Shown here in pieces: positions 1-34,397 of a stretch of 34,397 nucleotides of DNA. Origin of the DNA: Nitrospinota bacterium (GTDB lineage: Bacteria; Nitrospinota_A; UBA7883; JACRGQ01). The notes under the pieces were generated by a model. It worked only from the letters and a program-made list of their open reading frames with translations. It had not been told where the DNA came from and searched no databases. The DNA lies in assembly GCA_016217735.1 (NCBI GenBank), contig JACRGQ010000055.1, forward strand, positions 1 through 34,397, in the 5' to 3' direction. How positions within the stretch are numbered: the first letter of the stretch is position 1; each line of letters opens with the position of its first letter. Made by a program: the position numbers and the translations under genes.

Positions 1-10
1 TAAGGGGGCC

Positions 11-826
11 ATGATCGACATACGCAAACCGGTTTTCCCGAAAGAACACGGCCTTTGGGCGTGGGTGTTCCTGCCGCTGACCGTTGGCGCCGGTTGCGCG
101 GAGGGGGATCACTCCGTGATGGCCCCGTTACTGTTGTCGGTTTTCGCCGGCTTCATGGCGTACACCCCGGCCCGCATCATATACAAGGGGTGGAAGAAGG
201 GGGCGGCGCAAGACGGCAACATCGTCTTTTGGTTCGCCGTCTACGCGGTGGCGGCGCTCATGTTCACCGTTGTCACCGCCGCCATCAACCCGTGGACGCT
301 CCCCTTCTACGGCGGGTTGGCGCTGGTGTTCGCCATGGCGCTGGGAGCCGCGGCGGAAGGATTTGGGCGCAGCGCGGCATTCGAGTTCGGCGGGCTTATA
401 TTCCTCTCGGTGGCCCTTTCGTTTCTCGGCGCGTTCGCCGTATCGGGGAGATTCGATCTGCCGCATGTCGCGCCCTGGGCGCTGACGCTCCTCTTCATGC
501 TGGAACGCTCGGTCGCGGCGCGGCGGGTTGTGCGGCTGGGGGGTTTCATCCCGGCGCTGGCGCAACAATCGCAAAAGCACGCCGTCACGCTTAAGGCCGT
601 TTTTATGCAAAACCTGGGGTTGGCCTTCCTCTCGCCGCTCGCGGCGCTGGTCATCGCTAAAAAACTCGGCGCGCCGTTATTGCCGGTGGCGGCGTTCATC
701 CCCGGCTTTTTCACGACGCTCTATTTTTATCTGCAACCCCCGGCGGCGCTCCGCGCCCTCGGCTTCGCCGAACTCTATCTGTCCATCTTCTTCGCCGCGG
801 CATTCGTCTTTCTTTACCGCCTATAA
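11..826 (+). CDS. YwiC-like integral membrane protein
   Basis: A 271-residue polytopic membrane protein. The N-terminal motif FPKEHGLWAWV (about residues 9-19) matches the PKEHGxW signature of the YwiC-like family, and the rest is a series of hydrophobic helices (about eight to ten by eye) with short polar loops such as residues 165-190. The family has no established biochemical function; some members sit near cytochrome or nitrate-respiration genes, but nothing here ties it to a pathway. The ATG is preceded by an AAGGGGG ribosome-binding site 3-4 bases upstream. It converges on the EamA transporter, with only 37 bases between the two stop codons. Family call is good; function unknown. Confidence 0.8.
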   Translation: MIDIRKPVFPKEHGLWAWVFLPLTVGAGCAEGDHSVMAPLLLSVFAGFMAYTPARIIYKGWKKGAAQDGNIVFWFAVYAVAALMFTVVTAAINPWTLPFYGGLALVFAMALGAAAEGFGRSAAFEFGGLIFLSVALSFLGAFAVSGRFDLPHVAPWALTLLFMLERSVAARRVVRLGGFIPALAQQSQKHAVTLKAVFMQNLGLAFLSPLAALVIAKKLGAPLLPVAAFIPGFFTTLYFYLQPPAALRALGFAELYLSIFFAAAFVFLYRL

Positions 827-863
827 GACAAACCGTACATTGGGATGGGAAAGCCCGTCTCCC

Positions 864-1772
864 CTATTCCCGCGCCGGGGCTCCGCGCGGACGCATGGTA
901 ATAAGCGCCACCGAGGCGATGATGATCATGGCGGCCACAATGGTGATGCCAGTGACTTTCTCCCCCGCCAGCGCCCAGCCGAGGAAGACCGCGATGGCGG
1001 GGTTTACATATGCATAGGTGCCAGCCTTGGCCGGGCTGCTCATCTTCAGGATGTATACATACGCGCTGTAGCCGATGATGGAGCCGAAAAAGATAAGGTA
1101 AAAGAAGGAGGCGACCGAGCGGACGCTCCAGGCCGCCGCCCCAACGTGCGCGGCCTCCCCCTTCAGCAGTCCGGCGATGCAGAGCCACAGCCCCCCCATC
1201 AATAGCTGCATACCGGTGGTTTGCAGCGAAGAGCGGGGAAGATCGGCCGTGCGGGCCCAGATGCTGCCATATGCCCACGAAAGGGACGCCGCCAGCAGCA
1301 CAGCCGCGCCGATGGCATCGATATGCACCTCCGCCGCGCCGTTTTGCAGCACCAAAAGCGCCACGCCCAAAAAGCCGAACGCCAGCCCCATGCTCACCCA
1401 CGCTCCGGGATTGAGGCGGCCCCTGCTTCTCCAGTCAAGCAGCGCCATCCAGATCGGCACGGTGGCCACCAGCAGCGCGGTGAGGCCGGATGCCACCCCC
1501 CGCTCTTCCGCATAGACCACTCCGCCGTTGCCGCCGAGCAGCAACAGCGCGCCGATGAGGGCGGTGGAACGCCACTGCCGCGTGGTGGGGAGCTTCTCCC
1601 CCTTCAGCGCCATATAGCCGAAGAGCAGCCCCCCGGCGATGACAAAGCGCACGCCGGACATCAAAAACGGCGGCAGGGTCTCGATGGCAAAACGGATGGC
1701 AAGGTAGGTGGACCCCCAGAAGGTGTAGACCGCCGCGAATGCCGCGATGATTTTTGTTCTGCCGTCGTTCAT
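864..1772 (-). CDS. EamA/DMT-family transporter (YedA-like)
   Basis: Inner-membrane transporter of the drug/metabolite superfamily, probably an exporter of small metabolites or amino acids. The sequence shows ten hydrophobic segments arranged as two EamA halves, with the characteristic FWGSTYLAIRFAIETLPP opening of the YedA-type subgroup and the second-half repeat beginning near WAYGSIWARTAD. About 302 residues from the ATG at 1770-1772, typical for the family. A longer reading to 1796 exists, but its extra eight codons run into a 68-base dispersed palindromic repeat; the internal ATG has an AGGT Shine-Dalgarno-like motif nine bases upstream, so I prefer it. The substrate cannot be inferred. 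It stands alone on this strand. Confidence 0.85.
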   Translation of the reverse strand: MNDGRTKIIAAFAAVYTFWGSTYLAIRFAIETLPPFLMSGVRFVIAGGLLFGYMALKGEKLPTTRQWRSTALIGALLLLGGNGGVVYAEERGVASGLTALLVATVPIWMALLDWRSRGRLNPGAWVSMGLAFGFLGVALLVLQNGAAEVHIDAIGAAVLLAASLSWAYGSIWARTADLPRSSLQTTGMQLLMGGLWLCIAGLLKGEAAHVGAAAWSVRSVASFFYLIFFGSIIGYSAYVYILKMSSPAKAGTYAYVNPAIAVFLGWALAGEKVTGITIVAAMIIIASVALITMRPRGAPARE

Positions 1773-1790
1773 AGCCGGTATACCTATTTT

Positions 1791-1858
1791 TGTCATTCTG
1801 AGCGTAGCGAAGAATCCCTTTTCGGAAAGAGATCCTTCGCTTGCGGCTCAGGATGACA
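1791..1858. repeat. 68-base palindromic dispersed repeat, copy 1
   Basis: An imperfect palindrome beginning TGTCATTCTGAG and ending CTCAGGATGACA. The arms pair over about 26 bases with a few mismatches around a short centre. The same 68-base element recurs at 28270-28337 and 32262-32329. Its form (small, no ORF, intergenic, able to fold as a hairpin) fits a REP/MITE-like mobile or regulatory repeat. It lies in the divergent gap between the EamA and TPR genes. Confidence 0.85.
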
Positions 1859-1940
1859 ATTTAACCCGTTGTGTGGCATCCAGCATCGGCCAAACGGGAA
1901 ATATTTGCAAGTGAAGCGGTTTCGCCGCAAAATAACATCC

Positions 1941-2924
1941 ATGCACCCAAAACTTTTATTTTCCCGCGCCGCCGCCGCGCTGGCCTTCCTGCTTGCCTGC
2001 GCCGCTCCGGCATACGCGATCAGCTTTTTCACGCCGGAATACAAAAAGGACGCCGCCGCCTGCGCCGAAGCGCTGGAGAAGGGGAATTATTCGGCCGCCA
2101 TCGCCGCCGGACAAAAATCGGTGGAAGCGAAAAAGGATTATTTCGAATCACGTCACTGCCTCGGCAAGGCGTATGCCAAGGCCGGCTTGGCCTCAAAGGG
2201 GATCGAACAGCTCCGGGCGGCGTTGCCGTTGGCCGAAACGCCGAACCAGACGATGGTGGTCAACAGCGACCTCGGCCAACTGCTGCAACAGGAAAAGGAA
2301 TACGCCAAAGCGCTGGAACACTACGATACCGCGCTGGCCTATGCCATCGTCACGCGGGACAAGCGGACGCGCGGCCTCACGCTGGCGAACCTCGCCTCGG
2401 TCTTCCACGAGCGGGAAGAAGACGGCAAGGCGCTTGAATACTACCGCCGCGCCGCGGGCGAAGGGGACGAGGCGGATTCCGGCGCCGCATGGAACAACAT
2501 GGGGAACATACTCTTCGCGCAAAAAGATTTTGCCGGCGCGCTGGATGCCTATGGCCGCGCCGCCGCGCTGGGGGACAAGCTGAAGGACGATCTGCTCACC
2601 GGCATCGCCTTGCTGAACACGGGAAACGTCCTGCTGGCCCAAAAGAATTTTTCCGCGGCGGAGACGAAGCTGGGCGCGGGGCTGGCGAAGGTGCAAAGCG
2701 CGAAAAACGGATACTGGGAGGCCGCCGCCCACGAGTATTTCGGACGGCTCCATGCCGCCGCCGGGAACGTGGGGAAAGCGAAGGAATTTTTCGGGAACGC
2801 GCGGGACAAGTACCGGGCCAACCGCCATGAATACGAAGCGCAACAGATGGATATGCGGCTGCGGGAAACCGATACGGCCGGTCCGGCGGATAATGCCGTC
2901 ACCGCCGAGCCGTTGCCGCGCTAG
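1941..2924 (+). CDS. Secreted TPR-repeat protein
   Basis: About 327 residues with an N-terminal signal sequence (MHPKLLFSR, then a hydrophobic core ending in AYA) and then tandem tetratricopeptide repeats: units with the W/Y-x-x-x-G and A-x-x-x-Y-x-x-A pattern are seen around EKGNYSAAIAAGQKSVEAK, KEYAKALEHYDTALAYA, EDGKALEYYRRAAG, KDFAGALDAYGRAAALG and KNFSAAETKLGAGL. The LLAC within the signal could serve as a lipobox, so a lipoprotein is possible. The open frame extends 24 codons upstream to 1869, but only the ATG at 1941 starts a proper signal peptide; no strong ribosome-binding site is visible. Likely a periplasmic scaffold or complex-assembly protein; partner unknown. Confidence 0.75.
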   Translation: MHPKLLFSRAAAALAFLLACAAPAYAISFFTPEYKKDAAACAEALEKGNYSAAIAAGQKSVEAKKDYFESRHCLGKAYAKAGLASKGIEQLRAALPLAETPNQTMVVNSDLGQLLQQEKEYAKALEHYDTALAYAIVTRDKRTRGLTLANLASVFHEREEDGKALEYYRRAAGEGDEADSGAAWNNMGNILFAQKDFAGALDAYGRAAALGDKLKDDLLTGIALLNTGNVLLAQKNFSAAETKLGAGLAKVQSAKNGYWEAAAHEYFGRLHAAAGNVGKAKEFFGNARDKYRANRHEYEAQQMDMRLRETDTAGPADNAVTAEPLPR

Positions 2925-2930
2925 CGCGGC
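2915..2930. other. Perfect 16-base palindrome at TPR gene stop
   Basis: GCCGCGCTAGCGCGGC is a perfect palindrome spanning the stop codon of the TPR gene. It could fold in RNA as a short GC-rich stem, but no T-run follows, so it is a weak candidate as an intrinsic terminator. Confidence 0.35.
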
Positions 2931-3015
2931 GGGCGCAATCCGGCGCAAGCTGGCACTTGAAAAACGGCGTCATATGGGGGATTATGCTTGATAGCCGCTA
3001 CCGAGGAGGTGAAGG

Positions 3016-3780
3016 TTGGATATTAAATCGATAATGACCCGCCCCGTCGCCACAGTAACCCGTAAAACCACGGTAAAAGAAGCCGTTAAGAAAATCGTCC
3101 AAAAAAACATCAGCTGCGTGGTGGTGGCGGAGAAGAAGATGCCGATCGGCATCTTTACCAAGTTCGACGTGCTTTCGGTTATCGACAGCGGCATGGACAT
3201 GGGCACGACAGCCATCGAAACGGTGATGCATACCCCGGTAATGCCGATTGAAGAAACCGACGACCTTCTTTCCGCGGCGAGCCAGATGGAACGGTTCGAC
3301 GTGCGGCGTTTTATAATCGTGGACGCGCAGAACCGCCTCGCCGGCATCGTCACCAACGGCGACATCATCAAGGCCTTCGCGCAACGCGCCTTTCCGTACA
3401 ACCACCCGCTGGCCGCGCTGGCCCAGCCGGGGCTTACCGCCACCCCGAAAACCCCGCTGAAAAAAATCATCCGGATGATGATTGAGCACCGCTCCGCCAG
3501 CGCCGTCATTTTGAAGAACAACAAGCCGGCCGGAATCATCACCGACGGCGTTTTCGCAAAACTGGCCGCCAAAAGCGCAAAACCCCTCGCCGGAAGCGCC
3601 GAAACAAAAATGATAAAAAAATTCACGGTGGCGGGGAACGATGCTTCCTTGCGCGAAACGGTTATCAATATGCTTAAGATGAAAACGCACGAAATCGCCG
3701 TTACCGCCGCTGATGGACGTTATTTCGGGGTTATCACCCAGCGCGACCTGGTTCGCTTTATCGAAAAAAGCCAGCTATAG
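3016..3780 (+). CDS. Four-CBS-domain protein
   Basis: A 254-residue soluble protein composed almost entirely of four CBS motifs forming two Bateman modules (about residues 1-57, 66-121, 126-185 and 195-254). The repeat pattern is clear: DIKSIMTRPVATV...PIGIFTKFDVL, ETVMHTPVMPI...LAGIVTNGDII, and the last ending FGVITQRDLVRFI. CBS pairs bind adenosyl ligands such as AMP, ATP or SAM and act as energy sensors. The start codon is TTG, chosen because a strong GAGGAGGT Shine-Dalgarno lies five bases upstream at 3003-3010. An AAA-like protein starts 18 bases after its stop, so the two are probably co-transcribed, and the CBS protein may supply the nucleotide sensing that its partner has lost. Confidence 0.88.
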   Translation: MDIKSIMTRPVATVTRKTTVKEAVKKIVQKNISCVVVAEKKMPIGIFTKFDVLSVIDSGMDMGTTAIETVMHTPVMPIEETDDLLSAASQMERFDVRRFIIVDAQNRLAGIVTNGDIIKAFAQRAFPYNHPLAALAQPGLTATPKTPLKKIIRMMIEHRSASAVILKNNKPAGIITDGVFAKLAAKSAKPLAGSAETKMIKKFTVAGNDASLRETVINMLKMKTHEIAVTAADGRYFGVITQRDLVRFIEKSQL

Positions 3781-3798
3781 CGCCGTACGCCACACCGC

Positions 3799-4893
3799 AT
3801 GCGCCAACTTTTCACCCAAAATCCCTTTGGCACGCTTTTGAGGCCGGAGACCGCCGACGCCATCGTTGCCGGACTGAAGGGAAACTTTCATTACGCCTGC
3901 GAATTTGAATCGGGCGGCGGAGCGGCATTTTTCGCCGACCACTTGGCCGAACGGCTGGGCGGCGGGGAATTGCTCCTCTTCCGCGCCGACCTCCGAATGA
4001 TCACCGGCGGCGAACATCTGGTCAAGCTGCTGGCACGCTCGTTCATTCAAACATTCGCCGGGGACCTGCACAGGATCGAGGGAGTTCTCAAAAAGCTGAT
4101 TCCGACCGCCACCCCCCGCCTCGTGGTGGGCGAAAACCCGCATATTGATATCAACTATGGAACCGATCCCCACAAAATATTCAGCAACCTGCTTGAACTC
4201 CCCGAAATAATGGGCAGGAAAGAGAACCGCCGCGCGGCGGTGATCTGGAACGGTTTCGGAAAAATCGAGGATGTTTGGGGTGCCGAGGGACCGCGCCTTT
4301 TCGCCGGCACGGTGAAGGGGCACGCCATCACCAGCCACATCATGATCGGCCCCGGCATGGAAAAAACCGGGCAAAAACTGGACGGCGCCATGCCCGGCCG
4401 TGTGCGTCCGCTGCGCGGCGCCGAGCTTGTTCCGCGCGAAGCGCTGGAAGCCTGCCTGCTCCAGGGGTTCGCGGAGGAAGGGCTTTCCATGAAACCCGAA
4501 ACCGCCGCCGCCGTCATACGGTTGGCCGACGGCAAATTGGAGACGGCCCAAGCCATCGCCCGCGCGCTTGGCCGCCATTGGGATGGGGCGCCGGAGCCGG
4601 CGGCGCTTGACCGCGCGGTAAACGATATGCTGGCCGACGCGGCGGCCGCCTATGAGCAGGTGTGGGAACTGCTCAACCTCCGCCAGAAGGGGGTGCTTTA
4701 CGGCCTCACCCGCGGCGGGGAAAAAAGCCTCTACTCCGAATGGTTCATCAAGGAATTCGGCTTCAAGACCGCAACCAACCTGCAAGCGGCCATACGCGCG
4801 CTTGACGCCAAAGGCATTTTGCACAAACGCGGCAGACAGTGGATGTTCGCCGATCCGCTTTTCGCCCTCTGGATAAAGCGCCGCGACGGATGA
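3799..4893 (+). CDS. AAA-family ATPase homologue with degenerate Walker motifs
   Basis: A 364-residue protein with the architecture of prokaryotic AAA ATPases that end in a winged helix. It opens with NPF like relatives, has the DPHKIFSNLLELPEIMGR helix that precedes Walker B in the family, and a C-terminal winged-helix part (about 295-360; QKGVLYGLTRGG, SLYSEWFIKEFG, DPLFALWIKRR). However, the P-loop region (about 35-43, EFESGGGAA) lacks GKT/S, and the Walker B position (146-151, AAVIWN) has W-N where the family has an acidic pair. It therefore probably does not hydrolyse ATP. The frame is open and intact, so this is divergence rather than a broken gene. Placement directly after the CBS gene suggests a joint function. 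Family assignment is by remembered pattern, not by search. Confidence 0.65.
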   Translation: MRQLFTQNPFGTLLRPETADAIVAGLKGNFHYACEFESGGGAAFFADHLAERLGGGELLLFRADLRMITGGEHLVKLLARSFIQTFAGDLHRIEGVLKKLIPTATPRLVVGENPHIDINYGTDPHKIFSNLLELPEIMGRKENRRAAVIWNGFGKIEDVWGAEGPRLFAGTVKGHAITSHIMIGPGMEKTGQKLDGAMPGRVRPLRGAELVPREALEACLLQGFAEEGLSMKPETAAAVIRLADGKLETAQAIARALGRHWDGAPEPAALDRAVNDMLADAAAAYEQVWELLNLRQKGVLYGLTRGGEKSLYSEWFIKEFGFKTATNLQAAIRALDAKGILHKRGRQWMFADPLFALWIKRRDG

Positions 4894-4965
4894 TGAACAT
4901 AGCCCGCTGACCGTGATGGCACGAAGCCCACGCCCTTTGAGCGCCGCCACGCGGGGGGAAAAAGA

Positions 4966-5430
4966 TTATTGGGTTGTCCGCTCCGGGATGTCCCGCCCTC
5001 GCTCCCTCAGGGATTCAGCGGCCTTTTGCCGGACGCCATCTTCCTCGGCCTTTGGCAAAACGGCCACGGCGGTGGCCATCCCCTTTTCCTCCGTGTAATC
5101 GACCGTCTTCGCCCCGGCAAGCACTTCGTCAACAGTCTGCTTGACCACCAGTTGGACCTCACTCTTGCAGCCGGGGCTTTTCCCCCCGCACATCCTGTCC
5201 ACCATCTCGGATTCCACCCGCACACGGATCTGTTTGGCTATCTCGTAGCGCGCCATCACTTCCGCCGCGCGCCGGTCGGCCGCCGCGTTCCCCGATGCTT
5301 TCACCTGTCCGATTCCCACCAGATAACGGTCTTCGGGATATTGTTTTTTTATCTCGTCTGGGGATAGCGCAAACGCGGGAGCGGCGGCAAGCGCACACCA
5401 GACAAAAGCCGTCAACAACCGGTTATTCAT
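4966..5430 (-). CDS. LPP20-like small secreted protein
   Basis: A 154-residue exported protein with a signal peptide (first ~21 residues, ending APAFA) and no convincing lipobox. The mature part reads YLVGIGQVKASGNAAADRRA followed by a long helix in which small residues alternate with charge, the pattern of LPP20/FlgT-N-like domains (Y-x-x-G-x-G, then A-x-x-x-A-x-x-x-A). Two cysteines in MCGGKSPGCKSE may form a disulfide. It is the last gene of a probable three-gene operon, its ATG overlapping the end of the DUF4384 gene by eight bases. Function is unknown; LPP20-type domains occur in envelope and flagellar-associated proteins. Confidence 0.7.
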   Translation of the reverse strand: MNNRLLTAFVWCALAAAPAFALSPDEIKKQYPEDRYLVGIGQVKASGNAAADRRAAEVMARYEIAKQIRVRVESEMVDRMCGGKSPGCKSEVQLVVKQTVDEVLAGAKTVDYTEEKGMATAVAVLPKAEEDGVRQKAAESLRERGRDIPERTTQ

Positions 5431-6379
5431 GAACCAGGTTTATCTGCCGCACCACGTTACCGGTGGATCTAAGTATCTCGGCCGCCATTTGAACATTCTT
5501 TCGCGAAAATTTTGCCGTTGTGCCGGTGAATTTCTGGACGATACCGCCGCCGCCGCGCGTTTTGATGCGCTCCTCCACCACCGAGGCAAGCGCTTTGTCC
5601 GCGTCCCCCCCCAGCGCTTTTATCTGGCTGAACAGCATGTCCATCTCCTTCAGCGGCGTGAGCGAGGCGATGACATAAAAGGTCTCCAGCCCCTTTACGT
5701 TGTCGAATTCCAGCATCTTGTCGGCGCCGGGGAGGTAATATTCATGCCCCGCCTCCACCGGGTTGGCGACCGGGATATCCGGGTTCGGGAATATCTGGTA
5801 TACCGCGCCGGAAGAGTCGCGGTTTATGACGTAGAGATAGCACCTCTGGAACGGTTGCACCATAAGCTGGTACTGCTGGCCGGAGGCCACCTTGCTCCCT
5901 TCCTTGATCACCTTATCCCCGGCGTCGTAGAAGGCCAGGTATATCTGGATGTCCTTTCCCTTCGTCTCCCGCTCGGCGGCTTTCCCGTGCGCCAGCGAAT
6001 CGGCGTACGCTTCCATCGCGGACACATCCACCACGAATTCGGCGGTATAGGTCCAGGCGTCCTTCGCGGGGTCATACGCGGACTGTTTTTCCCTGATGCT
6101 CCGCACGAACGCCACCGAGGCGCTTTTCACCTCGTCCGATTCCAGTTGGAAGTTCTTCACGGTGGTGCTGGCCTGTATGTATGTCCCGGCGGCCTCTTCC
6201 ACCGCCTTGCGGGTCGCTTCCTTTTTTGCTTCCTCTTTGGCCTGCTGCTTGGTCTTGCTTTCCCCCACCTGCACCGAGGCGGAAGCGGTTACGGTGGCGG
6301 TTTTCCCCTCGGCCGCAATCGATGCGCCGGCACATGTCGCCAAAAGTAGCGTTGCCGCCAAAAGACGCAGAGCTTTCAT
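5423..6379 (-). CDS. Exported DUF4384-domain protein
   Basis: A 318-residue exported protein. Residues 1-23 form a signal peptide (MKALRLLAATLLLATCAG...IAA). Residues about 25-125 form an LPP20-like/FlgT-N-like module with a lysine- and alanine-rich helix. About 140-245 match the DUF4384 pattern: a VASGQQYQLMVQPFQRCYLYVINRD-type stretch, then IFPNPD, then a PG...LEF segment. DUF4384 proteins are often encoded beside caspase-like peptidases, as here. The ATG has a GGGAGGA ribosome-binding site eight bases upstream. It lies 76 bases downstream of the caspase gene and overlaps the LPP20-like gene, so the three probably form one operon. Molecular role unknown; periplasmic location inferred from the signal. 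Confidence 0.75.
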   Translation of the reverse strand: MKALRLLAATLLLATCAGASIAAEGKTATVTASASVQVGESKTKQQAKEEAKKEATRKAVEEAAGTYIQASTTVKNFQLESDEVKSASVAFVRSIREKQSAYDPAKDAWTYTAEFVVDVSAMEAYADSLAHGKAAERETKGKDIQIYLAFYDAGDKVIKEGSKVASGQQYQLMVQPFQRCYLYVINRDSSGAVYQIFPNPDIPVANPVEAGHEYYLPGADKMLEFDNVKGLETFYVIASLTPLKEMDMLFSQIKALGGDADKALASVVEERIKTRGGGGIVQKFTGTTAKFSRKNVQMAAEILRSTGNVVRQINLVHE

Positions 6380-6455
6380 CCGCGCATTCCTCCCATCCGT
6401 TTCACCGTATTTCCAATGTACCGCAAAGTAAACGGGAAAACGATTTTTTTCACCC

Positions 6456-8990
6456 CTACCTGCCCAAGGTATATATTGGGCTGTCCTTGCCGAAGTTTAT
6501 GATCAGCGGCGTTTGGATATGTCCGGCCTTCTTCGATAGTTCCACCGTCGTCATCTTGGAATGCTCGCCCAGCTCGACAAGGCTCACATTGCCGTCGGCG
6601 TTGGCATCCGCCCCCCGGTTGTTGTTTAACCCGTCAAGCAGGGCATGGCTGAACAGCCCGTTCCCCTCGTAGCCGTCCAACGCCTCTTGCAAGGAACTTG
6701 CCGATGCGTAGATGTGCAACCCCATCTTCTTCGCAAGCACGGACATCCGCGCGTCGTACAACCCGCTGACGATGTAGTCCACACCCCCCGCGTGGCAGGT
6801 ATCGAAAATAAGCAACTGGGAAAGGGATTTTATCTTTTTGGACATCTCAACTATCTCGTTGGCGCTGATCAGGATGCTGTCGTTCACTTCACCGGCATAG
6901 GCATGGGTCAGCATGAAATACTGGTTCTGCAAAAGGACGCCATGCCCCGCCGCAAAAAGGATGAAGCTGTCCGAAGGCTTGATCTTCGCCGAAAGCTCAT
7001 TCACCGTATTGAGGATGTTCGCCTTGGTGGCGTTTTGGTCGGCAAGCAATTCAAGATGGATGTTTTTTGGTTTGTACAACGTAGCGGCCTGCCGAAGTAT
7101 CTTTTCCTTGATGTCCGTTGCATCCTTGACGGCGTATTTGAGGTTTACGCTGCCATCTTTGTACTGGTCTATCCCGATGGAAAGGATATAGAGGTGCGGT
7201 TCTACGGCGGGAACCTTTGAGGTGAAGCTGATGGTATTCATCTGGCTCTGCACCGTGTTATTGGCGTTAAAGGCGGTAACGCTGACCTCGTTCCCTCCGG
7301 AAACCGCATCTATCTCTCCGCAATCTTCAAATACGTCCCCTTTGTCCTTGCTCGCAATTGGACTCAGTACCGCCTTTTCCTTTATGGTTACGCCTCTCAT
7401 GTCTTCGTATATGGCTTTGCTGTTCATTGCCTGTAACTGGACGTTTCCGCTCGAAGCTCTGGCCACATCCTTATAGTACCCGTCGGATTGTACGAGTTTG
7501 CCGTTATGGAAAAGGCGGACTTCACCCACCCCTCCACCCGCGCTTTTTGCTTTAAAACAAACCTTTACCTTCGGAGCGCCAGGATCGGATATGGTATTCG
7601 TGAATTCCACTATCGGCGGGGGTGATTTAATGGCATCCTGCATCGTTATTGTAACCAGGCCTTGAATATCCTCGCCGCGCAGTTTTGCCGCCACTATATC
7701 CGGGCGGTAAAAAACGTCATAGAAGAGGTTCGTATCATATTTCCGTTCTCCCACCTTGACGCTTAGGTATTGGGCGCCCTTTTCCGAGGAGTTGTAGTGG
7801 CCTTCGGGCGTGATGATGATCCACTCTCCATCTTCAAAACCCACCAGCATGGCGGTCTCTTTGGCGGTAGCGACATCTATGACCCTTACTCCGCTATCTC
7901 CAAATGAAAGCACCAAATTTCCGCCGTTTGGGTTGAATGACGCCCCATTCGGAGGATTCCCTGTAACTTGTATATCCCATTTATTCAAGATTGTTTTTTT
8001 CTCTTCTCCCGATGCAATATCCCATATCTTGGTTGACGACCCTTGTATCAATGCGGACTTGCCGTCAGGAGAAAACGATGCCGACACGACCCGGAAACCG
8101 AGGCTGATGTTTTCGAATCCCTCAAATCTCCTTATTTCCTTTCCTGTTTCAATATCCCATATTATGACGGCGTCGGCATTGGCAATGCTTGACATTGCAT
8201 ATCTGCCGTCTGGCGAAAAAGAAAGCGATTTGGGCACAAAATTTGAAGTCGCTATGGTGAAGGATGTTTTATGTCCCTTGAATCTCCTTATTTCCTTAAA
8301 GGTTTTGGCATCAAGAAGCTTGAATTCCTCAAACCATGTGTCGCCGGTAAGGATATACCTGCCGTCAGGCGAGAAAAGCGCCCTTGAAACATAACCCTTT
8401 GTGAAAAAAGTGGCTTCAGTGGCTTTTACTGTTTTACCCGTTGATACTTCAATCATGGTAGCAGGATTGCCAGGCGCCAAAACGTATTTCCCATCCGGCG
8501 AAAATGTCGCCCTCTCTAACAGAGGATGATAGCCTGACACAGCACTGGTGGAGAAGCCGGCAGGAGGAGATGATTCCCAAACCAGCTTTCCCGATGACAT
8601 ATCCAATAGTTTCAGGGAATGGGTAGAATAACCGGCATACCCCGCCAATGCGGCATATTTGCCATCAGGAGAGAATTCAAGATGGTTAATCCATGAATCC
8701 GCTTTAATCATTCTGACCAATTTTCCTGAGGAAATATCCCATAGCCTTATGGTGCTCTCCGCGGACATCATGCCCATTCCCCCGGCTCCACCATTGTCCG
8801 CCGTCAAGACATAAGAACCATCTTTTGAAATAGCAATGGCGGTGAGACCATGGGCTGGTTTGGTCAGTTCCATAGCCATAGTTGCATCTGAACCCTTCAT
8901 ATGGACTTTGGGGATTGATTTGGCCGTGCATGAGGCAAGAAAGGCCGCCGCAAGAAATACTAACCCTATCTTCAAAGTAATTTTATCCAT
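6456..8990 (-). CDS. WD40-propeller / caspase-domain lipoprotein
   Basis: About 844 residues. The start at 8988-8990 is chosen because it begins a lipoprotein signal (MDKITLKIGLVFLAAAFLASC, lipobox LASC) and has a GGGGAAGG ribosome-binding site just upstream; the frame is open to 9068. Seven propeller blades are recognisable by repeated FSPDGKY-type turns (ISKDGSY, FSPDGKY twice, FSPDGRY twice, FSPDGKS, FNPNGGN), which makes one complete beta-propeller. A linker with Ig-like character follows, then a peptidase C14 domain with the catalytic pair His683 (FAAGHGV) and Cys732 (DTCHAGG). An EF-hand-like loop DANADGNVSLVEL lies near the C-terminus. Predicted to sit on the outside of the inner membrane or in the outer membrane. 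Base composition is AT-richer than its neighbours across 7200-8950, which hints at transfer. Confidence 0.88.
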   Translation of the reverse strand: MDKITLKIGLVFLAAAFLASCTAKSIPKVHMKGSDATMAMELTKPAHGLTAIAISKDGSYVLTADNGGAGGMGMMSAESTIRLWDISSGKLVRMIKADSWINHLEFSPDGKYAALAGYAGYSTHSLKLLDMSSGKLVWESSPPAGFSTSAVSGYHPLLERATFSPDGKYVLAPGNPATMIEVSTGKTVKATEATFFTKGYVSRALFSPDGRYILTGDTWFEEFKLLDAKTFKEIRRFKGHKTSFTIATSNFVPKSLSFSPDGRYAMSSIANADAVIIWDIETGKEIRRFEGFENISLGFRVVSASFSPDGKSALIQGSSTKIWDIASGEEKKTILNKWDIQVTGNPPNGASFNPNGGNLVLSFGDSGVRVIDVATAKETAMLVGFEDGEWIIITPEGHYNSSEKGAQYLSVKVGERKYDTNLFYDVFYRPDIVAAKLRGEDIQGLVTITMQDAIKSPPPIVEFTNTISDPGAPKVKVCFKAKSAGGGVGEVRLFHNGKLVQSDGYYKDVARASSGNVQLQAMNSKAIYEDMRGVTIKEKAVLSPIASKDKGDVFEDCGEIDAVSGGNEVSVTAFNANNTVQSQMNTISFTSKVPAVEPHLYILSIGIDQYKDGSVNLKYAVKDATDIKEKILRQAATLYKPKNIHLELLADQNATKANILNTVNELSAKIKPSDSFILFAAGHGVLLQNQYFMLTHAYAGEVNDSILISANEIVEMSKKIKSLSQLLIFDTCHAGGVDYIVSGLYDARMSVLAKKMGLHIYASASSLQEALDGYEGNGLFSHALLDGLNNNRGADANADGNVSLVELGEHSKMTTVELSKKAGHIQTPLIINFGKDSPIYTLGR

Positions 8991-9393
8991 TGACCTTCCC
9001 CCCGTTTTTCGGAGCAGATTCAATGTGAGCCTGTTATGCCATCTAATGCCATTTCTCCTGTTTGGCAAACACCGCTGGCGGCAGGTAGCCGGGCAAGATG
9101 CACTACTTGATTTTATTATACTCCCTTCTCCATTCCTCGATCACCGCCGGGCCTCAGGCGGCCTGACATCCATCCCACTGTGGATCATCATCGACCGCCG
9201 GGTATTTTGGAAGAACTTCGCCCACAGGTGCCAGTGCGCCTTGAACCTTGTGCAAGACCTCGCCGGTAACCATGAGATATGCCCACCACAACATGGATAG
9301 CCCCAGAAAAGGGACGGATGCCATAGTTGGCTGCAATTTGGCTTCCCCCTCCGGTATGGGGGCGGTTTCCGAGTGGGTAAGTGGCGAAAAAAT
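8991..9393. other. Intergenic region, 403 bases, with one possible small ORF
   Basis: Lies between the caspase gene start and tRNA-Lys. Apart from the possible 60-codon ORF at 9154-9336 (minus), no repeat, hairpin terminator or RNA signature was recognised. The caspase operon promoter should lie near 8995-9100. Confidence 0.5.
9154..9336 (-). CDS. Possible small membrane protein (60 residues)
   Basis: A short frame starting with TTG (9334-9336), five bases after a GGAGGGGGAAG Shine-Dalgarno-like run. The product would have one hydrophobic segment (about residues 6-24: ASVPFLGLSMLWWAYLMV) and a polar acidic tail ending VDDDPQWDGCQAA. Such a layout is credible for a small single-pass protein, but the length is within what chance gives in GC-rich DNA and I recognise no family. 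An internal ATG at 9324 lacks a well-placed ribosome-binding site. Confidence 0.3.
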   Translation of the reverse strand: MQPTMASVPFLGLSMLWWAYLMVTGEVLHKVQGALAPVGEVLPKYPAVDDDPQWDGCQAA

Positions 9394-9469
<76 letters not shown>

Positions 9470-9591
9470 ACTCGAAGGAAGGCGTAATTGTAAATGACCG
9501 CCGCCGTTTGCGCAAGTATCCCGCGATATTTTTTTACCGCGCGGGCGCGGGGACGAAATGCGGCACTTCGATGCCGCGTCCGGCCGGGCCG

Positions 9592-10494
9592 TTACGGGCG
9601 CCGGGCCAAGATGTCATGCAACGATAAATTGACGCCCCCCAGCTTGCCGCCAAAGTTGGCCGCGCCGATCTTCACCACCCCCCCGCCGCCGCAAGCGGCG
9701 CGGATGCCGGCCGCCATCGCCTTTTCCGCCACATCGCGCGAAACGGCATCAATGACAATCTCGAAAACCGCTTCCACCTTTGGCGGCAATTTCCGGTTCG
9801 GGTTTTTTGCCGCCGGTATGGTGGGGCAATAATCCTCCTGCGTGGAGGCGGTCAAAAAATCATATTTGCTCCCTGGCCGGCTGGCGGCGGCCACCACACC
9901 GCCGGCGAACGGCAGAATCAGTCCCGGCATCGACGCAATGGCTTCCACCGCTTTCTCCGCCGCGCGCAGGCCGCTCTTTTGGCTCTGGGCGAAAATCCAA
10001 AAATTCGCGCCCCCCACGCCTTCGCCGATGTTCACCGTTTTTTCCACGACAAAATCCCCGGCGGTGCATGGTATCGCCACGCAGTCGCGCCCGTGGTGTT
10101 TTTCTTCCCGCTGAAAGCCGTTGCCGAAGTAACCAAGCTTTTCGCCCAGCGCGAACGGCGCGCCGGCATCCAGCCCGTTGAATACCTGCACGGTGGGCGC
10201 GGGCAGGCAGATCTGCCCCACCCTTTTGATCATCTCTTTGTGCAACGCCTCCGCCGTGCGGGCGAAAAAAAGGAGCCGGTCGCCGGGGCGGCCGTCGGGC
10301 GTTTTGAAATCGGCGGTATGCGCCTCTATCCCCGCTTCGCAGCCGCAGGCGATGATGGAGGTGGCGCACCCCGTGGCGAGGCGCGAGACATCATGCGTCC
10401 ATTTGCCGTTGCGCCCGGTCACGACGAGCCGCGCGAACGGCATGGCGAACGCCTCGGCGTGGGTCTCTTCCACCGGTATGCCGTTTATTTCCAT
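9592..10494 (-). CDS. fhcD: Formylmethanofuran:tetrahydromethanopterin formyltransferase
   Basis: A 300-residue homologue of Ftr/FhcD, which moves the formyl group between (tetrahydro)methanofuran and H4MPT in the cytoplasm. In methylotrophic bacteria it is subunit D of the formyltransferase/hydrolase complex, which releases formate. Family landmarks run the whole length: MEINGIPVEETHAEAFAM at the N-terminus, ATGCATSIIACGCEAGIE, TPDGRPGDRL, GVGGANFWIFAQSQ, PFAGGVVAAASRPGSKY and AACGGGGVVKIGAANFGGKLGG. Length matches the usual ~297. The start is at 10492-10494 (GGAG upstream), inside the last codons of fhcA with a ten-base overlap; the much longer open frame to 10749 is an artefact of high GC. 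Co-translation with fhcA is likely. Confidence 0.92.
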   Translation of the reverse strand: MEINGIPVEETHAEAFAMPFARLVVTGRNGKWTHDVSRLATGCATSIIACGCEAGIEAHTADFKTPDGRPGDRLLFFARTAEALHKEMIKRVGQICLPAPTVQVFNGLDAGAPFALGEKLGYFGNGFQREEKHHGRDCVAIPCTAGDFVVEKTVNIGEGVGGANFWIFAQSQKSGLRAAEKAVEAIASMPGLILPFAGGVVAAASRPGSKYDFLTASTQEDYCPTIPAAKNPNRKLPPKVEAVFEIVIDAVSRDVAEKAMAAGIRAACGGGGVVKIGAANFGGKLGGVNLSLHDILARRP

Positions 10495-11699
10495 TTCCCG
10501 TTCTCCACGATTACCCGCCCGCCGCGAATCACATAATGGGGGCGGGCGAACATTTCGGCCGCATCCCCTTGCTCGCGCAAGAGTACCACGTCGGCGCGCG
10601 CGCCGTTGCCGAGGCGGCCGCGCTCCGTCAATCCGCAAGCGGCCGCGGGAGCGGACCGGGTGATGACGGCGATTTCGGCCAACGTCAGTTCGCGCCGGAT
10701 TTTCGGCAACGCGGATGCGGCCACCGCCTCGGCGTTGAGCGCGGCGCAAAACGCATCACGGCGGTCCCGCTCCATCAGCATGGCGATGATGGCGGGATAC
10801 CCGGCGATGGAACCGCCCGACGGATAATCGATGGAAAGCGACAGGCGCGCAAGGTCTTTCACGGAGAGGATGAATTCCATCGCGGCGAGCCAGAGCAGCG
10901 CGTCGATATACCGCTCTTTTCTGAATTCATAGGGGGATGCCGCGAACGGCGAGCCGGTGAGCCTCAAAACCCCCTCCCCGCCGTTGTTTGAAACGCGCCC
11001 GGCCAATTCAACGTCCGCCGTGAACGTAAGCGCGGGGCCGAAGACGATGGGGCCGCAATCGGCCGAAAGGTTTTTATGCTCATCCAGCAAAGCGGCGGCT
11101 TCCACACCGCGGGGCGCCAGCCGGCTCCCTTCTTTTTCGAACGCGTAGTGCGAAATGTGCGAGAGGTGGCATCTTCGTCCGGCCGCGCGTTTGGCGAAGG
11201 TTTGCAGCCCCAAAAAACCGTCTCCTTTGGCCAGATGGGGGAGATGCAGGTGCGGCGGATTTTCGGGGAACCCGCCTGACAGGGCTTCGGCCATCCCCGC
11301 TTCGCCGAACAGTTTTACGCCAAGCGCGCCGGGCGCGCCGCGCTTCAGCGAAAGCCAGCCGCCATCCATGCCGCACTCGCTGACAAACGGGGCGAACGCC
11401 GCCCCTTGCGCGGGGGCAAGCCCCGGCTCCACCCAATACGTTATTCCCTGCACGAGAAAATTCCGCGCCGTGGAGGCGGCATCTCCCCAAGCTCCCAGCG
11501 GGATTTTTTTCCCCATGTCCGCCACGGCGAAACAGTGCGCGTGAATATCGATGCCGCCGGGGAGCGCGATGCAGCCGCGCGCGTCTATCGCCGGGCCGCC
11601 GCCATCGCCGCCGATGACGGCGCCATCCATACAAATGTCCGCCGCATCCCCCGCCTTGCCGTTCGCGGGATCGAACAGCCGCGCGCCGGTGATTTTCAC
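10485..11699 (-). CDS. fhcA: Formyltransferase/hydrolase complex subunit A (FwdA/FhcA-like amidohydrolase)
   Basis: A 404-residue amidohydrolase of the FwdA/FmdA/FhcA group, which hydrolyses formyl-(tetrahydro)methanofuran to formate. Metal-site elements are visible: HAH (53-55), a lysine at 129 in GVKLFG that fits the carboxylated lysine, PPHLHLPHL (148-156), HLSHISH (178-184) and Asp291 in IDYPSGG, where relatives have DHPNGG. The segments VFGPALTFTAD and ELTLAEIAVITRSAPAAACGL also match the family. It is about 150 residues shorter than usual (~550), losing sequence mainly between the HxH motif and PPHLHLP. It starts with GTG in a four-base overlap with the TonB-like gene. Subunits B and C are not in the window. 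Confidence 0.85.
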   Translation of the reverse strand: MKITGARLFDPANGKAGDAADICMDGAVIGGDGGGPAIDARGCIALPGGIDIHAHCFAVADMGKKIPLGAWGDAASTARNFLVQGITYWVEPGLAPAQGAAFAPFVSECGMDGGWLSLKRGAPGALGVKLFGEAGMAEALSGGFPENPPHLHLPHLAKGDGFLGLQTFAKRAAGRRCHLSHISHYAFEKEGSRLAPRGVEAAALLDEHKNLSADCGPIVFGPALTFTADVELAGRVSNNGGEGVLRLTGSPFAASPYEFRKERYIDALLWLAAMEFILSVKDLARLSLSIDYPSGGSIAGYPAIIAMLMERDRRDAFCAALNAEAVAASALPKIRRELTLAEIAVITRSAPAAACGLTERGRLGNGARADVVLLREQGDAAEMFARPHYVIRGGRVIVENGKWK

Positions 11700-12631
11700 G
11701 GCACTTTGCCGTAGGACGATTGGTAGGTGAAGGTGGCGACGATGTGGATTTTTTCCTTGTCGAGGCCCGCCGGGAAGGGGGCGAACGGCGCCGCGTTGCG
11801 CACCGCAACCACCGCCGCGTTATCCAGCGCCGCCATGCCGGCGGTGGCAATCACCCGCACCTCGTCCAGCGCGCCGCCCCGCGACAGCGTGAAGCGGATC
11901 ACCGTGTTCCCCTCCGCGCCGGAATTCATCGCTTCATATGGGTACGTCCAGGCGCCCTCCACGCGCCGCTTGACGCCGGTGAAGTATTCAATGTAGCCGA
12001 ACCGCCGGGTGCTGAGGGGGATCACTATTTCGCTGGCGGTCTCCAGCATGCCAACGGGGTTGGCGGCGGCGAAGCTGTCTATTTCCGCGCCGCTCAAGGC
12101 CCGCACCTCCTCCTTCGTCTCGCGATCCGGCTTCATTCCATTCGCCGCGGCGTCGGATTTGGCCGGCTGCCCCGCCTGGTCGCTTTTCGCGGCGGTCATC
12201 GGCACCGGTGAAAACCGGTTTTCGGTCATGGCGGTTTTCTTTTCGCTGTCGCTTTTCGGCGTTTCGGCATCGCGCTTGCGCCGCTCACTTTCCTTGTGCG
12301 GCGTCTCCACCTTCAGTTCCCGCGGGCCGCCGTGGGCGGCGATGCGCGGTTTGCCCGCGGCGCGTGTATTGGCCCGCGCGTCAAAAGCGGCAAGGGCGGC
12401 GGCGCCGTCGGGCTGTTCCTCTTTCAGATTTTCGGGCGGGGGCACATCAAGAATTTTGCCGTACTGAAAATCGGCGTTCGGCGGCGGAGCGGCTTCGGGG
12501 AGGATATGCACATGCACGATGTCCGGCGCCGTAATGCGGGGCGCGTTGATAAACAGGGCCGAAAGCGCCGCCAGGAGAACATGCAGCCCGGCCGAGGCGG
12601 CCACAAATCGTCCCCTGACCGTTCGCTCCAT
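11696..12631 (-). CDS. TonB-family energy transducer
   Basis: About 311 residues with the TonB layout: a short cytoplasmic N-terminus, one membrane anchor (about 9-28, FVAASAGLHVLLAALSALFI), a long charged and proline/alanine-rich periplasmic spacer (30-210), and a C-terminal TonB fold (RVEGAWTYPYEAMNSGAEGNTVIRFTLSRGGALDEVRVI, then ALDNAAVVAVRNAAPFAPFP). TonB couples ExbBD proton-motive energy to outer-membrane receptors; no exbB/D or receptor is nearby. The ATG at 12629-12631 has an AAAGGA site eight bases upstream and is preferred; an ATG three codons earlier (12640) is the alternative. The gene precedes and overlaps fhcA, an unusual operon partner; co-transcription may be incidental. Confidence 0.82.
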   Translation of the reverse strand: MERTVRGRFVAASAGLHVLLAALSALFINAPRITAPDIVHVHILPEAAPPPNADFQYGKILDVPPPENLKEEQPDGAAALAAFDARANTRAAGKPRIAAHGGPRELKVETPHKESERRKRDAETPKSDSEKKTAMTENRFSPVPMTAAKSDQAGQPAKSDAAANGMKPDRETKEEVRALSGAEIDSFAAANPVGMLETASEIVIPLSTRRFGYIEYFTGVKRRVEGAWTYPYEAMNSGAEGNTVIRFTLSRGGALDEVRVIATAGMAALDNAAVVAVRNAAPFAPFPAGLDKEKIHIVATFTYQSSYGKVP

Positions 12632-12865
12632 TACGCGCATCCTTTCCCGCCAACGGGGCGCGGCGCCCCTGTCATTCCCGCGTCGGCCGGCGCGGATGCC
12701 AGCCGCCAGTACCCGTCTATTTTAGTTCAGCTTGGCGAAAATGTTGCACACGGCGTTTTTTCCCGGTGTTCCGCCGCGGGGAACGCCGCCTTTCCCGAAC
12801 CGCCCCTTTGGTTATATAGTAGCGGCGTGTCTTTTGTACGCGGTAACCATCGGGAACAATGAAAA

Positions 12866-13624
12866 ATGATGCCCAAGCCCCTGCCTCGCGGCACGCGCGC
12901 CCCCCTTGCCCAGCATCTCGAGGAACTGCGGCAGCGGGTCATCGTCTGCGTTTTGTTCTTCATCGCCGCGTTCATCGCCTGCTACGTTCATTCAGACCGG
13001 CTGCTGGCCCCTTTCGCGGGATTGTTAAGCGTCAAGCTGGTGTTCCTCACGCCGCTGGAGGCATTCATGGCCTATATGAGCGTCGCCTTTTATGCCGCGG
13101 CGGCGCTCACCGTGCCGGTGTTCGCGTGGCACGCGTGGGCCTTTGTGCTGCCGGGGCTGCTGGAGCACGAATCGCGCAAGGCGGGGCGCTTTGTCATCGG
13201 CACCGTTTTATTCTTCGTGCTGGGGGTGGGGTTCTGCTGGTATCTGGTGCTGCCGTTCGCCATCCCGTTCCTTATGGCCTACGGCGGCGACGTGATGGTG
13301 CCGATGATCTCGGTGAAAGCGTACCTCAACTTTTGTCTCTCCATGCTTTTCGTCTTCGGGGCCGTTTTCGAGTTGCCGGTCATTGTGGTTTTCCTCCACG
13401 GCATCGGGCTGGTTTCCCTCGAAGCGCTGAAAAATTTCCGGCGCTACTGGCTTGTCGCCGCCTTCATCATCGGCGCCATCGTCACCCCCACGCCCGACTT
13501 GCTCAACCAGGCGATGGCCTCCGTGCCGCTGATCGTCCTGTACGAAGCGAGCATTCTTTACATCTATTTGTTCGGCGGGAAAAAAGATACTGAAAAGGAG
13601 AAGGCGAATGAAACCAACGGCTGA
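12866..13624 (+). CDS. tatC: Sec-independent protein translocase TatC
   Basis: A 252-residue polytopic protein, the core receptor of the twin-arginine translocase, which exports folded proteins. The N-terminal PLAQHLEELRQRVIVC matches the TatC signature HLxELRxRL, and six hydrophobic helices follow. Conserved features are the F-x-x-P-x-E loop (VFLTPLEAFMAYM) after helix 1, FGAVFELPVIVVFL and IVTPTPDLLNQAMASVPLIVLYE at the end. Alternative ATGs at 12866 and 12869 differ by one residue. No tatA/tatB gene is seen in the window. It overlaps pyrF by 17 bases. Confidence 0.95.
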   Translation: MMPKPLPRGTRAPLAQHLEELRQRVIVCVLFFIAAFIACYVHSDRLLAPFAGLLSVKLVFLTPLEAFMAYMSVAFYAAAALTVPVFAWHAWAFVLPGLLEHESRKAGRFVIGTVLFFVLGVGFCWYLVLPFAIPFLMAYGGDVMVPMISVKAYLNFCLSMLFVFGAVFELPVIVVFLHGIGLVSLEALKNFRRYWLVAAFIIGAIVTPTPDLLNQAMASVPLIVLYEASILYIYLFGGKKDTEKEKANETNG

Positions 13625-14324
13625 CGAGCGGCTTATCGTCGCGCTCGACGTTCCAACCGCCGCCGAGGCCGCCCGCTGGGCGCGCCGCTTGAGCCAGGCG
13701 GTGAAACACTTCAAGATCGGCCTTGAGCTGTTCACCGGCGCCGGCCCCGCCGCCTTTAAATCCATCCCCGGCGGCGTCTTTCTCGATTTGAAGTTTTTCG
13801 ACATTCCGAACACGATGGCCGGCGCGCTGAACGCCGCCGCCGCGTTGAAACCCTTTTTGGTGAACGTGCATGCGCTGGCCGGCCCCGCCGCGCTGGAACA
13901 GTGCGCCCGCGCCGTGAAGGCCCAAAAACCGCGCCCGAAGCTGCTGGCGGTCACCATCCTCACTTCGTTCACGGGAACGGAACTGAAAAAAATCGGCGTC
14001 AACATTCCGATGGAAAAAATGGTGTCGCGCCTCTGCGGCATCGCGCTGGAGGCGGGGTGCGACGGCGTGGTGGCCTCGCCGCTGGAAGCTCCCCGGCTGC
14101 GGAAGGAGTACGGCAAAAACTTTTTGATCGTCACCCCCGGCGTGCGGCCCGCATGGAGCGCGAAGAACGACCAGCAACGGGTAACCACCCCGGCGGACGC
14201 CATTAAAAACGGCGCCGACTACATCGTGGTGGGGCGGCCCATCCTCTCCGCCCCCAAACCGCTGGAGGCGGCACGAATGGTTATAGAGGAAATCCGCTTG
14301 GCCGGCGGCGGAAAAAAACGGTGA
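13608..14324 (+). CDS. pyrF: Orotidine 5'-phosphate decarboxylase
   Basis: A 238-residue TIM-barrel enzyme catalysing the last step of UMP synthesis. The active-site signature LDLKFFDIPNT (about 63-73) carries the D-x-K-x-x-D catalytic array; the substrate phosphate loop is seen in TPGVRP and the closing VVGRPIL. N-terminal LIVALDVP and KIGLELF also match the family. The ATG has GGAG about eight bases upstream and lies inside the end of tatC, while its TGA overlaps the GTG of acyP, so tatC-pyrF-acyP are translationally coupled. Confidence 0.96.
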   Translation: MKPTADERLIVALDVPTAAEAARWARRLSQAVKHFKIGLELFTGAGPAAFKSIPGGVFLDLKFFDIPNTMAGALNAAAALKPFLVNVHALAGPAALEQCARAVKAQKPRPKLLAVTILTSFTGTELKKIGVNIPMEKMVSRLCGIALEAGCDGVVASPLEAPRLRKEYGKNFLIVTPGVRPAWSAKNDQQRVTTPADAIKNGADYIVVGRPILSAPKPLEAARMVIEEIRLAGGGKKR

Positions 14325-14605
14325 GCGGCAAAAAAGAATGCGCCCACATCGTCGTCACCGGCAGGGTGCAGGGGGTTTTTTTCCGCGCCACCGCCGAAGA
14401 GACCGCGCTCGGTCTCGGCCTCACCGGCTGGGTGAAAAATTGCGGCGACGGCAGCGTTGAAATTTTGGCCGAGGGAGACCGCGCGGCGCTCGAAAAGCTC
14501 ATCAAGTGGTGCAATGAGGGGCCGCCGATGGCCCGCGTGAAATATGTGGCGGTCGACTGGCAGCCCGCCACCGGCCGGTTCGACACTTTTGAAACGACGT
14601 ATTAG
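14321..14605 (+). CDS. acyP: Acylphosphatase
   Basis: A 94-residue enzyme that hydrolyses carboxyl-phosphate bonds of acylphosphates. The phosphate-binding loop GRVQGVFFR with its catalytic arginine, and GWVKNCGDGSVEI with the catalytic asparagine, are intact. It starts with GTG in a four-base overlap with pyrF. The last 14 codons and the stop (14562-14605) are duplicated at 16824-16867, on the far side of the restriction-modification cassette, differing only at synonymous third positions. The gene itself reads intact to its stop. Confidence 0.93.
   Translation: MSGKKECAHIVVTGRVQGVFFRATAEETALGLGLTGWVKNCGDGSVEILAEGDRAALEKLIKWCNEGPPMARVKYVAVDWQPATGRFDTFETTY
14562..14604 (+). repeat. Direct repeat (acyP tail), left copy
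   Basis: A 43-base direct repeat covering the 3' end of acyP. The first 34 bases are identical to the right copy at 16824-16866; two mismatches occur in the last nine bases, and one more at the third base of the stop codon just after. It marks the left border of the AT-rich restriction-modification cassette. Confidence 0.93.
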
Positions 14606-14615
14606 AATATATCCC

Positions 14616-15275
14616 ATGCCTAAAAAACCTCGGCTTTCGGTCGAAATATTACAAAAAGAAGCAACAGTCTTTGCGGCGGCTGAATCATCACATCCTGAGA
14701 AATCGCTTTTTGGCGTTACTGATGGAAAGGCGGTTGGCACCTATCTGGAGCATAAATTTACATCTTACCTTCATAAAAAATATGTGTTTCAGGAAGGAAA
14801 TTCGGCAAAGGGTATCGATTTTCCTGAACTGGAAGTTGACATTAAAGTTACCAGCATTAAGCAACCCCAATCTTCATGCCCTTTTAAATCAGCCCAGCAA
14901 AAAATATTCGGCTTGGGTTATTCCCTCCTTGTTTTTGTATACGAAAAAAGCGATAGCGGCAAAAGCAAGACGGCCCGGTTAAATATCAAGCATGTCATAC
15001 TCGTTGCAAAGGAAAGAACCGCTGATTTCCAGATAACCCGCGAAATCAATAAAATACTCTCAAACCAAGGCAACAAAGATGACCTTATCGCCTGCCTGAT
15101 GGATAAAAATTTGCCCGTCGATGACATAGAAGCAAATAATATCGCCGAAAAAATCATTAAAAGTCCGCCATTAACAGGCTATCTCACAATATCAAATGCA
15201 CTTCAATGGAGGCTCCAGTACAGCCGCGTAATTGAAAAAGCAGGCTCTGTTGATGGCGTCATTAGGCTCCGCTAA
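14616..15275 (+). CDS. Type II restriction endonuclease (PD-(D/E)xK-like)
   Basis: A 219-residue protein whose own ATG lies ten bases after the acyP stop; the frame upstream overlaps acyP and is not coding. The segment GNSAKGIDFPELEVDIKVTS (61-80) carries a plausible PD-(D/E)xK nuclease core, with D68 and D75-I-K77, followed by a Gln/Lys-rich helix and the strand GYSLLVFVYEK. The gene stops two bases before an adenine methyltransferase gene, the usual arrangement of a type II restriction pair. It is clearly poorer in GC (around 40-45% in stretches counted by eye) than the surrounding genes, evidence of recent acquisition. The recognition site cannot be predicted. The endonuclease call rests on motif and context. 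Confidence 0.78.
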   Translation: MPKKPRLSVEILQKEATVFAAAESSHPEKSLFGVTDGKAVGTYLEHKFTSYLHKKYVFQEGNSAKGIDFPELEVDIKVTSIKQPQSSCPFKSAQQKIFGLGYSLLVFVYEKSDSGKSKTARLNIKHVILVAKERTADFQITREINKILSNQGNKDDLIACLMDKNLPVDDIEANNIAEKIIKSPPLTGYLTISNALQWRLQYSRVIEKAGSVDGVIRLR

Positions 15276-15277
15276 GC

Positions 15278-16804
15278 ATGAAGGCACACCGGAAAATTGA
15301 ATTTGGGGACTTCCAAACCCCCCATGATCTCGCCGGCCGGGCCGCGCGGATTGTGAAGAACCTCGGCGTAAGACCAAGCACAATCATTGAACCAACATGC
15401 GGGGAAGGAAGCTTTATTGCCGCCGCATGTGAAAACTTTCCAAACGCCAAAGTTATTATGGGATTGGAAATAAACCCGGAGTATTTCAAAAATGTATCTG
15501 AACGGAAAAATACTTTGCATTTTAAGCATGTTTTGGATTTAAGAAGGGAGAATTTCTTTACGTTCAATTGGGCCGGGGCTATTTCGTCATTTGATGACCC
15601 TTTACTCATTATCGGCAACCCGCCTTGGGTAACCGCTTCTGAATTGGGGCTGTTAAAAAGCGGGAATCTCCCGGTGAAGAGCAATTTCCAAAACAGAAGC
15701 GGATTTGAGGCCATTTCAGGAAAAAGCAATTTCGATATCGCGGAATGGATGCTAATACATCTGCTGGAGCAGGTTAAGAACCGTAACGCGACGCTTGCAA
15801 TGCTGGTGAAAACATCAGTCGCCAGAAAAGTGCTGCTTCATTCATGGAAAACCGGACTGCCCATATCGCATGCCCAAATATACGTGTTTGACGCTAACAA
15901 ATATTTCTCTGTTTCCGTGGAGGCATGTCTTTTCGTATGCCAATCATCCAATAAAAGTCCTTCTATCACATGTGATGTGCTTGATTTTGAAAACCCGGAT
16001 AAACCGGGGAAAACCATCGGATTTCATCATGATGCGCTATTGGCAAATTACAATTCATTTAAAAAGGTTAAGCGGCTTTTATTGGCTTCAAACCATAAGC
16101 CTCTTTACAAATGGAGATCGGGAATCAAACATGATTGTTCAGCGGTAATGGAATTGTCGTTGCGGGGTTTCCGGTTTATAAACGGTCTTCAAGAACAGGT
16201 TGAAATCGAGCCGGATTATCTTTATCCATTGTTAAAAAGTTCGGATATCGCCAATCAACGAACAATCTTTCCAGATAAGGTTGTTCTTGTAACCCAAACG
16301 CAGACAGGCGATGACACCTCTCTCATCAGGCACCGTGCCCCAAAAACATGGAAGTACCTTTGCAAACATGGCCGGGCGTTGGACGGCAGGGGGAGTTCAA
16401 TCTATAAGAAACGCCCTCGCTTTTCGATGTTTGGCATTGGCGATTATACGTTTTCCCCTTGGAAAGTGGGGATAAGCGCATTCTATAAAAAATTGGATTT
16501 TTCTGTAATCGGCCCTTATAGGGGAAAACCAGTTGTTATGGACGATACCTGCTATATGCTGCCGTGCAAGACCCGGGATGAGGCGGTGCTTATCGCCGAA
16601 TTGCTCAACTCCGATCCGGCAAAAAAGTTTTTTGAATCGTTTATTTTTTGGGATGCGAAAAGGCCGATAACAGCGGACATCCTCGGAAAATTGGATTTAA
16701 TGCTATTAGCGGGTGATTTGGGAAAAACACAAAGCCTGATTAAACTTCGGCCCGATTTAATCGGGGAAGAACAGTCAGAATTATTCCCAGCCGCCAGCCG
16801 ATAA
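15278..16804 (+). CDS. Type II N6-adenine DNA methyltransferase
   Basis: A 508-residue class I methyltransferase. Motif I (SAM binding) is IIEPTCGEGSF (about 36-46), an acidic residue ends the next strand (LEIN, 63-66), and the catalytic motif IV is GNPPW (113-117), the NPPY/W form found in N6-adenine enzymes. The N-terminal DFQTPHDLAGR (11-21) is the usual x-Q-T-P start of Eco57I/TaqI-like enzymes. The remainder (about 200-508) should hold the target recognition domain. It would protect the host from the endonuclease encoded two bases upstream. AT-rich like its partner. No controller (C) protein is present. Confidence 0.88.
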   Translation: MKAHRKIEFGDFQTPHDLAGRAARIVKNLGVRPSTIIEPTCGEGSFIAAACENFPNAKVIMGLEINPEYFKNVSERKNTLHFKHVLDLRRENFFTFNWAGAISSFDDPLLIIGNPPWVTASELGLLKSGNLPVKSNFQNRSGFEAISGKSNFDIAEWMLIHLLEQVKNRNATLAMLVKTSVARKVLLHSWKTGLPISHAQIYVFDANKYFSVSVEACLFVCQSSNKSPSITCDVLDFENPDKPGKTIGFHHDALLANYNSFKKVKRLLLASNHKPLYKWRSGIKHDCSAVMELSLRGFRFINGLQEQVEIEPDYLYPLLKSSDIANQRTIFPDKVVLVTQTQTGDDTSLIRHRAPKTWKYLCKHGRALDGRGSSIYKKRPRFSMFGIGDYTFSPWKVGISAFYKKLDFSVIGPYRGKPVVMDDTCYMLPCKTRDEAVLIAELLNSDPAKKFFESFIFWDAKRPITADILGKLDLMLLAGDLGKTQSLIKLRPDLIGEEQSELFPAASR

Positions 16805-16823
16805 AAAAAACGGGTTTTTAAAT

Positions 16824-16866
16824 AGCCCGCCACCGGCCGGTTCGACACTTTTGAAACCACATATTA
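16824..16866 (+). repeat. Direct repeat (acyP tail), right copy
   Basis: The second copy of the acyP 3' tail. It encodes the same last codons (PATGRFDTFETTY then stop) but has no upstream acyP sequence: the base pair before the repeat gives TAG instead of CAG. It lies 20 bases after the methyltransferase stop and marks the right border of the cassette. Confidence 0.93.
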
Positions 16867-16933
16867 ATATTCCGGCTGCCGCCCGGCCTGTTCCGCGGTG
16901 CATTTTTTCCGCTTTGCGCTTCCCCAAATTCGT

Positions 16934-16962
16934 TTGACAGGCCGCCATTTCAGATGCAGGAT
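16934..16962 (+). promoter_or_regulatory. Possible sigma-70-like promoter for the cytochrome gene
   Basis: TTGACA at 16934-16939 is a perfect -35 hexamer. Seventeen bases downstream is CAGGAT (16957-16962), a poor -10. It is 41 bases upstream of the start codon of the cytochrome gene. Evidence is sequence match only. Confidence 0.3.
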
Positions 16963-17003
16963 GAAATTGCAGGGGGCGAGTGATTTTCAACGTGGAGGCT
17001 GAC

Positions 17004-17765
17004 ATGAAAAAAGCGTTGCTTGTTCTTTCCGTGCTTGTATTTTCCGCAACCGCCGTCTTCGGCAAGGAACCCGTTTCCACCCACCGGTTCAAACACTATA
17101 TGCACGAAATTTTCAAAAACTACCGGAACACCAATATCAGCATCAATATGCGCGACTATGGCTTGGCGGAGGTGCATACCAGGCACTTCCTCGAAAATAT
17201 TTCGAAGATACCTGAATTCGCCGAAGATTTGGCAGCCGACGGGGTAACGCTCGACCAGATGGCTCTTCTGGCACGGCTGGATGGTCTGCGGGAGGATATC
17301 ACGGAAATGAGAAAGGCCTTAAAGGCAAAAGATGCGGGGAAAATCAAAAAGCTTCAGCCGGAAGTATTGCAGGCATGCATAGGGTGCCACACGGAGGCAA
17401 AACTGAAATGGCTTTTCCGCTTGCCGGCTTCGGCCAACCTCTTTGAAGAGTACATGCACGAGATTTCGGAAAACATTTCCATGGCGGAACAACTGGTGGA
17501 ATCCGGCGAGCCGGACGAAGGCGAAGACTACGTTAAAATCGCCAACCAGTACCTGACCCTTCTGAAAAAAGTCACTCCTTATGAGGGACCTTCGGGGGTC
17601 ATATTGGATCGGAACCGATATGCAAGTGAATTGCGGAATGCGGAAGGTTTTATGCTTCTGGTTTTGGAAGACTTTAAAGAAAAAAAGCCGATCCACCTGG
17701 AGCCGATCAAAAAGCCCCTGAACAATGTCTGCGCGGCTTGCCACGAACCGGCCAAGGTTAAATGA
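17004..17765 (+). CDS. Periplasmic di-heme cytochrome c, internally duplicated
   Basis: A 253-residue exported protein: signal peptide MKKALLVLSVLVFSATAVFG, then two halves of similar plan. Each half begins with a helix containing YMHEI (residues 32-36, HYMHEIFKNYRN; and 150-154, EYMHEISENISM) and ends with a heme c motif (CIGCH 125-129; CAACH 243-247). A four-helix cytochrome c'-like fold with the heme motif near each C-terminus is plausible. The GGAGG site five bases before the ATG at 17004 fixes the start; the open frame extends to 16980. The gene stands alone downstream of the restriction-modification cassette. Redox role and partner are unknown. Confidence 0.82.
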   Translation: MKKALLVLSVLVFSATAVFGKEPVSTHRFKHYMHEIFKNYRNTNISINMRDYGLAEVHTRHFLENISKIPEFAEDLAADGVTLDQMALLARLDGLREDITEMRKALKAKDAGKIKKLQPEVLQACIGCHTEAKLKWLFRLPASANLFEEYMHEISENISMAEQLVESGEPDEGEDYVKIANQYLTLLKKVTPYEGPSGVILDRNRYASELRNAEGFMLLVLEDFKEKKPIHLEPIKKPLNNVCAACHEPAKVK

Positions 17766-17777
17766 CAATTTAGGACG

Positions 17778-17798
17778 GTTTCCCGGCTTGCGGGGAAC
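17778..17798. terminator. Hairpin between convergent genes
   Basis: GTTTCCC at 17778-17784 pairs with GGGGAAC at 17792-17798 (one G-T pair) over a seven-base loop, in the 55-base gap between the cytochrome and glycosyltransferase stops. No T-run follows on either strand, so termination is only possible. Confidence 0.3.
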
Positions 17799-17820
17799 AC
17801 CCGTTAAAAAACTTCCGGCA

Positions 17821-19224
17821 TCAGGGCTGTTCCGCCTGTCCGTAGAAGATGACCGGAACGGCGTGCAGTTTGTCTTGAAGCAGCTCTTTCCACTCCGGGA
17901 ACGAGGCCGGAAAGGCGCTGATAAGCGCCATGTCGGGCTTCGGCGTTTTCGGCAGCGCATCGGGCGTGAAAACCTTTTTCCCCATGAAGCGCCCCGGCTT
18001 GCGGTCGATGAAATACGGAATGGAGAACCCCTCCGCCAGGAGGAAGCGCGCAAGCTGCCCGGCGTTGCGCCCGGTGCCGCAGACGGCGAGATCGCGCCAG
18101 ACGCCGCGCAGTTTTTGGGCAAATTCCTTCGGCCCCGGCTGCGTGATGCGCCACTGATCGTCGCAAACTATTATCTGCGGGTCGAACTTTTTTTGCTTGC
18201 GCGGTTTTTTAAGCGGTTTTATTCTGGTCAGCCGCTCTTCGATAATCTTCAGCACCGTGGTTTCGGTGAAAGGTGTGAGATCAACCGGATTCAATTTGGG
18301 CCGCTTGAGCATCTCCTTGAGCGCCCTGCCGAGGTCATCGTGCGATGGCTCGGCCCATTTCTGCCCGGCTAGAAAGTAACAGTCCAGCGCGTCCGGCGCC
18401 GGCACATCCGCCAGTTTATATTTCAAAAGGCGGCTGTTGCCGCTGTTTAAAAAATCCGTTTGGCCGCTCCAGCCGGTGGCGATGACCGGCAGGCCGCAGG
18501 CGGCCGCTTCAAGGTAGGGCCGCCCGAACCCCTCACCGCGCGTCGGCAGCGCGTAGCAGTCGGCGGCTTGGTAGAGTTTTACGAGTTGATCGATGGTCGG
18601 CGCTTTGCCGGTCACTTTAATATTCCCTGTGGGGTGGCCCCGCTTTTTCAGCGCGCGGATCACCGCTTTCAGTTTCCGCGCCGATTCGGGGGCGCATTGC
18701 ACCACCCATTCCACATCCTTGTTATCGGAAAACTGCGTGGCGAACTCGTGCAGCATCACCTCCCATCCCTTGCGGAGGGAAAGATCCATGAAGACGGAAA
18801 GGAAACGGAAAGGCCTATCTTTCGGTTTCAGCTTTTTCGCGGGAACGAAGCGGGGATCCACCATGTCCGGCACCACCACCAGCTTTTTCTGATCCACGCC
18901 GCCATTGGCAAACGTCTTGACGTTGAATTCGGCGGCGACCCAGACCTCATCCATCGTGTTGAGCACATCCGCCCAGAGGCGCGGCAGCGAATCGCTTTCA
19001 AGCATCACGCGCGCGATGTGTATCTTGCCCTCTTCCATCCGGAAGAAATGCGGGAAGCCGCTGTGGATGACGATCTCTTCCTTGCAGGGAGTGTGCTTTT
19101 CCAGCGCGTCAGGCTGGAAATTGCAACGCCAGCCGCGGCGCTCGAACGCCTTCAAGAATTCGCTTGTGCCGTAGCCGTAACCGGAAAAGGCCGGACGGTA
19201 GCTCCTGAAACAGACCGGCCTCAT
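17821..19224 (-). CDS. GT4-family glycosyltransferase with extra C-terminal domain
   Basis: A 467-residue retaining glycosyltransferase of the GT-B fold. The donor-site region EGFGRPYLEAAACGLPVIAT (about 228-247) carries the E-x-x-x-x-x-x-x-E pattern of GT4, preceded by LYQAADCYALPTRGEGFG. The N-terminus FRSYRPAFSGYGYGTSEFL resembles other bacterial GT4 enzymes. After about residue 350 there is a basic linker and a separate Rossmann-like module with VCGTGRNAGQLARFLLAEG...YFIDRKPGRFMGKKVF, similar to nucleotide-binding domains that end some C-methyltransferases and PglD-like proteins. Its ATG overlaps the stop of the radical SAM gene by four bases. Acceptor and sugar unknown; probably surface glycan or glycoprotein assembly. 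Confidence 0.85.
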   Translation of the reverse strand: MRPVCFRSYRPAFSGYGYGTSEFLKAFERRGWRCNFQPDALEKHTPCKEEIVIHSGFPHFFRMEEGKIHIARVMLESDSLPRLWADVLNTMDEVWVAAEFNVKTFANGGVDQKKLVVVPDMVDPRFVPAKKLKPKDRPFRFLSVFMDLSLRKGWEVMLHEFATQFSDNKDVEWVVQCAPESARKLKAVIRALKKRGHPTGNIKVTGKAPTIDQLVKLYQAADCYALPTRGEGFGRPYLEAAACGLPVIATGWSGQTDFLNSGNSRLLKYKLADVPAPDALDCYFLAGQKWAEPSHDDLGRALKEMLKRPKLNPVDLTPFTETTVLKIIEERLTRIKPLKKPRKQKKFDPQIIVCDDQWRITQPGPKEFAQKLRGVWRDLAVCGTGRNAGQLARFLLAEGFSIPYFIDRKPGRFMGKKVFTPDALPKTPKPDMALISAFPASFPEWKELLQDKLHAVPVIFYGQAEQP

Positions 19225-20993
19225 CGGCCCGCCCGCGCCGGCGCTCCGCCATCGCGCACCGTCCCCTTGATGTCCACGGCGACCCAGCGCGCCGCGGCGC
19301 CATCGGCCACGCGGAAGACATCGGCATAGTCGGCGGCGTCTTCGCAGTTGTGGTTTATCTGCACCAGCGCCAGCGGGTAGTGTTCGGCGCGTATCCCCTC
19401 CAGCGTTTCCGCCGCCAACCGTTCGGGGGCAAGCGCTCCCTCGGCAAAGGGCCAGAGCGCAAGGCCGTTGAAATCGTCGTCCGGGTCGGGGCGCAACAGC
19501 AGGTGAACCTCGAGGCCGGGGCGCTTTTTCAATTCCGCCAGCAACGCGCGGGTTTGCCAGCGCGGGCCGCTGCAGATCAGCAGCAGTTTTTTTATTCCAG
19601 CGGGAATGCCGGCTAGAACGCCGGAAAAATCGGCATCCTTAAAGCGGGGGCCGCCGGCGTTGGCCGCGGCGCGGCGGGCGCGGGCGACCTCTTCTTTTAT
19701 CTGTTCGGCGGAGTAGTGTTTGTAACTTTGTATCACGTTGCGGCCGCCATCGTACTTTGTCCAGTCAAAGGTGGTGATGGCCCCTTCGCTGGCGCACGAG
19801 GCGTAGAACGGAGTGCCGGGCTGCGGCGTGCAGATGGAAATCTGCATGTCGTACAGCAGTTTTTTTTCCAGCAGGTCTTTTATCAGGGCGGTGGTTGCGC
19901 GGTCGCGCTCCGGGCTGCTGGCCAGCGCGCCGTAGGTGAAGGTGCCGTAGACGCGGATGCCGATGTCGTTTGCCGCCTCCAGCGCCGCGTACAGTTTTTT
20001 CACCGACTGGCTTTTGTGCATGGCGCGGGCCACATCCTTGTCGGCGGTCTCGATGCCGACGCGGAGTTTGTAGTAGCCGGCCTTTTTCATCCATTCCAGC
20101 ATCTCGCGGTCCAGGTTCCAGTAGCCGCACATGGCGTTGTACTTGAGCGTGTGCAGCCCCTTGGCGATGATCGATTTGCACAGATCGATGACGAACTCCT
20201 TGCGGCCGTTGTGCGCCTCGTCGTCGAAAAAAACCCCCTCCATCTCCGGGTATTTCTTTTTCATCGCGGCGATCTCGTTGGTCACGTCGTCCACGTCGCG
20301 GGGACGCCAGCTTCCCGCGCCGCCGTAATAGACGTTCGCCACCACGCAAAAATTGCAGGCCAGCGGGCAGCCCCGGCTGGCGAACATTTCCAGTTCGCGG
20401 TATTCGTTCACCACCGGTTCCTTGTAGTCGATGCGGCGCACGTCGCCGTCTTCCGGCCACGGCAAAAGATTCGGGTCGGTGAGCGGCCGGGGCGGATTGG
20501 GGTAGAGCCCCAAAATATCCGCTGGCGGCACGCCGCTAAACAGGTCTTTTAACGTCATTTCATATTCGCCGGCGCAAACGTGGTCGGCCCCCGCCTTGAG
20601 CGTTTCCCGCGGGAAGGCGGAGGGGTGCTGCCCGGTGAAAACAACTTTGCAGCCGGTGGCGGCTTTTGCGGCGGCAACCAGCTTCATATCCATCGCAAAG
20701 GCGAGCGTGCTGGTCTCCATCACCAGCCAATCCGGCTTTTCAGCGATGATTTTTTGCAGATAGGCGGCGTGGTTCCAGTTGTTGAGGTTGCCGTCCAAAA
20801 ACTTGACCGCGTGCGGGGTATCCCGCTTCAGCAGCGCCGAGCAGTAGGCGAGCATGAAGGGGTAAAAGGTCATCCACCCTTTGTTGTGGTCGTACCACGA
20901 GGGGCTTTCAACGGCGGTCCAGCGGGAGGGGAAGTGGACGTAACGCTCGCCGTTTTCCCCCAGTCCCACCGAATTTGCCAATACGATTTTCAT
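19221..20993 (-). CDS. B12-binding-type radical SAM protein
   Basis: A 590-residue protein. The N-terminal part (about 1-165) resembles the cobalamin-binding Rossmann domain of class B radical SAM enzymes but lacks the base-off DxHxxG histidine. The cluster motif is C209-P-L-A-C213-N-F-C216 (SRGCPLACNFC), followed by a TIM-barrel with FFDDEAHNGR and LRVGIETADKDVARAMHK, as in the BchE/methyltransferase-like group. Residues about 465-590 form an extra Rossmann-like module (KKLLLICSGPRWQTRALLAELKKRPGLEV). It lies between two glycosyltransferases, each joined by a four-base overlap, so the enzyme probably modifies the same glycan or a linked substrate. Methylation or another radical reaction cannot be told apart from sequence. 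Confidence 0.83.
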   Translation of the reverse strand: MKIVLANSVGLGENGERYVHFPSRWTAVESPSWYDHNKGWMTFYPFMLAYCSALLKRDTPHAVKFLDGNLNNWNHAAYLQKIIAEKPDWLVMETSTLAFAMDMKLVAAAKAATGCKVVFTGQHPSAFPRETLKAGADHVCAGEYEMTLKDLFSGVPPADILGLYPNPPRPLTDPNLLPWPEDGDVRRIDYKEPVVNEYRELEMFASRGCPLACNFCVVANVYYGGAGSWRPRDVDDVTNEIAAMKKKYPEMEGVFFDDEAHNGRKEFVIDLCKSIIAKGLHTLKYNAMCGYWNLDREMLEWMKKAGYYKLRVGIETADKDVARAMHKSQSVKKLYAALEAANDIGIRVYGTFTYGALASSPERDRATTALIKDLLEKKLLYDMQISICTPQPGTPFYASCASEGAITTFDWTKYDGGRNVIQSYKHYSAEQIKEEVARARRAAANAGGPRFKDADFSGVLAGIPAGIKKLLLICSGPRWQTRALLAELKKRPGLEVHLLLRPDPDDDFNGLALWPFAEGALAPERLAAETLEGIRAEHYPLALVQINHNCEDAADYADVFRVADGAAARWVAVDIKGTVRDGGAPARAGR

Positions 20994-22021
20994 CGTCCGC
21001 TTTTTCCCGCCGGGAGCGTATCAAGCAGCAGGGCCGCCTTTTTATGATCGGGCTGAAGCTCGATCGTTTTGCGCAGGGCGGTCTCGGCGGCCTCGCCTTT
21101 TCCCCCGCCGCGCAGGATATATCCGATGTGAAACCACGCGGCGGCGAGGCGGGCGGGGGACGGCGCGTTGGCCGCGGCGGCCTTGCGGTACCATTCCAGC
21201 GCGGCGTCGGCGTTGCCCAGATGCTCTTCGCAGAAGGCGAGGTTGTAGAGATCGTCGAACCGCCCATGCAGCGCGGCCAACGCGCGGTATTTTTGGGCGG
21301 CCGCCGCGTAGTCCTTGAGCAGAAGGAGTTTGCGCGCCTCCCCTTCCGCCGTGGCGGCGGCGGCGTTTTTTTCGATGAACTCGGCCCGGGCGCGGTCATT
21401 CTCGGCGCGGCCCCGCGGATCGACGTGGTGCGTGACCACCGCATCGGGAAAAACCTTGAGGGTGAAGCCCGCGTCTTTCGCGCGGTGGCAGAAATCGATG
21501 TCGTCGTGCTGATAGTTGCGCCGCGTCTCGTCGAACTTCACCGCCTCCCAGACTTCCCGGCGCATCATCATGAAATAGCCGCTGATATAGCTTCCGGGGT
21601 GCTCCGCGCCGTAATCAAGCAGTTCCGGCGAGGCAAGGGGGTTTCCCCGCTCGATTTTCTGATAGTCCCACCAGCGGTTGCCCAGCGGGTCGAGGCCGCG
21701 GCATCCCGCCAGATCGAAATCGGCGTGGCGCTTCATGTTTTTCCACCAATCGGGGGCGAAGGTTACATCGTCGTCGAGGATGATGACGGTATCGTACCGG
21801 GCGCGGGCCGCGTTGAAATTGCGCATTTTGCAGACGGCGGCGGTTTCGGCCCATTCTTTCGTTTCGACATAATTCACGCGCGGGTCGTTTTTGTATTTGC
21901 CGCAGACGAGGATTTCATAGGCGGGAATCTTTTGGGCGATGACGCTTTGTATCAGCGCTTCCATCATGTCGGGCCGGTGCCCGCCGGTGATGACGCAGAA
22001 CGAAATGCCCGGGTTTTTCAT
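20990..22021 (-). CDS. GT2-family glycosyltransferase fused to TPR repeats
   Basis: A 343-residue protein. The GT-A catalytic domain (1-215) has the opening SFCVITGGHRPDMMEALIQSV, the metal-binding DDD in VIILDDDVTFAPDWW (about 93-107), and the acceptor-side motif YISGYFMMMRREVWEAVKFDE with YQHDDIDFCHRAKDAGF. A C-terminal TPR region (about 235-335) reads KDYAAAAQKYRALAAL, GNADAALEWYRKAAAA and GEAAETALRKTIELQPDHKKA. It is the first gene of a three-gene operon with the radical SAM and GT4 genes. A TAGG element five bases upstream of the ATG is a weak ribosome-binding site. Sugar unknown. Confidence 0.87.
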   Translation of the reverse strand: MKNPGISFCVITGGHRPDMMEALIQSVIAQKIPAYEILVCGKYKNDPRVNYVETKEWAETAAVCKMRNFNAARARYDTVIILDDDVTFAPDWWKNMKRHADFDLAGCRGLDPLGNRWWDYQKIERGNPLASPELLDYGAEHPGSYISGYFMMMRREVWEAVKFDETRRNYQHDDIDFCHRAKDAGFTLKVFPDAVVTHHVDPRGRAENDRARAEFIEKNAAAATAEGEARKLLLLKDYAAAAQKYRALAALHGRFDDLYNLAFCEEHLGNADAALEWYRKAAAANAPSPARLAAAWFHIGYILRGGGKGEAAETALRKTIELQPDHKKAALLLDTLPAGKSGR

Positions 22022-22056
22022 CGGCGCCTATTGTACCCCAGCGCCTGCCCGAGCGG

Positions 22057-22278
22057 TTACAGCGGCAACAGCCGGATGGCGGAGCCGGATTCCCGCCCGA
22101 ACGTCCGGGCAAAATGTTCCGCGTCAAACCGCGAAGCGGCTTCCAACATTCCAACCCCTTCCATGCCGGGTTGAACAGTGAAGTTAAGAACTTTTACGGC
22201 TCCGGCCCGCCGCAGCCGCCCCAACAATTCGGGCAATGCCTTGGCCACGGGAGATGTCAGGAATAAAAAACGCATCAT
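22057..22278 (-). CDS. Small hypothetical protein (72-73 residues)
   Basis: A short frame with two adjacent ATGs at 22276-22278 and 22273-22275; a GAGG site six bases before the second favours that one. The product starts MRFLFLTSPVAKALPELLGRL and contains VKVLNFTVQPGMEGVGMLEAA, a beta-alpha-beta like pattern with no transmembrane helix or motif I recognise. It lies 35 bases upstream of the GT2 gene on the same strand and could be the first gene of that operon. Codon usage looks like the neighbours'. Confidence 0.5.
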   Translation of the reverse strand: MMRFLFLTSPVAKALPELLGRLRRAGAVKVLNFTVQPGMEGVGMLEAASRFDAEHFARTFGRESGSAIRLLPL

Positions 22279-22513
22279 TAACCTCGCTTGAAACTGTTAC
22301 TTTATGCACCCGCTCCCAACCGGGGAGAAGAAACCGGCAAACGTCTCCGTTTGCCGCACAGTTAAAGCAATCGGCATGCCACGGATAAAGTCATTTCTTA
22401 TCAATGTCATAGCCGGTACCGTCAACTCCAATCTGTATCTAAAAATGCCAATGGCGAAGCCCAAATTCATACACCCTATTATCGGAAGAATTTTTTGAAT
22501 CTGAAGAACCCAA

Positions 22514-23839
22514 TTATAAAAAAGCGGCGGCCGCTTCGTGGCCGGCCATGAAGCTGTGATCCATATTTCCCGTTTCGTACCGCCAGCCGCCGAACCGGCC
22601 CACCGAGCGGATACCGTGCCCGCGCAAACGCTCTTCGATGGGGGCGAGGGACGCATCGCGTGCAAGCGTCGGGATGGGATAGAGATACGGGACTTTCATC
22701 ATCCACGCGCTGGCGATGCGGCGGCGGTCGTCCGGACGGATCAGGCCGCTTTTCACCAGCCCGTCCACCGTTTCTTTCACGATGGCGGCCGGATTGCGTT
22801 TTTGCGTGGGGCCTGATGATATTTCGCACATGAAGGATGTCTGCGCGCCGGGGCGCGGCACGTTGAGCGGCGAGTAGTTGGAGAAATAGGTGACGCGGTA
22901 GAACGGCACCGCCGGATCGGGGAAGTAGACCCAGCAGCGGCTGTTTTTTATAAAGCGGTTGATGCCGATGCCCACCACGAGGCCGCTGTTGCGCTTTAAG
23001 CCGGATGCGGCATGCAAAATATCCGGCCCGGGTGCGGCAAGCATTTTTTTTACAAAGTGATCCAGCGGCGCGGTGGTGATCAGCGCGCCATACGAAATTT
23101 TTTTGCCGTTTTTAAAGATAATGGTTTTCTTTTTTGCGTCCACCCGCACCGCTTCGTGGCGCAACGCGATATGCGGCGCAAAGCCGGATGCGATGTTGTT
23201 AAACAGCCCGCCGGTGCCGCCACGCCGGGGAAAGCGGAACGTGGCGTTCGGCCCCCATGCGTGGTTATCGTTTTTGTTGAGTATCGCCCGCCGGATATCC
23301 GCCGGAGAAGGGGTCGCAACCCGCCCGTCTATCCAGTAGCAGCCCATCTCTTCCAGCGGATGGGCCCAGAGCTTTTTATTGTACGGCGTCATGAAATGCC
23401 GGGAAATCCCTTCGCCGAGCCGCCACGGTATCCAGCCGCCGAAATGCGCGGGCCGCGGGGCATCGCCGCGTTGTTCCACGGCCGCAAGGCCATCGAGGCA
23501 CTCGCGCATGGCGCGGGGGGGAAGGCGGTGGATGTTGTTTTGCAGCGGAAAGGGGACGAAGCGCCCCGCCGTCCGGATATAGCTTTCGCGGGTGTGCGTC
23601 AGCGCGTCCGGCCCCAGCGCGCGTTCCACCACGCCGTTGAAAACCGGGTTGGAAGAAAAAATGACGTGCCCGCCGATATCCCAGGTAAACCCCTTGGCGT
23701 CCACGCGGCTGGAGGCGAGACCGCCCACGCGCCCCGATGCCTCGAAGATCATCCACGAGGCGCGCTCCTGTTCCGCCAGCCGGCATCCGGCCCCCAAACC
23801 GGCCGGGCCGGCCCCCAGCACCGCCACATCAAATTTCAT
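22514..23839 (-). CDS. FAD-dependent oxidoreductase, UDP-galactopyranose-mutase/amine-oxidase-like
   Basis: A 441-residue flavoprotein. The dinucleotide-binding motif VLGAGPAGLGAGCRLAE (about 7-23) with the second glycine-rich stretch GRVGGLASS and DIGGHVIFS is typical of the protoporphyrinogen oxidase/UGM/amine oxidase superfamily. Residues about 150-160 (HFMTPYNKKLWAHPLEEM) and the preceding FPLQNNIH match the UGM-like subgroup, and GGWRYETGNMDHSFMAGHEAA at the end is the FAD-binding C-terminus. Such proteins often accompany polysaccharide genes, and the glycosyltransferase operon is just downstream on the same strand. The exact reaction is unknown. Divergent from the ROK kinase gene. Confidence 0.82.
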   Translation of the reverse strand: MKFDVAVLGAGPAGLGAGCRLAEQERASWMIFEASGRVGGLASSRVDAKGFTWDIGGHVIFSSNPVFNGVVERALGPDALTHTRESYIRTAGRFVPFPLQNNIHRLPPRAMRECLDGLAAVEQRGDAPRPAHFGGWIPWRLGEGISRHFMTPYNKKLWAHPLEEMGCYWIDGRVATPSPADIRRAILNKNDNHAWGPNATFRFPRRGGTGGLFNNIASGFAPHIALRHEAVRVDAKKKTIIFKNGKKISYGALITTAPLDHFVKKMLAAPGPDILHAASGLKRNSGLVVGIGINRFIKNSRCWVYFPDPAVPFYRVTYFSNYSPLNVPRPGAQTSFMCEISSGPTQKRNPAAIVKETVDGLVKSGLIRPDDRRRIASAWMMKVPYLYPIPTLARDASLAPIEERLRGHGIRSVGRFGGWRYETGNMDHSFMAGHEAAAAFL

Positions 23840-23970
23840 ATCCCTATATTATCGGATTTGGAACGCCGCGCGGGAGGGGTCGGCGAAAAGTATCCGCATG
23901 GCCGAATCATACGAATATCCGGGACATGGGCTTTTTCCGGCGCGATGGGTTAAAATCCGGACAGTATCGT

Positions 23971-24876
23971 ATGGAAAAAACGGGAAGGACCATCGGCGTC
24001 GATCTGGGCGGCACCGGCATATCGTTCATTGATATGTACGCCCCGGACGACGTTATTCAGCGCGCGCGGATCGACACCCCCCGCACACGGGACGAAATCA
24101 TGGCGGTGCTGAAAGAAACAGTGCGCGGGTTTGTGGAAAAACCGGAACTTTCCGCGCCGGCCGGCATCGGCGTTGCCGTGGCCGGACAGGTCGGCCTTTC
24201 GGGCGCGAGCGTGGTCTTCAGCCCGAATTTGCCGTTCAAGACGGAATATCCGCTGGGGGACGAGTTGGCGCGGGAGTTCGGCATCCCGGTGTTTGTGGAA
24301 AACGACGCCAACGCGGCGGCCATCGGGGAGCGGGTGTTCGGCATGGCGAAGGGGATGGACGATTTTATCGTCATCACGCTCGGCACCGGCATCGGGAGCG
24401 GGATTTTCGCCAACGGAAAACCGGTGCGCGGCCACACCGGCTCCGGCGGCGAGGCGGGGCATATGGTGATCGCGCCGGAGGGGCCGCTCTGCGGCTGCGG
24501 CAACCGTGGATGCCTGGAGGCGCTGGCCTCGGGCACGGCGATCGCCCGCGCGTTCAAGGAAAAAACCGGCATCGAAAAAAGCGCCAAGGACATCTGCGGA
24601 CTTGCGGCTTACGGCGATCAGGCGGCCGGCGCGGTATTGCGCGGCGCGGGGGAATATTTGGGCAACGGCCTCGTCAACCTCGTCAACCTCTTCGGGCCGC
24701 AAGCCATCTTCTTCACCGGCTCGCTGTCCAACGCCCCGGATGCTTATTTTGCCCCGGCGTTCCGGCGGGTGCGGGAACATTCCTTCGGCACGGCGGGGAA
24801 GGATGTCGTGCTTGCGGTCTCGCCGCTGGCGGCGGAAGTGGGCGTCATCGGCGCCGCCGCCCTCCCGCTGATGTGA
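23971..24876 (+). CDS. ROK-family sugar kinase
   Basis: A 301-residue protein with the ROK pattern: phosphate-binding IGVDLGGTGIS at the N-terminus, the catalytic aspartate in FVENDANAAAIGE (about 108-120), the glycine-rich LGTGIGSGIFANGKPVRG, and the ROK zinc site CGCGNRGCLEALASG. ROK kinases phosphorylate glucose, N-acetylmannosamine or related sugars; glucokinase is the most likely role, but the sugar cannot be read from sequence. The ATG at 23971 is chosen as the first in-frame start directly before the phosphate-binding strand; the frame is open far upstream (23737) but that part is antisense to the FAD gene. Ribosome-binding site weak. Confidence 0.88.
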   Translation: MEKTGRTIGVDLGGTGISFIDMYAPDDVIQRARIDTPRTRDEIMAVLKETVRGFVEKPELSAPAGIGVAVAGQVGLSGASVVFSPNLPFKTEYPLGDELAREFGIPVFVENDANAAAIGERVFGMAKGMDDFIVITLGTGIGSGIFANGKPVRGHTGSGGEAGHMVIAPEGPLCGCGNRGCLEALASGTAIARAFKEKTGIEKSAKDICGLAAYGDQAAGAVLRGAGEYLGNGLVNLVNLFGPQAIFFTGSLSNAPDAYFAPAFRRVREHSFGTAGKDVVLAVSPLAAEVGVIGAAALPLM

Positions 24877-24974
24877 GGCAATGCGTAAAGCAACTTGGTA
24901 TCGCGGATTAAGGAGCCACGGCGGAAATAGCCCATAGGCCACATCCTGGATCCGCTATCCGCATTGTTGGCGGC

Positions 24975-25025
24975 GGCAGGTGCGGCACTCTGCCGCCAGG
25001 TGCGGCAAAAGTGGCCGCACCTGCC
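24975..25025. terminator. Nested GC-rich hairpins between convergent genes
   Basis: GGCAGGTGCGGC (24975-24986) is the reverse complement of GCCGCACCTGCC (25014-25025), and the sub-sequence AGGTGCGGC recurs at 24998-25006, which can pair with 25014-25022 over a seven-base loop. GGCGGCA/TGCCGCC (24972-24978/24991-24997) gives another alternative stem. The region separates the converging ROK and helicase genes, so a bidirectional terminator is plausible although no clear T-run is present. Confidence 0.45.
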
Positions 25026-25032
25026 CGATAAA

Positions 25033-25047
25033 AGGGGGTATCCCCCT
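25033..25047. terminator. Short hairpin at helicase stop codon
   Basis: AGGGGGTATCCCCCT makes a six-base stem with a three-base loop overlapping the last base pair of the helicase stop codon. On the plus strand it is followed by an AT-rich run (ATTTCTTCTTTTTC), so it may terminate transcription coming from the ROK gene. Confidence 0.45.
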
Positions 25048-26779
25048 ATTTCTTCTTTTTCTTGAAGATACCGAATATTTTGCTGATGATTCCCTTTTTC
25101 TTTCCTTGCTCGGCCGGCTTGTGCGCCGGCTTATGGGCCGGTTTGCCGCCCGGCTTGTGCCCGGCGTGACCCTGTTTTTGTCCGCGTTCCTGACCTTGCG
25201 GTTTTTCGTGACGCGGCCCTTTGCCGCGGCTGCGCCGGCCCCTGGGACGGTCGCCCGGTTTGCGCTCGCCGCCTTGACGTGGCTGATCGCCATGTTTGCG
25301 TTCGCCGGTGTGGCGGGAACCATGCTCCATGGCGGTTCCCGGTTCGGATGCCTTACCGCCGAAGGAATCGCCGTATTTACGCCGGTAAAGCTCCATCCGT
25401 TGCTCTTCGGACATTTCTTTTTTCGGTTTGGGGGCCGGCCCGCGCGTTTCCGGTCTCGGCCCGCCCCTGGCATCGCGCGGGTGCGGGGGTCTGCGCTCGC
25501 CGCGTCCTTCGCCGCGCCCGCCGCCGCCAAATCCACCGCCGCCGGGACGCCTGTCGCGTCCGCCGCGCCCATCGCCCCGTCCGCCGCCGGGGCGTCCGCC
25601 GCGCGTATCGGGGCGGCGTCCGCGGGGCCGGTTGCCCGACACGTCTTCGGCCAATTCAAAGTCCATCGGGGCCACATCGATTTTCATGTCTATGTAGCGT
25701 TCGATGGCCGGAAGATTTTCAACGTGCCGTTCGCAGGCGATGGTATGGGCCACCCCGGTGGCGCCGGCGCGCGCGGTGCGGCCGATGCGATGCACATAGT
25801 TGGGGGCGTCGGCCGGAATGTCGAAATTGATCACATGGGAGATATTGTCGATGTGCAGGCCGCGGGCCGCCACGTCGGTGGCGACGAGGACATGCACCTC
25901 GCCGCTCTTCATCCGCTCGATGATCTTCAGCCGCTTTTTCTGGTCGACGTCGCCGGTGAGCACCTCGGCCTTGATGCCGTTTCCCGCCAGCTTGTAGCCG
26001 ACATCCTCGACGGTCCGCTTCATATTGCAGAATATGATGGCCCGTTCCATGTTCTCGCGCCGCAGCAGCGTGAGCAGCAGCGGGATTTTTTCCTCCAGCG
26101 AGACGTGGAACAGGTGCTGCTCCACTTTTTCCACCGTGATCTGATCCGGCTCGATCTCCACTTCAACCGCTTCGCGCATGTACTGGTAGGCGACGTGGCG
26201 CACCCGGTCGTCGAGCGTGGCGGAGACCATGATGGTCTGGCGCTTTTCTTTTTCCGGCGCGCGGCTGAGGATGTATTTCACGTCTTCGGTGAACCCCATG
26301 TCGAACATCCGGTCGGCTTCATCTATGACGAAGAAGGAGAGGGTGCCCAATTTCAGCTTGCCGCTTTTGATGAAATCTATCATGCGGCCGGGGGTGCCGA
26401 CCACGATTTCGGCGCCGGCGGCCAGCGCCCGCTCCTGTTCGTCGTAGCCCACGCCGCCGTAGATGGAGATGGAGCGGTAATGGAGGAATTTGCAAAGGAG
26501 GACGGCCTGTTCTTCCACCTGCACGGCCAGTTCGCGGGTGGGAACGACGATGAGGGCGCGCAGGCTGCCCCCCGGGTCGTTATCGGCGATCATCCGCTGC
26601 AGGATGGTGAGCAGGAAGACGGCGGTCTTGCCGGTGCCGGTTTGGGCCTGCGCCATGACGTCCTGGCCGGTGAGGCACTCGGGGAGCGCCTGCTCCTGCA
26701 CGGGCGTGCATTTTTCGTATCCCATGGCGTGTACCGCGTCGATCAGTTTCTGGTCCAGGTTCAGTGATTCAAATCTCAT
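25046..26779 (-). CDS. DEAD-box RNA helicase with basic Arg/Gly-rich tail
   Basis: A 577-residue ATP-dependent RNA helicase. Canonical motifs in order: Q motif (FESLNL...CTPVQEQALP), I AQTGTGKT, Ia PTRELAVQ, GG, Ib TPGR, II DEAD (VIDEADRMFDMGF), III SAT, IV IIFCN, V ATDVAARGLHID, VI HRIGRTARAG. The catalytic core ends near residue 375. The last ~200 residues are low-complexity, rich in Arg, Gly, Pro and Lys, with repeated GGRGDGRGGRDRRPGG-like and HKPGGKPAHKPAHKP segments and a lysine run at the very end; such tails bind RNA in cold-shock and ribosome-assembly helicases. RhlE/RhlB/CsdA-type role in ribosome biogenesis or mRNA turnover likely. It stands alone. Confidence 0.95.
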   Translation of the reverse strand: MRFESLNLDQKLIDAVHAMGYEKCTPVQEQALPECLTGQDVMAQAQTGTGKTAVFLLTILQRMIADNDPGGSLRALIVVPTRELAVQVEEQAVLLCKFLHYRSISIYGGVGYDEQERALAAGAEIVVGTPGRMIDFIKSGKLKLGTLSFFVIDEADRMFDMGFTEDVKYILSRAPEKEKRQTIMVSATLDDRVRHVAYQYMREAVEVEIEPDQITVEKVEQHLFHVSLEEKIPLLLTLLRRENMERAIIFCNMKRTVEDVGYKLAGNGIKAEVLTGDVDQKKRLKIIERMKSGEVHVLVATDVAARGLHIDNISHVINFDIPADAPNYVHRIGRTARAGATGVAHTIACERHVENLPAIERYIDMKIDVAPMDFELAEDVSGNRPRGRRPDTRGGRPGGGRGDGRGGRDRRPGGGGFGGGGRGEGRGERRPPHPRDARGGPRPETRGPAPKPKKEMSEEQRMELYRRKYGDSFGGKASEPGTAMEHGSRHTGERKHGDQPRQGGERKPGDRPRGRRSRGKGPRHEKPQGQERGQKQGHAGHKPGGKPAHKPAHKPAEQGKKKGIISKIFGIFKKKKK

Positions 26780-27056
26780 GTTTTCCGTTCAAGTAAAAAT
26801 GTTGCTTGGCGCGCCGCCCCAATCATTACACATGCGGCGCTGTTTGGCTTGTGGAGTGGAAAGGGGCTTCCGAACGAAGCTCCCGATCCCGCCCGGCGTG
26901 TGCAGGGTATGGCGGGCGGCGTATTCACGGCGGAAATAATGCGGTTCCCTCTCAGCAAGCATACAAATAATGGGTAATCATACCACCATTTGGCGCGCCA
27001 TGACATAAAATACGGAATAGCCTCCTTCATCCGCCCCGGCAATGGAACCGGCCGGG

Positions 27057-28163
27057 TTAGCGGAACAGCCCATCCCGCGTGTGGTAACCGGAAAGAAGGA
27101 TGTAGGCGGCGGCGAGCAGAAACAGGAGATGCGGCCCCCCGGCGGCCAGCGGCGGCGGAAGCTTGCCGGCATGTCCCAGCGAAATCCCCATGGAGTAGAA
27201 AAACCAGAACATGAACCCCAGCGTGACCGCCAGCGTCACGGCGGCGAACGCGCCGCCCGTCCGCCGGGATTTGAGGCCGAAGGGGATGGCCAGCACCGCC
27301 ATCACCACGCTGATGAGCGGGAAGGTGACTTTAGCGTACATATCCACCGTATAGCGCGGGTTTTTGTAGCCCGCTTTTTCGATTTGGCCGACATACGCGG
27401 CGATTTCCCGCAGGCTCATCTCCTCCGGCCTTTTCTCGGCGTGCTCCAGCTCGCCGGTGCTGAGCGCGAAGGGGTACGCCTTTTCCGCAAACGTTTCGTC
27501 CCCGGCTTCCCCTTCGGGGGTGAAGCGGCGTTCGCGCACACCGGCAAGTATCCAGCCGCCGGTCCCCTGGCGCCCCGTGCGGGCTTGGATGATCGTGGCG
27601 AAGCCCTCGTTGCCGGGAGCGAGGCCTATCACGGTTACATCGTACAAAGTTCCGCGCGCGAGGTCGAGAAAGCCGATGTTCCATATTTCCCCGGAATCCG
27701 ATTTTATCCATATCCTGTTTTGTTTCACGGAGCTTATGTCGCGGTACTGTTTTACCTTGTGGCGCCAGATATCCTCGGCGTTGGCCCAGGCGGCGGGAAG
27801 CACGTATTCCCCCACCATGAATGCCGCCGCGGCGATCAACAGCGCGGCCGCCACGATGGGGCGGGTGATGCGGAACGGGGAAACGCCGCACGACATCAGC
27901 ACCATCGTTTCTTTCTGCCCGGTCATGACGGAAAGGGCGAGAATGGAGGCTATCAGCACCGCCATGGGCGCCATGTAATACACCGCTTCGGGGATTTTGT
28001 AGAAAAAGTAGGCGGCCATAAGCCCCAGGGGCGAACCGGCGCCGACGAAATCCCCCACCACTTCAAAAAAAACGATCATGCTGAAAAGCGTGGTCAGCAC
28101 CGCCATCCCCCCGAAAAAATAACGGAAGAAGAGGCCGTATACATACCGGTCGAGAATATTCAT
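27057..28163 (-). CDS. lptG: LptF/LptG-family LPS export permease
   Basis: About 368 residues of the YjgP/YjgQ family. LptF and LptG are the inner-membrane subunits, with LptB, of the ABC exporter that pulls LPS out of the inner membrane. The layout fits: N-terminal ILDRYVYGLFFRYFFGG with two or three helices (QKETMVLMSCGVSPFRI is the cytoplasmic coupling region), a large periplasmic beta-rich domain (about 125-270), and three C-terminal helices (TFPLISVVMAVLAIPFGL). The start is the ATG at 28161-28163; the frame beyond opens only with a TTG. Choosing LptG over LptF is a guess from context; a partner gene is not in the window. Confidence 0.85.
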   Translation of the reverse strand: MNILDRYVYGLFFRYFFGGMAVLTTLFSMIVFFEVVGDFVGAGSPLGLMAAYFFYKIPEAVYYMAPMAVLIASILALSVMTGQKETMVLMSCGVSPFRITRPIVAAALLIAAAAFMVGEYVLPAAWANAEDIWRHKVKQYRDISSVKQNRIWIKSDSGEIWNIGFLDLARGTLYDVTVIGLAPGNEGFATIIQARTGRQGTGGWILAGVRERRFTPEGEAGDETFAEKAYPFALSTGELEHAEKRPEEMSLREIAAYVGQIEKAGYKNPRYTVDMYAKVTFPLISVVMAVLAIPFGLKSRRTGGAFAAVTLAVTLGFMFWFFYSMGISLGHAGKLPPPLAAGGPHLLFLLAAAYILLSGYHTRDGLFR

Positions 28164-28269
28164 GCAGATGGACGTCCCCCGCAATCGCCAAAAACCAAAC
28201 CACGCCAGCGCCGATTTTTTGAAATCTTTCGCGTTGGCCCGTATTTTTCTTGTCCGACGTATCTATTTT

Positions 28270-28337
28270 TGTCATTCTGAGTGCAACGAAAAATCCCTTT
28301 CCGGAAAGAGATCCTTCGCCTGCGGCTCAGGATGACA
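28270..28337. repeat. 68-base palindromic dispersed repeat, copy 2
   Basis: Same element as at 1791-1858 and 32262-32329, with a handful of substitutions (ATTCTGAGTGCAACGAA in place of ATTCTGAGCGTAGCGAA). It lies between the diverging LptG and CvpA genes. Confidence 0.88.
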
Positions 28338-28435
28338 ACTTGCGCCCAGCTTTATCATGAATAAAAGCGGGATAACAGGCACGGATTGTTTTTTTCCGCT
28401 TGATTATAGCCCATGGGTTCACCACAATACAGCCA

Positions 28436-29284
28436 ATGTCCATTTACTGGTTTGATTTGGTTGCCGGCGTTCTGCTGCTGGTTTTCGCCGGCTTCGGCTG
28501 GATACGCGGACTGGTAAAGGAGTTTTTTTTCACCGCCGCCTGGGCCGGCGGCTACCTGGCCGCCCTGTTCTTCTATCGGCGGGCCGCCCGCCTCCTGAAA
28601 GGGTTTATCACCTTTGCCCCCTTGGCCGACCTTGCGGGATTTTTGATCCTGTTCGCCGGCGTGTACCTCCTGGCGCGGCTTTTGGAATATGTCGTCCGGG
28701 AAAAACTCGGCTTCAAGATGCCCCGCGCGGTGGACGCCCCCGGCGGCGCATTGATGGGATTGATCAAGGGGTTCGTCATGCTGGCGGTATTTCTGATGGC
28801 CCTCGGTTATTGGCCGCCGGCCTATGAAACCCTGCTCGCCAATTCCTGGCTGATGCGCTGGACGCGGTATTTGGCGCACCCGAACGGCCCGCTGGGATTG
28901 GATGTGCGGCCATCCGGCGAGCTGAAAAACGACATTAACGAATTGAAGGGGAAGATACCGGACTTGAAAGAACTGAAGGAGGGCCTCCCCCCGATACCGG
29001 CGATCCCCGAAATGCCGGCGGAAAAGCTCCCGAAACTCCCCCCCTTGGACGCGCCGCGGATGGCCCCGGCGCAAGCGCCGCCATCGTCCCCCAAAACCGC
29101 ATTGCAACAGCCCGCCGTTTCGCCGCCACAACCGGCCTCGCCCAAAAAGCCCCCCCCCGTGCCGGCTCCGCCGCCCCGCGTAAAACAGGTTGAACCGGTG
29201 GTGAAGAAAAACCGGCCCGAAGCGGCCGTGCCGCCGGAAGACGAGGCCCGGCAGATGGACAAGTTCATAAAGTCCATCGACTAA
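28436..29284 (+). CDS. CvpA-family membrane protein with Pro-rich tail
   Basis: About 282 residues. The first ~135 residues match the CvpA (colicin V production) family: WFDLVAGVLLLVFAGFGWIRGLVKEFF, LAGFLILFAGVYLLARLLEY, and GGALMGLIKGFVMLAVFLM, that is four membrane helices. From about 150 onward is a soluble region with a short coiled segment (GELKNDINELKGKIPDLKELKEG) and a Pro/Ala-rich tail. Start ATG at 28436 chosen over an upstream TTG at 28400. CvpA function is unclear; it is needed for colicin V export and linked to envelope stress. It lies 51 bases upstream of the partner-switching module, on the same strand. Confidence 0.8.
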   Translation: MSIYWFDLVAGVLLLVFAGFGWIRGLVKEFFFTAAWAGGYLAALFFYRRAARLLKGFITFAPLADLAGFLILFAGVYLLARLLEYVVREKLGFKMPRAVDAPGGALMGLIKGFVMLAVFLMALGYWPPAYETLLANSWLMRWTRYLAHPNGPLGLDVRPSGELKNDINELKGKIPDLKELKEGLPPIPAIPEMPAEKLPKLPPLDAPRMAPAQAPPSSPKTALQQPAVSPPQPASPKKPPPVPAPPPRVKQVEPVVKKNRPEAAVPPEDEARQMDKFIKSID

Positions 29285-29335
29285 CCGGAAATCCAGGCGT
29301 TTTTTTGCTAAACTGAGAGCCGGAGGGGATGGGAA

Positions 29336-30166
29336 ATGCTCGAAGACCAGATAGTCAAAGTTTTGCTTGTTGACGATGAGCCGCACGTCACGGAGATCAT
29401 CGGGCGCATTCTTTCGCAGGCAAAGATCGGGCATCTTGCCGCATTGTCCGGCGAGGAGGCGCTCCACCTCTTGCGCACCCACCAGGTCGACCTGGTCATT
29501 ACCGACATACTGATGCCGGGGATGAGCGGCCTTGATTTGCTGGAAAAAATCAAGGAGCTTTACCCCGCGCTGCCGGTGATCGTGCTGACGGCGCACGGCG
29601 ATTTTCACGTGGCGAAAGAGGCGCTCAACCGCGGCGCGTTTTACTTTCTCACAAAGCCGTTTAACAAATCCACGATCCTGGGCGTTACCGAAAAGGCGCT
29701 GCGGCTTCCCCGGGTCACCGCCGAAAAGCGGCTGGTTTTTCCCTATGCCGTCACGACGCTCACCTACCGCATTCCGAGCGATTTCACCCTGGTGCCCGCC
29801 ATCAGCTACCAGATCATGCGGGCCTGTGAAGATATGGGATATTCCGGCAAAAAGATCAACTTCGCCATTCCGCTGGCCGTTGACGAACTGGTGGTCAACG
29901 CCATCAAGCACGGCAATAAAATGGATCCCGCGAAAAAGATCGCCGTGGAAGCCCGGGTGGGGCATGACCGTTTCACCATGACCGTCGAAGACCAGGGGGC
30001 GGGGTTCGACCATGCGGCGCTGCCGCAGGAGTTTAACGAGGAAAGTCTGCTGGCGGAAGAGGGGCGCGGCATCATGATGGTGCGCTTTTACATGGATGAG
30101 CTCCATTTCGAAAACGGCGGCCGCCGCGCCATCTGCGCCACCAAAAACGACTCCGCCGCCGGATGA
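29336..30166 (+). CDS. Response regulator fused to anti-sigma-type kinase (RsbW-like)
   Basis: A 276-residue fusion. The N-terminal receiver domain (about 6-125) has DDE (13-15), phospho-acceptor Asp57 in LVITDILMPGMSG, Thr85 in VIVLTAHGD and Lys107 in LTKPFN. The C-terminal half (about 145-270) is a GHKL-type ATPase like RsbW/SpoIIAB anti-sigma kinases: N box AIPLAVDELVVNAIKHGNK, G1 box VEDQGAGFDH and G2 EEGRGIMMVR. It should phosphorylate the STAS partner downstream, under control of the receiver. GGAGGGG is seven bases upstream of the ATG. The TGA overlaps the PP2C start by four bases. Confidence 0.88.
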   Translation: MLEDQIVKVLLVDDEPHVTEIIGRILSQAKIGHLAALSGEEALHLLRTHQVDLVITDILMPGMSGLDLLEKIKELYPALPVIVLTAHGDFHVAKEALNRGAFYFLTKPFNKSTILGVTEKALRLPRVTAEKRLVFPYAVTTLTYRIPSDFTLVPAISYQIMRACEDMGYSGKKINFAIPLAVDELVVNAIKHGNKMDPAKKIAVEARVGHDRFTMTVEDQGAGFDHAALPQEFNEESLLAEEGRGIMMVRFYMDELHFENGGRRAICATKNDSAAG

Positions 30167-31815
30167 AACCGCACCCCTTTTTCAAGACGCTCAAGGGAAA
30201 AGCCGCGCTTTTCATCCTGGCGCTTTCGCTCCTCGGCATGGCCACGCTGGTGGCGGTGCTTATGAAAACCGCACGGAGCATGCAGACGGAATTCCAAAAC
30301 GAAAAAGTCCGTCTCGTCGAGGATTTCGTGATGCGGACCCTCACCCCGGTCATGCTCGCGGGCCACGGGGAAATGATGAGCGAGCTGATGAGCAGCTACA
30401 AGGACATCCAGAACGTCAAGAAGATCGAGATCGTCCGCGTCAACGGCGCCGAGGCGTTCACCGACGGCGAAACGATGGACAAAGTGAACGGAATGCTGGG
30501 TGAAAAGCGGTTCACCCGGCGGTTAAGGCCCGCCCGCCAAGCGGTGCCGCCGGATGACCCCCGCTTCGCCACAGTGATCGCAACCGGCGGGAAAGAGGTT
30601 TACACCCGCGACGCCGATGACGGAAAAACGGTCGAGATGATGTTTCCGATCATCAACGAGGAGTCGTGCCACGGCTGCCACGGCGCCGATAACCACATCC
30701 GGGGCGTGTTGCTTTCCACCTTCGCCATGACAAAGGAGGACCGGCGCCTCATCAACGACATGCTGCTGCTGTCGGTCATCGCCTTCATCGTGATACTCAT
30801 CACCTCGTTCGGCGCCCTCGTCTTTTTCAACACGATGGTGGCCAACCGCATCACCGGCATCATCCGGCGGGTGAACGAGATCGTTACGCACAGCCACTTC
30901 AACACCCGCATAGCGATAGGCTCCGGCGACGAACTGGACGACCTCTCCGCGGCCTTCAACCACTTCATCGCTTCGGTGGAACGCTACCGCCGTGCGGAAG
31001 AGCGGGAAAAAGAGCGCCTGGAAACGACGGTGCGGGAGCGGACGAAGGAACTGCAGGAAAAAAACGATTTCATCGAGGCCGACCTCATGGTGGCCCGCCG
31101 CATCCAGCAAAAGCTGCTGCCCGAAAAATTCCCGGAGAATCCCAACACCGCATTCCACGCCGCCTACCTTCCCTGCCTGCACCTCGGCGGGGACTACTAC
31201 GACGTGTTTGAAATGCCGAACGGCCACGTGGGGGTGTTCATCGCCGACGCCTCCGGACACGGCAGCTCCGCCGCGCTCATCGTCGCCATCGTGAAGTCTT
31301 TGCTTTCCACGATCGGCAAGGAGATCGGCTCTCCCGGCTATGTGGTGCAGCAGGTGAGCAAAACATTATCCAGGCTCACGCCGGACGATTCGTTCTGCAC
31401 GCTGTTTTATGCGGTGATTAATACGCGCACCGGCGGGATGACCTATTCGCTGGCGGGGCATCCGCCGCCGGTCGTGGTGAACCGGCACACCGGCGCGGCC
31501 CGATTGCTCGAATCCAACGGCGGCCTCGTGGGAATATTCGATTTCGACCGGTTCGGCGATTCGGTGTTCATGTTCCAGCCGGGCGACCGCCTGTTCGCGT
31601 ACACCGACGGCATCGTGGAGGCGGCCAACAAAAACGCGGAACTCTTCGGGAGCGCGCGGCTGATACGCGTGCTGGAGGAAAACCGCGGACTTGACGCGGT
31701 CCGGATTACCGAAGCGGCGCTTGCGGCGATGAAAAACCACACCGGCGATGAGCCGCTGGGCGACGATGTCGCCCTGCTGGTGATGGACTACCAATATGAA
31801 GGCAAAATAGCGTAA
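30163..31815 (+). CDS. Membrane PP2C-family phosphatase with c-type-heme sensor (RsbU-like)
   Basis: A 550-residue sensor phosphatase. Membrane helices at about 14-35 and 199-223 bracket a periplasmic sensor domain that carries one heme c motif, C169-H-G-C172-H173, in INEESCHGCHG. A HAMP domain (about 224-277) and a coiled linker (275-305) lead to a SpoIIE/RsbU phosphatase (320-548) with its metal ligands: Asp344 in LGGDYYDVFEM, Asp362 in FIADASGHGSSAA, FAYTDGIVEAAN and GDDVALLVMD. It would dephosphorylate the STAS protein encoded next, releasing the output factor. Heme-c sensors of this kind are known in Geobacter chemoreceptors. Ligand (redox, NO, CO, O2) not predictable from sequence. Confidence 0.9.
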   Translation: MKPHPFFKTLKGKAALFILALSLLGMATLVAVLMKTARSMQTEFQNEKVRLVEDFVMRTLTPVMLAGHGEMMSELMSSYKDIQNVKKIEIVRVNGAEAFTDGETMDKVNGMLGEKRFTRRLRPARQAVPPDDPRFATVIATGGKEVYTRDADDGKTVEMMFPIINEESCHGCHGADNHIRGVLLSTFAMTKEDRRLINDMLLLSVIAFIVILITSFGALVFFNTMVANRITGIIRRVNEIVTHSHFNTRIAIGSGDELDDLSAAFNHFIASVERYRRAEEREKERLETTVRERTKELQEKNDFIEADLMVARRIQQKLLPEKFPENPNTAFHAAYLPCLHLGGDYYDVFEMPNGHVGVFIADASGHGSSAALIVAIVKSLLSTIGKEIGSPGYVVQQVSKTLSRLTPDDSFCTLFYAVINTRTGGMTYSLAGHPPPVVVNRHTGAARLLESNGGLVGIFDFDRFGDSVFMFQPGDRLFAYTDGIVEAANKNAELFGSARLIRVLEENRGLDAVRITEAALAAMKNHTGDEPLGDDVALLVMDYQYEGKIA

Positions 31816-31852
31816 AATAACCGCAGAGTCTGGAACCAAGGAGGAAGCGTCC

Positions 31853-32188
31853 ATGAAAATTTCCGCACGCACCGAAAACGGGGTGACAATACTCGACCTT
31901 TTGGGGAATATCAAAACCCCCGGCGATATGGAAGAGTTCTCCACCGCCATCGAAACCGAACTCGGCCGGAACAACCTGAAGCTCCTGCTGAATTTCCAGG
32001 AAGTCGGCTTCGTCAACAGCTCGGGACTGGGCCGCCTGGTGCTGGCCGCGAAAAAAGTGGGGGAGCGCGGCGGCACCATGAAGGTGACCGGCCTGGCGCA
32101 GGACCTCGACGAACTCTTCACCTTTACGCGGCTCAAAGAAAAAATCGGCGTATTCAAAAGCGAAGCGGAAGCGCTCCGCAACTTCTAA
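31853..32188 (+). CDS. STAS-domain anti-sigma factor antagonist (RsbV-like)
   Basis: A 111-residue single-domain protein of the SpoIIAA/RsbV family. The phosphorylation loop VNSSGLGRLVLAAKKV places Ser57 at the regulated position; the segment before it (LLLNFQEVGF) is the conserved core strand. It is the phosphorylatable switch between the kinase and the phosphatase upstream, completing a partner-switching set. A strong GGAGGAAG ribosome-binding site precedes the ATG. The partner sigma factor or output protein is not in the window. Confidence 0.9.
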   Translation: MKISARTENGVTILDLLGNIKTPGDMEEFSTAIETELGRNNLKLLLNFQEVGFVNSSGLGRLVLAAKKVGERGGTMKVTGLAQDLDELFTFTRLKEKIGVFKSEAEALRNF

Positions 32189-32210
32189 TCAGCTCGTTCC
32201 GGCGCGGCGG

Positions 32211-32255
32211 TTGACGTAGCGCCGCCGCCGTGGCGGCTATCTCGGCGCGGGTGGG
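32211..32255. repeat. Direct repeat (aldolase gene tail), displaced copy
   Basis: A 45-base copy of the 3' end of the aldolase gene (real tail at 32449-32493), with two mismatches; here the stop codon is replaced by a CAA codon. The two copies are 193 bases apart, and the space between holds the third 68-base palindrome and an inverted repeat. Confidence 0.9.
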
Positions 32256-32261
32256 TTAGTT

Positions 32262-32329
32262 TGTCATTCTGAGTGCAACGAAGAATCCCTTTCCGGAAAG
32301 AGATCCTTCGCCCGCGGCTCAGGATGACA
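32262..32329. repeat. 68-base palindromic dispersed repeat, copy 3
   Basis: Nearly identical to copies at 1791-1858 and 28270-28337; closest to copy 2. It sits seven bases after the displaced aldolase tail. Confidence 0.9.
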
Positions 32330-32337
32330 AATCAGTG

Positions 32338-32423
32338 AACCACGAAGGGAACGAATAACCGGAACATAATTTTATTTCCGTCTTTCGCCCCGCCATTTCG
32401 CGCCATTCGTGTTATTCGTGGTT
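32338..32423. repeat. Inverted repeat element, about 86 bases
   Basis: AACCACGAA at 32338-32346 is the reverse complement of TTCGTGGTT at 32415-32423. The interior is AT-richer than nearby genes and codes for nothing recognisable. With the adjacent 68-base palindrome it fills the interval between the two copies of the aldolase tail; it could be a second small palindromic element. Confidence 0.5.
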
Positions 32424-32448
32424 TAAAATCCCTTGATGGTGAAGCGGG

Positions 32449-33441
32449 TTAACGCAGCGCCGCCGCCGTGGCGGCTATCTCGGCGCGGGTGGGATTGACG
32501 GGATTTTTCCGCGCCACCGCTTCATACAGCCCGGCTTTGGCCACGCCGTGGCGCGCGGCCTCTTCGTCGAGCGCCGGGGCGATGGAGCTGTGCAGCCCGT
32601 ACAGCCCCAGCAGGATGTCGGTCAGCGGCACCGCCAGCGGCAAGCCGATCCCCGCCGCCGCCACGGCGCCCAGCACCGGCTCGATTTGCGCCAGCGCGGG
32701 GGGGAGCGGGCGTTGCAGCCGCTCGAACAGCGCGGATAGTATCTCGGTGTGCGCGTTTCCCGCGCTGCGTCCCAAGCCGCCCAGCGATGCGTCCAGCCGC
32801 ACGGCGCCGGCATCGGCCGCCGCCAGCGCGTTGGCGGTGGCGAGCTGCAGGTTGTTGTGGCCGTGGAATCCGGCGTTCCCGCCCGCCGCGCGTATCTGCT
32901 CCACCTTCCGCCGCACCGCATCGGGCGTGAGGCAGCCGGCGCTGTCCATGATGCAGAGGCAGTCCGGCCCCCAGCCGCTGACGCGCCTTGCCTTTTCGGC
33001 GAAGGCGGCATCGTCCGGCAGGTGGGCTTTCATCATGCAGACGGTTATATGCAGCCCCCGCTGCCTGGCGAAGCGCACCGCATCCTCCGCGTCTTCGATG
33101 GCGGTGATGTTTTGGCCGATGCTGATGAAGCGGATGCCGTGATCGAGCGCCATGCGGATATCGTCAAGCGTGCCGATGCCGGGGATGAAGAAGACGCCGA
33201 ACGCGGTGCCGTGAAAAACACTCGAGGCGGCTTTCAGGTATTCTCCGTCGGTCTGGGCGGCGGCGGGATACCCGGCGCGCGCCGCGCCGAGGCCGTAGCC
33301 GTGGCCTATCTCGACGTACGGAAAACCGGCCCGCTCCATCGCCGCGCCGATAATTTCCATGTGGCGCGCGGTAAAGCCGAAATCGAGGGCATATGACCCG
33401 TCGCGGAAAAAGACCTCGAAAATGGCTGGTTTCATCGGCAT
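32449..33441 (-). CDS. HMGL-like/DmpG-like aldolase
   Basis: A 330-residue TIM-barrel aldolase of the HMG-CoA lyase/4-hydroxy-2-oxovalerate aldolase family. Residues near the N-terminus FFRDGSYAL match the catalytic L-R-D-G motif, VEIGHGYGLGAA resembles DmpG (VEVAHGDGLGG), GFHGHNNLQLATAN holds the metal His-x-His, and DASLGGLGRSAGNAHTE continues the family pattern. The C-terminal part could hold the DmpG-like helical domain. No acylating acetaldehyde dehydrogenase (DmpF) is nearby, so 4-hydroxy-2-oxovalerate is only one possible substrate; alpha-isopropylmalate-like chemistry in a biosynthetic pathway is another. ATGs at 33441 and 33435 are both possible. Confidence 0.82.
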   Translation of the reverse strand: MPMKPAIFEVFFRDGSYALDFGFTARHMEIIGAAMERAGFPYVEIGHGYGLGAARAGYPAAAQTDGEYLKAASSVFHGTAFGVFFIPGIGTLDDIRMALDHGIRFISIGQNITAIEDAEDAVRFARQRGLHITVCMMKAHLPDDAAFAEKARRVSGWGPDCLCIMDSAGCLTPDAVRRKVEQIRAAGGNAGFHGHNNLQLATANALAAADAGAVRLDASLGGLGRSAGNAHTEILSALFERLQRPLPPALAQIEPVLGAVAAAGIGLPLAVPLTDILLGLYGLHSSIAPALDEEAARHGVAKAGLYEAVARKNPVNPTRAEIAATAAALR

Positions 33442-33538
33442 TTCAGGTTACCAGATTTGGTTGACACTTTGCTTACTATTCGGAACAGCCCGGCGAATAC
33501 TTGAATGGCCCGCACAACGCGCGGGGCGGCGGCGTGGT

Positions 33539-34300
33539 TCAGCCGGGCATGACGATGCGGAGGTAGATGCCGATAATCCCGCGCTCGAAGAAGAGCGCCG
33601 CCAGCGCGCCGGCGACGAGGTAGGGGCCGAACGGTATCTTGCTCCCCCTGCCGAAAAAAAGTTTTCCAATAAGGCCGATCACCGCGCCGAGGAACGAACC
33701 GAGGAAGATGGTGATCAGCACCGCCTTGAGGCCGAGAAACAGGCCGAGCATTCCCATCAACTTGATGTCGCCGCCGCCCATCCCGCCGGGCACCGCCGCG
33801 GCCAGCAGAAAGAAAATCCCGAATCCGGCCGCGAAACCGAGCGCGGCGTCCGTCATCGAAAGCGGCAGGACGAACACGGCGCAGACCAGCCCCGCGGCCA
33901 TGCCGGGGAGCGTTATGACATCGGGAATGAGAAAGTGGTCGAGGTCGATGAAAAAAACCGCCACCAGCGCGGCGCAAAGCGCCATGTAGACGAATGCGGG
34001 GGCGTTCAGCCCGAAGCGGAGCAGGCAGGCGGCAAAGAGGATGCCGGTGAGCAGCTCCACAAACATGTAGCGCGGCGAAAACGGCGCGCCGCAGGAGGCG
34101 CATTTGCCCCGCAACAGGAGGTAGCTGATAACCGGGATGTTGTGATACCACCGTATCGGCTGGTTGCAGGCGTAGCAGTGCGAGCCGGGGCTGACCACCG
34201 ATTCGCCGCGCGGCAGACGGTATATGACGACGTTGAGGAACGAGCCGACGGCCGCGCCGATGGCGAAAAAATAAGCGGTATAGATATAAGCGGGATTCAT
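33539..34300 (-). CDS. pilD: Type IV prepilin peptidase (A24A)
   Basis: A 253-residue bifunctional inner-membrane enzyme that cleaves and N-methylates type IV pilins and type II secretion pseudopilins. The cytoplasmic cysteine tetrad is present (C42-YA-C45 and C67-AS-C70), as in the methylating branch. The aspartyl protease pair is Asp119 in FIDLDHFLIPD and Asp178 in the G-x-G-D motif GGGDIK. Eight membrane helices. GGAGGCGGA directly before the ATG supports the start. No pilin gene lies in the window. Confidence 0.95.
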   Translation of the reverse strand: MNPAYIYTAYFFAIGAAVGSFLNVVIYRLPRGESVVSPGSHCYACNQPIRWYHNIPVISYLLLRGKCASCGAPFSPRYMFVELLTGILFAACLLRFGLNAPAFVYMALCAALVAVFFIDLDHFLIPDVITLPGMAAGLVCAVFVLPLSMTDAALGFAAGFGIFFLLAAAVPGGMGGGDIKLMGMLGLFLGLKAVLITIFLGSFLGAVIGLIGKLFFGRGSKIPFGPYLVAGALAALFFERGIIGIYLRIVMPG

Positions 34301-34350
34301 TCCGCCTCCGGAAGTTGAACCAAAAGCAGGGAAATACCCCTCCTTTCATC

Positions 34351-34369
34351 CTCCCCTTTCCAAGGGGAG
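34351..34369. repeat. Palindromic element at window end
   Basis: CTCCCCTT and AAGGGGAG form a perfect eight-base stem over a three-base loop, upstream of pilD. Similar CTCCCCTT...AAGGGGAGG units are often dispersed repeats; the window ends before its full extent can be judged. Confidence 0.5.
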
Positions 34370-34397
34370 GAAAGAGGTGGGGTTTCCCCCCTTGGAA

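Follow-up and report, generated by a model that had tools for sequence, protein, structure and literature searches.

A probable partner-switching gene unit of a Nitrospinota bacterium with a predicted periplasmic c-type heme sensor on its phosphatase

Which signal could drive the phosphatase of a partner-switching unit, and what would the unit control? The question is raised by a member of the phylum Nitrospinota from groundwater, in which genes for a CvpA protein, a receiver-RsbW kinase, a membrane PP2C phosphatase and a STAS antagonist are consecutive on the + strand of the window (the whole stretch of DNA analysed, 34,397 nucleotides, contig JACRGQ010000055.1). We think it probable that these genes work together as a partner-switching unit, and that its phosphatase answers to a periplasmic c-type heme sensor belonging to the sCache_heme, GSU0935/GSU0582 family.

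28436..29284, + strand: CvpA-like inner-membrane protein with which the unit begins (Colicin_V domain and proline-rich tail; PF02674, E 1.4e-24).
29336..30166, + strand: fusion of a receiver (REC) with an RsbW-type serine kinase (PF00072, E 1.6e-30; PF13581, E 2.5e-20; alignment).
30163..31815, + strand: sCache_heme-HAMP-SpoIIE-type PP2C phosphatase (PF07228, E 8.6e-46; PF21563, 27.0 bits, equal to the cut-off; HAMP; orthologues).
30274..30741, + strand: predicted periplasmic heme sensor domain, PP2C residues ~38-193 (hydropathy; phmmer; AlphaFold; Foldseek).
30352..30354, + strand: codon for Met64, the residue predicted to be the distal heme ligand (44/44 aligned sensors; counterpart by position of GSU0935 Met60).
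30667..30681, + strand: CHGCH heme c attachment motif, C169-H173 (kept in 8/8 PP2C orthologues).
31853..32188, + strand: STAS antagonist with predicted phospho-site Ser56 (NSSG) (PF01740, E 1.4e-9; S56-S57-G58 invariant, n=9).

Gene order and conserved residues of the unit

The first-pass annotation had read a receiver-RsbW fusion, a phosphatase and a STAS antagonist in succession; open reading frames at these positions on the + strand, with these domains by profile, confirm the order. The gap from CvpA to the kinase is 51 bp, the kinase and PP2C genes overlap by 4 bp (ATGA), and a 37-bp spacer with an AGGAGG site separates PP2C and STAS; no terminator-like sites were found between the genes of the unit on the + strand.

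The SpoIIE domain of the PP2C (PF07228) scores 156.7 bits, and its metal-ligand residues D344, D362, D482 and D535 are invariant among the orthologues. The kinase part (HATPase_c_2, PF13581, 73 bits) is of the GHKL fold, with N-box residue E184 and the DxGxG box intact; the boxes DELVVNAIKHG and EDQGAGF are kept in family members with conservative changes, and the receiver phospho-acceptor Asp, D57, is invariant according to the alignment. Judged by these intact key residues, REC-RsbW is a predicted RsbW/SpoIIAB-type kinase. The STAS protein scores 45.4 bits against TIGR00377, under the cut-off of 53.45; Ser56 is its predicted phospho-site.

PP2C and STAS genes are adjacent in 8/8 orthologous loci, with CvpA upstream in seven of these, the window counted. 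Membership of the CvpA-like gene, which had been offered as a possibility, is supported because it lies directly upstream of the unit in six relatives (G001, G002, G003, G008, G006, G004), including two without a kinase gene. The latter, G004 and G006, keep CvpA-PP2C-STAS with no adjacent kinase gene, and a full-length receiver-RsbW was not found in either; the heme-PP2C/STAS half can therefore exist without the receiver-kinase. G013 has a receiver-RsbW and STAS pair without PP2C. Both arrangements would suit four genes that are merely neighbours with no shared pathway, the PP2C acting on a STAS protein encoded elsewhere, but the overlap of kinase and PP2C genes with no terminator in between, and the adjacency of PP2C and STAS throughout the orthologous loci, seven of them with CvpA upstream, make this very unlikely. 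In G005 the sensor type of the unit sits on a histidine kinase instead; coupling of sensor and PP2C is therefore not fixed within the family.

The periplasmic domain of the phosphatase

Hydropathy places two hydrophobic segments in the PP2C, 12-37 and 194-228, whose cytoplasmic flanks are positively charged. The single CXXCH reported earlier for the periplasmic loop between two helices is present at C169-H173, and C169 and C172, both in CHGCH, are the only periplasmic cysteines. CXXCH arose in 0.06% of composition-preserving shuffles. It is invariant in the eight PP2C orthologues and present in 79/79 sensor relatives, a set for which the CHG portion of the motif was one of the selection criteria. 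A chance CXXCH is ruled out by this retention in orthologues and sensor relatives, together with the sensor homology and the shuffles. Loss of the motif in orthologues and lack of cytochrome c maturation genes had been named as grounds for abandoning the heme; neither was found, and CcmF/NrfE-type and CcmC-type genes in the same genome rule out an absence of heme maturation.

The loop reaches 27.0 bits against PF21563, a score equal to the cut-off of 27.0, and 15.2 bits against PF11845, the sCache_heme (DUF3365) profile, under the cut-off of 24.1. It matches 3b42 at E 5e-4 (phmmer). The predicted fold (AlphaFold, mean pLDDT 84.6) matches 3b42 at E 2e-7 and 3b47 at E 9e-5, with Cache domains next (Foldseek); identity to GSU0935/GSU0582-type structures is ~17% by structural alignment. 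On homology and predicted fold, the loop belongs to the sCache_heme/Mcp40H c-heme sensor family (GSU0935, GSU0582). Met64, invariant in all 44 aligned sensors, a set selected independently of this residue, corresponds by position to GSU0935 Met60 (3b42 chain counted against PMC8396549) and is the putative distal ligand. The covalent-heme sensor that the first-pass annotation proposed for the PP2C is supported, as a prediction, by the sensor family and predicted fold of the loop, by retention of CXXCH and the putative distal Met, and by Ccm genes.

The sensor family was already known, with structures from 2008 and a 2026 preprint; that the PP2C loop is such a domain had been overlooked in the first pass. 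In GSU0935/GSU0582 the axial Met is lost upon oxidation, and CO and NO are bound (PMC8396549). The preprint describes tight NO binding by a signalling-type sCache_heme, and stand-alone sCache_heme proteins that act as redox proteins (PMC12889525). The domain could be a redox or electron-transfer module, or could have lost heme and sense a small ligand like an ordinary Cache domain, the fold being common to ligand-binding Cache domains such as those of CitA and KinD. CXXCH and Met64 are invariant, however, and HAMP and PP2C are attached, an attachment that the preprint ties to signalling and not to redox function (PMC12889525); we regard these alternatives as unlikely.

Candidate signalling path and target

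For a heme-driven phosphatase, the following path is proposed. Ccm would attach heme to C169/C172, with H173 as proximal and Met64 of the first helix as distal ligand. Oxidation or binding of NO/CO would displace Met64 and shift the helices of the sensor dimer, and this shift may reach the PP2C switch helices by way of TM2, HAMP and a coiled coil. The HAMP-mediated gate on PP2C would most likely respond to the redox or NO state of the heme. The activated phosphatase would remove the phosphate from STAS Ser56, and unphosphorylated STAS would bind the receiver-RsbW kinase, freeing the target of the kinase. Phosphorylation of receiver D57 by some histidine kinase would be a second input, tuning the kinase. 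Two inputs, receiver and heme, had been proposed before, which is a fair inference for this locus but does not carry over to G004 and G006, where the receiver-kinase is missing. Nitrospinota include nitrite oxidisers, and NO and redox state would be natural cues for bacteria with that metabolism. A NO link through NirK was considered and is not decisive: the match of a NirK-like multicopper protein in the same genome is under cut-off, and the protein is missing in G004/G006.

A SigB/F/G-family partner sigma was looked for in 24 Nitrospinota genomes, and none exceeded the NCBIfam TIGR02980 cut-off (0/24); the target would therefore be another sigma or no sigma, and the sigma switch assumed in the first-pass annotation is unproven. 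The sigmas of the genome that carries the unit are RpoD-like, FliA/WhiG-type, RpoH-like and three ECF-like. It is a realistic possibility that the same heme-gated phosphatase has a non-sigma output, STAS or kinase controlling an enzyme or another regulator, which differs from the main reading in target only. The missing SigB/F/G sigma agrees with this, as do SiaA and RssB/HsbR-type phosphatases among the better NCBIfam matches of the PP2C, all under cut-off, and the action of SiaABCD (PMC8457831) and HsbR-HsbA-HsbD (PMC6482189) on cyclases; but there is no GGDEF or other effector gene within the four-gene unit, and FliA- and RpoH-type sigmas exist as possible targets.

Wider occurrence and comparison with known systems

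Scanning the GTDB genomes for the sensor, with a bias toward the motif CHGxD[HN]x[IV]RG, gave 79 loci. Outputs at the 75 loci scanned were Guanylate_cyc (37), MCP (14), HATPase_c (10), GGDEF (7) and SpoIIE (6); all six SpoIIE outputs are the Nitrospinota family, and wide occurrence of heme-PP2C is not borne out by this motif-biased scan. More distant heme-PP2Cs were found outside it, in G023, also of Nitrospinota, and in G095 and G146, from a different phylum. Around G023 and G095, the stretches examined contain no recognised gene for RsbW or STAS. A c-heme sensor is fused directly to an RsbW-type kinase in ~20 of 24 Nitrospinota genomes, with CXXCH kept in 14/14; by sequence, this sister protein, whose sensor is of the kind found on the PP2C, is present in most of the phylum. 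We tentatively suggest that Nitrospinota may couple periplasmic c-heme (redox/NO) sensing to both enzymes of partner switching, by a heme-PP2C in one family and by a heme-RsbW kinase near phylum-wide, so that STAS phosphorylation would be set from either side, with an output other than a SigB-type sigma.

If true, an extracytoplasmic gas/redox sensor would sit directly on a partner-switch phosphatase, and on the kinase in the sister protein, an arrangement of which we found no description. Periplasmic c-heme sensors on kinases, chemoreceptors and cyclases are known, and control of SpoIIE PP2C by upstream regulatory domains via switch helices is established (PMC5468089). Sensor and PP2C are thus each known and their pairing appears undescribed: a literature search of incomplete coverage found no paper on heme with SpoIIE or heme with partner switching, and the accessible part of a 2025 survey of bacterial PP2C mentions neither heme nor HAMP. 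The combination is a testable system, from heme ligand change across the membrane to a Ser phosphatase.

SpoIIE/RsbU PP2C, RsbW-SpoIIAB kinase and RsbV-SpoIIAA antagonist are alike in kinase, phosphatase and STAS with key residues; here the receiver is on the kinase and the heme sensor on the phosphatase, and no cognate SigB/F/G sigma was found among the 24 genomes. HsbR-HsbA and CrsR-CrsA share a receiver-controlled RsbW module with STAS partner; in HsbR/CrsR, receiver, PP2C and kinase are one protein (PMC6482189), whereas the PP2C of this unit is a protein of its own, a membrane heme sensor. In SiaABCD, SiaA is also a membrane HAMP-PP2C, and SiaC regulates the Pseudomonas diguanylate cyclase SiaD; here no SiaD-like cyclase adjoins. 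The sCache_heme family (DUF3365/Tll0287), a proposed NO sensor, is alike in CXXCH between the last Cache-fold strands, HAMP and signalling output; the accessible part of its description names histidine kinases, MCPs, GGDEF/EAL and cyclases as outputs, with no mention of SpoIIE or PP2C in that part of the main text and phosphatases in general only in the HAMP legend (PMC12889525), whereas here the output is PP2C. The Geobacter chemoreceptor sensors GSU0935/GSU0582 (3b42, 3b47; Pfam Mcp40H-20_sensor) are alike in a single CXXCH placed late in a PAS/Cache-like periplasmic domain flanked by two TM helices, a Met in the first-helix region (Met60 in GSU0935) and HAMP after TM2; their output is a chemoreceptor, and here it is a PP2C phosphatase.

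Organization of the four-gene unit

The unit lies on contig C55 of a 2.5 Mb genome (95% complete) whose nearest named relatives are groundwater MAGs of Nitrospinales/Nitrospinota. It is real and well conserved; its genes are consecutive, as the first-pass annotation had it, and lie head to tail on one strand:

28436-29284, +, CvpA-like gene, first
29336-30166, +, receiver-RsbW kinase, second
30163-31815, +, sensor-HAMP-SpoIIE phosphatase (PP2C), third
31853-32188, +, STAS antagonist, fourth

The kinase and PP2C genes are joined by an ATGA overlap, and a terminator scan gave no terminator-like sites on the + strand between the four genes. Intact across the family are D13, D14, D57, T85, and K107 of the receiver; the N-box and DxGxG box of the kinase; the metal-binding aspartates of PP2C; and serine S56 of STAS.

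Two copies of a 71-nt repeat, 97% identical, flank the unit (28268-28338 and 32260-32330); the core of this dispersed repeat has 94 matches in the genome, on both strands (reversed control, 0), and the repeat is probably genome-wide, not specific to the unit. Elsewhere in the window, 9592-10749 (-) encodes a formylmethanofuran:tetrahydromethanopterin formyltransferase homologue (PF02741/PF01913) adjoining an amidohydrolase, a sign of a tetrahydromethanopterin C1 pathway; 6456-9068 (-) encodes a caspase-like Peptidase_C14 domain fused to WD40 repeats, adjoined by DUF4384 and LPP20 genes.

The predicted heme sensor of PP2C

C169 and C172 of the CHGCH motif are the sole cysteines between the two hydrophobic segments of PP2C (12-37 and 194-228). 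The intervening loop matches the periplasmic sensors of GSU0935 (3b42; phmmer E 5e-4) and GSU0582 (3b47; E 0.018), and scores 27.0 bits, exactly the cut-off, against PF21563, the Pfam family built on these two sensors. When residues 1-300 were modelled with AlphaFold (mean pLDDT 84.6), the best Foldseek matches of the model included 3b42 (E 2e-7) and 3b47 (E 9e-5), alongside Cache domains; TM-scores were low, consistent with 3b42 and 3b47 being domain-swapped dimers. A February 2026 preprint names the family including such domains sCache_heme; 99% of its members have CXXCH, and one that is HAMP-linked behaves as an NO sensor (PMC12889525).

The axial heme ligand reported for GSU0935 is Met60 (PMC8396549), the first Met of MMKG (3b42 chain counted from heme His H144). 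Met64 of PP2C lies within MLAG and has the same M-x-x-G spacing; it does not vary across 44 aligned sensors (Nitrospinota, Nitrospirota, Rokubacteria, Spirochaetes, Magnetococcales, and others). The scan pattern itself contained CHG and D176-G181, and some of the invariance of these residues therefore reflects selection; Met64, C169, A98, and F99 were outside the pattern. The proposed c-type heme had been held vulnerable to loss of CXXCH in orthologues or to absence of cytochrome c maturation genes; the motif is kept in all full-length PP2C orthologues (78-83% identity in three congeners, 39-54% in four further genera of the family), and CcmF/NrfE-type and CcmC-type proteins are encoded in the genome.

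Relatives of the unit and of its sensor

Outputs among 75 sensor relatives are mainly cyclases, chemoreceptors, histidine kinases, and GGDEF domains; the six SpoIIE fusions all come from PP2C's own Nitrospinota family. G023 has a more distant heme-PP2C fusion, as do G095 and G146 of another phylum. No description of such a fusion was found in an incomplete coverage of the literature; each half is known, and the combination is apparently undescribed.

The order CvpA-kinase-PP2C-STAS recurs in four genomes (G001, G002, G003, G008), and G007 has kinase-PP2C-STAS up to the contig end. G004 and G006 have CvpA-PP2C-STAS, and a search of these two genomes for a full-length receiver-RsbW found none; CvpA and STAS are the steadiest companions of the heme-PP2C. 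G013 belongs to another family of the class; there receiver-RsbW adjoins STAS with no PP2C between (L182:5430-6756, on G013:C29), and the kinase seems degenerate at its N-box and DxGxG box, as though it had kept binding function alone. In a sister genus, G005:C78 (L055:7361-10231) has this heme sensor joined to a hybrid histidine kinase, a domain swap of the output. By these gene orders, the rest of the unit is modular, and the heme-PP2C was either gained by it or lost from it.

A second sensor of this kind is encoded on contig C31 of the same genome:

C31:25253-26680 (L192:8254-9681), c-heme sensor-RsbW fusion: periplasmic CXXCH (CGRCH) sensor, HAMP-like region, HATPase_c_2

PF21563 (E 1.4e-3) and the HAMP-like region are below cut-off; HATPase_c_2 (RsbW-type) has E 7e-16. 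About 20 of 24 Nitrospinota genomes encode homologues that match over the greater part of their length or are fragments at contig ends; among the matches listed from about 120 sampled genomes of other phyla, all were partial. The copies that cover CXXCH and the predicted distal Met keep both in 14/14 cases, and the N-box is kept in 15/15. Neighbours, by eye, are gatC/gatA-like, FHA-like, and nadB-like genes. By its domains, the fusion puts a predicted c-heme sensor straight onto the kinase arm of partner switching; it is a larger lead and probably merits separate study. A second receiver-RsbW protein (C59:74376-75224; L193:14377-15225) adjoins a CheX-like gene (CheX by eye only).

Proposed signalling and candidate targets

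We infer heme attachment, the direction of signalling, and the target, and consider the following mechanism plausible. In GSU0935/0582, Met60 is bound on reduction and removed by oxidation, CO, or NO, and the authors of that study infer signalling to depend on the resulting change of ligand and spin (PMC8396549); by homology, redox or NO would be the signal for PP2C. Phosphatases of the SpoIIE family are switched on when upstream domains set switch helices in a dimer (PMC5468089), which the HAMP and coiled coil ahead of the PP2C domain would fit. Active PP2C would dephosphorylate STAS, which would then capture the receiver-RsbW kinase and free the kinase's target.

The first-pass reading of the unit as a sigma switch is unsupported, because no SigB/F/G-type sigma scored over cut-off in any of 24 Nitrospinota genomes. 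The six sigma-70 family proteins of this genome are RpoD-like, FliA/WhiG-type, RpoH-like, and three short ECF-like; a FliA- or RpoH-type sigma, or a non-sigma target as in SiaC-SiaD, are candidates. GSU0935 and GSU0582 are sensors of Geobacter chemoreceptors, whereas here the same sensor type is placed on a PP2C.
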